64,000 bases of DNA from Solirubrobacter deserti. Lineage in GTDB: Bacteria; Actinomycetota; Thermoleophilia; Solirubrobacterales; Solirubrobacteraceae. The stretch is from NCBI RefSeq assembly GCF_027587175.1, contig NZ_JAPCID010000006.1, forward strand, positions 62,001-126,000, given 5' to 3'. Each line of letters begins with the position of its first letter. The stretch's first letter is position 1. Below the pieces are notes generated by a model. It was not told where the DNA came from, made no database searches, and saw nothing but the letters and a program-made list of their open reading frames with translations. The position numbers and the translations under genes were made by a program. This document shows positions 1-64,000 of this stretch, one piece after another.

Positions 1-135
1 GAACGACAGGTCGGCGGACGCGTGGATCACGCGCTCGGCGACCGCACGCGAGAGCGGCGGCAGGTGGCTGAGGTCGATCCGCGACCGCAGGATGCGATAG
101 CTCTCGACCTCGATCGGATGGATCACTCTGGGCAT
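1..135 (-). CDS. cobH: Precorrin-8X methylmutase CobH/CbiC, N-terminal part (cut by window edge)
   Basis: Only the first 45 codons are inside the window; the reading frame is open to base 1. The start reads MPRVIHPIEVESYRILRSRI and continues with LSHLPPLSRAVAERVIHASADL, the typical N-terminus of precorrin-8X methylmutase. This enzyme moves a methyl group from C-11 to C-12 to give hydrogenobyrinic acid (cobyrinic acid in the cobalt-containing route). The ATG at 135 lies 13 bases inside the end of the upstream cobE gene, so it is probably translationally coupled as part of the cobalamin operon. The catalytic histidine lies in the visible IHPIEVESY/VIHASADL stretches but cannot be assigned with certainty from this fragment. 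Confidence 0.88.
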   Translation of the reverse strand, partial: MPRVIHPIEVESYRILRSRIDLSHLPPLSRAVAERVIHASADLSF

Positions 136-488
136 TCGGCCACCGCGCAGGTTGCGTGTTCGGAACGGGTCTTGGGCACGAGCAGTCGCGTGCCGGACAG
201 GAGGGCCGCGGCCTCGGCGACGCTCGGCGTGCCGACGTGGCGCGCGACGACAGCGCTCGGCGTGGGGACGTCGACGGCGGCGAGGGCCGTGGCGGGGAAG
301 GTGCGCAGTGGCACGCCGAAGTGCTCCGCCGCGGCGACCATCGCGGGCTCGTCCGCGCGCCGGTCGACGGTCGCGAGCGCGACGAGCTCGCCCGCGGGCA
401 GCGTCGCATCGATGAGCGCGCGCAGCTCCTCGGGCGGGCACCCGAGGCTGCACCCGACGCCCGCGACGAGCCGCGCCGCCGCGCTCAT
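123..488 (-). CDS. cobE: CobE / CbiG C-terminal domain protein
   Basis: A 121-residue protein starting MSAAARLVAGVGCSLGCPPE, with the GVGCxxG...EEL pattern of the CbiG C-terminal domain (CobE in aerobic cobalamin makers). The domain takes part in C-20 acetyl/ring contraction chemistry around precorrin-3/4; its exact role as free-standing CobE is not settled. It stands alone here, without the CbiG N-terminal domain. The ATG at 488 overlaps the cobL stop by four bases, and its own end overlaps the cobH start. Its size matches stand-alone CobE rather than full CbiG (about 300 residues or more). Confidence 0.8.
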   Translation of the reverse strand: MSAAARLVAGVGCSLGCPPEELRALIDATLPAGELVALATVDRRADEPAMVAAAEHFGVPLRTFPATALAAVDVPTPSAVVARHVGTPSVAEAAALLSGTRLLVPKTRSEHATCAVAECPE

Positions 489-1606
489 CGGCGGCCCACC
501 ACGACGGTCACCGGGTTCTCGGCCGCGAGCCGGTGGCCGTCCGCGATCGGCTTCACGCGGCTCGCCTGCAGCGTGGTCGCGGTCACCTCGAACCCGTGCG
601 ACAGGCGCTCGATCGTCGGCGCGACGCGGTCGATCAGCGCGAGCGCGACGACCACCGCGCGGCGTGCTCGCATCGCCCCGTCGAGGACCACGGGGCCGCC
701 GCCGCCGACGAACACGGCGTCAGGGTCGCGCAGGTCCCGCAGCGCGTCCGGCGCGCGCCCGTGGACGGTCGTCACCGGCACGCCGTGGGCGGCCGCGTTG
801 CGGGTGGTCAGCTCGATCGCGTCGGGGTCGGTGTCGATCGCGGTCACCGCCGCGCCGAGGCGGGCGCACTCGATCCCGACGCTGCCGCTGCCGCAGCCGA
901 CGTCCCAGACGTGGTCGCCGGTGCCCGGGCCGAGCGCGGAGAGAGCGAGCGCGCGGACCTCGGCCTTGGTGATCAGCCCGCGGCGGTGCTCGAACGCGTC
1001 CTCGTCGAGCGCCCAGCGGGTGGGCGTGCGGGGCGGCCAGACCGTCGCGCGCTCGCCGGTCGGCGCGTGCACGATGACGACGTTCGGGTCGCTGAACGGC
1101 GGTTCGGTGGCGAGCCGCTCGTGCGGCGTGCCGAGCGCCTCGGCCACGACCGGGTCGCGCTCGCGCAGCGCGTCGACGATCGCCTCGGTGTTGCCGGGCT
1201 GGGTGAGGATCGCGACCTTCGGGTGGCGGAGCGCGGCGTTGATCGCGGCGTGCGGGTCGCGGCCGTGGGCGGAGACGACGAGCGCGTCGTCCCAGGGCAC
1301 GCCGAGGCGCGCGAAGGCGAGCGCGACCGAGGACGGCGCGGGGTGGACCGCCATCTCCGCATCCAGCGCCGCGAGCGCCCGCACGATGCCGAAGAAGCCC
1401 GGGTCGCCCGAGGCCAGGACGACGGCGTCGCGCTCGACCAGCTCGCGCAGCGTCGGGTCGAGGTCCTTGCCCAGGACGACATGCTCCTTGCCGGGTGCCA
1501 GCTGCTCCAGCACGGCGCGGCCGCCGGCGACGACCGTTGCGCGCTCGAGCAGCGGCTCCGTGCCGGGCGGGACGCGGCCGCCGCTCACGCCGAGGACGTC
1601 AAGCAC
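485..1606 (-). CDS. cobL: Precorrin-6Y C5,15-methyltransferase (decarboxylating), CbiE-CbiT fusion
   Basis: A 373-residue bifunctional CobL. Residues 1 to about 195 are the CbiE-type tetrapyrrole methylase, with LASGDPGFFGIVRAL as the SAM-site loop and VVSAHGRDP further on. Residues about 200 to 373 are the CbiT-type methyltransferase with the SAM motif WDVGCGSGSVGIE and the later FVGGGG loop. Together they methylate C-5 and C-15 and remove the C-12 acetate carboxylate of precorrin-6Y. The length is a little under the usual 400 residues. It overlaps the 3' end of cobM by 8 bases, in line with one continuous transcript. Confidence 0.94.
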   Translation of the reverse strand: MLDVLGVSGGRVPPGTEPLLERATVVAGGRAVLEQLAPGKEHVVLGKDLDPTLRELVERDAVVLASGDPGFFGIVRALAALDAEMAVHPAPSSVALAFARLGVPWDDALVVSAHGRDPHAAINAALRHPKVAILTQPGNTEAIVDALRERDPVVAEALGTPHERLATEPPFSDPNVVIVHAPTGERATVWPPRTPTRWALDEDAFEHRRGLITKAEVRALALSALGPGTGDHVWDVGCGSGSVGIECARLGAAVTAIDTDPDAIELTTRNAAAHGVPVTTVHGRAPDALRDLRDPDAVFVGGGGPVVLDGAMRARRAVVVALALIDRVAPTIERLSHGFEVTATTLQASRVKPIADGHRLAAENPVTVVVGRR

Positions 1607-2387
1607 GCTTCTTGTAGCGGTCGGGGGCGCCGAGGCGGCGGTAGCGGTGCCCGTAGTGCGGGTCGTACACGTGCGACTGGCCGGCGTTCGACGCGTCGCC
1701 GAGCGCGGGGCCGACGAGCACGAGCGCCTGGGTCGTGATCTTCTCCTCGCGGATGCGCGCGCCGAGCTGGTCCAGCCGGCAGCGGAACACGATCTCGTCC
1801 GGCCAGCTCGCCTTGTACACGACGGCGGCGGGCGTGTCCGGGGGGTAGCCGCCGTCGAGCAGGTCCTGCTGGAGCTCGCGCGGGCGCCGGACCGACAGGA
1901 ACAGCGCCATCGTCGTGCCGTGCGCGGCCATGGCGGTGAGCTGCTCGTTCGGCGGCATCGACGTGCGCTGCGCGCGCCGGGTGAGGATCAGCGACTGGCT
2001 CACGTCGGGGATCGTCAGCTCCTGCCCGAGGCTGGCCGCAGCGGCCGACAGGCTCGACACGCCCGGGACGATCACGGTGTCCAGGCCGAGCGCGCGGCAG
2101 GCGCCGAGCTGCTCGTGCAGCGTCCCGTACAGCGTCGGGTCGCCGGAGTGCACGCGCGCGACGTCGAGACCCTGCTCGGCCGCCCGCTTGTAGACCGCCA
2201 GCACGTCGTCGAACGTCTTGTCGTCGGACGGGATCTGTTCCGCCTGCGGGGCATGCGTGAGGATCTCGGGGTCGACGAGCGAGCGCGCCCAGATCACGAC
2301 GTCGACCTCGCCCAGGATGCGCGCGGCGCGCAGCGTGAGCAGGTCCGGCGCGCCCGGGCCGGCGCCGACGAAGAACACCGTGCTCAT
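1599..2387 (-). CDS. cobM: Precorrin-4 C11-methyltransferase
   Basis: A 262-residue member of the tetrapyrrole methylase family. It begins MSTVFFVGAGPGAPDLLTLR, and the RVHSGDPTLYGTLHEQ and IVPGVSSLSAAAASLG motifs identify CobM/CbiF, which methylates C-11 of precorrin-4. The frame stays open far upstream, but the ATG at 2387 is the family start and overlaps the cbiM stop as ATGA, the overlap style used through this operon. The C-terminal tail, ending HYGHRYRRLGAPDRYKKRA, is basic. Confidence 0.94.
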   Translation of the reverse strand: MSTVFFVGAGPGAPDLLTLRAARILGEVDVVIWARSLVDPEILTHAPQAEQIPSDDKTFDDVLAVYKRAAEQGLDVARVHSGDPTLYGTLHEQLGACRALGLDTVIVPGVSSLSAAAASLGQELTIPDVSQSLILTRRAQRTSMPPNEQLTAMAAHGTTMALFLSVRRPRELQQDLLDGGYPPDTPAAVVYKASWPDEIVFRCRLDQLGARIREEKITTQALVLVGPALGDASNAGQSHVYDPHYGHRYRRLGAPDRYKKRA

Positions 2388-3025
2388 GCGGGCACCGGCC
2401 TTCTTCGGGCCCGCACGAGGTCGGGCCGCAGCGACAGCAGGGCGCGCAGCAGCAGCGCGGTGATGACGCCCTCGATCAGGGCGACGACGGCGTAGGCGCC
2501 GAACGTCACGCCGGCGAACGTGCCGCGGTCGATGCCGCTGTCGGCGCCGAGCGTCATGAACGCGACGAACACCGCCGCCGACAGCAGCACGCACAACCCG
2601 GCCGTGATGCCGCCGGCGACCGGCAGCGGGAGCGGTTTGCGCAGGGCCAGGAGCGCCGGGTAGCCGACGAACGCGGGCACGAGCGCGAGCACCGTGATCG
2701 TGGCGCCCAGCGTCGTGATCCCGCCCGAGCCGAACACGAGCGCCTGGATCAGGCACACGGTCGTGATCGTCAGCGCGCCGAGGTACGGGCCGAGCAGCGC
2801 GACCGCGAGCGCGCCGCCGAGCAGGTGCGCGTTCGTCCCGATCGTGACCGGGATGAACGGCGCCTCGCCGACGACGAAGAACGCGGCCGCCAGCCCGGCG
2901 ATCGGCAGGTCGCGCTCGCGCGCGTGGCGGCGCGCGCCCCGCAGGCAGATCCCGACGCCGAGCGCGGCCGTGACGGCGCCGACGGCGGCCGCCTCGCCGG
3001 TCAGGAAGCCTTCGGGGATGTGCAC
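2384..3025 (-). CDS. cbiM: Cobalt ECF transporter S component CbiM
   Basis: A 213-residue membrane protein starting with the CbiM/NikM signature MHIPEGFLTG (GTG start), in which the extreme N-terminal Met-His-Ile-Pro segment helps form the metal site. It has about six hydrophobic helices, an FIPVTIGTNAHLLGGALA segment and an arginine-rich C-tail. It should bring cobalt into the cell with CbiQ (6184-6909) and the CbiO half of the fusion gene (4505-6187). No CbiN-like small membrane protein is seen next to it, and the protein is too short to carry a fused CbiN. The gene overlaps cobA upstream by 25 bases and cobM downstream by 4. Confidence 0.92.
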   Translation of the reverse strand: MHIPEGFLTGEAAAVGAVTAALGVGICLRGARRHARERDLPIAGLAAAFFVVGEAPFIPVTIGTNAHLLGGALAVALLGPYLGALTITTVCLIQALVFGSGGITTLGATITVLALVPAFVGYPALLALRKPLPLPVAGGITAGLCVLLSAAVFVAFMTLGADSGIDRGTFAGVTFGAYAVVALIEGVITALLLRALLSLRPDLVRARRRPVPA

Positions 3026-3723
3026 GTGAGCTCCAGGGCGGCCGCCTCCCCGACCACGAACGTGACGGGCGGCGGCAACGGGGCCGGAAGGGTGGACAGG
3101 GTGCCGCGCAGGACCTGCTGCGAGGCGCGGCTGGCGGCGCTGATGGCGGCGATCGGCGTGTCGGGCGCGCGGCCGCCCTCGATCAGCTTGGCCGCGATCC
3201 GCCGGATGCGCCCGCGCCCGGTGAGGATCACGAGGGTCCCGCCGAGCCGCGCCAGCGCGTGCCAGTCGGGCGGCTCGGCGTGCTCGTCGTCGTCGTTGCC
3301 GTCGACGAAGGTCGCGGTGACGCTGTTCTGGCGCAGCATCAGCGGGATCCCGGCCGCGGCGGGCGCCGCCAGCGCGGCGGAGACCCCGGGGATGACGTTG
3401 ACCGCGATTCCCGCGTTCTGCAGCGCGACCGCCTCCTCGCCGCCGCGCGACGCGACGAACGGGTCGCCGGACTTCAGGCGCACGACGTCGCCCCGACGGC
3501 CGAGTTCGACGAGCAGGTCGTTGACCTCGGGCTGGGAAAGCGCGCGGTGCCCGCGCCGGAGGCCGACGACGTGCGTCTCGGCGTCGGCGGGCGCGAGCGC
3601 CGCGATCGCGTCCATCGAAGGACGGTCGTACACGAGCACGCGGGCCTGCCGGATGAGCTCCGCGGCCGCGACCGTGAGCAGCGAGGGGTCACCGGGGCCG
3701 GCGCCGACGAGATGGACGGTCAC
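3001..3723 (-). CDS. cobA: Uroporphyrinogen-III C-methyltransferase (SUMT)
   Basis: A 240-residue SUMT starting GTG (VTVHLVGAGPGDPSLLTVAA). The motifs VVRLKSGDPFVASRGGEE and NVIPGVSAALAAPAAAGIPL are characteristic. It methylates uroporphyrinogen III at C-2 and C-7 to give precorrin-2, the branch point into cobalamin. The GTG overlaps the cobJ TGA (GTGA). A GGAGG ribosome site lies 7 bases before the GTG, but it forms the 3' arm of a perfect hairpin (3731-3754), so initiation may depend on ribosomes finishing cobJ. No fused CysG dehydrogenase or HemD domain is present. Confidence 0.94.
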   Translation of the reverse strand: MTVHLVGAGPGDPSLLTVAAAELIRQARVLVYDRPSMDAIAALAPADAETHVVGLRRGHRALSQPEVNDLLVELGRRGDVVRLKSGDPFVASRGGEEAVALQNAGIAVNVIPGVSAALAAPAAAGIPLMLRQNSVTATFVDGNDDDEHAEPPDWHALARLGGTLVILTGRGRIRRIAAKLIEGGRAPDTPIAAISAASRASQQVLRGTLSTLPAPLPPPVTFVVGEAAALELTCTSPKAS

Positions 3724-4508
3724 GCGGTCGCCTCCGGCGGAGCGCCGCCGGAGGCGGCGGGCGGCGTGGCGGCGGCGGGCGGCGTGGCGGCGGCGGGCGC
3801 GGCCTCGCGCAACGCGACGAGCCAGTCGCCCGTCCACGTCGCGCTTTCGCCGGCGACCAGCACGAGCGAGCGCATCGTGACCGTCGCCGGGTCGAGCGTG
3901 GCGAGCGTCGTGTGCTCGAGCGTCTCGCCCGCGCGGGCGACGTCGGTCGCGACGATCACGGGCGTGTCAGGCAAGCGGTGGTCCCGCAGGATCGCGAGCG
4001 CGCGGTCCAGCGGCTCCGTGCGGGTCTTCGAGCGCGGGTTGTACAGCGCAAGCGCGATGCCGGAGACGGCCAGCCCGGTGAGGCGACGCTCGACGGTCTC
4101 CAGCGGCAGGTGCAGATCCGAGAGCGAGAGCGTCGCCCAGTCGTCGGCGAGCGGCGCGCCCACCCGCGCGGCGGTGGCGAGCGCGGCGGTCACGCCCGGC
4201 ACCACGATCACGTCGATCCCCTCGGCCATGGCCAGCGTCCGCGCGGCCATGCCGTGCACGCCCGCGTCGCCGCTGGACACCAGCGCCACCCGCGCCGACC
4301 GTGCGCGCTCCACGGCCTCACGCGCGCGTTCGAGCTCCTCACCCATGCGGCCGCGCACGACCTCCTGCTCGTCCAGCAGATCGGCGCACTGGTCGATGTA
4401 CGGGCCGTACCCGACGACCACCTCGGCCTCGCGCACGGCCCGCTCGGCCGCCGCGGTGCGGTGCTCCGGGCCGCCCGGGCCGAGGCCGACGATCCACAGG
4501 CCGCTCAT
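3720..4508 (-). CDS. cobJ: Precorrin-3B C17-methyltransferase
   Basis: A 262-residue tetrapyrrole methylase starting MSGLWIVGLGPGGPEHRT. The motifs VVGYGPYIDQ, LVSSGDAGVHGMAA, VPGVTAALA and ALYNPRSKTR are the CobJ/CbiH signatures. The enzyme methylates C-17 and contracts the ring of precorrin-3B. The ATG overlaps the stop of the CbiX-CbiO gene (ATGA). The last 25 residues are a low-complexity Ala/Pro tail made by an 18-bp tandem duplication; it is unlikely to be part of the catalytic fold. Confidence 0.94.
   Translation of the reverse strand: MSGLWIVGLGPGGPEHRTAAAERAVREAEVVVGYGPYIDQCADLLDEQEVVRGRMGEELERAREAVERARSARVALVSSGDAGVHGMAARTLAMAEGIDVIVVPGVTAALATAARVGAPLADDWATLSLSDLHLPLETVERRLTGLAVSGIALALYNPRSKTRTEPLDRALAILRDHRLPDTPVIVATDVARAGETLEHTTLATLDPATVTMRSLVLVAGESATWTGDWLVALREAAPAAATPPAAATPPAASGGAPPEATA
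3731..3754 (-). promoter_or_regulatory. Perfect hairpin enclosing the cobA ribosome binding site
   Basis: In the mRNA a 10-bp perfect stem (CCTCCGGCGG, 4-base loop, CCGCCGGAGG) ends 7 bases before the cobA GTG. The GGAGG in the 3' arm is the only good Shine-Dalgarno sequence for cobA. The stem lies inside the last codons of cobJ, so translating ribosomes would melt it. A role in translational coupling is inferred; no measurement supports it. Confidence 0.6.
3763..3798. repeat. Perfect tandem 18-bp repeat in the 3' end of cobJ
   Basis: Two adjacent identical copies of GGCGTGGCGGCGGCGGGC (plus strand). On the coding strand they add the repeated Pro-Pro-Ala-Ala-Ala-Thr segment to the low-complexity CobJ tail. 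The repeat is in frame (18 bp), so copy-number change would lengthen or shorten the tail without breaking the gene. Confidence 0.85.
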
Positions 4509-6187
4509 GACACCAACGGGTTGAAGCCGGCGGGCAGCTCGAGCCGGTGCGCGCGCATGAACCCCTCGTCGGCCAGCACCTCGCGCGTCGGGCCGTCGGC
4601 GACGACCTGGCCCGTGTCCAGCACGACCGCGCGCTCGCACAGCTCCAGCGCGTACGGGAGGTCGTGCGTGACGAGCAGCGTCGTCAGCCGCAGCGAGCGC
4701 AGGACGTCCAGCAGCTCGCGACGGGCAGCCGGATCGAGCGCGGCCGTCGGCTCGTCCAGGATCAGCACGTCGGGCTTGCACGCGAGCACGCCGGCGATCG
4801 CCGCGCGGCGCCGCTCACCCGCGCTCAACGAGTGCGGCGGACGCGTCGCGAGCTCATGGATGCGCACCGCCTGCAGCGCCTCGTCCACCCGCTCGCGCAG
4901 CGCCTCGCCGGTCAGCCCTTGGTTGGCCGGGCCGAACGCGACGTCCTCCTCGACGGTCGGCATGAACAGCTGGTCGTCGGTGTCCTGGAAGACGATCCCG
5001 GCGCGGCGGCGGATCTCGGTGCGGGTCTTGTCCGACAGCCCGACGCCCGCGACCGACAGCGTCCCGCCGAGATCCTCGAGCGCGCCGCACGCGGCGAGCG
5101 CGAGCGTCGTCTTGCCCGCGCCGTTGGGGCCGAGGATCGCGACCCGCTCGCCTTCCCGCACCTCCAGGTTCACGCCGGCCAGCGCGTCGGTGCCGTCCGG
5201 GTAGGCGTAGCGCAGATCGTTCATCGCGAGGATCGTCGGGCCGGGCTCCACCGGCGCCGCGGGTCGCAGGGCGGGGAGCTTCAGCGGCGCCCGCGTCGCC
5301 CGCCGGGAGCGTCGACTCCCGCGCGCGGGCCCGTCACCGTGCGGGGTCAACGAGATCGGCGTCCCGACCTTGTCCTCGTAGCCCGGCAACCGGACGCGGT
5401 ACGTGCACAGGTCGCAGTTCATGCGCACGTCGCCGTGCAGCGCCTCGCGGTAGCGCTCGAGCACGAGCCGGGCGAGCCGCCGGTCCGGCCCGATGTGCGC
5501 GCCGGCGACCACGGTCAGGCCGGGATGCTGCGCCGCGTACTCCTCCGCCTGCGCGTAGATGCGCGGCACGAGGATCCCGGTGAACAGGAAGAACGGCACG
5601 ATCGCGATCCGCGTCGCACCCAGCCGCCGGCAGCGCTCGAGCGCCTCGGCCACCGTCGGCTTCGCCACGCCCGCGAACGCCGGCTCGACCATCCCCAGCC
5701 CGCGGTTGTCGGACAGCAGCCGGGCGACCTTGTACAGGTCGGACGTCGCGTCGGGATCGGACGAGCCACGCCCGACGAGCACGACCGCCGTCTCCTCCGT
5801 GGTGTCGCCGAGCACCGCCCGCGCGCGCTCCTCGGTGATGTCGAGGATCACGGGCTCGATGCCGAGGTCGCGGCCCATCCGGAACGCGACGCCGGGGTGC
5901 CGGGAACGCGCGCGCGTCAGCGCCGCGGGCCCGTCGTTCTTCAGGTGCCCGGCCGCGAGCAGCACGAGCGGCACGGACACCACCTCCCGCGTCCCGCGCG
6001 CGACGAGCTCGTCGATCCCGGCGTCCACGAGCGGCTCGGCCAGCTCGATGAACCCGAAGCCAACCGGCAGTTCGCCGGCCGCCTCGCGCACGTGGCCCGC
6101 GAGCGTCCAGAACTCCTCGAGCCCGTCCGCGTCGCGGGTGCCGTGGCCCACCACCATCAGGGATGCCGTGGCGACGACCGTGCTCAC
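4505..6187 (-). CDS. CbiX cobaltochelatase fused to CbiO cobalt transporter ATPase
   Basis: One open frame of 560 residues holds two functions. Residues 1 to about 265 are a two-lobed CbiX chelatase with LMVVGHGTRD and VLLAAGHLKNDGP (the two metal-handling histidines) and a closing cysteine pair, MNCDLCTYRVRLPGYEDK. A basic, proline-rich linker of about 50 residues follows. Residues from about 320 to the end are the CbiO ATPase: Walker A LGPNGAGKTT, signature HSLSAGERRR, Walker B VLILDEPTAALD, and the switch histidine in LLVTHDLPY. No stop or frame break separates them. The GTG start at 6187 overlaps the cbiQ TGA; an internal ATG at 6157 is an alternative. CbiO would power cobalt uptake with CbiM and CbiQ, while CbiX inserts cobalt into sirohydrochlorin or a related ring. 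Confidence 0.88.
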   Translation of the reverse strand: MSTVVATASLMVVGHGTRDADGLEEFWTLAGHVREAAGELPVGFGFIELAEPLVDAGIDELVARGTREVVSVPLVLLAAGHLKNDGPAALTRARSRHPGVAFRMGRDLGIEPVILDITEERARAVLGDTTEETAVVLVGRGSSDPDATSDLYKVARLLSDNRGLGMVEPAFAGVAKPTVAEALERCRRLGATRIAIVPFFLFTGILVPRIYAQAEEYAAQHPGLTVVAGAHIGPDRRLARLVLERYREALHGDVRMNCDLCTYRVRLPGYEDKVGTPISLTPHGDGPARGSRRSRRATRAPLKLPALRPAAPVEPGPTILAMNDLRYAYPDGTDALAGVNLEVREGERVAILGPNGAGKTTLALAACGALEDLGGTLSVAGVGLSDKTRTEIRRRAGIVFQDTDDQLFMPTVEEDVAFGPANQGLTGEALRERVDEALQAVRIHELATRPPHSLSAGERRRAAIAGVLACKPDVLILDEPTAALDPAARRELLDVLRSLRLTTLLVTHDLPYALELCERAVVLDTGQVVADGPTREVLADEGFMRAHRLELPAGFNPLVS

Positions 6188-6909
6188 AGCCGCGCCACCA
6201 CCAACACGGCGATCGCCGCCGCCGGGAGGATCGCCGCGACCATCCACGCCAGCGGGGACGCCGACGGGGCCAGCTGGAGCGCCGGCATCCGCCCGCCGTA
6301 GCCGCGCGCGAGCATCGCCGTGTGCACGCGCTCGCCGCGCTCGAGCGTGCGGACCGCGAGCGCGCCGAACCCGCGCGTCGCCGCGCTCGACTGCCACAGC
6401 CAGCGCGCCGTGTCCCCGCGCTGGACGCGCGCGAGCCGCATCCGGCGCAGCTCGTCGCCGATGACCTGGAGGTAGCGGATCGCGAAGCCCGCGATCGCGA
6501 CCAGCTGCCGGGGCAGCCCGAGCCGCTCGGCCCCGCGCAGGATCTCGGCGGGCGGGGTCGTCCAGGCGAGCACGCCGGTCGCGAGCACGGCCAGCGTCGC
6601 CTTGGCCACGATCCCGAACGCCAGCCACCAGCCGTCCTCGGCCACGAACGGCAGCACGAGCACGAACAGCACGAACGGCAGCTCGAACAGCAGCCGCGCG
6701 CCGAGCATCCGCGGGTCGACGCGAGCGAAGGCGGCGACCGCCAAAAGGATCGCGGCGTCCACCGCGTACGGCCACACGAGATCCCCGCGCGGCACGAGCG
6801 CGACCGCCACCACGAACACGATCGTCGCCGCGACCTTGCACTCGGCGGGCGCGCGGTGCAGCGGCGTCTCGACGGTGGTGTCGAGCTCCTGCTGATGCGC
6901 CTGGCTCAC
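6184..6909 (-). CDS. cbiQ: Cobalt ECF transporter transmembrane protein CbiQ
   Basis: A 241-residue membrane protein with several hydrophobic helices. It carries the EcfT-type cytoplasmic coupling motifs LARVQRGDT and MLARGYGGRMP, the Ala-Arg-Gly pattern that docks onto the ATPase. It couples CbiM to the CbiO domain encoded directly downstream. The GTG start at 6909 overlaps the cobI TGA, giving the same four-base coupling seen throughout. An ATP-binding partner fused to CbiX immediately follows. Confidence 0.9.
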   Translation of the reverse strand: MSQAHQQELDTTVETPLHRAPAECKVAATIVFVVAVALVPRGDLVWPYAVDAAILLAVAAFARVDPRMLGARLLFELPFVLFVLVLPFVAEDGWWLAFGIVAKATLAVLATGVLAWTTPPAEILRGAERLGLPRQLVAIAGFAIRYLQVIGDELRRMRLARVQRGDTARWLWQSSAATRGFGALAVRTLERGERVHTAMLARGYGGRMPALQLAPSASPLAWMVAAILPAAAIAVLVVARL

Positions 6910-7568
6910 AGGCGGCTCCCGCGGCCTTCGCGCCTCGCGGGCGCGATCACGGTGGAGAAGTAGGGCGCGCGGCCGTCAGGTGCGGTCAGCGTCTGGCCGG
7001 GGCGGCCGAGCTCCTCGCCGTAGACGGGCTCGCGGTCGGCGTCGCGCACGGCGGCGAGCACGTCCGGAAGGTGGCGGCCGCCCTTGTAGACGATCACGGT
7101 GTCGAAGTCGGCGAGCGCATCCCGGAGCGACGCATCCCCGGCGGTGTACGGGACGAGCGCGAGCCGCTCCTCGCCTTCCGCGAGCACGGTGCCGGTGCGC
7201 GAGGCGAGGTCCTGCATGGCGGTGATGCCGGGGACGGTCTCGATGACCACGTCGGGCACGAGCGCGCGGACGGTGTGGGCGATGTAGGTGAAGGTCGAGT
7301 AGAGGTTCGGGTCGCCGATCGTGGCGAACGCGGCCGTGCCGGCGACCTCGGCGATCAGGCGGCCGGCGCGGTCCCAGTGCGCGTCGCGGGAGGCGGCGTC
7401 GGACATGGCGAAGTCGAGCGGGGTGCACTCGACGTGCGCGCTCACGATCTCCGCCGCGCGGCCGCCCGCGGGCACGAACACCCGGTCGGCCTCCTTCAGC
7501 GCCCGCAGCGCCTTCAACGTGAGGTGCTCGGGGTCCCCGGGGCCCACGCCGACGCCGATCAGCCGCAC
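6906..7568 (-). CDS. cobI: Precorrin-2 C20-methyltransferase
   Basis: A 220-residue tetrapyrrole methylase beginning VRLIGVGVGPGDPEHLTLKA (GTG start). TIGDPNLYSTFTYI and ETVPGITAMQDLASRTG are typical of CobI/CbiL, which methylates C-20 of precorrin-2. The upstream frame stays open, but the GTG at 7568 fits the family start and overlaps the cobB end by 10 bases. The protein is slightly short for the family (usually 230-245). Confidence 0.92.
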   Translation of the reverse strand: MRLIGVGVGPGDPEHLTLKALRALKEADRVFVPAGGRAAEIVSAHVECTPLDFAMSDAASRDAHWDRAGRLIAEVAGTAAFATIGDPNLYSTFTYIAHTVRALVPDVVIETVPGITAMQDLASRTGTVLAEGEERLALVPYTAGDASLRDALADFDTVIVYKGGRHLPDVLAAVRDADREPVYGEELGRPGQTLTAPDGRAPYFSTVIAPARREGRGSRL

Positions 7569-8842
7569 GCCGTCACCAGCCGATCCGCCACCTCGGGCGT
7601 CGCCGCCCAGTGCGTGTGCAGGTAGGACGCGTGCACGTTCCCGGCGACGTGGCCCTCGCGGCCGCGCTGGTGCTCCCACGCGTTGCCGGCCGCGGACACG
7701 GTCGAGTAGTGGAACTCGTGGCCGCGCGTGGTCGTGCCCTTCGGCCACACGGGGTGATCGGACAGCGACGTCGCCTCGCGGTACCCGAGCGTGAGCCGCT
7801 GCGTCATGTGCGCCTCCACGGGCAGCACGCCGCACATCGGGCGCTCGTCGAGCGTCTCGGCGAGGTACAACAGGCCGCCGCACTCGGCCAGGATCGGGCC
7901 GTCGAAGGCGGCGATCTCGCGGCGCAGCGGCTCGTTCGCGGACAGCTCTTCCCCGAACACCTCCGGGAAGCCTCCGGCGAGGATCAGCGCGTCGGCGTCC
8001 GGCAGCGCCTCATCGGTCAGCGGGTCGAACTCGGCCAGCTCGGCGCCCGCACCGCGCAGCAGCTCGAGGTTCTCCTGATAGTGGAAGGAGAACGCGGGTC
8101 CGCGCGCGATCGCGACCCGGACCCGCGCGGTCTCGGCGCGCGGCGCCCACGCCTCGCCGGGCCGCTCCGGGGCGGTGCGCGCGAGCGCGACGATCGCCTC
8201 CAGGTCGCAGAACTCCTTGATTGCCGCACCCAGGTGCTCGATCACCGCGCGGGCCCGCGGCGCGCGTTCGGCCACCGGCACGAGGCCGAGATGGCGCTCG
8301 GGCACCTCCAGCGCGGCGTTGCGGTGCAGCGCACCGAGGACGGGGATGTCCGGCAGCGCCTCGTGCAGGATGTCGGCGTGGAAGGAGGAGCCCACCTTGT
8401 TGAGGATCACACCCGCGACGTTCACGTCCGGATCGAACGTGCGGTAGCCGTGCACGATCGCGGCGACCGAGCGCGCCATCGCCTCGCAGTTGACGACGAG
8501 GACCACGGGGGCCTGGAGCAGCTTCGCAACGTGCGCGGTGCTCGCCAGCTCGCCGCGGCCGGACGCGCCGTCATAGAGGCCCATGACGCCTTCGATCACG
8601 GCGATGTCGGCCCCGGCCGCGCCGTGCCGGACGAGCGGCGCGATCAGCTCGGGCGAGGACAGGAACGCGTCCAGGTTGCGGCCGGGCCGGCCGGTGGCGA
8701 GCGCGTGGTAGCTGGGGTCGATGAAGTCGGGGCCGACCTTGAACGCGGCGACGTTCGAGAGCGCGGCCATGATGCCGGTCGCGACCGTCGTCTTGCCCGC
8801 GCCTGAGGACGTGCCCGCGATGACGACCCGCGGGATCACCAT
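7559..8842 (-). CDS. cobB: Cobyrinic acid a,c-diamide synthase
   Basis: A 427-residue CobB/CbiA. The N-terminal synthetase domain has the ATP loop IAGTSSGAGKTTVATG and the EGVMGLYDG metal segment. The C-terminal glutaminase domain has the nucleophile in ILAECGGLLYL and a late histidine in GHEFHYS. It amidates the a and c side chains using glutamine and ATP. The ATG at 8842 overlaps the cobO end by 7 bases; a GTG one codon downstream is possible. Confidence 0.94.
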   Translation of the reverse strand: MVIPRVVIAGTSSGAGKTTVATGIMAALSNVAAFKVGPDFIDPSYHALATGRPGRNLDAFLSSPELIAPLVRHGAAGADIAVIEGVMGLYDGASGRGELASTAHVAKLLQAPVVLVVNCEAMARSVAAIVHGYRTFDPDVNVAGVILNKVGSSFHADILHEALPDIPVLGALHRNAALEVPERHLGLVPVAERAPRARAVIEHLGAAIKEFCDLEAIVALARTAPERPGEAWAPRAETARVRVAIARGPAFSFHYQENLELLRGAGAELAEFDPLTDEALPDADALILAGGFPEVFGEELSANEPLRREIAAFDGPILAECGGLLYLAETLDERPMCGVLPVEAHMTQRLTLGYREATSLSDHPVWPKGTTTRGHEFHYSTVSAAGNAWEHQRGREGHVAGNVHASYLHTHWAATPEVADRLVTACG

Positions 8843-9426
8843 TCGATCCCCTGCTGCGCTCGGATGCCCTGATCCATCGGGTGCTTGATCTTGACGACTT
8901 CGCTGACCAGGTCCGCGGCCTCGATCAGCCCGGGGGAGGCGTCGCGGCCGGTGACGACGATGTGCTGGAAGCCTGGCCGGTGCTTGAGCGTGTCGACGAT
9001 CTCGGCCTCCTCGATCCAGCCGTACTTGATCGCGTACGTGAGCTCGTCGAGCAGCAGGAACTCGTAAAGCTCGGCCTCGATCCGGCGCTTGACCTCCGCC
9101 CAGCCCTCGCGCGCCTTGTCCGCGGACTCCTCGAGGTCGCGGCTGATCCACGTCCAGCCGTCGCCCATCTTCTCCCAGTCGATGCCGCCGAGCGCCTGCG
9201 CGGCCTTCGCCTCGCCGACCTTCCACTTGCCGGACTTGACGAACTGGAACACGCCGCACCGGTAGTCCCGTGCCCACGCGCGCAGGAGCATCCCGAACGC
9301 GGACGTCGACTTGCCCTTCCCGTGGCCGGTGACGACGATCAGCAGCGGCTTGTCCCGCGGCTTGCGGCGCTTGGGTTCGGCGCTGCCCTGGTCGTCGGGC
9401 GTGTGCGGGACGTCGATGTCGCTCAT
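8836..9426 (-). CDS. cobO: Cob(I)yrinic acid a,c-diamide adenosyltransferase
   Basis: A 196-residue CobO/BtuR-type adenosyltransferase. It has the nucleotide loop VVTGHGKGKSTSAFGM, the FLLLDELTYAI helix and the HIVVTGRDASP segment of the family. It attaches the adenosyl group to reduced corrinoid. An acidic-then-basic leader of about 25 residues precedes the fold. The ATG overlaps the stop of the upstream chelatase gene by four bases. Confidence 0.94.
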   Translation of the reverse strand: MSDIDVPHTPDDQGSAEPKRRKPRDKPLLIVVTGHGKGKSTSAFGMLLRAWARDYRCGVFQFVKSGKWKVGEAKAAQALGGIDWEKMGDGWTWISRDLEESADKAREGWAEVKRRIEAELYEFLLLDELTYAIKYGWIEEAEIVDTLKHRPGFQHIVVTGRDASPGLIEAADLVSEVVKIKHPMDQGIRAQQGIEW

Positions 9427-11165
9427 GCGGCGGCCTCCAGCGGAAGAACCTGCGCACCCGCCGCGCGCGCGAGCTGCGCGGCGAGCCCCAGGCGGACGGG
9501 ACCCTGCTCTCCGTCGAGGACGACGACGCCCGCGGCGGCCTGCGCCAAAGACTGGATGGCGTGCGTGGCGGCCTCCGGGTCGCGCGCGCGGCCGTCGGTG
9601 ACGACGATCGCCAGCGCCCGCCGTGACGGGTCCCGGCGCTGCTCGGTGCGGATGACCAGCTCGGTCTCCTCGAGCCCGCGCGCGAGCGGGGTCCGGCCGC
9701 CGGTCGGGAGCGTGCGCAGGGCCTCGGCAGCGCGTTCGACGCTGGAGGTCGGCGGCAGCTGCACGACCGCGTCGTCGCCGCGGAACGTGACGAGCGCGAC
9801 CTTGTCGCGCCGCTGGTAGGCGTCCGTGAGCAGCCCGAGCACGGCGGCCTTGACCTGGGCCATCCGCTTGCGCGCGCCCATCGACCCGGACGCGTCCACG
9901 CAGAACACGACCAGGTTCCCTTCACGGCCGGAGCGGATGTGTTCGTACGGGACGAACTCGCCGCCGCGCAGGGCGGCGGCCCGCAGCGAAGCCGCGAGCG
10001 CGAGATCCGTGACGGTGCCCTCGGCGGGCTTGGCGTCCACGGGCTCGCCGGTCGTCGTGCGCGAGCGCCGCCCGGCCGCGCCACGCCCCTTCCCCTTCAA
10101 CGTCAGGATCGGCGCCTTGCCCGGGGTATTGGGCGCGTCCATTCGCTCACGGGACGGCGCGCCCTCACGGTACGGGCGATCTTCCTGGGGCGCAGCGCCG
10201 TTCTCCGATGAGGACGGCGGAGGCGCGTTGTCGCGACCGGACGGGGGCGGCGGGTCGTCGTCGGGCTCGGACTCGTTCATCGCGGCGTCCAGCTCGGTGT
10301 CGTCGAGGCCCGGCTGCTGGAGCGGGCCGCGGCGGCGGCGGTGGGCGAGCGCGAGCTTCGCGGCGCGCTTGACGTGGTCGGTGGTGACCTCGTCGGCTCC
10401 GTCCAGGGCGGCGAGCGCGGTGGCGGTGCGGGCGGTGACGATGTCGGCGCGGTGGCCGTCGACGCCCAGGCGCGCGCACGTGCCCGCGATCAACAGCAGG
10501 ATGCGATCGGGCAGGCGCACGGCGGCGAGCCGCTCCCGCGCCGCGGCGATCCGCTGCGCCAGCGCGCGCTCGTCCTCGGCGAAGCGCGCCGCGAACGCGT
10601 CCGGGTCGCGGTCGAACGCCAACCGCCGGCGCACGATCTCCACGCGCACCTCGGGGTCGCTCGAACCCGCCACCTCGACGCTCAACCCGAAGCGGTCGAG
10701 CAGCTGCGGCCGCAGATCGCCCTCCTCCGGATTCATCGTGCCAACGAGGAGGAAGCGGGCGTCGTAGGCGGTCGAGAGCCCGTCGCGCTCGATGTGGACG
10801 CGGCCCAGCGCGGCCGCGTCCAGCAGCACGTCGACGAGGTGGTCCGGCAGCAGGTTGACCTCGTCCACATAGAGCAGGCCGTCGTGCGCGTTGGCCAGCA
10901 GCCCGGGCTTGAACGCCGCGCGGCCCTCGCCGAGGGCGCGGTCGAGGTCGAGCGTGCCCAGCACCCGGTCGGCGGTCGCGCCGATCGGCAGCTCCACCAG
11001 CGCACCGTCGATCAGCGGCGCCAGGCCGCGCACGGCGGTCGTCTTGGCCGTGCCGCGCTCGCCGCGCACGAGCACGCCGGAGATCGCCGGGTCGACGGCG
11101 CACACGAGCAGCGCCTCGGTCAGGTCCTCCTGGCCGACGATCGCGGTGAACGGGAACACCGTCAT
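9423..11165 (-). CDS. Fused ChlI/ChlD-type AAA+ and VWA chelatase subunit, partner of CobN
   Basis: A 580-residue protein. Residues 1 to about 330 are a magnesium-chelatase-like AAA+ module with Walker A RGERGTAKTT, Walker B GLLYVDEVNLL and VGTMNPEEGDLRPQLLDRF. Then comes an acidic, proline-rich linker. The C-terminal part is a VWA domain with the MIDAS motif CVDASGSMG and the VTDGRA loop. In actinobacteria such ChlI-ChlD proteins are thought to replace CobS/CobT as the ATPase part of the CobN cobaltochelatase. Its position directly after cobN, with an ATGA overlap, supports this. Confidence 0.87.
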   Translation of the reverse strand: MTVFPFTAIVGQEDLTEALLVCAVDPAISGVLVRGERGTAKTTAVRGLAPLIDGALVELPIGATADRVLGTLDLDRALGEGRAAFKPGLLANAHDGLLYVDEVNLLPDHLVDVLLDAAALGRVHIERDGLSTAYDARFLLVGTMNPEEGDLRPQLLDRFGLSVEVAGSSDPEVRVEIVRRRLAFDRDPDAFAARFAEDERALAQRIAAARERLAAVRLPDRILLLIAGTCARLGVDGHRADIVTARTATALAALDGADEVTTDHVKRAAKLALAHRRRRGPLQQPGLDDTELDAAMNESEPDDDPPPPSGRDNAPPPSSSENGAAPQEDRPYREGAPSRERMDAPNTPGKAPILTLKGKGRGAAGRRSRTTTGEPVDAKPAEGTVTDLALAASLRAAALRGGEFVPYEHIRSGREGNLVVFCVDASGSMGARKRMAQVKAAVLGLLTDAYQRRDKVALVTFRGDDAVVQLPPTSSVERAAEALRTLPTGGRTPLARGLEETELVIRTEQRRDPSRRALAIVVTDGRARDPEAATHAIQSLAQAAAGVVVLDGEQGPVRLGLAAQLARAAGAQVLPLEAAA

Positions 11166-14100
11166 GCGGATGCCTCTTCGAGGTCGCCTTCGACGTCGAG
11201 GTAGGCCTCGCGCAGCGTGTCCAGCGCGTCCGCCGACGGCGCTTCCCACAGGCCGCGGTCGGCGGCCTCCAGTAGCCGCTCGGCGATCGCGCGCAGCGCC
11301 CACGGGTTCGAGCGCACGAGGAAGTCGCGGACCTCCTCCGCGCCGACGTACTTCTCGGTGACCTGCTCGTACATCCAGTCCTCGACGACGCCGGTCGTGG
11401 CGTCGTAGCCGAACAGGTAATCCACCGTGGCGGACAGCTCGAACGCGCCCTTGTAGCCGTGGCGCATCATCGACCCGATCCAGCGCGGGTTGGCGACGCG
11501 GCTGCGGAACACGCGCCGCGCCTCCTCGGCCAGGGTGCGGGAGGCGGGCTCGGCGGGGTTGCTCGAATCCCCGATCACCGCGCGCGGGTCGGCGCCGGCG
11601 AGGTGCCGCACGTAGGCGATCATCCCGCCGTGCTCGGCGAAGTAGTCCGAGCTGTCGAGCAGGTCGTGCTCGCGCGTGTCGATGTTCTTGACCGCGACGT
11701 CGATGCGCGCGAACTGGCGCCGCATCGCCGACCGCGCCTCCGCGCCCCCACGGCCGCGCCCGTACGCGTGGCCGCCCCAGGCCTCGTAGACCTCGGCGAG
11801 GTCGGCGTCATCGCGCCAGTTCTTGACGTCCACGAGCTGCAGGATGCCGGTGCCGTAGGTGCCCGGACGGCCGCCGAAGATGCGCGCGGTGGCGGCCTTC
11901 CAGTCGCCCGCGAGCTCCTCGACGTCGGCCAGCACGTGCTTGCGCACGAAGTTCATCTCGACCGGCTCGTCCAGCCCGGCCACGAGCGTGACCGCGTCGT
12001 CGAGCACGTCGACCAGGTGCGGGAAGGCGTCGCGGAAGAAGCCGCTGATGCGCACGGTGACGTCGATCCGCGGGCGGCCCAGCTCCTCCAGCGGGATCAC
12101 GTCGAGGCCGATGATCCGGCGCGTCTCCTCGTGCCAGCGCGGGCGCACGCCGAGCAGCGCGAGGATCTCGCCCGCGTCGTCGCCGGCGGTGCGCATCGCA
12201 GCTGTGCCCCAGACCACGATCCCGACCGTCTCGGGGAGCTCGTCGTGGGACGCGAGCAGCGCGTCCGCGAGCTTGGTGCCGGTCTCGTAGGCGAGATCCG
12301 AAGGCAGCGCGCGCGGATCGACGCTGTACATGTTGCGGCCGGTGGGCAGCACGTCGAGCCGGCCGCGGGTGGGGGAGCCGGACGGGCCGGCAATCACGTG
12401 GCGCCCGTGCAGGCCGCCGATCAGCGCGTCGATCTCACGCGTGGAGGCGAGGATCTTCTCCGTGGCCTCCTCGCGGGCGTCGGGCGAGAGGCGCAGGATC
12501 GCGTTGACCAGGCCCTCGAGCTGCTCGCCCTCGGGCGGCACGCCGAGCACGTGCAGGCCGTCGCGCACCTGCAGGTCCTTGATCTCGCACAGGTAGCCGT
12601 CGACGTGCTCGATCAGGTCGCCGAAGTCGTCGAGCTCCGGCTGCTCGCCCTCGATCTCGAGGTCGCGGTGCAGCTCGGCCTCGTGCAGGAGCGACCAGAT
12701 CCGGTTCGCCAATGTGGGCAGCTTGGCGGGGTCGAGCGCCTCCGCGCGCGCGTAGTCGTCGAGCAGCTGCTCCAGGCGGGCGAGCTCGTCGTAGGTCTCG
12801 GCGCGCATCATCGGCGGCACGAGGTGGTCGATCACGACCGCGTGCGCGCGGCGCTTGGCCTGCATCCCCTCACCGGGGTCGTTCACGACGAACGGGTAGA
12901 AGAGCGGCGTGTCGCCGAGACAGGCGTCGGGTGCGCAGGCTTCGGACAGGCCGAGCGCCTTGCCCGGCAGCCATTCGAGCGTGCCGTGCTTGCCGAGGTG
13001 GACGATCGCGTCGACGCGCTGCGTGAGCCAGCGGTAGGTCGCGAGGTAGTGGTGGGCGGGCGCGAGCGCGGGGTCGTGGTAGATCGCGACCGGATTCTCG
13101 CCGTAGCCGCGCGGCGGTTGGATGGCGAGGATCACGTTGCCGAGCTCCAGCACCGCGATCACGAAGTCGTCGCCGTCGGTGTAGTGCTCGCCGGGCGGCG
13201 GGCCCCAGGTGTCGAGGATCGGCTGCGTGAGCTCGTCCGGCAGCGTGTTGAACCACTCGGCGTACTCGGCGACGGGGAGGCGCGCCGTGGCCTGGGCGAG
13301 CTGGTGGTCCGACAGGAACTCCTGGTCGTGGCCGCCGGTCGCGATCAGCGCGTGGATGAGCGCGTCGCTGTCCTCGTAGTCGTGCTCGACGGTGTGGCCG
13401 GCGTCGCGCAGCGCCTCCAGCAGGACCATCGCGCTGGCGGGCGTGTCCAGGCCGACCGCGTTGCCGATCCGCGCGTGCTTGGTCGGGAACGAGCTGAGCA
13501 CGATGCCGGTGCGCTGCTGGGCGCGGTCCAGGGCGCGCAGCCGCGCGTGGTTGACCGCCAAGCGCGCAAGGCGGCCGCAGCGCTCCAGGTCGGGGGCGTA
13601 GTGCAAGGCCTCGAACGGCGCGTCCGGGATCGGCTCCTTGAAGGAGATCGGGACGCCGATGATCCGCCCGTCGAACTCGGGGATCGCGACCTGCATCGCG
13701 GCGTCCAGCGGGGTGAGGCCGCCGTCCGACTCCGCCCAGCGCTGGCGGGTGGTCGTGGCGCACAGCGCCTGGATGACCGGGACGTCGAGCGCTTCGAGCG
13801 CCTCCGCGTGCCACTCGTCGCCCGCGTGTGAGCCACCGGAAGCGAGCACGGTGGTGATCAGCGCGTCGATCTCGCCGTCCAGCAGCTTCAGCGCGGGCGA
13901 GTCGCCACGCAGGCTGTACGTCCACACCGGGACGGGCTGGCCGCCGGCGTCCTCGATCGCGCGGGCCAGCGCGTCGACGAACGCCGTGTTGCCGGTGGCG
14001 AAGTGGCTGCGGTAGAAGACGACGCCGACGCGCGGGCGGCCGTCGCGGGCCGGCTTGGACGGGTAGAAGCCGACGTCCTCGAGCGGCTGCGGGTCCTCGA

Positions 14101-14506
14101 ACCCGTAGCCCGTGAGCGCGAACGTGTCGGCCAGGAAGGTGAGCAGCTCGCGCGTGTTGTCGACGCCGCCGTGCCGCAAGTACTCGAACGCCTGCGCGAC
14201 GGCGCCCGCGGGCGCGAGGCTGAGCTCGGCCAGCTCCGCGTCCGGCTCGGCCTCGCCGCCCAGCAGGATCAGCGCGATGCCGTTGCGCTCGGCCGTCTCG
14301 CGCAGGGCGGCCACGCCCTCCGGCCACGCGCGGCGGCCGCCGAGCAGCCGCACGACCACAACGCGGGCGCCGGCTGCGAACGACTCGACGTCCTCGAGCG
14401 TGCTCGGGTTCGCGCAGCGGACCTCGGGGAAGTCGTCATCGAGCTGCCGCAGCGCGTGCGCGGCGGCGAGGATCTCGGTGTCGGCCGTGGTCAAAAGACG
14501 GAGCAC
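11162..14506 (-). CDS. cobN: Cobaltochelatase subunit CobN
   Basis: A 1114-residue large chelatase subunit that inserts cobalt into hydrogenobyrinic acid a,c-diamide. Conserved stretches include VVFYRSHFATGNTAFVDALA, VLSSFPTKHARIGNAVGLDT, HLGKHGTLEWLPGKALGLS, YPFVVNDPGEGMQAKRRAHA and MMRHGYKGAFE. The GTG at 14506 is chosen because AGGAGG lies 8 bases upstream and the family begins here, although the frame is open far beyond. It overlaps the cobQ end by 16 bases. The length is below the usual 1200-1250 residues, mostly from a compact N-terminal half. Confidence 0.93.
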   Translation of the reverse strand: MLRLLTTADTEILAAAHALRQLDDDFPEVRCANPSTLEDVESFAAGARVVVVRLLGGRRAWPEGVAALRETAERNGIALILLGGEAEPDAELAELSLAPAGAVAQAFEYLRHGGVDNTRELLTFLADTFALTGYGFEDPQPLEDVGFYPSKPARDGRPRVGVVFYRSHFATGNTAFVDALARAIEDAGGQPVPVWTYSLRGDSPALKLLDGEIDALITTVLASGGSHAGDEWHAEALEALDVPVIQALCATTTRQRWAESDGGLTPLDAAMQVAIPEFDGRIIGVPISFKEPIPDAPFEALHYAPDLERCGRLARLAVNHARLRALDRAQQRTGIVLSSFPTKHARIGNAVGLDTPASAMVLLEALRDAGHTVEHDYEDSDALIHALIATGGHDQEFLSDHQLAQATARLPVAEYAEWFNTLPDELTQPILDTWGPPPGEHYTDGDDFVIAVLELGNVILAIQPPRGYGENPVAIYHDPALAPAHHYLATYRWLTQRVDAIVHLGKHGTLEWLPGKALGLSEACAPDACLGDTPLFYPFVVNDPGEGMQAKRRAHAVVIDHLVPPMMRAETYDELARLEQLLDDYARAEALDPAKLPTLANRIWSLLHEAELHRDLEIEGEQPELDDFGDLIEHVDGYLCEIKDLQVRDGLHVLGVPPEGEQLEGLVNAILRLSPDAREEATEKILASTREIDALIGGLHGRHVIAGPSGSPTRGRLDVLPTGRNMYSVDPRALPSDLAYETGTKLADALLASHDELPETVGIVVWGTAAMRTAGDDAGEILALLGVRPRWHEETRRIIGLDVIPLEELGRPRIDVTVRISGFFRDAFPHLVDVLDDAVTLVAGLDEPVEMNFVRKHVLADVEELAGDWKAATARIFGGRPGTYGTGILQLVDVKNWRDDADLAEVYEAWGGHAYGRGRGGAEARSAMRRQFARIDVAVKNIDTREHDLLDSSDYFAEHGGMIAYVRHLAGADPRAVIGDSSNPAEPASRTLAEEARRVFRSRVANPRWIGSMMRHGYKGAFELSATVDYLFGYDATTGVVEDWMYEQVTEKYVGAEEVRDFLVRSNPWALRAIAERLLEAADRGLWEAPSADALDTLREAYLDVEGDLEEASA

Positions 14507-15948
14507 GCGGCGCCTCCTGGCGGGATGGTGGGGAGCCCTTCCGGGGCGCCTCGCTGGATCAGGTCGGTGAGTGCGGCGGGGTCGACGTTCGCGCCGAACC
14601 AGTCGGCGAGACGGTCGAGGTGGGCCTCGCGGACGTCCTTGAACGCGCGCGTGCCCGGGGTCCAGTCGCGGCCCGTCCGGTCCGCCACCCAGCTGAGCAG
14701 CTTGCGGCGGACCTCGTCGCCTTCGAGCAGGCCGTGCCAGGCGGTGCCGAGCACGTCTTCGCGTTGGATGAGCGGCTCGGCGCGGTCGACGCGGCCGTGG
14801 CGGATCTCGTAGCCGGTGGCGGGGACGCCCAGGACGGTGCCGCTCACCTGCCGCAGCAGCTTCTCGGGCGCGAACGTCGTGTTCACGTCCAGCAGCCGCA
14901 GGCCGGTCGCGCTCTCGTCGCTCTCGACGCCGTCCTCGATCCGGTCGCCAAGCATCTGGTAGCCGCCGCAGATGCCGAGGATCGGGCCACGGCGCCGGAG
15001 CAGCGCCTGGTCCAGCCCGTCGGCGCGCAGGCGCTTGAGGTCCTCGACGGTGGCCTTCGTCCCGGGCAGGACCACGAGGTCGGCGCGCTCGACGTCGGCG
15101 GGCGAGCGCGTGTAGCGGACGCTGACGCCCGGCTCGGCCGCGAGCGCGTCGACGTCGGTAAAGTTGCTCATCCAGCGCAGCCGGATGACGGCGACGTCGA
15201 GCGTCCCGGGCGTGGTGTGGTCCTGCCGCAGCGCGAGCGAGTCCTCGGCATCGATGAACGGGCCGTCGAGCCAGGGCAGGACGCCGAGCGTGTCCCGTCC
15301 CGTGAGGTTCTTGAGCATGTCCAGGCCAGGCGCGAGGATGCTCGGGTCGCCGCGGAACTTGTTGATCAGGAAGCCCGCGATCAGCGCCTGGTCCTCGGGC
15401 TCGAGCAGCGCGAGCGTCCCGTAGAGGGACGGGAACACACCGCCGCGGTCGATGTCGCCGATCACCAGGACGGGGAGGTCGGCGGCGCGGGCGAGGCCCA
15501 TGTTGGCGAGGTCGCCTTCGCGCAGGTTGATCTCGGCGGGCGAGCCGGCTCCCTCGCAGACGACGACGTCGAACCGGGAGCGCAGCTCGTTGAGCGCCTC
15601 GATCACGGGTTGCTTGAGCTCGTGCTTGAGCTCCTGGTAGGAGCGCGCCGTGGCGTCCGCGTACGGCTTGCCCATGACGAGCACCTGCGACTTGCGGTTC
15701 CCGGACGGCTTGATCAGCACCGGGTTCATCGCGGCCTCGGGCTCGATCCCGCACGCCGCGGCCTGCATCGCCTGCGCCCGGCCGATCTCCGCGCCGCTGC
15801 GGGTGACGGTGCTGTTGAGCGACATGTTCTGCGCCTTGAACGGCGCGACGCGCACGCCCTGACGGGTGAGCCAGCGGCACAGCGCCGCCACCACGACCGA
15901 CTTGCCCGCGTCGGACGCCGTGCCCGTGATCAGGATCGCGCCCTTCAT
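14491..15948 (-). CDS. cobQ: Cobyric acid synthase
   Basis: A 485-residue CobQ. The N-terminal synthetase domain begins MKGAILITGTASDAGKSVVV and has the family segment PFKAQNMSLNS. The VCEGAGSPAEINLREGDLAN metal/ATP region is intact. The glutaminase nucleophile is in LGICGGYQMLGD and the late histidine in YEIRHGR. It amidates side chains b, d, e and g. The ATG overlaps the cobD stop as ATGA. Confidence 0.95.
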   Translation of the reverse strand: MKGAILITGTASDAGKSVVVAALCRWLTRQGVRVAPFKAQNMSLNSTVTRSGAEIGRAQAMQAAACGIEPEAAMNPVLIKPSGNRKSQVLVMGKPYADATARSYQELKHELKQPVIEALNELRSRFDVVVCEGAGSPAEINLREGDLANMGLARAADLPVLVIGDIDRGGVFPSLYGTLALLEPEDQALIAGFLINKFRGDPSILAPGLDMLKNLTGRDTLGVLPWLDGPFIDAEDSLALRQDHTTPGTLDVAVIRLRWMSNFTDVDALAAEPGVSVRYTRSPADVERADLVVLPGTKATVEDLKRLRADGLDQALLRRRGPILGICGGYQMLGDRIEDGVESDESATGLRLLDVNTTFAPEKLLRQVSGTVLGVPATGYEIRHGRVDRAEPLIQREDVLGTAWHGLLEGDEVRRKLLSWVADRTGRDWTPGTRAFKDVREAHLDRLADWFGANVDPAALTDLIQRGAPEGLPTIPPGGAACSVF

Positions 15949-16823
15949 CGCCGCACCATCGCCAGGACGGCCGCGGCGAGCGAGATGATCCGCGCGAGCC
16001 GGATCGCCCGCCCGACGTCGGCCGGCCCGGGCGCGCGCCCGTCGCCGAGCCGCGGCCGGTGCTCGACGTGCCCCGCGTACGCCAGCGTCCCGCCGAGCGT
16101 GAGCCCGAGCGCGCCGGCGAACGCGGCCTCGATCACGCCCGCGTTGGGCGAGGGATGGAGCGCGGCCCTCTCCTTCCACACCGTTCGGGCCTCACGGTCG
16201 CCGAACACCACGGTCAGCGCGCCCGCGAGCCGCGCGGCGGGCCAGTTCGCGACGTCGTCGGCGCGCGCCGCGGCGGTCCCGAAGCGGGCGTAGCGCTCGT
16301 TGCGGCGGCCCACCATCGCGTCGAGCGTGTTCACCGCGCGGTACGCGAGCACGCCCGGCGCGCCCGCGGCGGCGCACCACAGCAGCGGCGCGATCACCGC
16401 GTCGACGGTGTTCTCGGCGACCGACTCGATGGCGGCCGCGCACAGCTCCGACGCGTCGAGCTGCTCAGGGTCGCGGCCGACCAGCGACCGGATGCGCACG
16501 CGCGCGGACTCGATCTCGCCGCGCTCGACCAGGTCGGCCACCGCCGCGGCCTCCCGCGCCAGCGAGCGACCGCCCAGCGCGACGTAGAGCGCGAGCCCAC
16601 GCGCGAGCGAACGCGGCAGCACCCGCTCGAGCGCCGCGCCGACCAGCGCCGCGCCGCCGACGAGCACGCCGGCGTACATCACTCCCGCCGCGCGGGTCGG
16701 CCGGTACACGACGCGCTCGAACGCCGCGGCGGCCTGCCCGAAGCCGGCGACGGGATGCCAGCGGCGCGGGTCGCCGAACGCGGCGTCAGCGGCCACGCCC
16801 AGCGCGATCCCGGCCACGCTCAT
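15945..16823 (-). CDS. cobD: Adenosylcobinamide-phosphate synthase
   Basis: A 292-residue membrane protein of the CobD/CbiB family. It has the N-terminal DAAFGDPRRWHPVAGFG motif, the central SLVGRDPEQLDASELCAAAIESVAEN block and a DAVIAPLLW helix. It joins aminopropanol (or its phosphate) to adenosylcobyric acid at the membrane. The ATG at 16823 overlaps the stop of the phosphatase gene by four bases. Confidence 0.94.
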   Translation of the reverse strand: MSVAGIALGVAADAAFGDPRRWHPVAGFGQAAAAFERVVYRPTRAAGVMYAGVLVGGAALVGAALERVLPRSLARGLALYVALGGRSLAREAAAVADLVERGEIESARVRIRSLVGRDPEQLDASELCAAAIESVAENTVDAVIAPLLWCAAAGAPGVLAYRAVNTLDAMVGRRNERYARFGTAAARADDVANWPAARLAGALTVVFGDREARTVWKERAALHPSPNAGVIEAAFAGALGLTLGGTLAYAGHVEHRPRLGDGRAPGPADVGRAIRLARIISLAAAVLAMVRR

Positions 16824-17446
16824 ACGCCCACCTCGCCACGCGAGCGTTCACTGACTCGGGGTTTCGCCGGGTTGCTGAACGCTCGCGTGTCCTCGCGGTC
16901 GTTGACGCGGGTCACGGTCCAGCGGCCGTCGTGCGCGTGCAGCTCGGTGATGGCCAGCGGGGAGACGTCGATCCGCCAGAACGCGCTCGGCGGGGCGTCC
17001 AACGCGACGACGACCGCGGCCTTCACGACGCCGCCGTGGGTGATCGCGATCGCGGTGCCGTCCAACTCGGCCTGCGCCGCTAGCCACGCCCGCACCCGGG
17101 CGAGCAGCGCGCTCAGCGACTCGCCGCCGTGCGGCGCGGCGTCCGGGTCCGTCATCCACGCCCGCACGTCGTCCGGCGCCTCCGCGGCAATTTCGGCCAG
17201 CGGGCGGCCCGCCCAGGCGCCGAAGTCGCACTCGGCCAGCGCGGGCTCCACGGCGCTCACGGTCAGCCCCGCCGCGGTCTGGGCGGCGCGCCGGGCGGGC
17301 GACACGATCACCTCGCCGCGCGGCAGCCGTGCGGCCAAGCGCGAAGCGGCATCCACCCCTGCGGCATCCAGGTCCTCGTCCGCGCCGAACGCGGCGGCAC
17401 GCACCGCGGCAGTCGAAGCGTGACGCACGAGCAGCAGCCGCCGCAT
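16820..17446 (-). CDS. cobC: Histidine phosphatase, CobC-type (alpha-ribazole / adenosylcobalamin 5'-phosphate phosphatase)
   Basis: A 208-residue phosphoglycerate-mutase-fold enzyme with the catalytic RHG-type motif LLLVRHAST at the N-terminus and ITHGGVVKA near residue 150. As first gene of the cobalamin operon it most likely removes the 5'-phosphate in the last assembly steps. The frame runs on upstream, but that extension would translate the riboswitch. The ATG at 17446 has AGGAGG about 13 bases upstream. The substrate is inferred from context; the fold alone covers many phosphatases. Confidence 0.82.
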   Translation of the reverse strand: MRRLLLVRHASTAAVRAAAFGADEDLDAAGVDAASRLAARLPRGEVIVSPARRAAQTAAGLTVSAVEPALAECDFGAWAGRPLAEIAAEAPDDVRAWMTDPDAAPHGGESLSALLARVRAWLAAQAELDGTAIAITHGGVVKAAVVVALDAPPSAFWRIDVSPLAITELHAHDGRWTVTRVNDREDTRAFSNPAKPRVSERSRGEVGV

Positions 17447-17469
17447 ATGACCAACAGACCTCCTCGGGA

Positions 17470-17600
17470 TGACGCGTCCCGTCGGTGGGGGACCCGCGAA
17501 AGGGACGGCGTTCTGGCTCCCGGGAATTGGCTTCCCGGTCACAGTGGCGCGACCGCGCCGGACTCTCACCGGCTTCCCCGCACCCTCGCGGCTGACGGCC
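17470..17600 (-). promoter_or_regulatory. Cobalamin (AdoCbl) riboswitch in the leader of the cob operon
   Basis: Read on the minus strand, the leader contains the conserved core pieces in order: GGGAAGCCGGTGAGAGTCCG, then GCGCCACTGTGACCGGGAAG, then the B12-box-like GGGAGCCAGAACGCC. After the core, CGTCCC (17474-17479) and GGGACG (17502-17507) can pair to form an expression-platform hairpin just before the AGGAGG of cobC. Bound adenosylcobalamin should lower expression of the whole minus-strand operon. No uridine tract follows, so control of translation or Rho access is more likely than an intrinsic terminator. Confidence 0.93.
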
Positions 17601-17602
17601 CG

Positions 17603-17610
17603 AGCATACT
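17603..17610. promoter_or_regulatory. Overlapping divergent -10 elements for the cob operon and cobT
   Basis: The octamer AGCATACT reads TATGCT on the minus strand, a good -10 that would start RNA right at the riboswitch 5' end. It reads CATACT on the plus strand, a fair -10 for a near-leaderless cobT mRNA (GTG at 17619). Clear -35 boxes were not found, so the assignment is tentative. Confidence 0.45.
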
Positions 17611-17618
17611 GCGCAGCC

Positions 17619-18638
17619 GTGAACGTCGAGATCCAACCCGTCAGCGAAACCGCGATCGCCGCCGCCCGCGAGCGTCAGTCCCAGCTCGTCAAACCGCCCG
17701 GCAGCCTGGGCCGGCTGGAGGAGCTCGCGCTCTGGCTCGCCGGCGTCACCGGTGAGGAGCGGCCCAAGGTGCGTGCGCGGATCGTCGTCGCGGCGGCCGA
17801 CCACGGCGTCGCGGCCGAGGGCGTCAGCGCGTTCCCGCCCGAGGTCACCGCCCAGATGCTCGCGACGTTCCTCTCCGGCGGCGGCGCCGTGTCCACGCTG
17901 GCCCGCGAGACGCAAGCGGATCTGGTCTGCGTCGACGCCGGGGTGAACGCGAGCACGACCCACCTCGACGTCGTCCACACCGGCCTGAAGCCGAGCGCGA
18001 ACCTCGCCAATGAGCCCGCGCTCAGCCAGGACGACGTCCGCCACGCCATCAAGGTCGGCATGAAGCTCGCCGCCACCGCGCACAACGACGGCCTCACGAT
18101 CCTCGCCGGCGGCGAGATGGGCATCGGCAACACGACGCCCGCGACCGCCCTCGCCTGCTGGCTGACCGGGGGCGATCCGGCCGAGCTGACCGGGCCCGGC
18201 ACGGGCCTGGACCCCGAGGGCGTGCAGCGCAAGGCCGAGGTGGTGCGGCGCGCGCTCGCCCGCGACGAGTCCAGGACCGCCCTCGCTGCCCTCGCCTCCC
18301 TGGGCGGCGGCGAGATCGCCCTGCTCACCGGGCTCGCGCTCGGCGCGGGCCGCTACGGGCTCGGCTACGTGTGCGACGGCGTGATCGCCACCGCCGCCGC
18401 GGCGGTCGCCGCCGCGATCGCGCCCGACCTCAAGCCGCGCCTGGTGGCCGGCCACCGCTCGCCCGAGCCGGCGCACACGAAGCTGCTCGCCCATCTGGAT
18501 TTGAACCCGATCCTCGACCTGCAGATGCGCCTCGGCGAGGCCAGCGGCGCCGCGGCCGCGCTCGCCATCCTCAAGCTCGCCGCCGCCGCCCACGACGGCA
18601 TGCACACGTTCGCCGAAGCCGGAGTCTCCACGGGATGA
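17619..18638 (+). CDS. cobT: Nicotinate-nucleotide-dimethylbenzimidazole phosphoribosyltransferase
   Basis: A 339-residue CobT. It begins VNVEIQPVSETAIAAARERQ and has VKPPGSLGRLEELA, AAADHGVAAEGVSAFPPEVT and the family signature GGEMGIGNTTPATAL. It makes alpha-ribazole phosphate for the lower ligand. The GTG at 17619 matches the family start; the upstream open frame runs through the riboswitch on the opposite strand and is rejected. It is transcribed away from the main operon from a shared region, with no leader long enough to contain its own riboswitch. Confidence 0.93.
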   Translation: MNVEIQPVSETAIAAARERQSQLVKPPGSLGRLEELALWLAGVTGEERPKVRARIVVAAADHGVAAEGVSAFPPEVTAQMLATFLSGGGAVSTLARETQADLVCVDAGVNASTTHLDVVHTGLKPSANLANEPALSQDDVRHAIKVGMKLAATAHNDGLTILAGGEMGIGNTTPATALACWLTGGDPAELTGPGTGLDPEGVQRKAEVVRRALARDESRTALAALASLGGGEIALLTGLALGAGRYGLGYVCDGVIATAAAAVAAAIAPDLKPRLVAGHRSPEPAHTKLLAHLDLNPILDLQMRLGEASGAAAALAILKLAAAAHDGMHTFAEAGVSTG

Positions 18639-18871
18639 TCAGCACTTCAGCCGACATCATCGAGCGCATCTACGCGTCCGGCGACACGATCCCGGTGAGC
18701 GAGCTGGACCCCGCGTTCTTCGACCTCTCCAGCGGCGTCGCCGGCGAGATCGTCCAGGCATTGGCGAACTACCGGCTGACCGCGACGATCGTCGGCGAGC
18801 TGCCACCGCACAGCACCCACTTCGCCGACTTCGCCCGCGAGGTCCCACAGCTCACGTTCCGTCCGGCATAG
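18635..18871 (+). CDS. Small DUF4180-like protein
   Basis: A 78-residue protein whose ATG overlaps the cobT stop as ATGA, so it is probably co-expressed with cobT. The segment DPAFFDLSSGVAGEIVQALA followed by TATIVGEL resembles DUF4180, whose members also carry FFDL..G.AGEI and AIVG motifs. That family has no known activity. The C-terminus ends HFADFAREVPQLTFRPA. It converges on the tetR gene with a 20-base tail overlap. The family call is from memory of the motif and has not been searched. Confidence 0.65.
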   Translation: MISTSADIIERIYASGDTIPVSELDPAFFDLSSGVAGEIVQALANYRLTATIVGELPPHSTHFADFAREVPQLTFRPA

Positions 18872-19445
18872 CGTCGCGCCACGGCCGCTCGATGTCCGCC
18901 GGCGCCAGCGGGCGGCCCGGCAACGGCGGCGCGTCGACCAGCGCCAGCGCCTGCAGCACGAGCTCCAGGTAGCGCTCGTCCATCCCGGCCAGCCCTGCGA
19001 CGAGCAGGCTGAGGTCGGCGCCGCTGACGTCCGCGCGCATCGTGCCCGCCGCGACCGCCCGGTCCACGAGCGCCTGCACCGCCTCGTTGCCTTCGCGCGC
19101 GAGCACGAACTGTGCCTCGACCGGCTCGAACATCCCGAGCAGGCTCGACAGCTGGGTCGTGCCCGAGCTCCGATACCAGCGCAGGAACCCGGCGATCGCC
19201 TCGAACGGGTCGGCGGCGCCGGCGGCGGCCAGCGCGGCGTCGCGGATGCGCTCCATGCCGTCCTCGCAGACTCGGGCGAGCAGCTCCTCCTTGGACCGGT
19301 AGCGGCGGTAGAGCGTCGCCTGCCCGACGCCCGCGCGCCGCGCCACGGCCGACATCGGCGCCGCCGGATCGCGCGCGTAGACCTCCAGCGCCGCCTGCAG
19401 CACGCGCTCGTCGTTGCGCCGCGCTTCAGCCTCACGACCTCGCAT
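18852..19445 (-). CDS. TetR-family transcriptional regulator
   Basis: A 197-residue regulator. Residues 1-60 form the helix-turn-helix: MSAVARRAGVGQATLYRRYRSKEELLARV. The remainder is a helical ligand domain rich in Ala and Leu. It is divergent from a dehydrogenase/NmrA pair, and the 66-base gap holds two matching 17-bp palindromes, so it very likely represses both itself and that pair and releases them on binding a small electrophile or quinone-like ligand. The ligand cannot be read from sequence. Confidence 0.9.
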   Translation of the reverse strand: MRGREAEARRNDERVLQAALEVYARDPAAPMSAVARRAGVGQATLYRRYRSKEELLARVCEDGMERIRDAALAAAGAADPFEAIAGFLRWYRSSGTTQLSSLLGMFEPVEAQFVLAREGNEAVQALVDRAVAAGTMRADVSGADLSLLVAGLAGMDERYLELVLQALALVDAPPLPGRPLAPADIERPWRDAMPDGT

Positions 19446-19448
19446 GAA

Positions 19449-19497
19449 CGGACAATCCTAGTCCGATCAGCTACGGTGAACGGACAAATCGAGTCCG
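19449..19497. promoter_or_regulatory. Twin TetR operators
   Basis: Two copies of CGGAC-N7-GTCCG lie at 19449-19465 and 19481-19497, with centres 32 bp apart (about three helical turns). The second extends to a perfect AACGGAC-N7-GTCCGTT. They fill the gap between the divergent tetR and dehydrogenase genes. The first begins 4 bp upstream of the tetR ATG and the second ends 15 bp before the dehydrogenase ATG. Confidence 0.85.
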
Positions 19498-19511
19498 TTA
19501 GGAGCTGAGCC

Positions 19512-20420
19512 ATGCGCGCCATCGAGGTCACCCGCTTCGGACCGCCCGAGGTCCTGGAGCCCAGGCAGCGGCCCGAGCCGACGCCAACCGAGGGCGAGGT
19601 CCTGATCGAGGTCGAACTGGCCGAGGTGCTGTTCCTGGACACGCAGCTCCGCGCCGGTTGGGGACGGGACTTCTTCGCGGTCGAGCCGCCGTTCGTGCCG
19701 GGTGTCGGCGTGGCGGGAACCATCGACGGCCGCCGCGTGATCGCCGGCACCTCGCGCTCCGGCGCGTACAGCGGCGGTGGGTACGCGGAGCTCGCCGCCG
19801 CGCCCGCCGACATGGTGTTCGACGTCCCCGCCGGGGTCAGGAGCGCCGACGCGCTCGCCGCCCTGCACGACGGCATGATGGCCTTCAGCCGTCTCGGACA
19901 CACGCCGGTCCGGCCGGGCGACCGCGCGCTCGTGACCGCGGCGGCCGGCGGGATCGGCGTCTGGCTCGTGCCGCTGCTGCGCGCCGCCGGCGCCACCGTG
20001 ATCGCCGCCGCCCGCGGTGCCGAGAAGCTCGAGCTGGCTCGGTCCCGCGGTGCCCACACGACCGTCGACTACTCGGAGCCCGGCTGGACGGACGGGCTCG
20101 GCGAGCTGGACATCGTCTTCGACGGCGCGGGCGGCGACCCCGGCACCGCCGCGCTCGCGATCACCGCCTCGGGCGGGCGCTTCCACGCCTATGGCGCGGC
20201 CAGCGGCGACTTTCCCGCCCGCCGGGACGACGTCGAGTTCTTCGGCATCGAGACGCCGGTCGACTGGCGTGCGGCCACCACGCGCGCGCTGCACGCGCTC
20301 GCCGAGCGTGAGGTCGAGCCCGTGATCGGCCAGTCCGTCCCACTCGAGGACGCGGCCGCGGCCCACGCCGCGATCGCCGACCGCAGCGTGCTCGGCAAGA
20401 CGCTGCTGGAGGTCCGATGA
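19512..20420 (+). CDS. MDR-family NADPH:quinone reductase / alcohol dehydrogenase
   Basis: A 302-residue medium-chain reductase. It has the N-terminal GroES-like fold (MRAIEVTRFGPPEVLE...PFVPGVGVAGTIDG) and a Rossmann domain with ALVTAAAGGIGVWLVPLLRA, then the AAARGAEKLELARSRGA segment that reads the NADP phosphate. No zinc-ligand cysteine cluster is visible, so the zinc-free quinone oxidoreductase branch is likely. AGGAGC lies about 5 bases before the ATG. The next gene overlaps by four bases. Control by the adjacent TetR protein is inferred from the operators. Confidence 0.85.
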   Translation: MRAIEVTRFGPPEVLEPRQRPEPTPTEGEVLIEVELAEVLFLDTQLRAGWGRDFFAVEPPFVPGVGVAGTIDGRRVIAGTSRSGAYSGGGYAELAAAPADMVFDVPAGVRSADALAALHDGMMAFSRLGHTPVRPGDRALVTAAAGGIGVWLVPLLRAAGATVIAAARGAEKLELARSRGAHTTVDYSEPGWTDGLGELDIVFDGAGGDPGTAALAITASGGRFHAYGAASGDFPARRDDVEFFGIETPVDWRAATTRALHALAEREVEPVIGQSVPLEDAAAAHAAIADRSVLGKTLLEVR

Positions 20421-21154
20421 AGATCCTCGTCGTCGGCTCCGGCGGCACGGTCGGTCGCGCGCTGGTCCCGCTGCTGCACGAGCACGACGTCGTCCGCTTC
20501 CAGGGCGACATCCGGGACGCCGAGTTCGTCTCCGCCGACGCCGTCTTCCTGCTGTGGCCGTTCTTCACGCCCGACGGCGCCGACGCGGTGATCGACGCGC
20601 TCGCGACCCGCACCGGCCACGTCGTCTACCTCTCGTCCGAGTCGGCGACCCCCGCATCGGTGTGGGGCGAGATCGAGGCACGCATCCGGGCCACGCGCCT
20701 GGAGTGGACGTTCCTGCGCCCGACCGGCTTCGCCAAGAACACGTTGATCTGGGCCGACCAGATCCGTTCCGGCGTCGTGCGGTGGCCGTTCGGCCAGGCC
20801 GCCCGCTCGCTGATCGACGAGCGCGACCTCGCCGCCGTCGCCGCCCGCGCGCTCACCGAGCGCCACGCCGGCGCGACGCACGTCATCACCGGCCCGGAAG
20901 CCGTCAGGCAGGCGGAGCAGGTCCGCCTCATCGGCGAGGCCATCGGCATGCCCGTGCGCTGGGAGGAGCAGCCGCGCGACGCTGCCCGTGACGCCCTGGT
21001 GCCCGTCTTCGGCGACGCCACCGACGCCGCGCTGGACACGTGGGAGCGCTTCATCGCGCAGCCGGAGACCGTCACCGACACCGTGCTGACCGTCACGGGT
21101 CGCCCGGCCGGCTCATTTCGTGCCTGGGCGCGCGACAACGCGGACGCCTTCTGA
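20417..21154 (+). CDS. NmrA-like NAD(P)-binding protein
   Basis: A 245-residue short-chain-like protein beginning MKILVVGSGGTVGRALVPLL, a glycine-rich nucleotide loop. It continues with VVYLSSESATPASVWGEIE and WTFLRPTGFAKNTLIWADQI, the pattern of NmrA/azoreductase-like atypical SDR proteins. The catalytic Tyr-x3-Lys of classical SDRs is not visible, so it may be a redox sensor or a reductase with another chemistry. It overlaps the upstream reductase as ATGA, and both should be released by the same TetR operator. Confidence 0.8.
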   Translation: MKILVVGSGGTVGRALVPLLHEHDVVRFQGDIRDAEFVSADAVFLLWPFFTPDGADAVIDALATRTGHVVYLSSESATPASVWGEIEARIRATRLEWTFLRPTGFAKNTLIWADQIRSGVVRWPFGQAARSLIDERDLAAVAARALTERHAGATHVITGPEAVRQAEQVRLIGEAIGMPVRWEEQPRDAARDALVPVFGDATDAALDTWERFIAQPETVTDTVLTVTGRPAGSFRAWARDNADAF

Positions 21155-21196
21155 GACAGTCCGCGCCGGAGGAGGCCACAACTCCCGGGGGGACAC

Positions 21197-23431
21197 ATGA
21201 AGCGACTGGTGGGTGCGTTGCTGCTCGCGATGGCGGCGTGCGCGTCGACGGCGCAGGCGCAGACGACGCCGCAGTACGACTACGACGGAGCCATCCGCGA
21301 GCGGGTGTACATCCCGAACGGCCTGGACGCCGACCGCGACGGCACGGAGGACCGCACCGCGATCGAGATCATGCGGCCGAAAGAGCTGGCGAAGGACGTG
21401 CCGGCGATCATCGCGCCGAGCCCGTACTACACGAGCGCGTGCGGCCAGTTCGTCGGTGAGTGCATCGGCGACCTGGACGGCGACGGCATCAACGACCGCT
21501 GGCCGCTGTGGTACGACAACTTCTTCGTGCCGCGCGGGTACGCCGTGATCCTGGCCGAGATGGGCGGCACGGCGAACTCCACCGGCTGCGCGACCAACGG
21601 CGGCAAGGAGGACGTGCAGTCCACCAAGGTCGTGATCGACTGGCTCAACGGCCGCATCCCGGGCTACGACAAGGCCGGCGCGCCCGTCACGGCCACCTGG
21701 CACAGCAAGAAGGCGGCGATGATCGGCCGCTCCTACAACGGCACGCTGCCCAACGCGGTGGCGGCGACCGGCGTCGAGGGCCTGACCACGATCGTCCCGA
21801 TCGCCGCGATCAGCTCCTGGTACGACTACAGCCGCATGGGCGGGATCATCGGTGGCACCGCCCACTACCCGGCGTGGCTGGCCAACTTCGTCACGGACGA
21901 GCCCCGCCGCGCGCTGTGCGCCGCGGTCCGCGACGACATGTCCCTGCTCGACGGCGACGCCGACGGCAACATGAACGCGTTCTGGGACGAGCGCAACTAC
22001 CGCCCGGACGCCTCCAAGGTCAAGGCGTCCGTGTTCGCCACGCACTGCCTGCAGGACGACAACGTCGACCCGGACCAGACCACCGAGTGGTGGCACGCGC
22101 TCGCGCAGCACAACGTCCCGCGCAAGCTGTGGCTGTGCCGCGAGGGCCACATCGACCCGTTCATGACCAACCGCGCCGAGTGGATGCGCCAGCTGCACGC
22201 CTGGTTCGACCACTGGCTCTACGGCGTCCAGAACGGGATCATGGAGGAGCCACGGGTCGACATCGAGGACACCAAGGACACCTGGGGCAAGTACGCCGAC
22301 TGGCCGCTCCCCGGCAGCGTGAGCACCCCGATCTACCTGCAGGGCGACACGGCGTCGTCCGCCGGCACGCTCGGCGGCCAGACCGGCGGCAAGACGGACA
22401 CGCTCCAGTTCACCGACCTGGCGAACATGAACGAGGCCAACGCGATGAACCTCGCGGCCGGCACCACGCAGACCAACCGCCGCGTGTTCGTGTCCGGCCC
22501 GCTCACCGAGGACGTGCGCGTCTCCGGCTCGCCGGTGATCGACCTGCGCGCCTCCCTCGACAAGCCGCAGTCCAACCTCACCGCGCTGCTCGTCGACTAC
22601 GGCGCGTCCACCCAGATCACACGCTCGGGTGACGGCATCTCCACGCCCGCGAACGCGCCGAGCGACTGCTGGGGCCCGAGCTCCACGCGCACCGGCCCGG
22701 ACGGCCAGGTGATGGACTGGGACTCCTGCTACCAGCAGCCGATCAAGCCCACCGTGACGGTCTCCGAGACCCAGGGCTGGCGCGTCTCGCGCGGCATCCT
22801 GGACTCGTCCAACCGCGAGTCGCTGTACTACGACGTCACCAACACGCCGGGCACGGAGTACCGCTTCCGCTTCCCGATCATGCCGGTGGACTACACGTTC
22901 CCGAAGGGCCACCGGATCGGCGTCGTCATCATCGCCAACCTCAACGCGCTGCAGCGCAACGGCACCACCGGCACGACGGTCACGCTCAACACGAAGCTGA
23001 GCAAGATCGACCTGCCGATCGTCGGCGGGCATGCGGCAGCGGTCCGCGCCGGGGCGATCGCGCCCGTCACGGCGACCGGGACCGTCGGCGGGAGCGTCCC
23101 CGCCACGCTCGCGCTCAGCGTCGGCGGTGCGGCGTTCCCGGCCTTCACGCCGGGCGTCGAGCAGGACTACACGGCGACCACGACCGCCATCGTCACGTCG
23201 AGCGCCGGCGACGCGACGCTCAGCGTCTCCGATCCCGGCCACCTGACCAACGGCGCGTTCTCGCTCACCGACCCGCTGCGGGTGGAGCTGGCCAAGACGA
23301 GCTGGACCGCGCCGACGAGCAACGAGGCCGTCGACGTCACGTTCCGCCAGCGCATCGGCCGCACCGAGCCGCTGCGCACCGGCACCTACGCCCAGACGCT
23401 CACCTTCGCGCTCGCGACGACGAACCCGTGA
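21197..23431 (+). CDS. Secreted S15-family X-Pro dipeptidyl-peptidase with C-terminal module
   Basis: A 744-residue exported protein. It has a signal peptide (MKRLVGALLLAMAACASTAQA) followed by the alpha/beta-hydrolase domain of Xaa-Pro dipeptidyl-peptidases. The nucleophile is Ser179 in MIGRSYNGTLP, with Asp at about 286-290 (CLQDDNVDPDQ) and His318 (CREGHIDPF). A jelly-roll domain follows, with RVSGSPVIDLRASLD. Residues about 631-744 are a separate beta-rich module almost identical in pattern to the end of the rhamnosidase at 23846-27229. GGGGGG-type ribosome site lies before the ATG. It probably cleaves proline-containing peptides or related amides outside the cell. Confidence 0.85.
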   Translation: MKRLVGALLLAMAACASTAQAQTTPQYDYDGAIRERVYIPNGLDADRDGTEDRTAIEIMRPKELAKDVPAIIAPSPYYTSACGQFVGECIGDLDGDGINDRWPLWYDNFFVPRGYAVILAEMGGTANSTGCATNGGKEDVQSTKVVIDWLNGRIPGYDKAGAPVTATWHSKKAAMIGRSYNGTLPNAVAATGVEGLTTIVPIAAISSWYDYSRMGGIIGGTAHYPAWLANFVTDEPRRALCAAVRDDMSLLDGDADGNMNAFWDERNYRPDASKVKASVFATHCLQDDNVDPDQTTEWWHALAQHNVPRKLWLCREGHIDPFMTNRAEWMRQLHAWFDHWLYGVQNGIMEEPRVDIEDTKDTWGKYADWPLPGSVSTPIYLQGDTASSAGTLGGQTGGKTDTLQFTDLANMNEANAMNLAAGTTQTNRRVFVSGPLTEDVRVSGSPVIDLRASLDKPQSNLTALLVDYGASTQITRSGDGISTPANAPSDCWGPSSTRTGPDGQVMDWDSCYQQPIKPTVTVSETQGWRVSRGILDSSNRESLYYDVTNTPGTEYRFRFPIMPVDYTFPKGHRIGVVIIANLNALQRNGTTGTTVTLNTKLSKIDLPIVGGHAAAVRAGAIAPVTATGTVGGSVPATLALSVGGAAFPAFTPGVEQDYTATTTAIVTSSAGDATLSVSDPGHLTNGAFSLTDPLRVELAKTSWTAPTSNEAVDVTFRQRIGRTEPLRTGTYAQTLTFALATTNP

Positions 23432-23467
23432 CGATGCGGGCGGCCGCAGACGGGGTACTAGACCTCT

Positions 23468-23830
23468 GTGGCCGCCCCAACCACCCCGCCGCTGACCGCG
23501 GAGATCCTCGACGGGCCCGTGCCCGTCATCCGGGTTCGCGGTGAGCTCGACCTGTCGACCGCGGGACGTCTGTGCCGGACGGTGGGAGCCGTCGCCGGCG
23601 TGCGGCGCCGCATGCGCGTCGTGCTGGACCTGTCGGAGCTGGCGTTCTGCGACTCGACCGGGCTGCGGGCCCTCGTCGGCGCGGTGCGGGAGGTCGAGAT
23701 CAACGGCGGCAGAGCCGCGCTCGTCGCGCCGCCGGGTGGCAAGCTCGCCCGGCTGCTCGACCTGAGCGGGCTCGGGGAGTTCCTGCGCGTCGCGCCCTCG
23801 CGAGACCTGGCGCTTAAGCGTCTTTCCTGA
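23468..23830 (+). CDS. STAS-domain anti-sigma factor antagonist
   Basis: A 120-residue single-domain STAS protein (GTG start). VIRVRGELDLSTAGRLCRTV is the typical first strand-helix, and LAFCDSTGLRALV carries the phosphorylatable serine position. Such proteins bind anti-sigma kinases and free a sigma factor. No anti-sigma or sigma gene is next to it; it sits between the S15 peptidase and the rhamnosidase. A second STAS gene lies just after the rhamnosidase, on the other strand. Confidence 0.88.
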   Translation: MAAPTTPPLTAEILDGPVPVIRVRGELDLSTAGRLCRTVGAVAGVRRRMRVVLDLSELAFCDSTGLRALVGAVREVEINGGRAALVAPPGGKLARLLDLSGLGEFLRVAPSRDLALKRLS

Positions 23831-23845
23831 TCGAATAGCTCCTCA

Positions 23846-26800
23846 ATGAGGAGAGTTCTGATCGCTGCGGTGATCGTTTTGGCCTGCCCGGCCGGCGCGA
23901 TGGCTGCGACACCGGCCGGCCTGACGGTCGAGCACCAGACACAACCGCTGGCGGTTGAAGCCGCGGCGCCGCTGCTCGGATGGCACGGCGCCGGTGACGC
24001 GTACCAGGTCAAGGTCGGCACGAGCCCGCAGAGGCTGGGGGACGTCTGGGACTCGGGGAAGGTGACCTCGAGCGAGTCCGTGAACGTGCCCTACGGCGGC
24101 CCGCCGCTGCCCGCCGCCACGCGCCTGTACTGGACCGTCCGCACGTTCGACGGCGACCGCGCCTCCGCCTACGCGCCGCCGGCGAGCTTCGGGACCGCGG
24201 TCAAGTCGAGCTGGACCGCGACGCCCATCTGGTCCTCCGCGCCGGTCCTCGGCTCCGACTACGACGTCGAGCTCGACTTCACCGTCACCACCGTCGCCGC
24301 CGGCGTCAAGTTCCGCGTCAACGGCCCCAACGCCTTCATGTGGCAGATCCGCGGCGACGCCTCCAACGAGCTGCGCCCCCACGTGCAGGTCAACGGCACC
24401 TACTCGCAGCTGAAGGCCGTCAAGCTGCCGATGACGATCGGGCTCAACACCAAGCACAAGCTGCGCATCAACGCCGCCGGCTCGACCATCCGCACCTACA
24501 TCGACGACGTGCTCGTGGACACGACGGTGGACGCGCGCAACCCGGCCGGGTCGATCGGCTTCCGGCACGGCATGACCGAGTCCGCGCGCTTCGACAACGT
24601 CAAGGTCACCGGCGACCGCGTGCTCTACAGCAACGACTTCACCTCGGCCGGCACGGACTTCGCGTGCGGCTCGGTCAGCAACGGCGAGCTCGTGGTCGGC
24701 ACCGCGCGCGACTGCGCCTACGGCGTCACCGACAACTGGGCCTTCCTGCGCAAGGCGTTCCGCGTCGCCGACAAGCCGATCGCGTGGGCCACGGCGTACG
24801 TCTCCGGGCGCTCGACCGAGCCCGCCCGCCAGTACGTCTTCAAGCTCTCGCTCAACGGCAAGGTGGTCGGCGTCGGGCCCACGCGCGCGATCAACAACGC
24901 GACGCAGACGATGTACAACGCCTACGACGTCACGCCGTTCCTGCAGCCCGGCGACAACGCGCTCGGCGCGCTCGCCTACACGACGACCGACAAGAAGTTC
25001 ATCGCCCAGCTCGTGATCGCCTACGCGGACGGCACGCGCGAGGTGGTCAACTCGGACACGAGCTGGAAGGCGCTCTCGGGCGAGGTCGCACTCCCGCAGG
25101 CCGGCTCGGTCGGCACCAGCTACTACGCCGCGCCGGTGGAGAACATCGACGCGCGCGCCTATCCGAGCGGGTTCGACACGCCCGCCTTCGACGACGCGGC
25201 GTGGGCCGACGCTACCGCGAAGACCGCCATCCAAGGGTTGACGGGCACGCCCGCGGCGAACGTCGAACAGCGGCTGCGCGCGCCCGTGCGCGTGGTCAAG
25301 AAGGCCGACAAGCACTACTTCGTGGACTTCGGCCGGACCGTCGTGGGCGGGATGCAGCTGAGGCTGAGCGGGCCCGGGACGGTCGAGCTGCGCTACGGCG
25401 AGGAGCTCACCGACGCGACCACCGTCGACCACACGATGCGGACCGGCAACACCTACCGCGACGTCTGGACGCTGCGCCCCGGCACGCAGACCCTCAGCCC
25501 GTGGGGCTACCGCGTGTTCCGCTACGCCGAGATCATCGGGGCCGAGCCGGAGGACATCCAGGCCGCGTCGCTCGTGTACCCGTTCGACCCGAACGCGTCG
25601 TCGTGGTCGTCATCCAACGCCGACCTGGACAAGGTCGTCGACTTCAACCGCGAGGGCGTGCGCGAGCTCAACCTCGACCTGCACCTGGACTCGCCGTCCC
25701 GCGAGCGCGCCCCGTACGAGGGCGACAACCTCATCCACATGCTCATCCAGGGCTACACCGACGGCGACTGGACGCTCTCCAAGCACACGCTGCAGTGGCT
25801 CGCCGTGAATGAGACCTGGCCGACGGAATGGCGGCTGGCCAGCATCCTCTCCGCCCACGAGTACTGGCGCAACACGGGCGATCTGAAGGCCGTCGCCGAC
25901 TACTACGAGGACCTGAAGGGGTTCGTGCCGATGCGCTGGATCCGCGCGAGCGACGGCCTCGTGCAGAAGGAGCCGGGCAACAGCTCGCAGGCCAACGGCG
26001 ACCTCGTCGACTGGCCGCAGGGCGAACGCGACGGCTACGTGTTCTCCAACGTCAACACGGTCATCAACGCCTGGTCGTACAAGGCGCTGGCGGACATGGC
26101 GCAGATCGCCGCCGCGCTGGACAAGACCGAGGACGCCGCGACGTGGTCGGCGGCCGCGACGCGGCTCAAGGCCGCCATCAACACGCACCTGTTCGAGAAC
26201 GGCCGCTACAAGGACGGGCTCACCGCGAGCCACGCCTCCGTGCACGCGAGCGTGTTCGCGGTGGCGATGGGCGTCGCCGGTCCCGAGCAGCTCGGCCCGG
26301 CGACGCAGTACATCGCCGAGCGCGGCATCGCGTGCAGCGTCTTCTGCGCGAACTTCCTGATCGACGCGCTCTACGACGGCGGCCGCGCCGAGGACGCCGT
26401 GCGCCTGATGACCAGCACCGGCCAGCGCTCGTGGCTGCACATCATCGAGCAGGGCGCGGGCTCGCCGATGGAGGCGTGGGACCCGGCGCTGAAGTCCAAC
26501 ACGACGTTCTCGCACCCGTGGTCGGCTTCGCCCGCGTACCTGGTGTACCGCGGCGCGCTCGGGATCGAGGCGCTCGAGCCGGGCTACAAGCGTTTCAGCG
26601 TCAAGCCACAGCCGGGCGGGCTCACGCGCGCGGCGGGCACGACGCCGACGGTGCGAGGCGAGGTCGGCGCCGCGTTCGAGCAGCTGCCGTCCGGCCTCGA
26701 CCTCGCCGTGAAGGTGCCGGCCAACAGCACGGCGGTGGTCACGCTGCCGGGCCGGTTCCCGGTCGAGGTCGGCGCGGGCTGCCACCTGCTGTCCACGCGC

Positions 26801-27229
26801 GGCGGCGTGACCGCCGAGAGCGTGCGCGAGTGGGCGACGGCTCAGGGCTGCGTGTTCGAGGCGCCGCCGGTCGACGTCGGCGTAGGCGGCGAGGTGCCGG
26901 CCGTGCTGTCGCTCGCGGTCGGGTCGGCGACCTTCGCCCCGTTCGTCCCAGGCGTGGCGGCCGAGTACACGGCGAACACGACCGCGACGGTCACCTCCAC
27001 CGCGGGTGACGCCGCGCTCTCGGTCTCCGAGCCCGGCCATCTGGCCAACGGTGCGTACGCGCTGCGCGAGCCGCTGCGCGTGGAGCTCGGGAAGGCGGCG
27101 TGGACCGGGCCGGTCGGCAAGGAAGACATCGACGTGACGTTCAAGCAGGCGATCGGCGCGAGCGAGCCGCTGCGCACCGGCCGCTACAGCCGCACGCTGA
27201 CGTTCACGCTCTCGACGACGACGCCGTGA
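23846..27229 (+). CDS. Secreted GH78 alpha-L-rhamnosidase with inserted beta-sandwich and C-terminal module
   Basis: A 1127-residue exported protein with a signal peptide (MRRVLIAAVIVLACPAGAMA). Residues about 25-115 are a fibronectin-like domain. About 130-230 is an inserted laminin-G/DUF1080-like sandwich, with its pieces split around VRVLYSND. The GH78 N-domain runs about 280-420. The catalytic (alpha/alpha)6 barrel starts near DSPSRERAPYEGDN (Asp at about 615), with the second acidic region GAGSPMEAWDP near 870-876. Residues about 1014-1127 are the module shared with the S15 peptidase. It should release terminal rhamnose from plant or bacterial polysaccharide or glycoside. The gene is 15 bases after the STAS gene and may be on its transcript. 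Confidence 0.85.
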   Translation: MRRVLIAAVIVLACPAGAMAATPAGLTVEHQTQPLAVEAAAPLLGWHGAGDAYQVKVGTSPQRLGDVWDSGKVTSSESVNVPYGGPPLPAATRLYWTVRTFDGDRASAYAPPASFGTAVKSSWTATPIWSSAPVLGSDYDVELDFTVTTVAAGVKFRVNGPNAFMWQIRGDASNELRPHVQVNGTYSQLKAVKLPMTIGLNTKHKLRINAAGSTIRTYIDDVLVDTTVDARNPAGSIGFRHGMTESARFDNVKVTGDRVLYSNDFTSAGTDFACGSVSNGELVVGTARDCAYGVTDNWAFLRKAFRVADKPIAWATAYVSGRSTEPARQYVFKLSLNGKVVGVGPTRAINNATQTMYNAYDVTPFLQPGDNALGALAYTTTDKKFIAQLVIAYADGTREVVNSDTSWKALSGEVALPQAGSVGTSYYAAPVENIDARAYPSGFDTPAFDDAAWADATAKTAIQGLTGTPAANVEQRLRAPVRVVKKADKHYFVDFGRTVVGGMQLRLSGPGTVELRYGEELTDATTVDHTMRTGNTYRDVWTLRPGTQTLSPWGYRVFRYAEIIGAEPEDIQAASLVYPFDPNASSWSSSNADLDKVVDFNREGVRELNLDLHLDSPSRERAPYEGDNLIHMLIQGYTDGDWTLSKHTLQWLAVNETWPTEWRLASILSAHEYWRNTGDLKAVADYYEDLKGFVPMRWIRASDGLVQKEPGNSSQANGDLVDWPQGERDGYVFSNVNTVINAWSYKALADMAQIAAALDKTEDAATWSAAATRLKAAINTHLFENGRYKDGLTASHASVHASVFAVAMGVAGPEQLGPATQYIAERGIACSVFCANFLIDALYDGGRAEDAVRLMTSTGQRSWLHIIEQGAGSPMEAWDPALKSNTTFSHPWSASPAYLVYRGALGIEALEPGYKRFSVKPQPGGLTRAAGTTPTVRGEVGAAFEQLPSGLDLAVKVPANSTAVVTLPGRFPVEVGAGCHLLSTRGGVTAESVREWATAQGCVFEAPPVDVGVGGEVPAVLSLAVGSATFAPFVPGVAAEYTANTTATVTSTAGDAALSVSEPGHLANGAYALREPLRVELGKAAWTGPVGKEDIDVTFKQAIGASEPLRTGRYSRTLTFTLSTTTP

Positions 27230-27232
27230 GCG

Positions 27233-27544
27233 CTACTCGCCGAGGAGCGTCGCCAGCCCGGTGATCTCGAGCAGGCGCTGGATGGTGGGGGAAGCCGCTT
27301 TGACCGTGAAGCGGCAGCCCGCCTCCAGCGCCTGCCGGCGCGCCTTGAGCAGCACCGCGACGCCCGTGGTGTCCATGAAGGCGACCTCCGAGAGGTCGAT
27401 CCGCAGCCACTCGGGCTCGGCCTCGAACGCGATCTGGAGCTCGCGGTTGAGCCGCACCGAGGTGAGCAGATCGACCTCTCCGACCACCACCACCGTGGTG
27501 GTCCTGTCCTCGTGCGTCGTGCGCACGTCAAGCCCCGGCGGCAT
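27233..27544 (-). CDS. STAS-domain anti-sigma factor antagonist
   Basis: A 103-residue STAS protein. TVVVVGEVDLLTSVRLNREL begins the fold and VAFMDTTGVAVLL holds the regulatory Thr-Thr at the phosphorylation site. It is not a close copy of the STAS protein at 23468-23830. It converges on the rhamnosidase gene with 3 bases between them and diverges from the PhzF gene, with only 21 bases between start codons. No partner kinase or sigma gene is adjacent. Confidence 0.88.
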   Translation of the reverse strand: MPPGLDVRTTHEDRTTTVVVVGEVDLLTSVRLNRELQIAFEAEPEWLRIDLSEVAFMDTTGVAVLLKARRQALEAGCRFTVKAASPTIQRLLEITGLATLLGE

Positions 27545-27565
27545 ACGACCCGGCACGCTACCGGT

Positions 27566-28381
27566 ATGGCTCGCGCGTTCAAGCAAGTGGATGTCTTCAC
27601 CACCCGGCCGTACTACGGGAATCCGGTCGCCGTCGTGCTCGACGCCGACGGCGTGTCCACCGAGGCGATGCAGCGCTTCGCGCAGTGGACGAACCTCTCC
27701 GAGACGACGTTCGTGCTCCCACCGACCGAGGGCGGCGACTACCGGGTGCGGATCTTCACGCCCACGCAGGAGCTCCCGTTCGCCGGCCATCCGACGCTCG
27801 GCACCTGCCACGCGTGGTTGGAGGCGGGCGGCGTGCCGGCGGGTGAGGACGTGCTGCAGGAGTGCGGGGCCGGGCTCGTCCGGGTGCGGCGCGACGAAGG
27901 CCGCCTGGCGTTCGCGGCGCCGCCGCTGATCCGCTCGGGCCCGGTCGAGGAGGCGGACGTGCGGCACGCGGCCGACGTGCTGCGGATCGCGCGGGAGGAC
28001 ATCGTGGACGCGCAGTGGGCCGACAACGGGCCGGGGTGGATGGCGGTGCTGCTCTCGAGTGCCGAAGCGGTGCTGGCGCTCGAGCCGGGGTTCGTCGACT
28101 TCGACCTGGGCGTGGTCGGCCCGGGCGGAGCGGAGGACTGGGAGCTGCGCGCGTTCTTCCCGCTCAACGGCGCAACGGTCGAGGACCCGGTGACGGGGTC
28201 GCTCAACGCCTCCGTGGCGGAATGGCTGCTGGCGACGGGCCGCGCAAGCGCGCCCTACGTCGCGTGCCAGGGCACCGCGCTCGGCCGCGCGGGGCGGATT
28301 CACGTGTCCCGAGACGACGAGGGTGTCGTGTGGGTCGGCGGCGGCGCGGTGACGTTGATTTCTGGCGAGGTGGCGCTATAG
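27566..28381 (+). CDS. PhzF-family isomerase/epimerase
   Basis: A 271-residue PhzF-like protein. The N-terminal half begins MARAFKQVDVFTTRPYYGNP and has the catalytic-type glutamate Glu46 in TNLSETTFVL. RIFTPTQELPFAGHPTLGTCH and the C-terminal EDPVTGSLNASVAEWL are the paired family motifs. Members isomerise small acids, but most are not phenazine enzymes and the substrate here is unknown. The ATG lies 21 bases from the divergent STAS start. Its stop codon lies inside an operator-like palindrome for the next gene. Confidence 0.88.
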   Translation: MARAFKQVDVFTTRPYYGNPVAVVLDADGVSTEAMQRFAQWTNLSETTFVLPPTEGGDYRVRIFTPTQELPFAGHPTLGTCHAWLEAGGVPAGEDVLQECGAGLVRVRRDEGRLAFAAPPLIRSGPVEEADVRHAADVLRIAREDIVDAQWADNGPGWMAVLLSSAEAVLALEPGFVDFDLGVVGPGGAEDWELRAFFPLNGATVEDPVTGSLNASVAEWLLATGRASAPYVACQGTALGRAGRIHVSRDDEGVVWVGGGAVTLISGEVAL

Positions 28382-28396
28382 TTGTTCGTGCAACTA
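28379..28396. promoter_or_regulatory. MarR-like operator TAGTTG-N6-CAACTA
   Basis: A perfect 6+6 inverted repeat with a 6-base centre, beginning with the stop codon of the PhzF gene and ending 21 bases before the dioxygenase ATG. Many MarR-family operators have this size and the TTG...CAA core. No marR gene is in the immediate neighbourhood, so the regulator would act from elsewhere. Confidence 0.6.
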
Positions 28397-28417
28397 CTTG
28401 AGAACGGGGACGCGAGC

Positions 28418-29299
28418 ATGGAACTCCAGGGCCTGCACCACATCACGATGATCACCGGCGACGCCCAGAAGAACGTCGACTTCTACGCCGACACGCTCGG
28501 GCTGCGGCTCGTGAAGAAGACGGTCAACTTCGACGCGCCGGACGCCTACCACCTGTACTTCGGCGACGAGGCCGGGACGCCCGGCACGATCCTCACCTGG
28601 TTCGAGTTCGCGGGCGCGCGCCGCGGCCGCGCGGGCGCCGGGCAGATCCACACGATCCAGCTGGGTGTGGCTTCCGGTGAGGCGCTGGAGTTCTGGGCCG
28701 CGCGGCTCGGTGGGGAACGCTCCGGCGATGTGGTGCGCTTCGAGGACTACGACGCGCTGCGGTTCGAGCTGGTGATCAGCGACGCCGAGCCGCGGCGCGC
28801 GGTGCATCCGGAGATCCCCGAGGCGTTCGCCATCACGGGGATCGTGGGCGCGCGAGCCTACGGGCAGACCGGGCCGCACCCGGTGCTCACCGAGCTGCTG
28901 GGCTTCGGCACCGACGGCGACGACTTCACCCTGCCGGGGTTCCGGTGGGCCTACGACGCGCCGCCGGCCGAGCGCGCGCTGATGGGCGCCGGCACCGTGC
29001 ACCACATCGCGTGGGCCTCGCGCGACGAGGACCACCTGGCGTGGCAGGCGAGGGTGGCCGAGGCCGGCCTGGGCGTGAGCGACGTCCGCGACCGCGACTA
29101 CTTCCAGTCGATCTACTTCGGCGAGCCGCGCGGCATCCTGTTCGAGATCGCGACCCTCTCGCCGGGCTTCGCGGTCGACGAAGCGCCCGAGTCGCTGGGT
29201 GAGGCGCTGCGGCTGCCCTCCCAGCACGAGCACCTGCGCCCGCAGCTGGAGAAGGTCCTGCGCCCGGTCGTCAACCCGCGTTCGAAGGAGCTGGTGTGA
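28418..29299 (+). CDS. Ring-cleaving dioxygenase-like VOC protein (MhqO/MhqE type)
   Basis: A 293-residue protein made of two glyoxalase/VOC repeats. The first begins MELQGLHHITMITGDAQKNV, giving the first metal histidine. The second contains GTVHHIAWASRDEDHLAWQ, and GILFEIATLSPGF supplies the metal glutamate. This layout matches hydroquinone-type extradiol dioxygenases of the Bacillus mhq operons. The ATG at 28418 fits the fold; an in-frame TTG at 28382 would sit inside the operator. Its TGA overlaps the GTG of the esterase gene. Detoxification of quinones or a thiol-reactive aromatic is inferred from this pairing. Confidence 0.86.
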   Translation: MELQGLHHITMITGDAQKNVDFYADTLGLRLVKKTVNFDAPDAYHLYFGDEAGTPGTILTWFEFAGARRGRAGAGQIHTIQLGVASGEALEFWAARLGGERSGDVVRFEDYDALRFELVISDAEPRRAVHPEIPEAFAITGIVGARAYGQTGPHPVLTELLGFGTDGDDFTLPGFRWAYDAPPAERALMGAGTVHHIAWASRDEDHLAWQARVAEAGLGVSDVRDRDYFQSIYFGEPRGILFEIATLSPGFAVDEAPESLGEALRLPSQHEHLRPQLEKVLRPVVNPRSKELV

Positions 29300-29946
29300 G
29301 CCTTTTGTATGACGAGCGGCCTTCTGCCGGCGAGGCCGAGGGCCTGCTGATCCTCCACCACGGCCGCGGTGCCGACGAGCACGACCTGCTCTCCCTCGGC
29401 GACACGCTGGACCCGGAGCGGCGGCTGCACGTGGTCACCCCGCGCGCGCCGCTGACGCTGGGCGGCTGGCCGGGCTACCACTGGTACGTGGTGCCGCGGG
29501 TCGGCTACCCCGACCACGACACGTTCCACAACGCCTACCGGGAGCTGTCGCAGTTCCACGACGAGCTGTGGAGGCGGACCGGGATCGCGCCCGAGCGCAC
29601 GATCTTCGGCGGGTTCTCGATGGGCTCGGTGATGTCGTACTCGCTCGGCCTGGGCGCCGACCGCCCGGCGCCGGCCGGCATCCTGGCCTTCTCGGGCTTC
29701 ATCCCGGTCGTCGACGACTGGCAGCCGGACCTGGCCAAGCGGCCGCACGTCTTCATCGCGCACGGGCGGCAGGACCCGGTGATGGAGGTCGGCTTCGCGC
29801 GGCGGGCGAACGAGTTGCTGGTCGCGGGCGGGCTGGACGTCGAGTACCACGAGTCCGACGCCGCCCACCACATCGATCCGGCGCACGTCCCGGCCGCGGT
29901 CGACTTCGTCGGACGGACCCTCGTAGGGACCTCGAACGCAAGATAG
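29296..29946 (+). CDS. Phospholipase/carboxylesterase-type alpha/beta hydrolase (MhqD-like)
   Basis: A 216-residue esterase starting GTG, four bases into the dioxygenase stop (GTGA). The catalytic triad is visible: Ser108 in FGGFSMGSV, Asp160 in HGRQDPVM and a histidine at 191/192 in AAHHIDPAHV. The N-terminal LLILHHGRGADEHDL supplies the oxyanion loop. Pairing of a VOC ring-cleaving dioxygenase with this esterase repeats the mhqE-mhqD arrangement in Firmicutes that answers quinone stress. Confidence 0.88.
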   Translation: MSLLYDERPSAGEAEGLLILHHGRGADEHDLLSLGDTLDPERRLHVVTPRAPLTLGGWPGYHWYVVPRVGYPDHDTFHNAYRELSQFHDELWRRTGIAPERTIFGGFSMGSVMSYSLGLGADRPAPAGILAFSGFIPVVDDWQPDLAKRPHVFIAHGRQDPVMEVGFARRANELLVAGGLDVEYHESDAAHHIDPAHVPAAVDFVGRTLVGTSNAR

Positions 29947-29962
29947 GGAGCAGCTCCCGATG

Positions 29963-29995
29963 TGCCGCGAAGCTTCCGGCCGTAGCTTCGCGGCA
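29963..29995. terminator. Perfect 12-bp hairpin overlapping the methyltransferase start
   Basis: TGCCGCGAAGCT, a 9-base loop, then AGCTTCGCGGCA. The stem begins 17 bases after the esterase stop and its last base is the A of the next ATG. There is no T-tract, so an intrinsic terminator is doubtful. It could also be an operator, or a hairpin that hides the methyltransferase start. Confidence 0.5.
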
Positions 29996-30810
29996 TGACC
30001 ACGATTCCTTCCTCTGGGCTCAAGGCCAAGCACGCCGCCATGTGGGCCAGCGGCGACTACCCCGGGATGGTCGAGACCTTCCTGACGCCGCTCGGCCCGC
30101 GGCTCGTCGACGCCATCGCCATTCAGCCCGGCGCCCGCGTGCTGGACGTCGCCGCCGGCACGGGCAACGCCTCGATCCCGGCCGCCGAGCGCGGCGCGCA
30201 CGTGACCGCTTCCGACCTCACGCCGGAGCTGCTGGCCGCGGGCGCCGCCCGCACGGACCTGCCGATCGAGTGGGTGACCGCCGACGCCGAGGCGCTCCCG
30301 TTCGAGGACGAGTCCTTCGACGTCGTCATGTCCGCGATCGGCGTCATGTTCGCGCCGCACCACCAGGACGCCGCGGACGAGCTCGTGCGCGTGACGCGCG
30401 TCGGCGGAACCGTCGGCCTGCTGAGCTGGGCGCCCGACGGCATGCTCGGCGCGCTGTTCCGCACCATGGCCCCGTACGCGCCGCCGCCCCCGCCCGGCGC
30501 CTCCGCTCCGCCGCTGTGGGGTGGAGAAGGGCATCTGCGCAAGCTGTTCGGCGACCGCGTCGAGTGGAAGACGATGCGCCGCGAGGTGCTCGAGATCACC
30601 TGCTTCGAGCAGGCGCGCGACTACGGCGCGCTGTTCAAGGCCCGCTACGGCCCGACGATCTCGATCCGCGCCAACGCCGTCCGCGAGGGCCGCGAGGCCG
30701 AGTTCGACGCCGCGCTGGACGCCTTCTGCGACGAGTGGAACCTCGCCGAGCCCGGCGAGCCCGCCCGCTTCGAGATGGCCTACCTGCTGTCAACCGGGAC
30801 GCGCGGCTAG
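29995..30810 (+). CDS. Class I SAM-dependent methyltransferase
   Basis: A 271-residue methyltransferase. SAM motif I is VLDVAAGTGNASIPAAERG, followed by ASDLTPELL and the motif-II region ADAEALPFEDESFDVV. That makes it a UbiE/Methyltransf_11-type small-molecule methylase. The C-terminal part contains a proline run, APPPPPGASAPPLWGGEG, which is common in this branch. The substrate is unknown. It converges on the luxR gene with a 21-base tail overlap. Confidence 0.85.
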   Translation: MTTIPSSGLKAKHAAMWASGDYPGMVETFLTPLGPRLVDAIAIQPGARVLDVAAGTGNASIPAAERGAHVTASDLTPELLAAGAARTDLPIEWVTADAEALPFEDESFDVVMSAIGVMFAPHHQDAADELVRVTRVGGTVGLLSWAPDGMLGALFRTMAPYAPPPPPGASAPPLWGGEGHLRKLFGDRVEWKTMRREVLEITCFEQARDYGALFKARYGPTISIRANAVREGREAEFDAALDAFCDEWNLAEPGEPARFEMAYLLSTGTRG

Positions 30811-33240
30811 CTCTCTGCGCGACGACACGCCGAGCTTGCCGAGCACGGACGACACGTGATGGTCGACGGTCTTGGGCGAGATCACGAGCGCTTCGGCGAT
30901 CTCGGCGTTCGTCGCTCCGGTACGCAGTTGCGCGAGCACCTCGGTCTCGCGCGGGGTGAGCCCGTCGGCGTGCTCGCGGGCGGCCGCGCGCGGACCGCGC
31001 GGGATCTTCTTCACCCCGCGCGCTCGGAGCTCCCGCCGGAAGTGCGCGGCGACGCGCGTGGCACCGAGCCGGTCGTAGGTCGCGAGCGCCTCGACGTCGC
31101 CCGCCTCGGCGAGTGCGTTGGCGGCGTCGAAGACGTACCCGATCTCCTCCCACGCCGCGGCCGCCGCGCGCCAGTCGCCGGCGGCCGCGAGCGCGTACGG
31201 CGCGGGGTCGTCCGGGTGCGGCGGGATGTCGCGCCCGGCGCGCCGCAGCCAGTGGGCGAGCTCGGCGCGGCTCCAGTGGTGGTCGCGCGCGTCGGCGAGC
31301 GCGTACGTGGTCTCGAGCATCGGCACGCGGTCCTCCAGCGCGCCGTCGAGCCACGCGTGCTCGGCGAGCGCGGCGACCGTCGGGGCGATGCGCTGCAGCT
31401 CGCCGGCCGCGGTCGCGACGCGCCAGGCCTCCTCGAGCGTGGTGCCGGCGTCCGGATCGCCGCGGCGCGCGCGGATGCGGCCGAGCGTGATCAGCGCGGG
31501 GCAGAGGCTCACGCCGCGTTGCTCGCCCAGCGCGAGCGAAGCGCGGGCGTCCGCCTCGGCCGCGGGCGGGTCGCCGAGGAACAGCCGCACCACCGCGCGC
31601 ACGCCGAGCGCGTACTGCGCGTAGCCGTCGAGCTCGCGCTCCTGCGCGAACGCGAGCGCGGCGTCGAGGTCGGCGATCAGGCGCGGATCCCCGCGGCGGC
31701 GGGAGAGCGTCGCGGTCGCGCGGTTGATCAGCGCGCGGCAGCGGTTGTCGTCGTCGCGGGTGAGCTCGATCGCCTCCGCGAGCAGCGCGCGGCCGCGTTC
31801 GGTCTCCGGCCCACCGATCAACGCCGTTCCGACGTTGGTGAGCGCGTGCACGACCGTCTCGACGTCACCCAGCTCGCGCGCCATCGCGGCGGCGCGCTCG
31901 CCGAGGACGATCGAGCGCTCGAGGTCGTCGTGCAGCATCGCCAGTTGCGACTGCGCGCTGAGCGCCATCGCCAGCTCGCGCGTGGCGCCGAGCGGCTCGA
32001 GGATCGCGATCGCCTCGTCGCCCGCCGCGACCGCCTCCTCGCCGCGCCCCGACCACCACAGCAGGCGCGAGAGCCAGCGCAGGTCGTCGCCGTGCCGGCA
32101 CGGATCTCCGGCGTGGAGCTCGATCAGGCGCCGGCGCGCCTCGATCCCGCGCTCCGGCCAGCCGCTCAGGTACGCCTCGACCGCGACGCCCTCCAGCGCC
32201 TCCTCGCCCGCGCCCGCCGCGACCGCCGCCTCCCACTGCTCCAGCGCCTGCCGGTGCGCCGCGCCCGCCGCCCGCGCGGCCGGCGGGGCGAGGCGCAGGA
32301 TCGCCTCGGCGTCGCCTGTGCGCCGCGCGTGGTGCGCGAGCTGCGCGGGATCGTCGTGGCCGGCGAACTCGAGCGCCGCCAGCACGCGCCGGTCGAGCAC
32401 GCGCCGCTCCATCGGCGGCAGGCTGTCCTCGACCGCCCGCCGCGCGAGGTCGTGCCGGAACGCGAGCGCGTCGCCCTGCATCTGCAGCAGGCCGGCGGCG
32501 ATGCACTCGTCGATCGCGGCCGCCGGCTCGGCGATCAGCCACAGCTCGGTCGCGCCCGGCACCACCGCGCACAGCTCGACCACCGCCCGCGCACGGTCCG
32601 ACAGCGCGCCGACCCGCAGCTCGACCGCGTCCCGCACGCTCGCGGGCACGCCGTCCCCGCCCGCCGCGAGCGCCTCGGTGACGAAGAACGGGTTGCCGCC
32701 GGTGACCGCGTGCAGGTCGGGCGCGTCGCGGCCGGCGAGGCGCGCGACGGCGGCGGGGGAGAGGGCGCGCGGCTCGATGCGGGCGGCGGGCAGCGAGGAC
32801 AACACGCGCCGGACCTCGCGCCGGGCGTCGGGCCGCGCGGTGAGGACGAGGCACCCGGCGCCACCGGGCGTGAGGCGGCGGCCGAGCAGCGCGATCACGT
32901 CCAGCGTGGCGTCGTCGGCCCAGTGCAGGTCCTCGATCACCAGCAGCGCGGCGTCCTCAAGGGCGGCGCGGGCGGCGGCGAGCACGTCCTCGCGCGAGCC
33001 CTCGGCGACCGCGGTCGCGAACGCGCCGCCGACCTGGCCGGCGACGTCACGCAGCGGGCCGAGCGGGCGCGGGGTGATGAGCGGGTCGCAGGCGCCCCAC
33101 AGCGCGTGGCGGCCGTGGGCGACGGACGCGACCAGCGCGGTCTTGCCGATGCCCGCCTCGCCGAGCACGACGACGACGCCGCCGGACGCGATCGCCGCCT
33201 CCAACGTCGCCCGCTCGTCGTCTCGCTCAAGCAGCTCCAA
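30790..33240 (-). CDS. Large LuxR-family regulator with N-terminal ATPase (LAL type)
   Basis: An 816-residue regulator. The N-terminal ATPase has Walker A VVLGEAGIGKTALVA and Walker B ALLVIEDLHWADDAT. A long alpha-helical, TPR-like middle follows. The C-terminal LuxR helix-turn-helix reads GLTPRETEVLAQLRTGATNAEIAEALVISPKTVDHH (split across residues about 750-790). The first usable start is TTG at 33240, 11 bases after the stop of the EamA gene, so the two may be one operon; ribosome-site support is poor and the true start may differ. LAL regulators often sense a small metabolite, here unknown. Confidence 0.82.
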   Translation of the reverse strand: MELLERDDERATLEAAIASGGVVVVLGEAGIGKTALVASVAHGRHALWGACDPLITPRPLGPLRDVAGQVGGAFATAVAEGSREDVLAAARAALEDAALLVIEDLHWADDATLDVIALLGRRLTPGGAGCLVLTARPDARREVRRVLSSLPAARIEPRALSPAAVARLAGRDAPDLHAVTGGNPFFVTEALAAGGDGVPASVRDAVELRVGALSDRARAVVELCAVVPGATELWLIAEPAAAIDECIAAGLLQMQGDALAFRHDLARRAVEDSLPPMERRVLDRRVLAALEFAGHDDPAQLAHHARRTGDAEAILRLAPPAARAAGAAHRQALEQWEAAVAAGAGEEALEGVAVEAYLSGWPERGIEARRRLIELHAGDPCRHGDDLRWLSRLLWWSGRGEEAVAAGDEAIAILEPLGATRELAMALSAQSQLAMLHDDLERSIVLGERAAAMARELGDVETVVHALTNVGTALIGGPETERGRALLAEAIELTRDDDNRCRALINRATATLSRRRGDPRLIADLDAALAFAQERELDGYAQYALGVRAVVRLFLGDPPAAEADARASLALGEQRGVSLCPALITLGRIRARRGDPDAGTTLEEAWRVATAAGELQRIAPTVAALAEHAWLDGALEDRVPMLETTYALADARDHHWSRAELAHWLRRAGRDIPPHPDDPAPYALAAAGDWRAAAAAWEEIGYVFDAANALAEAGDVEALATYDRLGATRVAAHFRRELRARGVKKIPRGPRAAAREHADGLTPRETEVLAQLRTGATNAEIAEALVISPKTVDHHVSSVLGKLGVSSRRELAARPG

Positions 33241-33251
33241 CGAGCGCGAGC

Positions 33252-34088
33252 CTAACGGTCGCCGGTCTGCACCAGCAAGACCGCGGCCAGCACGAGCCCG
33301 CCGCCGAGCACGCCCGCGAGCCCGATCGTCTCGCCGAACACGACGAAGGCGAGGATCACCGTCACCAGCGGCTCGACCGTCGCGAGGATCGCCGAGCGGG
33401 TCGGGCCGACGCGCGCCAGCCCGGCGAAGAACAGCGCGATCGCGGCGACCGTCGACACGCCCGCCAGGCACAGCAGCCACCACCAGCCCGCCACCGTCAA
33501 CTCGCCGGGCTGGAACTGGCCGACGAGCACGGTGCCGACGGTCAGCGCGCCCGCCGCGCCCGTGCACACGAGCGCGGCGAGCGTCAGCGGCGACATGCGC
33601 TTCGCCACGCTCTCGCTGACGAGGATGTAGCCGCTGTAGACAACGGCCGCGCCGAGCCCGAGCGCCACGCCGACCGGATCCAGCGCGCCCGCGCCGCCCA
33701 CCACGAGCACCAACCCGGCGGAGGAGGCGCCGAGCGCGAGCGCGCGCCGTCGCGTCAGCCGCTCGCGCCCCAGCGCGACCGCCGCCACCGCGACGATGAT
33801 CGGGAACGTGAACACGAGCAGCGAGAGCACGCCCGCGTCGATCCGCGGCAGCGCCGTGAAGTACAGCCCGGCCTGGAGCGCGTAGCCGCCGGCGCCCAGG
33901 CCGAGCGCGATCAGCACGTCCCGTCGCGCGGGCAGCGACCGGCCCGCGCCGCCCGCCCAGAACAGGCCGGACGCGAACAGGAAGCGCAGCGCGAGCAGCG
34001 TGCCCACGGTCGCGCCCTCGGCGTAGGCGAGCTTGCCGAACACGGCCATCGCGCCGAACGTGGCGCCGGAAGCGAGGCAGAAGAACAT
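33252..34088 (-). CDS. EamA/DMT-family transporter
   Basis: A 278-residue membrane protein with ten hydrophobic helices in two homologous halves. It begins MFFCLASGATFGAMAVFGKLAYAEGA, and the second half contains VGPTRSAILATVEPLVTVILAFVVFGETIG, the usual DMT signature region. It probably exports a small metabolite or amino acid. It diverges from a LysR gene with 74 bases between start codons, the common layout of a LysR regulator and its target. Confidence 0.88.
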   Translation of the reverse strand: MFFCLASGATFGAMAVFGKLAYAEGATVGTLLALRFLFASGLFWAGGAGRSLPARRDVLIALGLGAGGYALQAGLYFTALPRIDAGVLSLLVFTFPIIVAVAAVALGRERLTRRRALALGASSAGLVLVVGGAGALDPVGVALGLGAAVVYSGYILVSESVAKRMSPLTLAALVCTGAAGALTVGTVLVGQFQPGELTVAGWWWLLCLAGVSTVAAIALFFAGLARVGPTRSAILATVEPLVTVILAFVVFGETIGLAGVLGGGLVLAAVLLVQTGDR

Positions 34089-34114
34089 GGCTGCACTCTC
34101 CCGCGCATACCGGC

Positions 34115-34135
34115 AAGGATCGACTCCGATTCCTT
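34115..34135. promoter_or_regulatory. Candidate LysR binding site in the divergent gap
   Basis: AAGGA-N11-TCCTT, a 5-bp inverted repeat with the 11-base centre usual for LysR boxes, between the EamA and LysR start codons. An outer ACCGG (34109-34113) and CCGGT (34144-34148) flank it. The half-sites are short, so chance cannot be excluded. Confidence 0.35.
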
Positions 34136-34162
34136 CACGGGAACCGGTAGAGTCGCTACCGA

Positions 34163-35023
34163 ATGCTGGAGCTGCGCCGCCTCCGCCTCCTGCGCGAGCT
34201 GCACGAGCGCGGGACGATCGCCGCCGTCGCCGACGCGCTGCAGTTCACGCCGTCCGCGGTCTCCCAGCAGCTGGCGATGCTCGAGCGCGAGGCGGGCGTG
34301 AAGCTGATCGAGAAGGCGGGCCGCGGCGTCCGGCTCACCGACCCTGGCCTCGTGCTGGCCGAGCACGCCGACGCGCTGCTCGAACGCGCCGCGCTCGCCG
34401 AGGCCGACCTCGCGGCCGCCGCGAACGAGATCGCCGGTCGCGGCCGGATCGCCGCCTTCCAGTCGGCCGCCTTCAAGCTCGCGCTGCCCGCGATCGCCGA
34501 GCTGCGCACCACCGCTCCCCGTCTGCGCTGCGAGCTGATCGAGGCCGAGCCCGAGCACGCGCTGCCGATGCTCGCCCTCGGCGACCTCGACGTCGTGCTC
34601 GGCGACGAGTGGGACCACCACCCGTGGCGCCTGCAGGACAATCTCACCCGCCATCCGCTGCTGCGCGACCCGCTCATGCTGGTCGGCAGCGACCGCCCGC
34701 TCGAGGAGCTCTACGACGCGCACTGGGCCGCGGGTCACCCGGGCATGTCGTGGGAGGAGAGCCTGCGCCGCGTCTGCCGCGAGCACGGCGGCTTCGACCC
34801 CGACATCCGCCACCGCTCCAACGACGCCAACGTCGCGCTCGCGCTCGCCGCCCGCGGCCTCGCCGTCACGCTCCTCCCGCGCCTCGTGCTGCCGCCGGGA
34901 ACGCCCGCCACGCCCGTCCCGTTCAGCCGCACGATCTACGCCGTCATCCGCACCACCGACGAGCGCCGGCCGAGCACCCGGGCCCTGCTCGCCGCCGTTC
35001 GTGATCAACTTCCAGCCTCATGA
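34163..35023 (+). CDS. LysR-family transcriptional regulator
   Basis: A 286-residue LysR protein. Residues 1-60 are the winged helix-turn-helix: LRELHERGTIAAVADALQFTPSAVSQQLAMLE. The rest is a periplasmic-binding-protein-like sensor. It is divergent from the EamA exporter, its likely target. Its TGA overlaps the ATG of the small membrane protein that follows, so the downstream genes may be on the same mRNA and could be a second target set. Confidence 0.9.
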   Translation: MLELRRLRLLRELHERGTIAAVADALQFTPSAVSQQLAMLEREAGVKLIEKAGRGVRLTDPGLVLAEHADALLERAALAEADLAAAANEIAGRGRIAAFQSAAFKLALPAIAELRTTAPRLRCELIEAEPEHALPMLALGDLDVVLGDEWDHHPWRLQDNLTRHPLLRDPLMLVGSDRPLEELYDAHWAAGHPGMSWEESLRRVCREHGGFDPDIRHRSNDANVALALAARGLAVTLLPRLVLPPGTPATPVPFSRTIYAVIRTTDERRPSTRALLAAVRDQLPAS

Positions 35024-35388
35024 ACCGCGCCGCGCTCGGTCTCTTCTCGTTGCTGCTGCTCTTCGGCCTGCTGCCGTGGTCGGCCGCCGCGTTCCTGCTG
35101 TTGCTGTTCGGCCTGCAGCCGTACGAGTCCGACGGCCTGTGTTACGCCGCCCGCCCGCTGTGGGCCGGCGGGCAGGCGCTGGTCGCACTTCCCGGTCTGT
35201 ACATCTCGGGCAAGGCCGCGGTGAGCGGGATGGCGACCGCCGCGCAGGGCCGCCAGGACACCGGGACCCGCTGGCAATGGCTCGGCTACGGCCTGCTCGC
35301 GTTCGGCGTCTGGGTGCTCGTCCTGTTCGCGCTCGAGCCCGAGGGCACGCGTGTCGCGGCCTCCGAGTGCCGCGACACCGATGACTAG
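35020..35388 (+). CDS. Small membrane protein of unknown function
   Basis: A 122-residue protein, not recognised. Two N-terminal hydrophobic stretches (AALGLFSLLLLFGLLPWSAA, AFLLLLFGLQP) and a third near the C-terminus (LGYGLLAFGVWVLVLFAL) suggest three membrane helices. A loop holds YESDGLCYAARPLWAGGQAL, and a cysteine lies near the end (AASECRDTDD). The ATG overlaps the LysR stop by four bases and its end overlaps the ATPase start by eight, pointing to one operon. Confidence 0.75.
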   Translation: MNRAALGLFSLLLLFGLLPWSAAAFLLLLFGLQPYESDGLCYAARPLWAGGQALVALPGLYISGKAAVSGMATAAQGRQDTGTRWQWLGYGLLAFGVWVLVLFALEPEGTRVAASECRDTDD

Positions 35389-36151
35389 GAGGCGGCGCGA
35401 CATCCGGCGTTTCGGGCCCGGTCCGTACCTGCACGCGCTCAAGACGACGAACGAGCCGCGCTATGAGCAGTACGAGCACCTCTACACGGTGCTCGCGCAC
35501 GTCGACCAGATGTCGTTCGAGCAGCCCGTCACGCTGCTCGCGGGCGACAACGGCAGCGGCAAGTCGACGGTGATCGAGGCGTGCGCGGCCGCGATGGGCT
35601 TCGACGAGCAGGGCGGCGAGCTCGAGCGGCTCGGGGAGCTGCCCGCCGTGCCGAGCGCGATCTACAAGGGGTTCATCGAGCCGGTCGTGGATCGCTGGTC
35701 ACGCCCGCGGATCGGGTACTTCCTGCGCGCCGAGAGCTTCTTCAACGTCGCCGAGTTCGTGGATCGCGAGGGCCAGTACTCGCCCGACCTGTCGCTGTAC
35801 GGCGACGTCCCGCTGCACCAGCAGTCGCACGGCCAGTCGTTCCTCGCGCTGGCGTCCAACCGCTTCGGCGGCGAGGGGCTATTCATTCTCGACGAGCCGG
35901 AAGCGGCGCTGTCGGTCACGGGCGCGCTCGCCCTCGTCACGGTGATCGCGAACGCGGCCCGCGCGGGCGCGCAGTTCGTCATCGCGACGCACTCGCCGAT
36001 CCTGCTCGCCGTGCCCGGCGCGAAGATCTACGAGCTCTCCGAGGACCATCAGTTCGCCGAGACCGAGTACGACGACCTCGACGCCGTGCGGCTGATGCGC
36101 GGCTTCCTCGACGCGCCCGAGCGTTACCTGCGCGCCGCGCTCGGCGAATAG
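35381..36151 (+). CDS. Predicted ATPase of the AAA_23/COG3910-like type
   Basis: A 256-residue ABC-type ATPase without membrane domain. Walker A is LLAGDNGSGKSTVIEACAAA, Walker B GLFILDEPEAALS, a signature-like HGQSFLAL precedes it, and the switch histidine is in VIATHSPILL. This matches a widespread, uncharacterised family of about 250-residue ATPases (COG3910). The ATG at 35381 is used; an in-frame start at 35351 is also open. Its genetic partner would be one of the two flanking membrane proteins, if any. Confidence 0.82.
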   Translation: MTRRRRDIRRFGPGPYLHALKTTNEPRYEQYEHLYTVLAHVDQMSFEQPVTLLAGDNGSGKSTVIEACAAAMGFDEQGGELERLGELPAVPSAIYKGFIEPVVDRWSRPRIGYFLRAESFFNVAEFVDREGQYSPDLSLYGDVPLHQQSHGQSFLALASNRFGGEGLFILDEPEAALSVTGALALVTVIANAARAGAQFVIATHSPILLAVPGAKIYELSEDHQFAETEYDDLDAVRLMRGFLDAPERYLRAALGE

Positions 36152-36180
36152 CGCGAAGCGCTGCGGGTACGCTCACGAAC

Positions 36181-36615
36181 GTGGGACTCGCGCACGCCTG
36201 CCGCGCCCGGCTCGAACTCGGCCCCGCGAATCGCGCGCTCGCGATCGGGGCGCTGACCCTCAACGCTGCGCTGGTCGTGCTGGTCGCCGCCGAGGGCGCG
36301 ACGGCCGGCGACCTCGCGTACGTGCTGGTGCTCGGCTGCCCGCCCGTGGTCCTGCTCGCCCTGCGCCGGCACCCGCTTGCGTTCCGCTCACTCGCGGGCG
36401 GGCTCGGGCTGCTCTACGCGCTCTGGAGCGTCCTCGCGTTCTTCATCGGCGGCATCGTCTACGCGCCCGCTGCGGCCCTGCTCCTGTGGGCCGCGCTGCT
36501 GCCGTGGATGAACCCGGACCAGCGCTGGCACCGCCGCTTGTGGCTGGCGCTCGCCGTGCTCTCCGCGATGCTGGCGCCTATCGCGGCGCTGTCGCTGCTG
36601 TCGCTGACGAGCTGA
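36181..36615 (+). CDS. Small four-helix membrane protein of unknown function
   Basis: A 144-residue protein starting GTG, not recognised. Hydrophobic helices occur at about residues 20-42, 45-62, 72-105 and 120-142, separated by short basic loops (ALRRHPLAFR, MNPDQRWHRR). TACGCT lies about 12 bases before the GTG and could be a -10 for a short-leader mRNA. The gene converges on the aminotransferase gene, with a 38-base tail overlap. Confidence 0.65.
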   Translation: MGLAHACRARLELGPANRALAIGALTLNAALVVLVAAEGATAGDLAYVLVLGCPPVVLLALRRHPLAFRSLAGGLGLLYALWSVLAFFIGGIVYAPAAALLLWAALLPWMNPDQRWHRRLWLALAVLSAMLAPIAALSLLSLTS

Positions 36616-37795
36616 GCGCCTCCTCGATCACGCCCGCGAGCCGCTCCGCCGCGACCGCGAGTGACCGCTCGTCCAGCGAGCTGAAGGACAGCCGCATCTC
36701 GTTCGCGCCGCCGCCGTCGACGTAGAACGGCGCGCCGGGCACGTACGCCACGCCAGCCTCCGTGGCTGCCGGCCGCAGCGAGCGCGCGTCCAGCCCTTCC
36801 GGCATCCGCAGCCAGGTGAACATGCCGCCCGTCGGCTCGCTCCACGCGACCCCCTCGGGCATGTGACGGCAAAGCGCCGCGGACAGCGCCACCCAGTGCG
36901 ACTCATACAGCGCGCGGGCGTGGGGGAGCCGCTTGCCGAACAGCCCGGCGCGCCCGTACTCCTCGACCATGCGCTGCCCCAGCGCGCCCGCGCACTGGTC
37001 CGTGCCGCCCTTGGCGGAGCTCAACTGCGCGATCAGCGGGGCCGGCCCGATCGCCCAGCCGAGCCGCGTGCCCGGGCAGAAGATCTTCGAGAACGTGCCC
37101 GCCTGCACGACCACGTCCGGGCCCAGCGACCACAGCGACGGCAGCGACGAGCCGTCGAAGGAGAGCTCGCGGTAGGCCACGTCCTCCACGATCAGCACGC
37201 CGTACGCGCGGCACAGCTCGATCAACGCACGCCGGCGCTCCAGCGACAACGTCCGCCCGGACGGGTTCTGGAACTCCGGGATCGTATAGAGGAACTTGGG
37301 CCGGAAGCCGCGGTCGAGCCGCTCACGCAGCCAGTCGACCTCGAGCCCGTCGCCGTCCATCGGCACGCCGTGCACCTGCGCGCCGTAGTCGCGGAAGGCC
37401 ATGATCGCGCCGAGGTACGTGGGGCCTTCGACGGCCACGGGATCGCCCCCGTCGAGCAGCGAGCGGCACAGCAGGTCCAGGCACTCCATGCCGCCGCTGG
37501 TGACCATCAGCTCCTCGTACGCCGGCTCGCGCCCCTGCAAGCGGGCGGTGCGCTCGACCAGGTACTCACGGAAGCTCGGGATGCCCGCGCTGGCCGTGTA
37601 CTGCAACGCGAGCCCGGGTTCGTCGCGCACCAGCCGCGCCGTGATCTCGGTCAGCTCCTCTTGCGGGAACGCATCCGCGTTCGGGAACCCGCCGGTCATG
37701 CCGAGCGTGCCGGGCGGCGGCCCGGCGAGGATGATCGCGAGCTCGGGATCGACTCCCGCCCGCGCGCGCTGCGAGAAGAGCTGCGACACGTCCAT
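36578..37795 (-). CDS. PLP-dependent aminotransferase, class I/II (2-aminoadipate/LysN type)
   Basis: A 405-residue fold-type I aminotransferase. It begins [20 protein letters not shown]. Motifs are [39 protein letters not shown], the Asp region [14 protein letters not shown] and the PLP lysine in [17 protein letters not shown]. The C-terminus holds NEMRLSFSS, giving the carboxylate-binding arginine. This is the group of free-standing MocR-like enzymes and LysN; the amino donor is unknown. It diverges from mmsA across 75 bases. Confidence 0.88.
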
Positions 37796-37870
37796 CCTGG
37801 AAACGTACCGGGAAGGGCTGCCGCCCTCCCCGAGACCTCCCCGCTCAAACCAGCGTGCCACCCTGTCCGG

Positions 37871-39364
37871 ATGAGCACCACCGCACTGGAGACGATCAAC
37901 CACGTCATCGGCGGTGCGCAGACCGCCGGCGCGTCCACGCGCACCAGCCCCGTCTACGACCCGGCCACGGGCCAGGTGCAGCGCAACGTGCTGCTGGCCG
38001 AGCCGCAGGACGTGGACGCCGCCGTGGGCGCCGCGCGCGCCGCGTTCGCGAGCTGGGCGGACACGTCCGTCGTGCGCCGCGCGCGCGTCATGTTCGCGTT
38101 CCGGGAGCTGCTCGTCGAGCACACGGATGAGCTGGCACGGATGATCGCGGCCGAGCACGGCAAGACGGTCGAGGACGCCAAGGGCGAGGTCGTGCGCGGG
38201 ATGGAGGTGGTCGAGTTCGCGTGCGGGATCGCGCAGCTCACCAAGGGCGAGTTCTCCGACCAGGTGTCGACCGGGATCGACCTGCATTCCTTCCGCCAGC
38301 CGTTGGGCGTGTGCGCGGGGATCACGCCGTTCAACTTCCCGATCATGGTGCCGCTGTGGATGCACCCGATCGCGATCGCCACGGGCAACACGTTCGTGCT
38401 CAAGCCGTCCGAGCGCGACCCGTCCGTCTCCAACCGGGTCGCCGAGCTGTACGCCGAGGCCGGCCTCCCGGACGGTGTGTTCAACGTCGTGCACGGCGAC
38501 AAGGTCGCGGTCGACGCGCTGCTCGACCACCCGGACGTGGACGGCGTCTCGTTCGTCGGCTCCACGCCGATCGCGCGCTACATCCACGAGCGGGCGTCCA
38601 AGAACGGCAAGCGCGTGCAGGCGCTCGGCGGTGCGAAAAATCACGCGATCGTGATGCCGGACGCCGATCTCGAGTTCGCCTCCGACCAGCTGATCGCCGC
38701 GGGCTACGGCTCCGCCGGCCAGCGCTGCATGGCGATCTCCGTCACGGTCGCGGTCGGCGACGCGGCCGACGAGCTGGTGGAGAAGCTGCGCCAGAAGGCG
38801 CTCAACGTGACCGTCGGCCCCGGGCTGGAGCCGACCTCCGAGATGGGCCCGCTCGTCTCCCCGGAGGCGCGCGACCGCGTCAAGGACTACATCGGCCGCG
38901 GCGAGGGCCAAGTGGTCGTCGACGGGCGCGAGCTCAAGGTCGAGGGCGACGGCTTCTTCGTCGGCCCGACGCTGATCGACAACGTCACCACGGACATGAG
39001 CGTCTACCGCGACGAGATCTTCGGCCCCGTGCTCACCGTGCTGCGCGTGGACACGCTCGACGAGGCGATCGAGCTCATCAACGAGAACAACTACGCCAAC
39101 GGCGTGGCGATCTTCACATCGTCCGGACAAGCCGCGCGTGAGTTTCAGCGGCGCGTCAAGGTGGGGATGATCGGCGTCAACGTGCCGATCCCGGTGCCGA
39201 TGGCGTTCTACAGCTTCGGTGGGTGGAAGGACTCGCTGTTCGGCGACCACCACATCCACGGGCCCGAGGGCGTGCGTTTCTACACGCGTGGCAAGGTGGT
39301 CACGACGCGCTGGCCCGACCAGGCGCCGGACCCCACGCACCTTCACTTCCCGACCGCGTCCTGA
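37871..39364 (+). CDS. mmsA: Methylmalonate-semialdehyde dehydrogenase (CoA-acylating)
   Basis: A 497-residue aldehyde dehydrogenase of the MmsA/IolA group. Family segments are [37 protein letters not shown] and the catalytic Cys286 in [12 protein letters not shown]. The MmsA-specific [19 protein letters not shown] closes the fold. It converts methylmalonate or malonate semialdehyde to propionyl- or acetyl-CoA in valine or inositol breakdown. xylA follows 46 bases later on the same strand, so a sugar or inositol role is possible. The ATG is the family start. Confidence 0.93.
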
Positions 39365-39410
39365 TATTAGTTCGGCCGTCAGACGAATGCCCAGGCAGGA
39401 GGAACCCCGG

Positions 39411-40598
39411 TTGTCCACCATCGAAGAGCCGCGCAGCGCCAACGTCCAGGAAGGCCAGACCGGCCACCGGTTCACGTTCGGCCTGTGGACGGTGGGGAAC
39501 CCCGGCCGCGACCCGTTCGGCGGCCCGACGCGCGCCGAGGTCGACCCCGTCGACTCGGTCCACAAGTTGGCGGAGCTCGGCGCCTGGGGCGTCTCCCTGC
39601 ACGACGACGACCTGATCCCGATGGGGTCGTCCGACGCCGAGAAGGAGAAGATCGTCGCGCGCTTCAAGGACGCGCTCGATCAGACCGGCATGGGCGTCGG
39701 CATGGCCACGACGAACCTGTTCGGCCACCCGGCGTTCAAGGACGGCGCGTTCACGTCCAACGACCGCGGCATCCGCCGCGCCGCCATCGGCAAGGCGATG
39801 CGCTTCATCGACGTCGCCGCCCAGCTCAACGCCGAGGTCTACGTCTTCTGGGGCGGCCGCGAGGGCACCGAGGTCGGCGTCGCCAAGGACCCGCGCGACG
39901 CGCTCGAGCGCTACCGCGAGGCGATCAACCTCCTCAGCCACTACGTCAAGGACCAGGGCTACGACCTGCGGTTCGCGATGGAGCCCAAGCCCAACGAGCC
40001 GCGCGGCGACATCTTCCTGCCGACCGTCGGCCACGCGCTGCACTTCATCGAGACACTCGACCACCCGGAGATGGTGGGCGTGAACCCGGAGTTCGCGCAC
40101 GAGACGATGGCCGGCCTGAGCTTCCACCACGCCATCGGCCACGCGCTGTGGGCGAACAAGCTCTTCCACATCGACCTCAACTCGCAGCGCATCGGCCGCT
40201 ACGACCAGGACTTCCGCTTCGGCGCCGAGGACCTCAAGGAGACGTTCCTGCTCGTGCGCCTGCTCGAGCGCGCGGGCTACAGCGGCCCGCTGCACTTCGA
40301 CGCGCACTCCTACCGCAACGAGAACGCCGAGGGCGTGTGGGACTTCGCGTCCGGCTGCATGGCGACCTACCGCGCCCTGGCCGAGAAGGCCGCGCACTTC
40401 GACTCGCTGCCCGAGGTCCAGGAGGCGCTCGAGGGCGCGTCCCAGCCCGAGCTGGCCGTCAGCAGCGCCGGCGGCGACAGCGCCGACACGCTCAAGGCCG
40501 AGGCGACGTGGGAGAACCTCGACCAGCTCGCCACCCGCGGCTTCTACAACGAGAAGCTCGACCAGATCCTGGTCGAAGTGCTCCTCGGCGTGCGCTGA
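39411..40598 (+). CDS. xylA: Xylose isomerase
   Basis: A 395-residue xylose isomerase. The catalytic histidine is in [12 protein letters not shown], the metal ligands in [24 protein letters not shown] and [16 protein letters not shown], and the last aspartate in [11 protein letters not shown]. The start TTG at 39411 is chosen because AGGAGG sits at 39397-39402, 8 bases upstream; the in-frame ATG at 39387 has no such site and would include the AGGAGG itself. It interconverts D-xylose and D-xylulose (and glucose/fructose). A hairpin follows the stop. Confidence 0.94.
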
Positions 40599-40609
40599 TC
40601 GCTCCGCCC

Positions 40610-40634
40610 ATCGCGCCGGGACCTCCGGCGCGAT
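40610..40634. terminator. Hairpin after xylA
   Basis: ATCGCGCCGG, 5-base loop, CCGGCGCGAT: a perfect 10-bp stem beginning 12 bases after the xylA stop, with no T-tract. The remaining bases to 40807 hold no convincing gene. It could end both the xylA and the convergent MBL transcripts. Confidence 0.55.
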
Positions 40635-40807
40635 GCGGCGCGGTATCGCTCGGTCGTGCAGCAACACCGAAGACCCGCTCGCCCCGTACGGGCCGAATGC
40701 CGCCGCGCGCGTCGCGCGCACCCGTTCGTGCTCGCCCGGCGACCTGGAACGGACGGAGCAGCCGGTGATCGGCGCCGACGCCGTCCACCGCGTCTTTCGG
40801 CGCTGGG

Positions 40808-41548
40808 CTACAGCTCGACGGACCCGCCAGGCGCCAGGATGTCGACGCGGGTGTCGCCAGTGACGGCGCGCGCGAACTCGCGCGGAGGGTCGACGAGCAG
40901 CCGCCGGTGACGGCCGCCGAGCCCGAACGGAAGGAAGGTGCCCCAGTGAATGGGCACGGCGATCCGCGGCGCGATCAGATCGACCACCCGCGCGGCCCCG
41001 GCGGGGTCGAGGTGCCCGGGGCCGAGTGAAGGCCCCCAGCCCCAGATCGGGATCAGCGCGCAGTCCACGCGGCCGTGCAGCGCCTCCATCTCCGGGCCGA
41101 AGTCGGTGTCGCCGGCGAAGTAGACGCCGTCGACGAGGTAGCCGAGCGTGTCGAGCACCTCGGCGCCCGGCCCGGGGCGCCGGCGTCCGTCGTGCCAGGC
41201 CGGGACCGCTTCGACGGTCGCACCCACGTCGACCGTCTCGCCCGCGCGCAGCTCGTGCACGTGGTAGCCCGCGTCCAGGTACTTGCCGGCGCCGACCGGC
41301 GTCACCGCGGTCGTGCTCAGCCCCCGCAGCGACGGCTGGTCGAGGTGGTCGCGGTGGACGTGGCTGATGAGGACCGCGTCGAGCCGGCCGGGATGCGCGG
41401 GCGTGGGGACGCGGCGCGTGAGGTGCATCACGCGGTCGCGCAGCACCGGGTCGGTGAGCAGGCGCGTGGCACCCACCTCGATCAGGACGGTGGCGTGGCC
41501 GAGCCACGTCACCCGGCGTGCATGAGGCTCCGTCACCCGCGCACGCAT
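40808..41548 (-). CDS. MBL-fold metal-dependent hydrolase (UlaG-like)
   Basis: A 246-residue metallo-beta-lactamase-fold protein. The metal motif is VLISHVHRDHLDQPS, with a further aspartate in YFAGDTDFGPEM and a histidine in AVPIHWGTFLPFG. It begins MRARVTEPHARRVTWLGHATVLIEVG, typical of the UlaG/YtnP-like branch that includes lactonases and phospholipase D-like enzymes (NAPE-PLD). Length fits. The substrate is unknown. It ends 209 bases from xylA in a convergent layout and starts 25 bases from the yihY stop upstream. Confidence 0.88.
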   Translation of the reverse strand: MRARVTEPHARRVTWLGHATVLIEVGATRLLTDPVLRDRVMHLTRRVPTPAHPGRLDAVLISHVHRDHLDQPSLRGLSTTAVTPVGAGKYLDAGYHVHELRAGETVDVGATVEAVPAWHDGRRRPGPGAEVLDTLGYLVDGVYFAGDTDFGPEMEALHGRVDCALIPIWGWGPSLGPGHLDPAGAARVVDLIAPRIAVPIHWGTFLPFGLGGRHRRLLVDPPREFARAVTGDTRVDILAPGGSVEL

Positions 41549-41573
41549 GGTGTGTGAGTCGACATCGGAGCGC

Positions 41574-42329
41574 TCACGACCTGATCCAGCGGTCCGCGAA
41601 CGTGGCGCCGCCGGTGGTCGCGACGACCAGCACGGCGGCGACCGCCACGAACCACGTCAGCATCGCGAAGCCGATCCCGATCACGCCGTACTGCGCCGCG
41701 GAGCTCGCGAGCGCCTGCGGCATGAAGATCACCGACCACACCCCGATCCCGGCCATGCCGATCGCGGCCAGGAGGGCGGCCGGCAGCAGCCGGACGGGAC
41801 GGACCCGGCGCCCGAGCAGCAGGTAGGGCGTGATCAGCCACAGCAGCGTGCTGATCGTGAGCGTGAGCGCCACCAACGGCCAGCCGCCGAACGGGGCGGT
41901 CACGAGCGGCCGCAGGGGGATCACAACAGCGACCACCAGCAGCCAGGCGAGCGCGCGCGCTGTGTTGCGCATGCCGAGCGTCGGCAGCTCGAACGCGCCC
42001 TCGTACATGCGCTGCAGGCCGCGCGTGAAGCTGAGCGTGCTCACGAGCAGGAGCACGACCCCGAGCACGGTGAGGCTGGACTCCACGGCGCCGGAGGGGG
42101 CGAACGCCTGCCGGACGCTCGCCGCCGTCGTGCCGGTGAGCTCGAAGCGGTTGACGAGCACGTCCGCGAACTCCTGGTTCTCGCCGCGTGGCAGCGTGGC
42201 GGAGTAAACGATCACGAGCGGCAGGAAGGCCGAGTAGGACTGCGCGGCGATCGCCATCGCGCGGTCGATCCCCTGTACGGCCACGAAGCGCTGGAGCCAG
42301 TCGCGCAAGAACTGGAGCACGGCGGGCAT
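41574..42329 (-). CDS. YihY/BrkB-family membrane protein
   Basis: A 251-residue membrane protein with about six helices. It starts MPAVLQFLRDWLQRFVAVQG and has the family-type region AIAAQSYSAFLPLVIVYSAT, with SFTRGLQRMYEGAFELP in the middle. Members are called YihY or BrkB; none has an assured molecular function, although the name RNase BN was once wrongly used. A 23-bp palindrome (42354-42376) ends 25 bases upstream of its ATG and is shared by several neighbours. It is slightly short for the family. Confidence 0.85.
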   Translation of the reverse strand: MPAVLQFLRDWLQRFVAVQGIDRAMAIAAQSYSAFLPLVIVYSATLPRGENQEFADVLVNRFELTGTTAASVRQAFAPSGAVESSLTVLGVVLLLVSTLSFTRGLQRMYEGAFELPTLGMRNTARALAWLLVVAVVIPLRPLVTAPFGGWPLVALTLTISTLLWLITPYLLLGRRVRPVRLLPAALLAAIGMAGIGVWSVIFMPQALASSAAQYGVIGIGFAMLTWFVAVAAVLVVATTGGATFADRWIRS

Positions 42330-42353
42330 CGTGCGCGCAGGTGGAGCGACGAT

Positions 42354-42376
42354 GCCTCATCCCGTCAGGATGACGC
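42354..42376. promoter_or_regulatory. Stress-island palindrome, copy 1 (between yihY and the small-protein gene)
   Basis: GCCTCATCC, 5 bases (CGTCA), GGATGACGC. It lies 25 bp before the YihY start on the minus strand and 134 bp before the 64-residue protein start on the plus strand. Both half-sites are identical to those of the copy at 43489-43511. It is probably an operator for one regulator; the regulator is not known. Confidence 0.7.
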
Positions 42377-42510
42377 TGGTTCACACCGGTGGGCGCGAGG
42401 GTGTCCCGCATGGCGACTCAGACCCAACCACCGCCCGCTGCCGCACGCACGCGCTCCTCGTTGCGGCTGGGCACCCGCATCGTCACCACTGCGCGCGCCG
42501 GGGCGGACCG

Positions 42511-42705
42511 GTGATCCTCGAGATCCGCGTGCGGGGGCCGGTCGCACTTGAAGACGTCGAGCGCCTCGGCCTGCGCGCCGAGATTGCGCCGGTGGCGACG
42601 GTGCTGCGCGGGGCGGTTGCCGACCGTCCGGCGCTGCACGGCGCGTTGGAGCGCATCCTGGCCGCCGGGCTGGAGCTGCTCGAGGTGCGGAGGCTGCCGT
42701 CATGA
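42511..42705 (+). CDS. Small protein, paralogue of 44657-44863
   Basis: A 64-residue protein: VILEIRVRGPVALEDVERLG followed by LRAEIAPVATVLRGAVADRP, ending ELLEVRRLPS. It aligns without gaps to the 68-residue protein encoded at 44657 (EIRVRG, LGL.AE..PV.TVLRG.V.D, LHG.L.R, E..EVRRLP). The frame is open further upstream, but the GTG at 42511 matches the paralogue start. It looks like a small beta-alpha fold with a predicted acidic helix. No function is known. Its stop overlaps the DUF6458-like start (ATGA). Confidence 0.65.
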   Translation: MILEIRVRGPVALEDVERLGLRAEIAPVATVLRGAVADRPALHGALERILAAGLELLEVRRLPS

Positions 42706-42893
42706 GCCTCGGCGCGTCCCTGTTCCTGGTCGCGGTCGGAGCGATCCTGCGCTTCGCCGTCACCGCCGACCTGGCCGGCATCGACCTGCAGGTGGTCGGC
42801 ACGATCCTCATCGTCGTCGGCGTGATCGGCTTCGCGATCTCGATGTTCCTCTACTTCCAGGCGCGAGACCGTGGAGCCTCGCCCCCGCTCTAG
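42702..42893 (+). CDS. DUF6458-like small membrane protein
   Basis: A 63-residue protein with two hydrophobic helices: MSLGASLFLVAVGAILRFAV and VVGTILIVVGVIGFAISMFL, followed by a short basic tail. The pattern of an N-terminal MxxGxSLFLxAxGAIL helix and a second VxG helix is that of DUF6458, common and uncharacterised in actinobacteria. It is co-transcribed with the preceding small protein (ATGA overlap) and converges on the broken HdeD gene with a 4-base tail overlap in CTAG. Confidence 0.75.
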   Translation: MSLGASLFLVAVGAILRFAVTADLAGIDLQVVGTILIVVGVIGFAISMFLYFQARDRGASPPL

Positions 42894-43454
42894 GCGAACG
42901 CGGTGCGCTTCCCAGAGGCGTCTTCGACGTTGCGAAGGCCCCGCAGCTTGAAGCCGGTGACGATGGCGAAGGCGCCGCGGAACAGCATGGTGAGCGCGAA
43001 GAAGACGGCGAGCGTGACAAGCCCGATCTCCGGCCAGGCCATGATCACGATGCCGACGATGGCGTCCAGCGCACCGAGCGCGACGCCCCACCAGCGGCGC
43101 CCGTCGGAGCCGATGGCGAGGATGATCCGGATGACGCCCTCCGCGATCAGGTAGACGCCGAGCACCACGACCAGCCGAGCAGGCTCTCGCCGGGGCGGCG
43201 GATGCAGATCAGGCCCGCGATCAGCGCGTCACGCCGATGATGGCGCTGAGGGCCCGGCTGTTCGCGTCGCCCGTGATGGCGTCGAGGATCTCCATGAAAG
43301 CCGTCATCAGCAGGTAGATCCCGGCCAGCAGGCCGAGAGCGAGGAGCGTGATGCCCGGCCACACGATCGTGGCGATGCCGGTGGCGACGCAGACAGCGCC
43401 GAGCACCACGAACAGCCACCAGTTGCGGGCGACGGAGGGAACTTCGCTGATCAT
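42890..43454 (-). pseudogene. HdeD-family (DUF308) membrane protein, broken by two -1 frameshifts
   Basis: Three consecutive reading frames together give a normal HdeD protein of about 187 residues. 43221-43454 encodes MISEVPSVARNWWLFVVLGA to SALSAIIGVT. A middle segment reads ALIAGLICIRRPGESLLG in a second frame. 42890-43168 reads VLGVYLIAEGVIRIILAIGS to the end in a third. Restoring one base near 43230 and one near 43183 would rejoin them. HdeD proteins are acid/stress membrane proteins with six helices. Both breaks fall in GC-rich positions, so sequencing error is as likely as true decay. A stress-island palindrome lies 35 bp upstream. Confidence 0.8.
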
Positions 43455-43465
43455 GGCCCGCGAAG

Positions 43466-44329
43466 CTAGGCGCGGGCGGGATGACGGCGCCTCATCCGGG
43501 GCGGATGACGCACGTCCTCACCGGCGTCTGCGCGCGGCACGACCATCACCGGGCAGCGTGCGCCGGCCAGCGTCCCGAGCGCCGCGCCGCCAGGAAGCAC
43601 CACGCCGGGCGGCCCGTACGCGCGCGAGCCGAGCACGAGCACGTCGAGCTGCGCCGACGCCCGCAGCAGCGTGTCGGTCGGGTCCCCGACGAGCACGAGC
43701 GGCTCCACCTCGAGCTCCGGCTCGTCCTCCCGTGCCGCGGCCTCGATCGCGGCGCGCAGGATGCTCGCCGCGTCGCCACGCTCCCATGGCGCCTTCAATG
43801 GAGCGAGCGACGCGGCGAACCGCGCGGCGTCGGCGGGATCGGGAGAACGCCGCAGCACGGTGAGGACGGACAGCGGCGTGCCGGCCGCCCGAGCGAGTGC
43901 GCTGGCTGCGCGCAGCGCCCGCCGCGAGTCGGTCGTGGGGAGGAGGCCCACGCCGACCGCCGCCAGCGGACGCTCGCCGTACCCGCGCGGGACGACCGCC
44001 ACCGCTCCGCACGCGCCATGCAGCACCCGCTCGACCGTCCCGCCCACGCGCACACGCCCGTGCGGCGCATCGTGGGCGGAGCCCAGCACGGTGAGCACCG
44101 GCCGGTCCGTGGCGATCAGCCGCTGCAGGCCCGCCGCCGCCGACGCCGCGCGCTCCACGCGCACACCGACGATCGCGGGCCCGCCCGCGTCCGGCTCGAC
44201 GCCGGCCAGCTCACCTGTGGAGCCCACCCGGACCGGCACGACCCGCGCGCCGAGCAGCGGCGCCACCGAACGCGCGAACGCGACCGGGGACCGGTCCTCG
44301 TCGCACGCCGCCAGCACGACTCGCTGCAT
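43466..44329 (-). CDS. Tandem universal stress protein (two Usp domains)
   Basis: A 287-residue protein with two Usp domains. The first half is about 1-130 (MQRVVLAACDEDRSPVAFAR...VLTVLGSAH...ACGAVAVVPRG). The second is about 137-287 (PLAAVGVGLLPTTDSRRALR...VLVLGSRAYGPPGVV...CPVMVVPRA). The second half keeps the GS...G...G(S/T) ATP-binding pattern better than the first. The ATG at 44329 is used. The frame opens upstream into DNA without family similarity. A degenerate palindrome lies 35 bp before its start, and a strong copy lies in its last codons, 35 bp before hdeD. Confidence 0.88.
   Translation of the reverse strand: MQRVVLAACDEDRSPVAFARSVAPLLGARVVPVRVGSTGELAGVEPDAGGPAIVGVRVERAASAAAGLQRLIATDRPVLTVLGSAHDAPHGRVRVGGTVERVLHGACGAVAVVPRGYGERPLAAVGVGLLPTTDSRRALRAASALARAAGTPLSVLTVLRRSPDPADAARFAASLAPLKAPWERGDAASILRAAIEAAAREDEPELEVEPLVLVGDPTDTLLRASAQLDVLVLGSRAYGPPGVVLPGGAALGTLAGARCPVMVVPRADAGEDVRHPPRMRRRHPARA
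43489..43511. promoter_or_regulatory. Stress-island palindrome, copy 2 (upstream of hdeD)
   Basis: GCCTCATCC, 5 bases (GGGGC), GGATGACGC: both half-sites are base-for-base the same as in copy 1. It lies inside the last 15 codons of the universal stress protein gene and 35 bp before the HdeD ATG, on the minus strand. Confidence 0.7.
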
Positions 44330-44363
44330 ACGATTGGAAGCTATGGCCGGCGTGGGTGAAGCG

Positions 44364-44386
44364 CCGTCGTTCGGGGCGGATGAAGC
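44364..44386. promoter_or_regulatory. Stress-island palindrome, copy 3 (degenerate, upstream of usp)
   Basis: The right half GGATGAAGC and the centre GGGGC match copy 2; the left half (CCGTCGTTC) matches only 5 of 9 positions. The distance to the Usp ATG, 35 bp, equals that of copy 2 to hdeD. Confidence 0.45.
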
Positions 44387-44593
44387 TGCGCGGGACCGAC
44401 CGCCACGCGAGCGCTCGAATACCCACGCTCTGCGTGGGCAAGCGAACACTTGGTGGGGTGCGCTCGGCGCGTTCACCCGGACCGGGCGAGGCGGGCTCAC
44501 CCGCGCGCGCACGGACCTCCCGTCATCGACGGCCGCGGGCGTGCGAGCGCGCCTTCGGCCACGGAGGAGACGGCGCCGGACACGCCGCGGCGG

Positions 44594-44616
44594 CAGTCAT
44601 CCCGGCGGAGCGACGA
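44594..44616. promoter_or_regulatory. Stress-island palindrome, copy 4 (degenerate, upstream of the 68-residue protein)
   Basis: The left half CAGTCATCC has the TCATCC core intact; the right half (GAGCGACGA) matches 5 of 9 positions. It ends 41 bp before the ATG at 44657. Confidence 0.35.
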
Positions 44617-44656
44617 GCCGTCACCCTCGCGGGCGGAAACATGACGGGCGCTGCGC

Positions 44657-44863
44657 ATGAGCCTCAACTACGAGATCCGCGTTCGGGGCCGGGTCGGTGA
44701 GCACCTCGCCGACGCGCTGGGCCTCGCCGCCGAGGTGGAGCCGGTCGAGACCGTCCTGCGCGGGCCGGTGACCGACCAGGAGGACCTGCACGGCATCCTC
44801 GACCGCCTGCAGGAGCTCGGGATCGAGCTGGTCGAGGTGCGGCGCCTTCCTCAAAGCCCCTGA
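44657..44863 (+). CDS. Small protein, paralogue of 42511-42705
   Basis: A 68-residue protein: MSLNYEIRVRGRVGEHLADA, then LGLAAEVEPVETVLRGPVTD, ending IELVEVRRLPQSP. It shares about half its residues with the 64-residue protein at 42511. Alternating charged and hydrophobic residues suggest a compact alpha/beta fold with no membrane segment. The function is unknown; the repeated presence among stress genes suggests a stress or regulatory role. The ATG is clear, and it stands alone between the Usp gene and the large regulator. Confidence 0.75.
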   Translation: MSLNYEIRVRGRVGEHLADALGLAAEVEPVETVLRGPVTDQEDLHGILDRLQELGIELVEVRRLPQSP

Positions 44864-44996
44864 AAGACCGGCAACCGGAGCGCTCAAGACCCCTTTTTGG
44901 TTGACGATCGTCGACTCGACAAAACGCACACAGCGGCGGTAGGGTCCCCCGAGACGAGCCGCCAGGGGGCAAGTCCGACGGTCAGGGGGATTACGG

Positions 44997-47639
44997 TTGT
45001 CGTCCGCGCTCCGACGCGCACCCGCGTTGGTCACGCAGTTCGCAGTGCCACCGCCACCTTTCGGGATGGTCGAGCGGGACCGGCTGCGGCTCCACTTCGC
45101 GGAACCCGTCACGCTCGTGTGCGCGCCCGCCGGCAGCGGGAAGACCGCGTTCACGGCGGCCGAGGTGCAGCGGTCGCCGCTGACCACGGCGTGGGTCACG
45201 CTGGAGCCGACCGACGACGAGCCCGGCCCCTTCTGGGACGCCGTGCTGACCGCGCTCGACCTCGCCGGCGCCGTCCCGGCCGACAGCCCGCTCGCGGCGC
45301 TGGCCGCCCCGATCCGCGAGTCCCGCGACCGCTTCATGCCGCTCCTGGTGAACGCCCTCGCGACGCTGCCCGAGCCCGTCGTGCTCGTGCTCGACGACGT
45401 GCACGTGTTGCGCAGCCGCGAGTGCCTGAGCCAGCTGTCGTTCCTGCTGCTGCACGCGCCGGACACGCTGCGCCTGGTGCTGACCGCACGCAGCGATCCC
45501 GCCCTGCCGCTGCACGTGCTGCGGGTGCGCGGGCGGCTCGCCGAGGTCCGCGCCACCGACCTGGCGTTCACCGAGAACGAGGCCGGCGAGCTGCTCGCCG
45601 CCCACGGCCTGACGCTCGACGCGGAGCTCGTCCGAGCCTTGCACCAGCGCACCGAGGGCTGGGGCGCCGGCCTGCGGCTCGCGGCGCTCAGCCTGCAGGG
45701 CCGCGAGGACCCGGACCGCTTCGTGGCCGAGTTCGCCGGTGACGACCGCGTGATCGCCGACTATCTCGTCGCCGAGGTGCTGGACCGCCAGCCGCCGAGG
45801 CTGCGCGCGTTCCTGCTGCGGACCGCGCTCGTCGAGCGCGTGTGCGGCGGCCTCGCCGACGCGCTCACCGGCGAACGTAACGGCGCGGACACGCTCGCCA
45901 CCCTCGAGCGCACCAACGGGTTCGTGCTGGGCGTGGACGGCCACCGCGAGTGGTTCCGCTACCACCGCCTGTTCGCCAAGCTGCTGCGCACGCGTGCCGA
46001 GCGCGAGCTGGCCGGCGAGTTGCCGGCGCTGCACGCGCGCGCCGCCCGCTGGTACGCCGAGCGCGGGGCTGCGGTCGACGCGCTCGAGCACGCGGTTCAG
46101 GCCCAGGAGTGGGATCTCGCCGTCGAGGTGGTCGCAGGCCACTGGTTCGAGCTCTACGTCCGCGGCGACGCCGCCGCCGTGCGCGCGCTCGCGAGCAAGC
46201 TTCCGCCGGATCGGCTGGAGCGCGACGCCGAGCTCGCCGCTGCGCTCGCGTGCGCCGCGCTCGACGTGGGGGACACCGACGCCGCCGAGTTCCACCTCGC
46301 GCACGCACACAGCGCGCCCCCGCCCGAGGCGCGCCGGCGCCGCTACCTGGAGACGCTCGCGCTCGCGAACCTGGGCACGGCGCGGCTGAAGGGCGACTTC
46401 GAGGCCGCGCTGCAGGCCGCCGACGCGCTGCTGGCCGAAGCCGCCACGCACGCGGGCGAGGACGGCACCCGCGAGGCGCTCGTGCGCGCGATGCTGGGGG
46501 AGACGGCACTGTGGGCGCACGACCTGGAGCGCGCCGGCGAAGAACTGCGCAAGGCTGTCGCGCTCGCCCGCGCGCACCGGCTCGACTTCGTCGCGGTGTC
46601 CGCGCTGAGCTACCTCGCGCTGCTCGACGTGATGGTGCACGGCCCGGCCGAGGAGGAGGGCCACGGCCCCGAGGCGATCGAGCTCGCGGCCCGCCGCGGC
46701 TGGTCCGACATCCCGCAGACAGCGTGCGCGCACACGGCCCTGGCGCTGATCGCCTTCTACGACCTGCAGCCGTGCGAGGCCGCCCGCCACCTCGAGCACG
46801 CGCGCGTCGCGGCCGCGCGGCTGCGCCGCCGTCAGCTGGACTTCGTGATCGCCCACCTCGACGCGCGTATGCGCGGCGCGGCGGGGGTGCCGCGCGAAGG
46901 GCTCCGCACGCTGGAGGACTTCGAGGCGCTGCACCGCCATCGCGGGGCCGCGCTCCCGCACGAGCAGGTGTCGATCGCGGCGATGCGCGCGCGCCTGCAG
47001 ATCCAGGCCGGCGACCTTGACGGCGCCACCGCCACGCTCGCGCCCGTACGGGAGGAGCCGTGGGTCGTCGTCGGCACCGCCACGGCGCGCCTGGCGCTCG
47101 CGCGCGGGGAGAGCGCGGACGCCGTCGAGGCGCTCGAGCGCAGCATCGACGCCGCGGCGACGCACGCCGTCAGCCGCGTCGAGGCGGGCGCGCTGCTCGC
47201 GGTCGCGCACGACGAGGCGGCCGAGCCGCAGAAGGCGCAGCGCGCGCTCGAGCACGCACTCGCGCTGGCCGAGCGCACGCGCCATCGGTGGCCGTTCATC
47301 GAGCTCGGGCGGCGCATGGAGGACCTGCTCAAACGCCAGATCCGCGCAGGTACCGCGCACCGCGCGATCGTCGGTGAACTGCTGGACACGTTCGCCGACC
47401 GCGCGCCCGTGGCGCGCCACGTCGCGCCGCTGCTGGAGCCGCTGTCCGAGCGCGAGCAGGCGATCCTGCGGTATCTGCCGACCGCGCTCTCCAACCGTGA
47501 GATCGCAGCCGAGCTGTTCGTCACCACCAACACGGTCAAGACGCACCTGCGCAGCATCTATCGCAAGCTCGACGTCGCCCGACGGCGCGAGGCCGTCGAG
47601 CGCGCCCGCGACCTACGGCTCCTTTCCTCCCGGCGCTAG
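44997..47639 (+). CDS. MalT-like LuxR-family regulator with ATPase domain
   Basis: An 880-residue regulator. The N-terminal ATPase has Walker A LVCAPAGSGKTAFTA and the Walker B region VVLVLDDVHVLRS, with the MalT-type LVLTARSDPALPLHVLRVRG sensor region. A long TPR-like helical middle follows. The C-terminal LuxR helix-turn-helix reads LSEREQAILRYLPTALSNREIAAELFVTTNTVKTHL (split). The start is TTG at 44997, with AGGGGG 7 bases upstream. It lies in the middle of the stress island and is a natural candidate for its regulator, but nothing in the sequence proves this. A palindrome GACGATCGTC lies upstream at 44903-44912. Confidence 0.88.
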   Translation: MSSALRRAPALVTQFAVPPPPFGMVERDRLRLHFAEPVTLVCAPAGSGKTAFTAAEVQRSPLTTAWVTLEPTDDEPGPFWDAVLTALDLAGAVPADSPLAALAAPIRESRDRFMPLLVNALATLPEPVVLVLDDVHVLRSRECLSQLSFLLLHAPDTLRLVLTARSDPALPLHVLRVRGRLAEVRATDLAFTENEAGELLAAHGLTLDAELVRALHQRTEGWGAGLRLAALSLQGREDPDRFVAEFAGDDRVIADYLVAEVLDRQPPRLRAFLLRTALVERVCGGLADALTGERNGADTLATLERTNGFVLGVDGHREWFRYHRLFAKLLRTRAERELAGELPALHARAARWYAERGAAVDALEHAVQAQEWDLAVEVVAGHWFELYVRGDAAAVRALASKLPPDRLERDAELAAALACAALDVGDTDAAEFHLAHAHSAPPPEARRRRYLETLALANLGTARLKGDFEAALQAADALLAEAATHAGEDGTREALVRAMLGETALWAHDLERAGEELRKAVALARAHRLDFVAVSALSYLALLDVMVHGPAEEEGHGPEAIELAARRGWSDIPQTACAHTALALIAFYDLQPCEAARHLEHARVAAARLRRRQLDFVIAHLDARMRGAAGVPREGLRTLEDFEALHRHRGAALPHEQVSIAAMRARLQIQAGDLDGATATLAPVREEPWVVVGTATARLALARGESADAVEALERSIDAAATHAVSRVEAGALLAVAHDEAAEPQKAQRALEHALALAERTRHRWPFIELGRRMEDLLKRQIRAGTAHRAIVGELLDTFADRAPVARHVAPLLEPLSEREQAILRYLPTALSNREIAAELFVTTNTVKTHLRSIYRKLDVARRREAVERARDLRLLSSRR

Positions 47640-48680
47640 GGCGAACGCCGCCAGACCGATCGGCAGCGGCAGCCAGTAGGAGAACAGGCGGTAGGCGAAC
47701 GTCGCGAGCAGAGCGTCGCCGGCCGAGACGCCCGCCAGCGCGAGCATCGCGCTCAGCCCCGCCTCCACGAACCCGAGCCCGCCCGGCGTGATCGGGATCT
47801 GCGCGAGCACCTGCGCGCCGCAGAAGGCGAGCAGGACGAGGCCCGGTCGCGGGTGCGAGCCGATCGCGGCGAGCGCTGCCAGCAGCGTGAGGTAGTCGAA
47901 CGTCCAACGGCCGACGGTCGCCAGCAGCGCGCGCTTCCACCGCGGCCCGAGCGTCGCCAGCAGCCGGTCGCGCTCGCGCAGCAGCCGGTCGGGCAGCTTG
48001 TGCAGCGGCTCGGATCGGCGCCGCAGCCGGTTGCGCACGCGCTGCAGCTGGCGTCCGGTCCAGCGCAGCGGCCCGTTCGTGGAGAGCAGCAGCGCGCCGA
48101 GCGCGGTCGCGGCGACGAACACGCCGAGGCCGGCGAACGCCGTGTGCGCGAGCGACTCGTTCACGCCGCCGCGGATCAGCGCCGGGATCGCGAGCACCGG
48201 CATCGCCAGCACCATGGCGAACACGAGCACGTTGACGGCGGCCAGCGCCGTCACGGTCGCCGCGGGCGAGGCGCCGGCGCGGACGAGCAGCTTGTACTGC
48301 AGCGCGCCGCCCACCGCTCCACCGCCCGGCGCGACCTTGGCCAGCGCGTTGCCCGCGAGCTGGGACGTGATCACGGCGCGCCAGCGCGGCCCGCGCAGCG
48401 CGACGAACTGCAACGCCCACATGCACGCCAGCGACGCCACCTGCAGCCCGAGCATCGCCGCGAGCGACAGCAGCGAGAAGCGCGTGATCTGCCGCCAGGA
48501 GCCGAACACCTCGACGATGCTCGGGAAGACGAGGTAGATCGAGATGCCGGTGAGCGCGAGCCAGAAGATCGTGCGGCCCAGACGGCGTGGCGGTGCCGCC
48601 TCGGTCTCGACCGCGGTGTGCGCCTCGATCGCCTGCTCGACACGGTCGCCGAGCGGCTCGGTAGGAGGGGGAGCGGTCAA
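47613..48680 (-). CDS. Lysylphosphatidylglycerol-synthase-like membrane protein (UPF0104)
   Basis: A 355-residue membrane protein with about eight helices, of the LPG synthase transmembrane/UPF0104 family. Conserved pieces include GNALAKVAPGGGAVGGALQY and IPITPGGLGFVEAGLSAML. The soluble aminoacyl-transfer domain of MprF is absent, so it is not a complete lysyl-PG synthase; a flippase-like role is only a guess. The only start in frame is TTG at 48680, without a clear ribosome site. It converges on the malT-like gene with a 27-base tail overlap. A weak palindrome lies 25 bp upstream. Confidence 0.8.
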   Translation of the reverse strand: MTAPPPTEPLGDRVEQAIEAHTAVETEAAPPRRLGRTIFWLALTGISIYLVFPSIVEVFGSWRQITRFSLLSLAAMLGLQVASLACMWALQFVALRGPRWRAVITSQLAGNALAKVAPGGGAVGGALQYKLLVRAGASPAATVTALAAVNVLVFAMVLAMPVLAIPALIRGGVNESLAHTAFAGLGVFVAATALGALLLSTNGPLRWTGRQLQRVRNRLRRRSEPLHKLPDRLLRERDRLLATLGPRWKRALLATVGRWTFDYLTLLAALAAIGSHPRPGLVLLAFCGAQVLAQIPITPGGLGFVEAGLSAMLALAGVSAGDALLATFAYRLFSYWLPLPIGLAAFALAPGGKEP

Positions 48681-48704
48681 CCATGCGCCATGATGACCGA
48701 CCGC

Positions 48705-48727
48705 GGATCACTCGCAGGGGATGACCA
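48705..48727. promoter_or_regulatory. Stress-island palindrome, copy 6 (weak, upstream of the UPF0104 gene)
   Basis: The right half GGATGACCA matches 7 of 9 positions; the left half (GGATCACTC) matches 5 of 9. It lies 25 bp before the TTG start, the same distance as copy 1 to yihY. On its own it would not be called. Confidence 0.3.
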
Positions 48728-49445
48728 CGCGGCACCCGGCCACACGGGACCGTCCAGGGGTGACGCGGTCGACGACGAGCTGCAGCGGCTGCGCGCGCAG
48801 AACGCACCGCTCTCGGCAAGGTCGCGCGCCGGCTGCAGTGGCGCAGCATCGACTTCGCGGCGCTGGCGCGTGAGGCGCTGCCCGAGCGGGCGGACGTGAT
48901 CGAGCGCGGCGCGCAGGGGATTACCCCGGCCGGAGCGCCGTCTCCACGCGCTCCGAGGAGTTCCAGACGCTGTGGTGCAGGCCAACCGGCGCGCGCAGCT
49001 CGTCGAGTTGCTCGAGGGCGGGCGCTCGGGCCGGCGTGCGGCTGCTGAAGGCCGTGGCGATCGTCCTGCCCGTGCTCTCGCTGCTGTGCCTGATCCCGCG
49101 ATCCGGCTCACCGGCTCGTGGCGGCGCGCCGGGATCGGTTTGGCGCTCTCCATGCTCGCGCTGATCGCGGCGCCCGCCGTCGGCCGCTCGGCCTACCTGA
49201 GCGCGCTCGACCAGGACGTGCTCCCGCACGACGCCGCAGCGGGCATCTTCGATGCGCTCGTCGCGTCGCTGCGCGACGGCGTGCGGATCGTCGTCATCGC
49301 GGCGGCGCTGGTCGCGTTCCTCGCTCTGGTCGCGGGTCCACCGTTCCGGAGCCTGCTGATCGTCGGCGGCGTGCTGCGTTCGATCGCCGCGCTTGGCCTC
49401 GAGCCCCGAGAAGCCGTCGCCGAGCAGCTTGGCGCCGACCGGCGC

Positions 49446-49468
49446 GCCTCATCCGCGCGAGATGAGGC
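49446..49468. promoter_or_regulatory. Stress-island palindrome, copy 5 (upstream of the DUF1269 gene)
   Basis: GCCTCATCC, 5 bases (GCGCG), AGATGAGGC. The left half is identical to copies 1 and 2; the right half is the near-perfect reverse complement of the left. It ends 33 bp before the DUF1269 ATG. Confidence 0.65.
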
Positions 49469-49501
49469 GGTGTCACCCACGCCGCACCGATGATCGAGCG
49501 C

Positions 49502-50002
49502 ATGAGCACACTCGTGGCAATCGCCTATCCGGACAAGAGCACCGCCGACGATGTCGTCGCCACGCTCAGCCGCCTCCAGACCGAGCATCTGATCTCGCTC
49601 GAGGACGCCGTCGTCGTCACGCGCGACGAAAATGGCAAGGTCAAGCTGCACCAGACGAACAAGCTCGTGGCCGGCGGCGCCGTCGGCGGCGCGCTGTGGG
49701 GCGGCCTCATCGGCTTGATCTTCTTCGTGCCGTTGCTGGGCATGGCGGTCGGAGCGGCCACGGGTGCCGCGACCGGCGCGCTCACCGACGTCGGCGTGGA
49801 CGACAACTTCATGAAGGAACTGGGCACCAAGCTCGAGAGCGGCGGCGCGGCGCTGATCCTGCTCGTGCGCAGCGCGACGGCCGACAAGGTCCTGCCGGAG
49901 GTCGCGCACTTCGGCGGCGAGGTGATCCAGACGTCGCTGGACAACGAGGCCGAGGAGCGCCTCAAGCACGCGTTGCAGGCGCGTGAGACGGCCAGCGTGT
50001 GA
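49502..50002 (+). CDS. DUF1269-family protein
   Basis: A 166-residue protein beginning MSTLVAIAYPDKSTADDVVA, followed by VTRDENGKVKLHQTN, the core of DUF1269. A glycine-rich hydrophobic segment (AGGAVGGALWGGLIGLIFFVPLLGMAVGAATG) looks like a two-helix membrane insert, and EVIQTSLDNEAEERLKHAL ends the protein. An in-frame ATG at 49490 is possible; 49502 aligns with the family. DUF1269 genes are often near stress genes; the function is unknown. Palindrome copy 5 is its likely control site. Confidence 0.88.
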   Translation: MSTLVAIAYPDKSTADDVVATLSRLQTEHLISLEDAVVVTRDENGKVKLHQTNKLVAGGAVGGALWGGLIGLIFFVPLLGMAVGAATGAATGALTDVGVDDNFMKELGTKLESGGAALILLVRSATADKVLPEVAHFGGEVIQTSLDNEAEERLKHALQARETASV

Positions 50003-50026
50003 CGTTCGGCCGCAACGACGCTCCAG

Positions 50027-50710
50027 CTACGACAAGCCCGCCGCCACAGCGAACCCCAGCACCGTGACGAGCCCGGCGATCCGGCCCGCCTTGCGCGCGG
50101 CCTCGGGGATCATCGAGTCGACGAGCATCACGAGCAGGGCACCCGCCGCGAAGCCGTTTATGCCGGCCTCGACGTCCCCGGAGGTGGCGTCGGCGACGGC
50201 GAAGCCGGCGAGCGAGGCGAGCGCGCACAGGACGGCGACCGCGCCCCACATGCGCATGATCGTGCCCGGCGAGCGGCGCGCCTGGCGCAGGTCGCTCGAG
50301 GCACCGATGGCCTCGGGCAGGTTGGAGACGAAGATCGCGGCGAGCAGGCTGATCGAGATGCCCTCGCCGGACGCCAGCCCGATGCCGAGCACCGCCTGCT
50401 CGGGGATGCCGTCGAGCAGCGCGCCGAGCGCGAGTGCCGCACCGGCGCCCGGCACCTTCTGCTCGACGAGCCGGTCGGCGGCGAAGTAGGTCAGCGCGCC
50501 GGCCGCGAGCCCGAGCGCGACGGGCACGCCGCCGGCCAGCTTCAACCCCTCCTCGAACAGGTCGAAGGACACGGCGCTGATCAGCGCGCCCGCGCCGAAC
50601 GCCAGCACCGCGCCGACGAGCTTGTCCGGCCACTCGCGCGCGATCCCGAGCAGCCCACCGATGACGAGCGAGGCGGCGGCGACGGCGCCCCAGACGAGCG
50701 CGCCGGTCAG
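50027..50710 (-). CDS. ZIP-family metal transporter-like protein
   Basis: A 227-residue membrane protein with seven to eight helices. GIPEQAVLGIGLASGEG and IFVSNLPEAIGASSDL replace the usual ZIP HxxPEG motifs with similar, not identical, residues. That places it in the ZIP fold but makes metal transport uncertain. The start is unclear: no ATG or GTG is at a good place, and a CTG at 50710 overlapping the upstream TGA (CTGA) is used here by analogy with its neighbours. It is probably co-transcribed with the small upstream gene. Confidence 0.7.
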   Translation of the reverse strand: MTGALVWGAVAAASLVIGGLLGIAREWPDKLVGAVLAFGAGALISAVSFDLFEEGLKLAGGVPVALGLAAGALTYFAADRLVEQKVPGAGAALALGALLDGIPEQAVLGIGLASGEGISISLLAAIFVSNLPEAIGASSDLRQARRSPGTIMRMWGAVAVLCALASLAGFAVADATSGDVEAGINGFAAGALLVMLVDSMIPEAARKAGRIAGLVTVLGFAVAAGLS

Positions 50711-50985
50711 CCGAACACCCGCGGCCGGATGTCCTCGCCGCGAGCCGCGAGGTCGCCGAGGTCGGCGATGAACGCGAGCATGTTCACGTCGGGCGGGCTG
50801 ACCTCGATCGTGTTCCGTAAGCCGGACGAGCGCGCGCCGAGCGCGATGCCGACGAGGCGCGCGATCAGGTCGTCGGCGGCCTCTTGGAGGGAGAAGCCCA
50901 CCCCATAGGTCAACCCGGCGAGGGTCAAATGACAACGGCCGGCGGATTCGCGCAACGAGAGCGCCGGCGACCAAACATCAGACAC
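50707..50985 (-). CDS. Small unknown protein
   Basis: A 92-residue protein, not recognised. It contains LTLAGLTYGVGFSLQEAADD, LIARLVGIALGARSSGLRNT and IADLGDLAARGEDIRPRVFG. It is Gly/Ala/Leu-rich, with one possible amphipathic helix and no clear membrane segment. The GTG at 50985 is the most upstream reasonable start, but other starts inside are possible. The stop overlaps the ZIP-like gene. It diverges from the CoA-transferase gene over 84 bases. Confidence 0.55.
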   Translation of the reverse strand: MSDVWSPALSLRESAGRCHLTLAGLTYGVGFSLQEAADDLIARLVGIALGARSSGLRNTIEVSPPDVNMLAFIADLGDLAARGEDIRPRVFG

Positions 50986-51069
50986 AGCGATTGTGGTTGC
51001 CCGGTTCGGTCGCCGGCGACACACATCGGCATCGCTCCCGCGCACACGCCCGCCCGTGAGAATGTCCCC

Positions 51070-52191
51070 ATGGGACCTCTCCACGGCGTCAAGGTGATCG
51101 AGATCGCGAGCATCGGCCCCGGGCCGTTCGCGGCGATGCTGCTCGCGGACCTCGGCGCCGACGTGGTCCGCATCGACCGAGCGGGCGGCGCCGGCAACCC
51201 GCTCGGGGAGGGCGCGTGGAACTTCATGCACCGCGGGCGGCGCTCGGCCGCGGTGGACCTCAAGCACGCCGACGGCCGTGAGCTGATCCTGCGGCTGTGC
51301 GAGCGCACGGACGCGCTGATCGAGGGCTTCCGCCCGGGCGTCATGGAGCGGCTCGGCCTCGGGCCGGACACGGTGGCGGCGCGCAACCCGCGGCTCGTCT
51401 ACGGGCGCATGACCGGCTACGGCCAGGACGGGCCGATGGCGCACGTCGCCGGCCACGACATCAACTACATCGCGATCGCGGGCGTGCTCGGCGCGATGGG
51501 GCGGACGGGGGAGCGGCCGCCGATCCCGCTCAACCTCGTCGCCGACTTCGGTGGCGGCGGGATGCTGCTCGCGCTCGGCGTCGTGAGCGCGGTGCTGGAG
51601 GCGCGCACCTCCGGGCAGGGCCAGGTCGTGGACGCCGCGATGGTCGAGGGGAGCGCGTTGCTGGCGACGATGTTCCACGCCATGCGCGCGGCCGGCCTGT
51701 GGAGCGACACACCCGGCACGAACCTGCTCGACTCGGGCGCGCCGTTCTACGAGGTCTACGCGACCAGCGACGGCGGGCACGTGGCCGTCGGAGCGCTCGA
51801 GCCGCAGTTCTACGCGACGCTGCTGCGGCTGCTGGAGCTCGAGGACATGCCCCAGTGGGAGCGGGCGCGCTGGCCCGAGTACAAGCAGCGCTTCGCCGCC
51901 GTGTTCGCCACCCGTACGCGGGACGAGTGGGCGGCGCGGCTGGAAGGCGAGGACGCGTGCGCGACCGCCGTGCTCGCCCTCCACGAGGCGCCGCACCATC
52001 CCCACAACGTCGCCCGCGGCACGTTCACCGACTTCGGCCCCGCACCGGCGCCGCGCTTCTCCCGCACCCCTGCGGCGATCTCACGTCCCCCCGCCGAACC
52101 CGGCGCCGACACCGATGCCGTCCTCGCCGACTGGGGCATCGAGGACGTCGCCGCCCTGCGCGCTGCCGGCGCCGTCAGCGGGCCGGGGTGA
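51070..52191 (+). CDS. Family III CoA-transferase / alpha-methylacyl-CoA racemase-like
   Basis: A 373-residue CaiB/BaiF protein. It begins MGPLHGVKVIEIASIGPGPF with the usual FAAMLLADLGADVVRID. The catalytic aspartate lies at about 130 in VAGHDINYIAIAG, the AMACR-type setting. Racemases keep this histidine/aspartate region, and VEGSALLATMFHAM closes the larger domain. It either moves CoA between acids or racemises 2-methylacyl-CoA. The ATG fits the family start. It is not clearly part of the stress set. Confidence 0.87.
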   Translation: MGPLHGVKVIEIASIGPGPFAAMLLADLGADVVRIDRAGGAGNPLGEGAWNFMHRGRRSAAVDLKHADGRELILRLCERTDALIEGFRPGVMERLGLGPDTVAARNPRLVYGRMTGYGQDGPMAHVAGHDINYIAIAGVLGAMGRTGERPPIPLNLVADFGGGGMLLALGVVSAVLEARTSGQGQVVDAAMVEGSALLATMFHAMRAAGLWSDTPGTNLLDSGAPFYEVYATSDGGHVAVGALEPQFYATLLRLLELEDMPQWERARWPEYKQRFAAVFATRTRDEWAARLEGEDACATAVLALHEAPHHPHNVARGTFTDFGPAPAPRFSRTPAAISRPPAEPGADTDAVLADWGIEDVAALRAAGAVSGPG

Positions 52192-52249
52192 GTACGAAAC
52201 CTGGCGTGGGTGGGTATCCCGAGAGGTGCAAGCGACCCTGGGAGGAACC

Positions 52250-52672
52250 ATGGCCAAGACCGCACGCGAGGTCATGTCGGGCGGCGCCGAGTGCATCGGC
52301 GAGAACGACACGGTGCTCGACGCCGCCAAGCGGCTCGCGGAGCTCGACGTCGGCGCGATGCCGATCTGCGGGGAGGACAACCGCCTGAAGGGCATGCTGA
52401 CCGACCGCGACATCGTGGTGAAGGTGCTCGCCCAGGGCAAGGACCCCGCGTCCACGAAGGCGGGCGAGCTCGGCGAGGGCAAGCCGGTCACGATCGGCGC
52501 CGACGACTCCGTCGACGAGGCGCTCAAGACGATGTCGCAGCACGCCGTCCGCCGGCTCCCCGTGATCGACGGGCACGACCTGATCGGGATCGTCAGCCAG
52601 GCCGACCTCGCCAAGAACATCGACGAGGAGAAGGTCGGCGACCTGGTCGAGGCGATTTCCGCGGCTCCGTAA
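52250..52672 (+). CDS. Two-CBS-domain protein (Hrp1-like)
   Basis: A 140-residue protein with two CBS domains: MAKTAREVMSGGAECIGEND to DRDIVVKVLAQG, and GKPVTIGADDSVDEALKTMS to GIVSQADLAKN. GGAGG lies 4 bases before the ATG. Its size and layout match Hrp1 of the mycobacterial hypoxia regulon, which binds metal or nucleotide. Such proteins sense adenylates. It converges on the MFS gene with an 80-base tail overlap. No copy of the island palindrome was found before it. Confidence 0.88.
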   Translation: MAKTAREVMSGGAECIGENDTVLDAAKRLAELDVGAMPICGEDNRLKGMLTDRDIVVKVLAQGKDPASTKAGELGEGKPVTIGADDSVDEALKTMSQHAVRRLPVIDGHDLIGIVSQADLAKNIDEEKVGDLVEAISAAP

Positions 52673-53771
52673 GCCGTCCGGCGGCGACCAGCGCGGCGCC
52701 CACCAGCACCAACAGGCCGAGCGCGAGTGACAGGCTGCTCGCCTCGGCCAGCGCGCCGATCAGCGGCGGACCCGTGAACGAGCCGAGGTAGCCGACGGTC
52801 GTCACAGCGGCGATCGCGACCCCGGGCGGGACGCCGGCGGAAGCCGGCGCGGCGCCCAGGATGGTGGGCGCGAGCGGCGCCAGGCCGAGCCCGAGGAGCG
52901 CCCAGCCGGTGAGGCTCAGCACCGCGCTCGGCGCGACGATCGCGACCAGCGCGCCGACGGCGGCGACCGCGCCGCCGAGCTGGACCACACGCGCGCGGCC
53001 GAGGCGCTCCACCAGCGCGTCGCCCGGCAGGCGGCCGAGCGCGAGCGCGAAGGCGAATACGGTGAACGCCGCGGCCGCGAGCCCCGCGGACGCCTCCCGC
53101 ACCTCGCGCATGTGCACCGCGCTCCAGTTGAACGCGGCGCCGTCGAGCAGGAACGCGCAGAACGCGAGGGCGCCGAGCGCCAGCAGGCGCCCGCTGGGCC
53201 GGGCGAACGCGCGGCCCTCGAGGCGCTTCTCGCGCACGAGGAACCGCGTGGCGAGCAGCGCCGCGGCCATGCCGGCGGCGGCGATCGCCGCGAAGTGCCA
53301 CTCGACGCCGATGCCGGCGGCCGCGGCCGCCGTACCCACCAGCCCGCCGAGCGCGAGCCCGAGCGGGTGGCCGGCGTGCAGGCGCGACAGCACGGGCCGC
53401 GCCAGGCGCCGCTCGAGCTCGACGCCCTGCGCGTTCATGGCCACATCGACGATGCTCGTGGCGCAGGCCATCACGCCCAGCGCCAGCGCGAGCGCGCCCA
53501 GCCCGGGCGCCACGGCGGTCGCGAACAGCGCGGGCGGGAAGACGGCGAAGCCGCTCCGCAGCGCCGACGGGCTTCCGATGCGCGCGGTCAGCCAGCCGCC
53601 GAGCGGGAGCCCGATGACCGCGCCGCCTTCGAGCCCGAGCACCGCCAGCCCGAACTCGCCCGAGGACAGCGACAGCTCGTCCTTGATCGCCGGGATCCGC
53701 GTCGCCCAGGCGGCGTAAACCCAGCCGACGGCGAAGAAGATCAGCGTGGTGGCGATGCGCGCGCCGCGCAC
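52593..53771 (-). CDS. MFS transporter
   Basis: A 392-residue major facilitator with about 12 helices. The region WATRIPAIKDELSLSSGEFG and LPLGGWLTARIGSPSALR are the family's first-loop pattern. It resembles the YbjJ/fucose-like MFS branch with a large GMAAALLATRFLVREKRLEG middle loop. The GTG at 53771 is used; a farther ATG at 53819 would overlap the divergent pox gene. The C-terminus (RKSPRPGRRPSPRRCSWRGRPG) is arginine-rich because it runs over the end of the CBS gene. Confidence 0.83.
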   Translation of the reverse strand: MRGARIATTLIFFAVGWVYAAWATRIPAIKDELSLSSGEFGLAVLGLEGGAVIGLPLGGWLTARIGSPSALRSGFAVFPPALFATAVAPGLGALALALGVMACATSIVDVAMNAQGVELERRLARPVLSRLHAGHPLGLALGGLVGTAAAAAGIGVEWHFAAIAAAGMAAALLATRFLVREKRLEGRAFARPSGRLLALGALAFCAFLLDGAAFNWSAVHMREVREASAGLAAAAFTVFAFALALGRLPGDALVERLGRARVVQLGGAVAAVGALVAIVAPSAVLSLTGWALLGLGLAPLAPTILGAAPASAGVPPGVAIAAVTTVGYLGSFTGPPLIGALAEASSLSLALGLLVLVGAALVAAGRLTEPRKSPRPGRRPSPRRCSWRGRPG

Positions 53772-53775
53772 ACTT

Positions 53776-53790
53776 GTGGGTAGTTCCCAC
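53776..53790. promoter_or_regulatory. Inverted repeat in the MFS/TPP-enzyme divergent gap
   Basis: GTGGG-TAGTT-CCCAC fills most of the 22-base gap between the two divergent start codons and ends 3 bases before the TPP-enzyme ATG. It could be an operator shared by both genes, or a chance repeat in GC-rich DNA. Confidence 0.35.
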
Positions 53791-53793
53791 TCA

Positions 53794-55569
53794 ATGGCAG
53801 AAACAGTGGGCGCGCACATCCTCGAGCGGCTGCACGGGCACGGCGTCCGGCTCGTCTACGGCTATCCCGGCGACGGCATCAACGGCATCCTGGGCGCATT
53901 CCACGACGCCGAGCTGGAGTTCGTGCAGGCCGCGCACGAGGAGCTGAGCGCGTTCATGGCGACCGCGCACGCGAAGTTCTCCGGCGACGTCGGCGTCTGC
54001 CTCGCGACCAGCGGCCCGGGCGCGATCCACCTGCTCAACGGCCTCTATGACGCCAAGCTCGACCACCAGCCCGTGGTCGCGATCGTCGGCCAGCAGAAGA
54101 CGATCTCGCTCGGCTCCAACTACCAGCAGGAAGTGGACCTGCAGACGCTGTTCAAGGACGTCGCGAGCGAGTACGTGCAGACGGTGATGGCGCCCGCGCA
54201 GGTCACGCACGTGATCGACCGCGCGGTGCAGATCGCCCGCGCGACGCGCTCGGTGACCGCCGTGATCATCCCGTCTGACATCCAGGAGGAGGCCTACGAG
54301 GCGCCCCCGCGCGAGCACGGCGCGACGTTCTCCGGCGGCTCGGTGCCGCGCCCGCGCGTGCTCCCGCAGCGCGAGGACCTCCAGCGCGCGGCCGAGGTCC
54401 TCAACGCCGGCGAGCGCGTCGCGGTGCTCGTGGGCGCGGGCGCGCGGGAGGCGGCGCAGGAGCTCGAGGAGCTGGCCGAGCTCCTCGGTGCGGGCGTGGC
54501 GAAGGCACTCAACGGCAAGGACGTGCTCCCGGACGACCTCCCGTACGTGACGGGCTCGATCGGCCTGCTCGGCACCAAGCCCAGCGACGTGCTGATGCAG
54601 GAGTGCGACACGCTGCTGATGGTGGGCTCGAGCTTCCCGTACAGCGAGTGGCTGCCCGAGCCGGGCCAGGCGCGCGGCGTGCAGATCGACCTCGACGCCA
54701 CGCGGCTCGGCATCCGCTACCCGATGGAGGTCAACCTCGCGGGCGACGCGCGCGACACGCTGCGCGAGCTGCTGCCGCTGCTGCGGCGCAAGGAGAACCG
54801 CGGCTTCCAGGAGCGGATCATGGACGAGGGCGAGCGCTGGCAGCGCATCCTCGACGACCAGGCCGAGCAGTCGGCGAACCCGCTGAACCCGCTGAAGGTC
54901 TTCCACGAGCTCAGCCCGCGGCTGCCGGACGGGGCGATCGTGACCGCCGACAGCGGCTCCTCGACGAACTGGTACGCGCGCCACCTGCGCTTTCGGCGCG
55001 GCATGCGCGGCGCGCTGTCGGGCACGCTGGCCACGATGGGGCCGGCGCTCCCGTACGCGCTCGCGGCCAAGTTCGTCCATCCCGACCGGCCCGTGATCGC
55101 GGTCGAGGGCGACGGCGCGATGCAGATGAACGGCATCAACGCGCTCATCGACGTGGCCAAGCACCGCCACCGCTGGACGGACCCGCGCTTCGTCGTGCTC
55201 GTGCTCAACAACCGCGACCTCAACCAGGTCACGTGGGAGCAGCGCGTGCTCGTCGGCGACGCGAAGCTGGAGGCGTCCCAGGTGGTCCCGGACTTCCCGT
55301 ACGCGCGCTACGCCGAGCTGCTCGGCTTCAAGGGCATCCGGGTCGACGCGCCCGAGCAGGTCGGCGCAGCGTGGGACGCGGCGCTGGCGGCCGACGTGCC
55401 GGTGGTGCTGGAGGCCGTGACCGATCCTGAGGTCCCGCCGCTGCCGCCGCACATCACGTTCGAGCAGGCCAAGAACCTCGCGAGCGCGCTCGCCGCGGGC
55501 GACCCGGCGCGCCGCCAGATCGTCCGTCAGGCCCTGAAGGGCAAACTGCAGGAGTTCATCAACCGTTGA
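53794..55569 (+). CDS. Thiamine-diphosphate enzyme, pyruvate oxidase/pyruvate:quinone oxidoreductase type
   Basis: A 591-residue TPP-dependent enzyme. The N-terminal Pyr domain begins [20 protein letters not shown] and contains the catalytic glutamate in [19 protein letters not shown]. The middle FAD/regulatory domain follows, and the C-terminal PP domain has the TPP motif [15 protein letters not shown] with [13 protein letters not shown]. It is most like PoxB and the actinobacterial TPP-requiring proteins, which turn pyruvate into acetate and CO2 with quinone or oxygen. The exact acceptor is not readable. It is the first of four tightly packed genes. Confidence 0.85.
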
Positions 55570-55592
55570 GTGGGCACCACGCCTCCAACGCC

Positions 55593-57845
55593 ATGTCGAC
55601 CGGTGAGTTCCAAGCCTTGCACCACGTGAAGCCAGACCCCGAGGGGGATCCGGGCGACCAGCCCACCCAGGAGCATCAGGCTCCGGAGATCACCTTCGAC
55701 GAGCAGTTCTATCCGGCGCGCCCCAAGCGCTTCCGGCCCTCCGCGCGGCGCTCGCTGTGGCGCCGGCGCGCGGATCGCCGGGGCGACGAGGAGATGGCCG
55801 ACAACCGCGAGTACGTCGAGTGGCTCGTCGAGGAGTCGATGCTCCACGACGCCAACCGGCTCGCCTCGCAGCTGTCGGGCTCGGGCAGCATGTGGCAGAA
55901 CCCGTTCGCGCACCCGGACCCGCGCGCGGCCGTCGAGCGCGCGTCGGTGTGGTTCACGGCCTACCCGCTGAGCTTCGTCACCGGTCGCGGCGAGTCGTAT
56001 CTGTCCGCGCTCGCCGACCGCCGCCTGTGGGAGGCGTTCCGCTGGATCGGCATCGAAGGCGTCCACACCGGGCCGGTCAAGCTCGCCGGCGGCCTCAACG
56101 GGCGGCGCCTGACGCCGTCGATCGACGGCCACTTCGACCGCATCTCGATGAACGTGGACCCGGAGTTCGGAACCGAGGAGGAGTTCCGGATGCTGTGCGC
56201 CACGGCCACCGAGTACGAGGGCACGGTGATCGACGACATCGTGCCGGGCCACACCGGCAAGGGCGCGGACTTCCGGCTGGCCGAGATGGCCTACCAGGAC
56301 TATCCGGGCATCTACCACATGGTCTCGATCGCGCCCGAGGACTGGGAGCTGCTGCCGGAGGTACCCGAGGGACGCGACAGCGTCAACCTCGACGCCGACA
56401 CCGAGGCCGTCCTCGAGCGCCGCGGGTACATCATCGGCCGCCTTCAGCGCGTGATCTTCTTCGAGCCCGGGATCAAGGAGACCAACTGGTCGGTCACGCG
56501 CTGCGTGAAGGGCGTCGACGGCGTCCAGCGGCGCTGGGTCTACCTGCACTACTTCAAGGAGGGCCAGCCGTCCATCAATTGGCTGGACCCGAGCTTCTCC
56601 GGCATGCGGCTGGTGATCGGCGACGCGCTGCACGCGCTCGCCGACCTCGGCGCGGGCGGGCTGCGCCTGGACGCCAACGGCTTCCTCGGCGCCGAGAAGA
56701 GCGCGGAGGAGGAGCCGGCGTGGTCGGAGGGCCATCCGTTGTCGGAGGCCGCCAACCACTTCATCGCGTCGATGATCCGCAAGATGGGCGGGTTCTCCTT
56801 CCAGGAGCTCAACCTGTCGATGGACGACATCAAGGTGATGGGCGAGTCGGGCGCCGACCTGTCCTACGACTTCGTCAACCGGCCCGCCTACCACCACGCG
56901 CTGGTCACCGGCGACACCGAGTTCCTGCGCCTTACGCTGCGGATGGCGCTGGACATGGGCATCGATCCCGCGTCGCTGGTGCACGCGCTCCAGAACCACG
57001 ACGAGCTCACGCACGAGCTCGTGCACTTCTCCACCGTTCACCGCGACGATCTGTTCACGTGGCGTGGGGAACAGGTGCGCGGTGAGGACCTCGCCGAGGA
57101 GGTCCGCCAGACGCTCAATACGCGGCTGACGGGCGTGAAGGCGCCGTACAACCGCACGTTCACGACCAACGGCATCGCGTGCACGACCGCGACGGTGATC
57201 GCGGCGACGCTCGGCATCCGCGACATCGGGCTGATCACGCCGGAGGAGCGCGAACGCATCAAGGACGTGCACCTGCTGCTGGCGATGTTCAACGCGCTGC
57301 AGCCGGGCGTGTTCGCGTTGAGCGGCTGGGACCTGGCCGGGATGCTGACCGTGGACGCGGCGGACGTCGCCGACCTGATCGCCGACGGCGACACGCGCTG
57401 GCTCAACCGCGGCGCGCACGACCTGCGCGGGGTGGACGAGCCGTCCACCGAGGGCCGCATGCCGGCCGGCCGTTCGCTGTACGGGACGCTGTCCGAGCAG
57501 CTCGCCGACCAGAACTCGTTCGCGTCGGGGCTGCGCCGGATCCTGGAGGTGCGGGCTCGCTATGGGATCGCGATCGCGAAGCAGATCGACGTGCCGGACG
57601 TGTCCAACAAGGCCGAGCTGGTCATGGTCCACGAGCTCACCGACGGCAACCTGCAGATCACGGCGCTGAACTTCTCGGGCGAGGAGATCACCGGGTCCGT
57701 GCGCAGCGAGCACCTCCCGCCGGGCGCACAGCTGACGGGCATGTTCGACGACGCCGACCTGGGCACCGTCGACGACCTGCGCTCCTTCAGCCTCACGCTC
57801 GGTCCGTACGCCGGCCGCTCGATACTGGTGACCCCGGCCGGCTGA
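55593..57845 (+). CDS. GH13-family enzyme, trehalose synthase-like
   Basis: A 750-residue alpha-amylase-superfamily enzyme. The GH13 catalytic residues are visible: nucleophile Asp in [11 protein letters not shown], acid/base Glu in [13 protein letters not shown], and the third Asp in [10 protein letters not shown]. Region I is in [15 protein letters not shown], with [14 protein letters not shown] next to it. It is often called trehalose synthase, but it lacks the usual TreS opening; I know of no proof of reaction in this subgroup. A TTG at 55566 would overlap the upstream stop; ATG at 55593 is chosen. A charged, disordered leader of about 70 residues precedes the barrel. Confidence 0.78.
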
Positions 57846-57864
57846 CTTCATAGAATCCGCGCCG

Positions 57865-59181
57865 ATGCAAGCGTCGGCGGCCCGTGAGGACTGGGAGCTG
57901 CCCGCTGAGCCGGCAAGCGTCACGCTGGCCCGGGGCCGTGTGCGGGAGTTCGCCGAGGAGAACGGCGCCTCGGCCGCGGACGTCATCGATCTCACGCTCG
58001 CGGTGACCGAGGCGGTCACCAACTCGGTCATCCACGCCTTCATCGACCGCGAGCCGGGCCGTGTGCGCGTGACCGTGAGCACCGCGGAGAACGAGCTGAC
58101 CGTCGTGGTGACCGACAACGGGCGCGGGATGCAGCCGCGCGCCGACAGCCCGGGGCTCGGCCTCGGGCTGCCGACGATCGGCCGGCTCGCCGCGCAGGTG
58201 GACCTGCGCGAGGCGCCCGGGGGCGGCACCGAGCTCTCGATGACGTTCGCGACGCCCGGCGTGCGCGGGCCCGCCCGCGGCGGACGCGTGAGCGTGCGCG
58301 AGTCCGAGCTGCTGAGCGCCGTGTCGCGCGTCGCGGCCGGCGCGTGGCCGGGCGAGGGAGTCGAGCGGCTCGTGGACCTGCTCGTCCCGGACGTCGCGGA
58401 CGCGTGCGCGGTCGACGTGATCGGCGCCGGCGGCCAGCCGGAGCGCTTCGCGGGCCGCATCGACGGGTCCGACGAGCTGTCCGCGTGGCTGAGCCGGCTG
58501 CGGCCTCGCCCCGACGCCGCCCGCTCGGCGACCCGTGCCGCGCTGGAGGACGGGCGCCCCCACATGTCCGAGCTGACGCTGGACCTGATCGAGCGGATCA
58601 CCACCACTGCGCAGGACGCCACGACGATGGCCGCCACCGGCATCCGTTGGTGGGTCGTGATCCCGCTGCGCGAAGGCGACCGGCTGCTCGGCCTGCTGCA
58701 CTTCGGCCTGCTGCCCGCCCGCGGCCGTCCCTCCGACGAGCTGGTGGCGTTCTTCAACGCGCTCGGCGAGCGCGCGGCGACCGGCCTCGCCCACACCCAG
58801 CTCATCACCGAGCTCCAGCGCGCCCGCCACCGCATCGAGCGCGTGCTCGACGTGCTCGCCGAGGCCGTGATCGTCCGCGACGGCGACTCGCGCCTGGTCT
58901 ACGCCAACGAGGCCGCGGGCCGCCTGTTCGGCCTCGGCGTGAGCGAGCTGCGCGATCTCTCCGGCGAGGAGGTCTTCGGGCGTGCGGAGCCGATGACCCA
59001 CGTCGACGGCCGGCCGCTCGAGCTCGACGAGCTGCCGTACCGGCGCCTGCTCGCCGGGCTTGACGCGCCGCCGCTGCTGGTGCGCATGGGCGAGCGCTGG
59101 CTGCTGATCAAGACGTCGCTGCTCGACGAGGGCGAGCGGCTGGTGGTGTCCGTGATCGACGACGTCACGCACGCGAGGTGA
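57865..59181 (+). CDS. HATPase (RsbW-like)-GAF-PAS protein
   Basis: A 438-residue soluble protein. Residues 1 to about 135 form an RsbW-type HATPase with the N-box VTEAVTNSVIHAFI, the G1 box TDNGRGM and G2 GLGLGLPTIGRLA. Residues about 145-310 are a GAF-like sensor (WWVVIPLREGDRLLGLLHFG). Residues about 315-435 are a PAS domain (VLDVLAEAVIVRDGDSRLVY to VSVIDDVTHAR). The PAS and GAF inputs sit after the kinase, the reverse of the usual order, and no PP2C phosphatase is attached. It may phosphorylate a STAS protein; two STAS proteins are encoded 30 kb away. Confidence 0.82.
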   Translation: MQASAAREDWELPAEPASVTLARGRVREFAEENGASAADVIDLTLAVTEAVTNSVIHAFIDREPGRVRVTVSTAENELTVVVTDNGRGMQPRADSPGLGLGLPTIGRLAAQVDLREAPGGGTELSMTFATPGVRGPARGGRVSVRESELLSAVSRVAAGAWPGEGVERLVDLLVPDVADACAVDVIGAGGQPERFAGRIDGSDELSAWLSRLRPRPDAARSATRAALEDGRPHMSELTLDLIERITTTAQDATTMAATGIRWWVVIPLREGDRLLGLLHFGLLPARGRPSDELVAFFNALGERAATGLAHTQLITELQRARHRIERVLDVLAEAVIVRDGDSRLVYANEAAGRLFGLGVSELRDLSGEEVFGRAEPMTHVDGRPLELDELPYRRLLAGLDAPPLLVRMGERWLLIKTSLLDEGERLVVSVIDDVTHAR

Positions 59182-59185
59182 ATCC

Positions 59186-59536
59186 ATGGCGTCCTACTCA
59201 GTCAACGAAGCCGGCGTGGCGCGAGCGCGCGAGCTGATCGACAAGCGCCAGTACGTCCTGGACTCCGACTGGGGTGACTCCCAGCCGAACGCGGACGCCC
59301 AGAACGCGTACCTCGAGAAGCACTCCTGGGACGAGTACTCGGCCTGGCACCTCGGGCTCACCGAAGGCGCCAACGACGAGACCAAGGCTCGCTACGCGTT
59401 CGTCTACGGCGACTTCCGCCGCATCCACCGCTCGGGCCTGATCGCCTGCGTGTACCGCGCGGCCGAGTGGCGCCACAAGGACGTCGAGCTGGCCGCGCAC
59501 GATCTCCTACAGCACCTGGACGACGTCAGCGGGTAG
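59186..59536 (+). CDS. Conserved unknown protein
   Basis: A 116-residue protein, starting MASYSVNEAGVARARELIDK. It has several charged helices: DSDWGDSQPNADAQNAYLEK, WDEYSAWHLGLTEGA, RYAFVYGDFRRIHRSGLIAC and WRHKDVELAAHDLLQHLDD. No membrane segment or known motif is present. The sequence looks well conserved, as if it belonged to a small soluble family known in related actinobacteria, but I cannot name a function. It follows the HATPase gene by 4 bases and probably ends the operon. Confidence 0.75.
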   Translation: MASYSVNEAGVARARELIDKRQYVLDSDWGDSQPNADAQNAYLEKHSWDEYSAWHLGLTEGANDETKARYAFVYGDFRRIHRSGLIACVYRAAEWRHKDVELAAHDLLQHLDDVSG

Positions 59537-59660
59537 CGGGCCGCCGCATGTGCCGGATTGGCGACTGTTGCCATGCGGACACGGCGCCCGCGGTCGTCGG
59601 CCATGGATCTTCACCTTGTTGACATGGCTTGTGCGCGGTGGGACGTTCGTCGTCGCGACG

Positions 59661-61064
59661 ATGATTCCCGAAGCAGCAGCGACGATCGGAGCTTTGCTGG
59701 CCCTCACCGGGCAAGCCGCGCAGGGCGGCCCGCCGCCCGTGGCGCCGAGCCCCAACGCCTGCGTTCCCGGCACGGGCTCCCGCAACTGGTGCGGAGACGG
59801 CCGACTCGGCACCGAGGCCAAGCTCGCCGGACCGATGGACGTGGCCTCCGCGCGCGACGGTGCGCTGTACGTGGCCGACACGCTCAACAACGTCATCCGG
59901 CGCATCACGACGGACGGCGTCATCCACACGATCGCCGGCGACGCCGTCGCCGACGCGATGCAGCCCGTCGAGCCGGCGGCGACGGCCGCGTTCTCCGGTC
60001 CGCGTGGGGTCAGCGCGGCCAACGACGGGTCCGTGCTGGTGGCCGACACCGGCCACAGGGCGATCCGCCGCATCGCTGCTGACGGCACCGTGACCGTCAT
60101 CCTCGGCGGACCGGGCCAGTACCAGCTGCGGCGGCCCGAGGACGTGGTCGCCCTCCCGAACGGGGCGTATCTGGTCGTGGACGGTGGTGCCAACAAGGTC
60201 CTGCGCGTCGAACCCGATGGCACCGTCCTGCGCGTCGCCGGCGTTCGCAGCGGCCGGCCGGGGTTCACCCGCCGCGTCCTGCGGGGCCCGACGTCGCCGC
60301 TGCGCGCGCCCGTGCAGGTCGCGCCGCTCGCCGGCGGCGCTCTGCTGATCGCGGACTTCGGCAACGGCTCCGTGCGCTGGTTGCGGACGGACGGCCGGTT
60401 GCAGACGCTCGCGCGCTTCACGCGTAGCCGCGCGCCCCGCGGGGTCGTAGCGTCCGGCGGCAAAGTGCTCGCGTCGTCCGCGGGCGGTGTGGTGGAGTTC
60501 ACGCGCGGCAACGCCGTCACGCCCGTGGCCGGCACGGGACGGCCCGGTTTCACCGCCGACACGGGCCCTGCGCTCTCGACTCCGCTCAACTATCCCGCGC
60601 AGATGACGCTCGCCGCCGACGGCACGCTGATCATCGCCGAGCCGGGCAGCGACCGAATCCGCCGGGCACGCGTGGGCTCGCTCACGACGATCGCGGGCAC
60701 GGACACGCCGCTCCCCGCGGGGGCCGCGACCGCGACCGCGAGCGTGTCCCGGGGGTGCGCCGGCTATCACCCGCGCTTCCACATCTTCGACTTCCTCCCG
60801 TTCACGGACTCGGTGATGCGGGCGACCGTGCGCCGAGTTCCCCTGAAGCTCACGACCTCTCGCGCGGCGCGCGTGGCGGTGCGGCTCGACTACGGAAGCG
60901 TCCGCAAGGCCCGCAGGCACCTGGGAACGGTGCGCAACGGCAGCCGGACGGTCGTCTTGCACGCGCGCCTCAGACGTGGGCGGGTGTATGTGGCCCGGAT
61001 CGACGCCCGCTCCGTGGGCGACAACGTCACGCGCTGCGCGACGCGTCGCGTCAGAGCCGCCTGA
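59661..61064 (+). CDS. Secreted NHL-repeat-like beta-propeller protein
   Basis: A 467-residue protein starting ATG (MIPEAAATIGALLALTGQAA), which reads as a short signal peptide. The body has repeated blade segments: GPMDVASARDGALYVADTLN, FSGPRGVSAANDGSVLVADT, RPEDVVALPNGAYLVVDGGA, VQVAPLAGGALLIADFGN and YPAQMTLAADGTLIIAEPGS. This is the NHL propeller pattern. The C-terminal 90 residues are a separate beta domain with a basic tail. A perfect TTGACA lies at 59619-59624 upstream, but no good -10 accompanies it. Earlier starts (GTG 59629, ATG 59550) are open. Confidence 0.75.
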   Translation: MIPEAAATIGALLALTGQAAQGGPPPVAPSPNACVPGTGSRNWCGDGRLGTEAKLAGPMDVASARDGALYVADTLNNVIRRITTDGVIHTIAGDAVADAMQPVEPAATAAFSGPRGVSAANDGSVLVADTGHRAIRRIAADGTVTVILGGPGQYQLRRPEDVVALPNGAYLVVDGGANKVLRVEPDGTVLRVAGVRSGRPGFTRRVLRGPTSPLRAPVQVAPLAGGALLIADFGNGSVRWLRTDGRLQTLARFTRSRAPRGVVASGGKVLASSAGGVVEFTRGNAVTPVAGTGRPGFTADTGPALSTPLNYPAQMTLAADGTLIIAEPGSDRIRRARVGSLTTIAGTDTPLPAGAATATASVSRGCAGYHPRFHIFDFLPFTDSVMRATVRRVPLKLTTSRAARVAVRLDYGSVRKARRHLGTVRNGSRTVVLHARLRRGRVYVARIDARSVGDNVTRCATRRVRAA

Positions 61065-61696
61065 TGGAGCGCCTGATCGAGCAGAGCCCGCCGACCGCGA
61101 CCAACGGCCACGGCCAGATGGAGCAGCCGCCGGGCCGGGTGCGGCGGACGTTCAGCCAGCTCAACCTCGTGGTGCTCGCCGCGCTGACGCTCGGCGGCGC
61201 GGCCGCGACGCTGCTGTTCCAGCTCGCGCCAGAGCTGGCGCCGGATCCCGGCGACAACGTCGGGGCGAACGTGAGCGTGGTGGCGCTCGAGCGCGGCGCC
61301 ACCGTTCGATCGTGGATCGAGCGCAACTTCCACGGCGACCAGGAGGCGGCGGAGAAGCGCCGCTACGAACACGAGCTCGACTATCAGGGCGAGCTGATCG
61401 CCGTGCACGTGGCCGTGGACGGACACAAGCACAAGGACGTCTCGCTGCGCTACGCGATGTTCGACGCCGACACCCACGAGCCGGAGCCGTTGCCGAGTTT
61501 CGCTCGCTACCACGTCATGGACGTCAACGCTCCGAGCCAACGCTCCGTGCAGCTGATGTTCGTCCCCGACCTCAAGGACGAGGGCAAGCTGTTCGTGCGT
61601 GTGGAGCTGTCGGACGAGTCGGGGTTGCTCGCGGTCGCCGATAGCGGCACGATCGTCAGGGGCAAGATGCGGACCCGGCCCGCGCCGACCACCTGA
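61064..61696 (+). CDS. Membrane-anchored unknown protein
   Basis: A 210-residue protein. Residues 1-32 are soluble and proline-rich (NGHGQMEQPPGRVRRTFSQL), then one helix follows (NLVVLAALTLGGAAATLLFQL). The rest is an extracytoplasmic domain with an Asp/His/Lys-rich middle (HVAVDGHKHKDVSLRYAMFD) and VQLMFVPDLKDEGKLFVRVE. No known domain is visible. The ATG overlaps the propeller stop (TGATG), so the two are likely co-expressed and may work together at the cell surface. Confidence 0.7.
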   Translation: MERLIEQSPPTATNGHGQMEQPPGRVRRTFSQLNLVVLAALTLGGAAATLLFQLAPELAPDPGDNVGANVSVVALERGATVRSWIERNFHGDQEAAEKRRYEHELDYQGELIAVHVAVDGHKHKDVSLRYAMFDADTHEPEPLPSFARYHVMDVNAPSQRSVQLMFVPDLKDEGKLFVRVELSDESGLLAVADSGTIVRGKMRTRPAPTT

Positions 61697-61738
61697 CACG
61701 CGACCGCGTGCCCAATCGGGCCGCGTCTGATTTCGACC

Positions 61739-61761
61739 GGCGGTCCATACAGCGGACCGCC
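61739..61761. terminator. Hairpin between the membrane protein and amidase genes
   Basis: GGCGGTCC, 7-base loop, GGACCGCC: a perfect 8-bp stem lying 42 bases after the stop at 61696 and 50 bases before the amidase start. It has no T-tract. It could be a weak terminator or a protein site. Further short GC palindromes surround it. Confidence 0.45.
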
Positions 61762-61811
61762 TCCGCCGGACAGGATCGACGGCGGGTCCAATCGAACGAG
61801 AGAGGGAACTC

Positions 61812-64000
61812 TTGCAACGCTCTTTCAGCGCGCTGGCGATGGCCGGTGCGGTGACGCTGCTCGCGGCTGCGCCCGCGGGAGCGGTGAACACGGTCACGAC
61901 GGCCAACGGCGCCAACTGGCAGATCCATGATGCGGCGCCACCGATCTTGGACAGCGGGTCGATCCGGGCGATCACCGACAATGCGTTCTACGGCTTCGGC
62001 GGCATCCGGGTCAATGTGGCGGGCATCCCCGCGAGCGACCCCACCGGGCGGCTCAACGGCGAGCTGATGCGCGGCTTCGGGCTGACCTACGACGGCGACG
62101 AGTCGTTCGCCACGACGACGCCCGTCGGGCTCGGCGGCGTGGCCATCAGCCGCACGATCAAGGTCTCCAAGCCGGGGAACTGGACGCGCTGGCTGGACAC
62201 GTTCGCGAACACGACCGGCCGCGCGGTCACGGTCGACGTCACCTTCGGCGGCTCCGCGGGCCAGAACTCCGGCAGCAACCAGAGCAGGGTCACCGGCACT
62301 TCGTCCGGGGACACGGCGATCGACAACACCGACCGCTGGGTCGCGATCAACTCGCCCAACGCGTCCGGGATGAGCACGCGTGGCCCGTCCGCGGTCGTGA
62401 TCGGCTCCACCACGGGCACGTCGAACTTCCAGCGCGACCCGTTCGGCGCACCGCTGCCCACGTCCGGCCTCGAGGCCAACTTCTACGGCTACCGCAACAC
62501 GCTCACGCTCGCGCCGGGCGAGACCGAGTCGCTGCTGCGTTTCGTCGTCGCGGGCCGCACGGAGACGGCGCAGACGAGCGGCGCGCAGACCGCGACGGTC
62601 ACGACCGCCGCGACCGGCCTCGCCGGTGCGCCGGACCTCGCCGGGCTGAGCGCGAGCGCGCTGTGCACCGTCACGAATTTCCAGCTCGCTCAGGACTGCG
62701 CGACCACGCCCGTCCCGCCGCTGCCGACGCTGCCCGAGGCCAAGCCGAAGACCACGTCCGCGGGCTATGACGTGGTCGACAAGTCGATCACGCAGCTCGT
62801 CGCGGACATGGAGTCCGGCCTGACCACGTCGCAGGAGATCACGCGCGCGTACCTGGACCGGATCGAGGCCTACGACAAGGGCCAGTTCGGCTTCCACGCG
62901 TTCATCACGGTCGCCAAGGACGCGATGGAGCAGGCCGCCGCGGCCGACGCCAAGCGCGCAGCGGGGGTCAAGGGCGACCTGCTCGGCGTACCGGTCGTGA
63001 TCAAGGACCTCTACGACACCAAGGACATGCCGACCACCGACGGCTCGCTCGCGTTCGAGGGCTGGCAGCCCAAGCGCGACGCCTTCCAGGTCGCCAAGCT
63101 GCGTGAGGCCGGCGCGATCATCCTCGGCAAGGGCAACATGTCCGAGTTCGCCAACTCCGGCTCCTACAGCGAGTCCGGCTACGGCATGGTGTGGAACGCG
63201 TTCAAGCCGTCCAAGACGTCGCTCGGCTCATCCGGTGGCTCCGCCGTCGCGGTGGCGACCAGCATGGCGGCGTTCGGCATGGGCTCGCAGACCGGCGTGT
63301 CCCTGTACGCGCCGTCCACCGGCGCCTCGCTCGTCACGCTGCGCGGCACGGACGGCATCGCGTCCGGCGCGGGCGTCATGCCGCTCACCTGGCTGCAGGA
63401 CTTCGCGGGCCCGATGGCGCGCACCACGTCCGACATCGCCCGCATCCTCAACGCCACGACCGGCACCGACCCGGACGACCTGTTCACGCTCCACAACAAC
63501 GCGGGCGCCAAGCGCCCAGCCGACTACAAGACCGCGCTCGACGCCAACGCCCTCAAGGGCAAGCGGATCGGCTACCTGCCCGCCGCGTTCACCGGCTCGC
63601 CCAGCTACGGCCAGAGCGACGGCACGATGGAGGCGGTCACGGCGCGCTTCGCCGACATCCAGGCCGCGGGCGCGACGATGGTCGAGCTCACCACCAACCC
63701 GCCGAGCGGCCCCGCCACCGGCACGCTCACCGGCAACCGCACGGAGGAGGGCTGGCAGCAGTACTTCGACCTGCACGAGAACCCGCCGTACACGACCGCG
63801 TCGGGCATCCTGAGCTCGCCCAAGGTCCTGCCGTACAACCGCCAGACGGTCCCGGTCCGCCCGCGCATGACAGCCGAGGACATCCAGAAGGTCCTCACCG
63901 CCCGCGACGGCTACAAGGACCGCATCAAGGCCTGGATGGACGAAAACAACGTCGACGCCGTCGTCTACCCGGGCTTCCGCTCCGACGTCTACGACAACGA
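61812..64000 (+). CDS. Secreted amidase-signature protein with unusual N-terminal domain, cut by window end
   Basis: The frame opens at TTG 61812 and is still open at base 64000 (729 codons visible). AGAGGG lies upstream of the TTG and LQRSFSALAMAGAVTLLAAAPAGA is a signal peptide. Residues about 25-300 are a Thr/Ser/Gly-rich, beta-looking domain I do not recognise. From about 320 the amidase-signature fold begins: catalytic Lys in GVPVVIKDLYD, cis-Ser in GSSGGSAVAVATS and the nucleophile region GSQTGVSLYAPS. It hydrolyses an amide bond outside the cell. The C-terminus, where a shared module might lie, is outside the window. Confidence 0.8.
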   Translation, partial: MQRSFSALAMAGAVTLLAAAPAGAVNTVTTANGANWQIHDAAPPILDSGSIRAITDNAFYGFGGIRVNVAGIPASDPTGRLNGELMRGFGLTYDGDESFATTTPVGLGGVAISRTIKVSKPGNWTRWLDTFANTTGRAVTVDVTFGGSAGQNSGSNQSRVTGTSSGDTAIDNTDRWVAINSPNASGMSTRGPSAVVIGSTTGTSNFQRDPFGAPLPTSGLEANFYGYRNTLTLAPGETESLLRFVVAGRTETAQTSGAQTATVTTAATGLAGAPDLAGLSASALCTVTNFQLAQDCATTPVPPLPTLPEAKPKTTSAGYDVVDKSITQLVADMESGLTTSQEITRAYLDRIEAYDKGQFGFHAFITVAKDAMEQAAAADAKRAAGVKGDLLGVPVVIKDLYDTKDMPTTDGSLAFEGWQPKRDAFQVAKLREAGAIILGKGNMSEFANSGSYSESGYGMVWNAFKPSKTSLGSSGGSAVAVATSMAAFGMGSQTGVSLYAPSTGASLVTLRGTDGIASGAGVMPLTWLQDFAGPMARTTSDIARILNATTGTDPDDLFTLHNNAGAKRPADYKTALDANALKGKRIGYLPAAFTGSPSYGQSDGTMEAVTARFADIQAAGATMVELTTNPPSGPATGTLTGNRTEEGWQQYFDLHENPPYTTASGILSSPKVLPYNRQTVPVRPRMTAEDIQKVLTARDGYKDRIKAWMDENNVDAVVYPGFRSDVYDN

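What the first reader, a model, noticed from the sequence alone, without database searches (positions are those of the whole stretch)
23089..27229. Two secreted enzymes share one C-terminal module
The last about 115 residues of the S15 peptidase and of the GH78 rhamnosidase are strongly alike (VPAxLxLxVG.A.F..F.PGV..xYTAxTTA.V.S.AGDA.LSVS.PGHL.NGA, ending LTF.L.T). The catalytic domains are unrelated. The module could bind the cell wall or a surface polymer, or mark a sorting route used by many exported proteins of this bacterium.
Basis: seen in the sequence. Interest (0 to 1): 0.65.

Follow-up and report, generated by a model that had tools for sequence, protein, structure and literature searches.

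The report
C-terminal docking tag on secreted enzymes
A soil bacterium (Solirubrobacter) ends about 106 different proteins, nearly all of them secreted, with the same 115-residue module, which most likely plugs each of them into a dedicated partner protein at the cell surface, a relative of a gut-bacterium protein that holds surface proteins on the cell.

Summary
The last ~115 residues of the S15 peptidase and the GH78 rhamnosidase are 63% identical (E 3e-37), while the rest is unrelated. The genome holds 106 copies, and all 106 stop exactly at the protein's C-terminus; the last residue was Pro in the 105 tabulated. Signal peptides were found on 99. The cargo is diverse: ~34 unrelated N-terminal clusters, including M14, S15, GH78, GH10, amidase and ThuA. 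All six Solirubrobacter genomes searched give 82-183 matches; outside the genus copies are few. No Pfam or NCBIfam model matches the module.

In genomes with 1-4 copies the module gene mostly sits beside a secreted two-Ig-domain protein. Every Solirubrobacter genome keeps 3-4 such genes, two of them flanking a stand-alone module protein. The partner's predicted structure matches first E. faecium WxLIP, solved bound to a WxL protein (Z 15.9), then PapD/FimC chaperones (Z 12-14). The module's model resembles chaperone-usher pilin domains (Z 8.6).

Best reading: a WxL-like, pilin-fold C-terminal docking module captured by WxLIP-like partners, hugely expanded in this genus. Binding, location and strand complementation are inferred, not shown. 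Membership in the WxL sequence family (PF13731) was tested and not met.

The parts
21197..23431 (+). Exported S15 (X-Pro dipeptidyl-peptidase type) peptidase, 744 aa, carrier of the module
   Evidence: PF02129 7.1e-47, PF08530 3e-32; signal peptide MKRLVGALLLAMAACASTAQAQ
23081..23428 (+). C-terminal module of the S15 peptidase; stop codon follows at 23429-23431
   Evidence: Profile match E 3e-58, model positions 2-118 of 118 (contig C93:275418-275765)
23846..27229 (+). Exported GH78 alpha-L-rhamnosidase, 1127 aa, carrier of the module
   Evidence: PF17389 2.3e-39 and other rhamnosidase domains; signal peptide MRRVLIAAVIVLACPAGAMAA
26879..27226 (+). C-terminal module of the rhamnosidase; stop codon follows at 27227-27229
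   Evidence: Profile match E 4.5e-58 (contig C93:279216-279563); AlphaFold2 model pLDDT 85.7
61812..64000 (+). Third carrier, amidase-like, cut by the window end; its module lies 251-601 bases beyond the end (contig C93:316588-316938)
   Evidence: Open frame read; module match E 1.6e-61; amidase assignment rests on sequence resemblance, with amidase (PF01425) found in 5 carriers

Best explanation
The module is a C-terminal docking (sorting/anchoring) domain. SHOWN by sequence: it ends 106 proteins of one genome with nothing after it; the great majority have signal peptides and their N-terminal parts are mostly unrelated. The genus encodes a small set of secreted partner proteins, two of which flank a stand-alone module protein; in low-copy genomes partner and module genes are mostly adjacent. 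PREDICTED: the module is a six-strand pilin-type beta-sandwich that ends at its last strand, so it may lack the seventh strand; the partner has two Ig-like domains with the fold of WxLIP and PapD/FimC. INFERRED mechanism: after export the partner grips the module, probably through its exposed last strand and free C-terminus (which would explain the fixed Leu at -6 and Pro at -1), and holds the enzyme at the cell envelope, as WxLIP is thought to hold WxL proteins in Enterococcus.
For: 106/106 copies end the protein exactly; 105/105 tabulated end in Pro with Leu at -6, and 5150 of 5151 module pairs are alike against 318 of 5151 N-terminal pairs. 99/106 have a signal peptide by heuristic. 82-183 matches in each of six Solirubrobacter genomes. 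Co-occurrence over 150 genomes of the order: 7 of 8 module genomes have a partner, against 14 of 150 overall (hypergeometric 9e-8, relatedness not corrected). Gene adjacency in G100, G121, G489 and at two loci of G524; partner-module-partner cluster in all six Solirubrobacter genomes. Partner model: WxLIP 9i25_C ('bound to long WxL') Z 15.9 over 216 residues, then PapD/FimC-type chaperones Z 12-14; Foldseek 1e-8 to 1e-7. Profile-profile partner vs Firmicutes WxLIP: 222 colinear columns, score 41 against at most 17 for shuffled columns. The partner profile reaches an unquestioned WxLIP (L247, both Pfam WxLIP domains above cut-off). Module model: nearly all top PDB neighbours are chaperone-usher pilin domains, best CsuA/B Z 8.6, rmsd 2.5 over 104 residues. 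The module is homologous to ~180-aa stand-alone proteins encoded next to WxLIP-like genes elsewhere in Actinomycetota (hhalign 97-98%). Precedent: WxL is always C-terminal, in clusters of small WxL + large WxL + WxLIP (PMC9772566, PMC10599100).
Against: No direct binding or localisation data. The complex was not modelled. Module-to-WxL homology is not significant by sequence. The module's fold match is only just above the level of common arrangements (Z 8.6). Solirubrobacter partners lack the C-terminal membrane helix of WxLIP, so how they are held on the cell is unknown. Most carriers are far from partner genes. One exported S15-like protein lacks the module (L290). The genomes sharing module and partner are relatives, so co-occurrence is not independent evidence.
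Confidence: 0.62

Rival explanations
1. The module itself binds peptidoglycan or another envelope polymer directly, without needing the WxLIP-like partner; the partner acts on other proteins.
For: WxL domains are described as peptidoglycan-binding (PMC10599100 abstract). Some weaker structural neighbours of the module are parts of sialidases annotated with a carbohydrate-binding module. Carriers are scattered over the genome, as expected of a self-sufficient anchor.
Against: Genetic linkage and co-occurrence with a WxLIP/PapD-like partner. No carbohydrate-binding family matches. Fixed C-terminal Pro and zero tail are not needed for polymer binding.
Confidence: 0.2
2. The module is a targeting signal for a dedicated export or processing route: it is recognised and perhaps removed, in the manner of type IX secretion C-terminal domains, rather than serving as a permanent anchor.
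For: Strict C-terminal position on ~100 diverse exported proteins; carriers already have ordinary signal peptides, as type IX cargo does (own knowledge).
Against: No route of this kind is known in Actinomycetota to my knowledge; the linked gene is a WxLIP/PapD-like binder, not a protease or transporter. No cleavage data.
Confidence: 0.1
3. The module is a passive Ig-like spacer or stabiliser that spread by duplication, without a specific partner.
For: All-beta sandwich of modest fold specificity; Ig-like spacers are common in secreted enzymes.
Against: A spacer would not be confined to the C-terminus in 106 of 106 proteins or keep the last residue fixed; linkage to partner genes.
Confidence: 0.06

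Closest known systems
WxL / WxLIP surface protein system of Firmicutes (PF13731, PF06030 + PF11797)
   Same: Exported proteins with one C-terminal beta-sandwich module; a stand-alone small module protein and larger carriers; two-Ig-domain partner whose best structural match is E. faecium WxLIP bound to WxL; aromatic-x-Leu in the last strand (FTL for WTL).
   Different: No PF13731 hit and no significant profile match to WxL; first W motif absent; partner lacks the C-terminal membrane helix; [quoted passage not shown] actinobacterial.
Chaperone-usher pilins and PapD/FimC chaperones (archaic Csu type nearest)
   Same: Module model aligns best with CsuA/B and other pilin domains; partner model aligns with PapD/FimC-type chaperones; module ends at its last strand; tip adhesins such as FimH have the same layout (functional domain + C-terminal pilin domain; own knowledge).
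   Different: No sequence similarity detected; carriers are mostly enzymes, not fibre subunits; an usher was not searched for.
Type IX secretion C-terminal domains (Bacteroidota) and LPXTG sorting signals
   Same: One C-terminal module or signal shared by very many exported proteins of one genome.
   Different: No LPXTG motif, hydrophobic stretch or positive tail after the module; type IX secretion belongs to diderm Bacteroidota (own knowledge) and no link was tested.

Membership tests
WxL domain (PF13731) | Sequence match to the family profile | tested here: not met
   PF13731 search of own genome: 0 matches at E<=10 although the Lactococcus control rings; hhalign to 12-16 Firmicutes WxL proteins aligns only 13-15 C-terminal columns, Prob 2.5-5%
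WxL domain (PF13731) | Dual Trp-x-Leu motif | tested here: not met
   Solirubrobacter modules have mostly A-x-L at the first and F-T-L at the second position; related small proteins in G405, G272, G283 and G176 do carry W-[ST]-L at the first
WxL domain (PF13731) | Always the C-terminal domain of exported proteins | tested here: met
   106/106 C-terminal; 99/106 signal peptide by heuristic
WxL gene cluster | Small module protein + larger module protein + WxLIP encoded together | tested here: inconclusive
   Such an arrangement, with a small protein resembling the module, in G100 and G121 (HtaA-like carrier); in Solirubrobacter the cluster is partner + small module + partner and the carriers are elsewhere
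WxLIP (PF06030 + PF11797) | Pfam profiles above cut-off | tested here: not met
   Solirubrobacter partners: no hit above cut-off; a distant homolog, L247, passes both
WxLIP (PF06030 + PF11797) | Two tandem Ig-like domains with the WxLIP arrangement | tested here: met
   AlphaFold2 model; best PDB match WxLIP 9i25_C Z 15.9, 216 of 251 residues
WxLIP (PF06030 + PF11797) | C-terminal transmembrane helix | tested here: not met
   Solirubrobacter partners end with domain 2; homologs in G405, G480 and G272 have a third domain and a membrane helix
WxLIP (PF06030 + PF11797) | Binds the C-terminal module | not testable with these tools
   Needs a complex model or a pull-down
Chaperone-usher pilin domain | Incomplete Ig fold ending at strand F, completed by a donor strand | tested here: inconclusive
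   Six strands, ends at the last; pilins top the structure list, Z 8.6; groove not examined
LPXTG sortase substrates | LPXTG motif, hydrophobic stretch, positive tail at the C-terminus | tested here: not met
   All copies end with the beta strand ...T-F-T-L-S-T-T-x-P-stop, with small variation
Type IX secretion C-terminal domain | Match to a T9SS C-terminal domain profile and presence of the T9SS machinery | not tested
   No specific machinery search was made; the module matched no NCBIfam or Pfam model
Known Ig-like, carbohydrate-binding or choice-of-anchor domain in Pfam or NCBIfam | Profile match | tested here: not met
   No family at E<=10 for either isolated module in Pfam; NCBIfam only a 0.028 match far below its cut-off

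The most novel reading that the evidence does not exclude
A display pathway in monoderm Actinomycetota in which about 100 proteins per genome, mostly enzymes, are captured after export by PapD/WxLIP-like proteins through strand complementation of a pilin-like C-terminal module, reading the free C-terminus as chaperones read pilins: an enzyme coat built with chaperone-pilin chemistry but without an usher.
Probability: 0.3. Interest if true: 0.8.

Novelty: new variant of a known kind. Interest (0 to 1): 0.63.

Why it matters
No description of this system was found in the papers searched. If right, a WxL-type display system has been turned in one soil genus from a few surface proteins into a general surface-display device for about a hundred, and a ~116-residue tag with four candidate partners per genome can be tested directly. 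It would give a WxL-like system outside Firmicutes, a portable tag for enzyme display in Actinomycetota, and an evolutionary bridge between WxLIP and chaperone-usher pairs, whose folds both the partner and (more weakly) the module share.

Tried and rejected
Pfam/NCBIfam naming of the module: nothing. PF13731 and PF06030 in the own genome: nothing. PDB sequence search with the module profile: nothing credible; with the partner profile: nothing. WxL-module profile comparison, also through the actinobacterial small proteins: not significant, so WxL membership is not claimed. WxL chain 9i25_A was not among the 50 listed structural neighbours of the module, which excludes nothing. Test 'all exported S15 carry it': the six best S15 all do, one more distant exported S15-like protein does not, and the other five distant hits were not resolved. 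Literature searches for a Solirubrobacter module or actinobacterial WxL found nothing on this system. Promoter/terminator scan between the two genes: empty. The genome-contig scan found only four loci, all Solirubrobacter, because it reaches close relatives only. Considered and ranked low: LPXTG sorting, type IX-like export signal, passive Ig spacer (see rivals).

Full report
OBSERVATION. The two genes are as described: an exported S15 peptidase (21197-23431) and an exported GH78 rhamnosidase (23846-27229). BLASTP of the full proteins gives one significant alignment, 66/104 identical, E 3e-37, confined to the C-terminal module. Pfam finds the catalytic domains and nothing over the module; the isolated modules match no Pfam family at E<=10 and no NCBIfam model credibly.

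COPY NUMBER AND POSITION. The module alone hits its own 7.55-Mb genome over and over. After joining split pieces there are 106 copies. I fetched all of them and read each frame: in 106 of 106 the module ends exactly at the stop codon. In the 105 copies tabulated the last residue is always Pro and the residue at -6 always Leu; the rest of the last strand is T-F-T-L-S-T-T-x-P with small variation. A simple signal-peptide heuristic accepts 99 of 106 carriers; seven were not accepted, including one 64-aa fragment, and some of these may have disturbed reading frames.

WHAT IT ENDS. All but one of 5151 module pairs are similar at E<1e-5, against 318 of 5151 pairs of N-terminal parts. At E<1e-10 the 102 N-terminal parts form 34 unrelated clusters, the largest with 36 members, probably linked in part by shared accessory domains. 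Of 100 scanned, families include ThuA 14, M14 carboxypeptidase 13, CBM6 13, glucose/sorbosone dehydrogenase 11, S15 6, GH78 6 and amidase 5, with GH10, subtilase, GDPD, M64 and metallophosphoesterase among others. The six best-scoring S15 peptidases of the genome all carry it; one more distant exported S15-like protein does not. A third carrier, amidase-like, begins at 61812 and runs off the window end.

DISTRIBUTION. All six genomes of the genus have 82-183 matches (some copies count as two matches, since split pieces are listed apart). The only named hits of a collection scan are Solirubrobacter species. Of 150 genomes of the order, five non-Solirubrobacter genomes have 1-4 matches, one of them weak; of 396 genomes of the phylum almost none do. 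A broader profile adds G272 and a few weak ~180-aa stand-alone proteins. The mass use of the module is therefore genus-specific as far as searched.

THE PARTNER. Genomes with few copies were used to look for neighbours. In G100 an HtaA-like carrier is followed, with overlapping start and stop codons, by a second secreted protein and a 143-aa secreted protein resembling the module, then after a short gap by a 262-aa secreted protein; G121 has the same order. The last protein has four homologs in the own genome. Two of them flank a 168-aa stand-alone module protein at contig C93:400187-402401. The partner-module-partner cluster is present in all six Solirubrobacter genomes, and partner and module genes are neighbours in G100, G121, G489 and at two loci of G524. 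Among 150 genomes of the order, 7 of the 8 module genomes have the partner, against 14 of 150 overall (hypergeometric 9e-8; these genomes are relatives, so the figure overstates independence).

WHAT THE PARTNER IS. It has no Pfam family above cut-off. Its profile reaches L247 in the same order (E 5e-7), which is an unquestioned WxLIP by both Pfam domains. Profile-profile comparison with ten Firmicutes WxLIP proteins taken from annotated plasmids aligns 222 columns colinearly, score 41 against a maximum of 17 for 40 column-shuffled controls. Its AlphaFold2 model (pLDDT above 90 over most of the mature part) matches first the solved E. faecium WxLIP 'bound to long WxL' (9i25_C, Z 15.9, 216 residues, rmsd 4.9) and then PapD/FimC-type chaperones at Z 12-14 (Foldseek 1e-8 to 1e-7). 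Homologs in G405, G480 and G272 have a third domain and a C-terminal membrane helix; Solirubrobacter partners end after domain 2.

WHAT THE MODULE IS. Its AlphaFold2 model is a six-strand beta-sandwich (pLDDT 85.7). Nearly all of its best PDB neighbours are chaperone-usher pilin domains, best CsuA/B (Z 8.6, rmsd 2.5 over 104 residues; Foldseek best E 3.6e-3). This is suggestive, not conclusive. The module is homologous to the small stand-alone proteins beside WxLIP-like genes in other Actinomycetota (hhalign 97-98% over 136 columns; loci read). Several of these carry a Trp-[Ser/Thr]-Leu at the place of the first WxL motif (aligned). A direct profile link to Firmicutes WxL is not significant, so membership in the WxL sequence family is not claimed.

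MECHANISM. Shown: an always-C-terminal module on ~100 diverse proteins, nearly all exported, and a small set of genetically linked partner proteins. Predicted: pilin-like module fold; WxLIP/PapD-like partner fold. Inferred: after export the partner binds the module, probably along its last strand and free C-terminus, and keeps the enzyme at the envelope. The exact C-terminal end is what would be expected if the C-terminus is read, as PapD reads pilins (own knowledge of the chaperone-usher field, not tested here). [quoted passage not shown]). How the Solirubrobacter partner is itself held on the cell is open.

NOVELTY. The kind of system is known (WxL/WxLIP). [quoted passage not shown] I found no paper describing it, within an open-access library only.

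Noticed in passing
window ~23467-23832 (+) and 27233-28303 (-): A short STAS-domain (anti-sigma factor antagonist-like) ORF lies between the S15 and GH78 genes, and another STAS-like reading frame lies at the end of the minus-strand ORF after GH78, so the two enzymes are not one operon.
   Followed up: no
L197:11749-12924 (own genome, contig C93 ~403748-404923, minus strand): A protein of repeated GGxGxD-type (calcium-binding, hemolysin-type) motifs is encoded close to the partner-module-partner cluster.
   Followed up: no
L188:7070-8329 and L189:9310-10542: In two other genera the only detected module carrier has an HtaA-like (heme uptake) domain; in L188 it lies near genes resembling an ABC metal/heme importer, suggesting that the original role was holding a heme-uptake protein on the surface.
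   Followed up: partly
L272, L273, L274, L280, L283: Across Actinomycetota, ~180-aa secreted proteins related to the module, some with a W-[ST]-L motif, sit next to WxLIP-like genes, mostly with a membrane helix, that pass no Pfam WxLIP cut-off: a widespread, unnamed WxL-like pair.
   Followed up: partly
carriers of alignment A8 (L141-L185, own genome): ThuA-like domains are the commonest cargo family (14 of 100 scanned carriers); carriers can be very long multidomain proteins (up to ~2,700 aa), with PKD, CBM6 and sugar-dehydrogenase domains common in the set.
   Followed up: no
L108, L111, L121, L142, L147, L158, L183: Seven carriers lack an identifiable signal peptide in the open frame; possible frameshifts or fragments in the draft assembly.
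   Followed up: no
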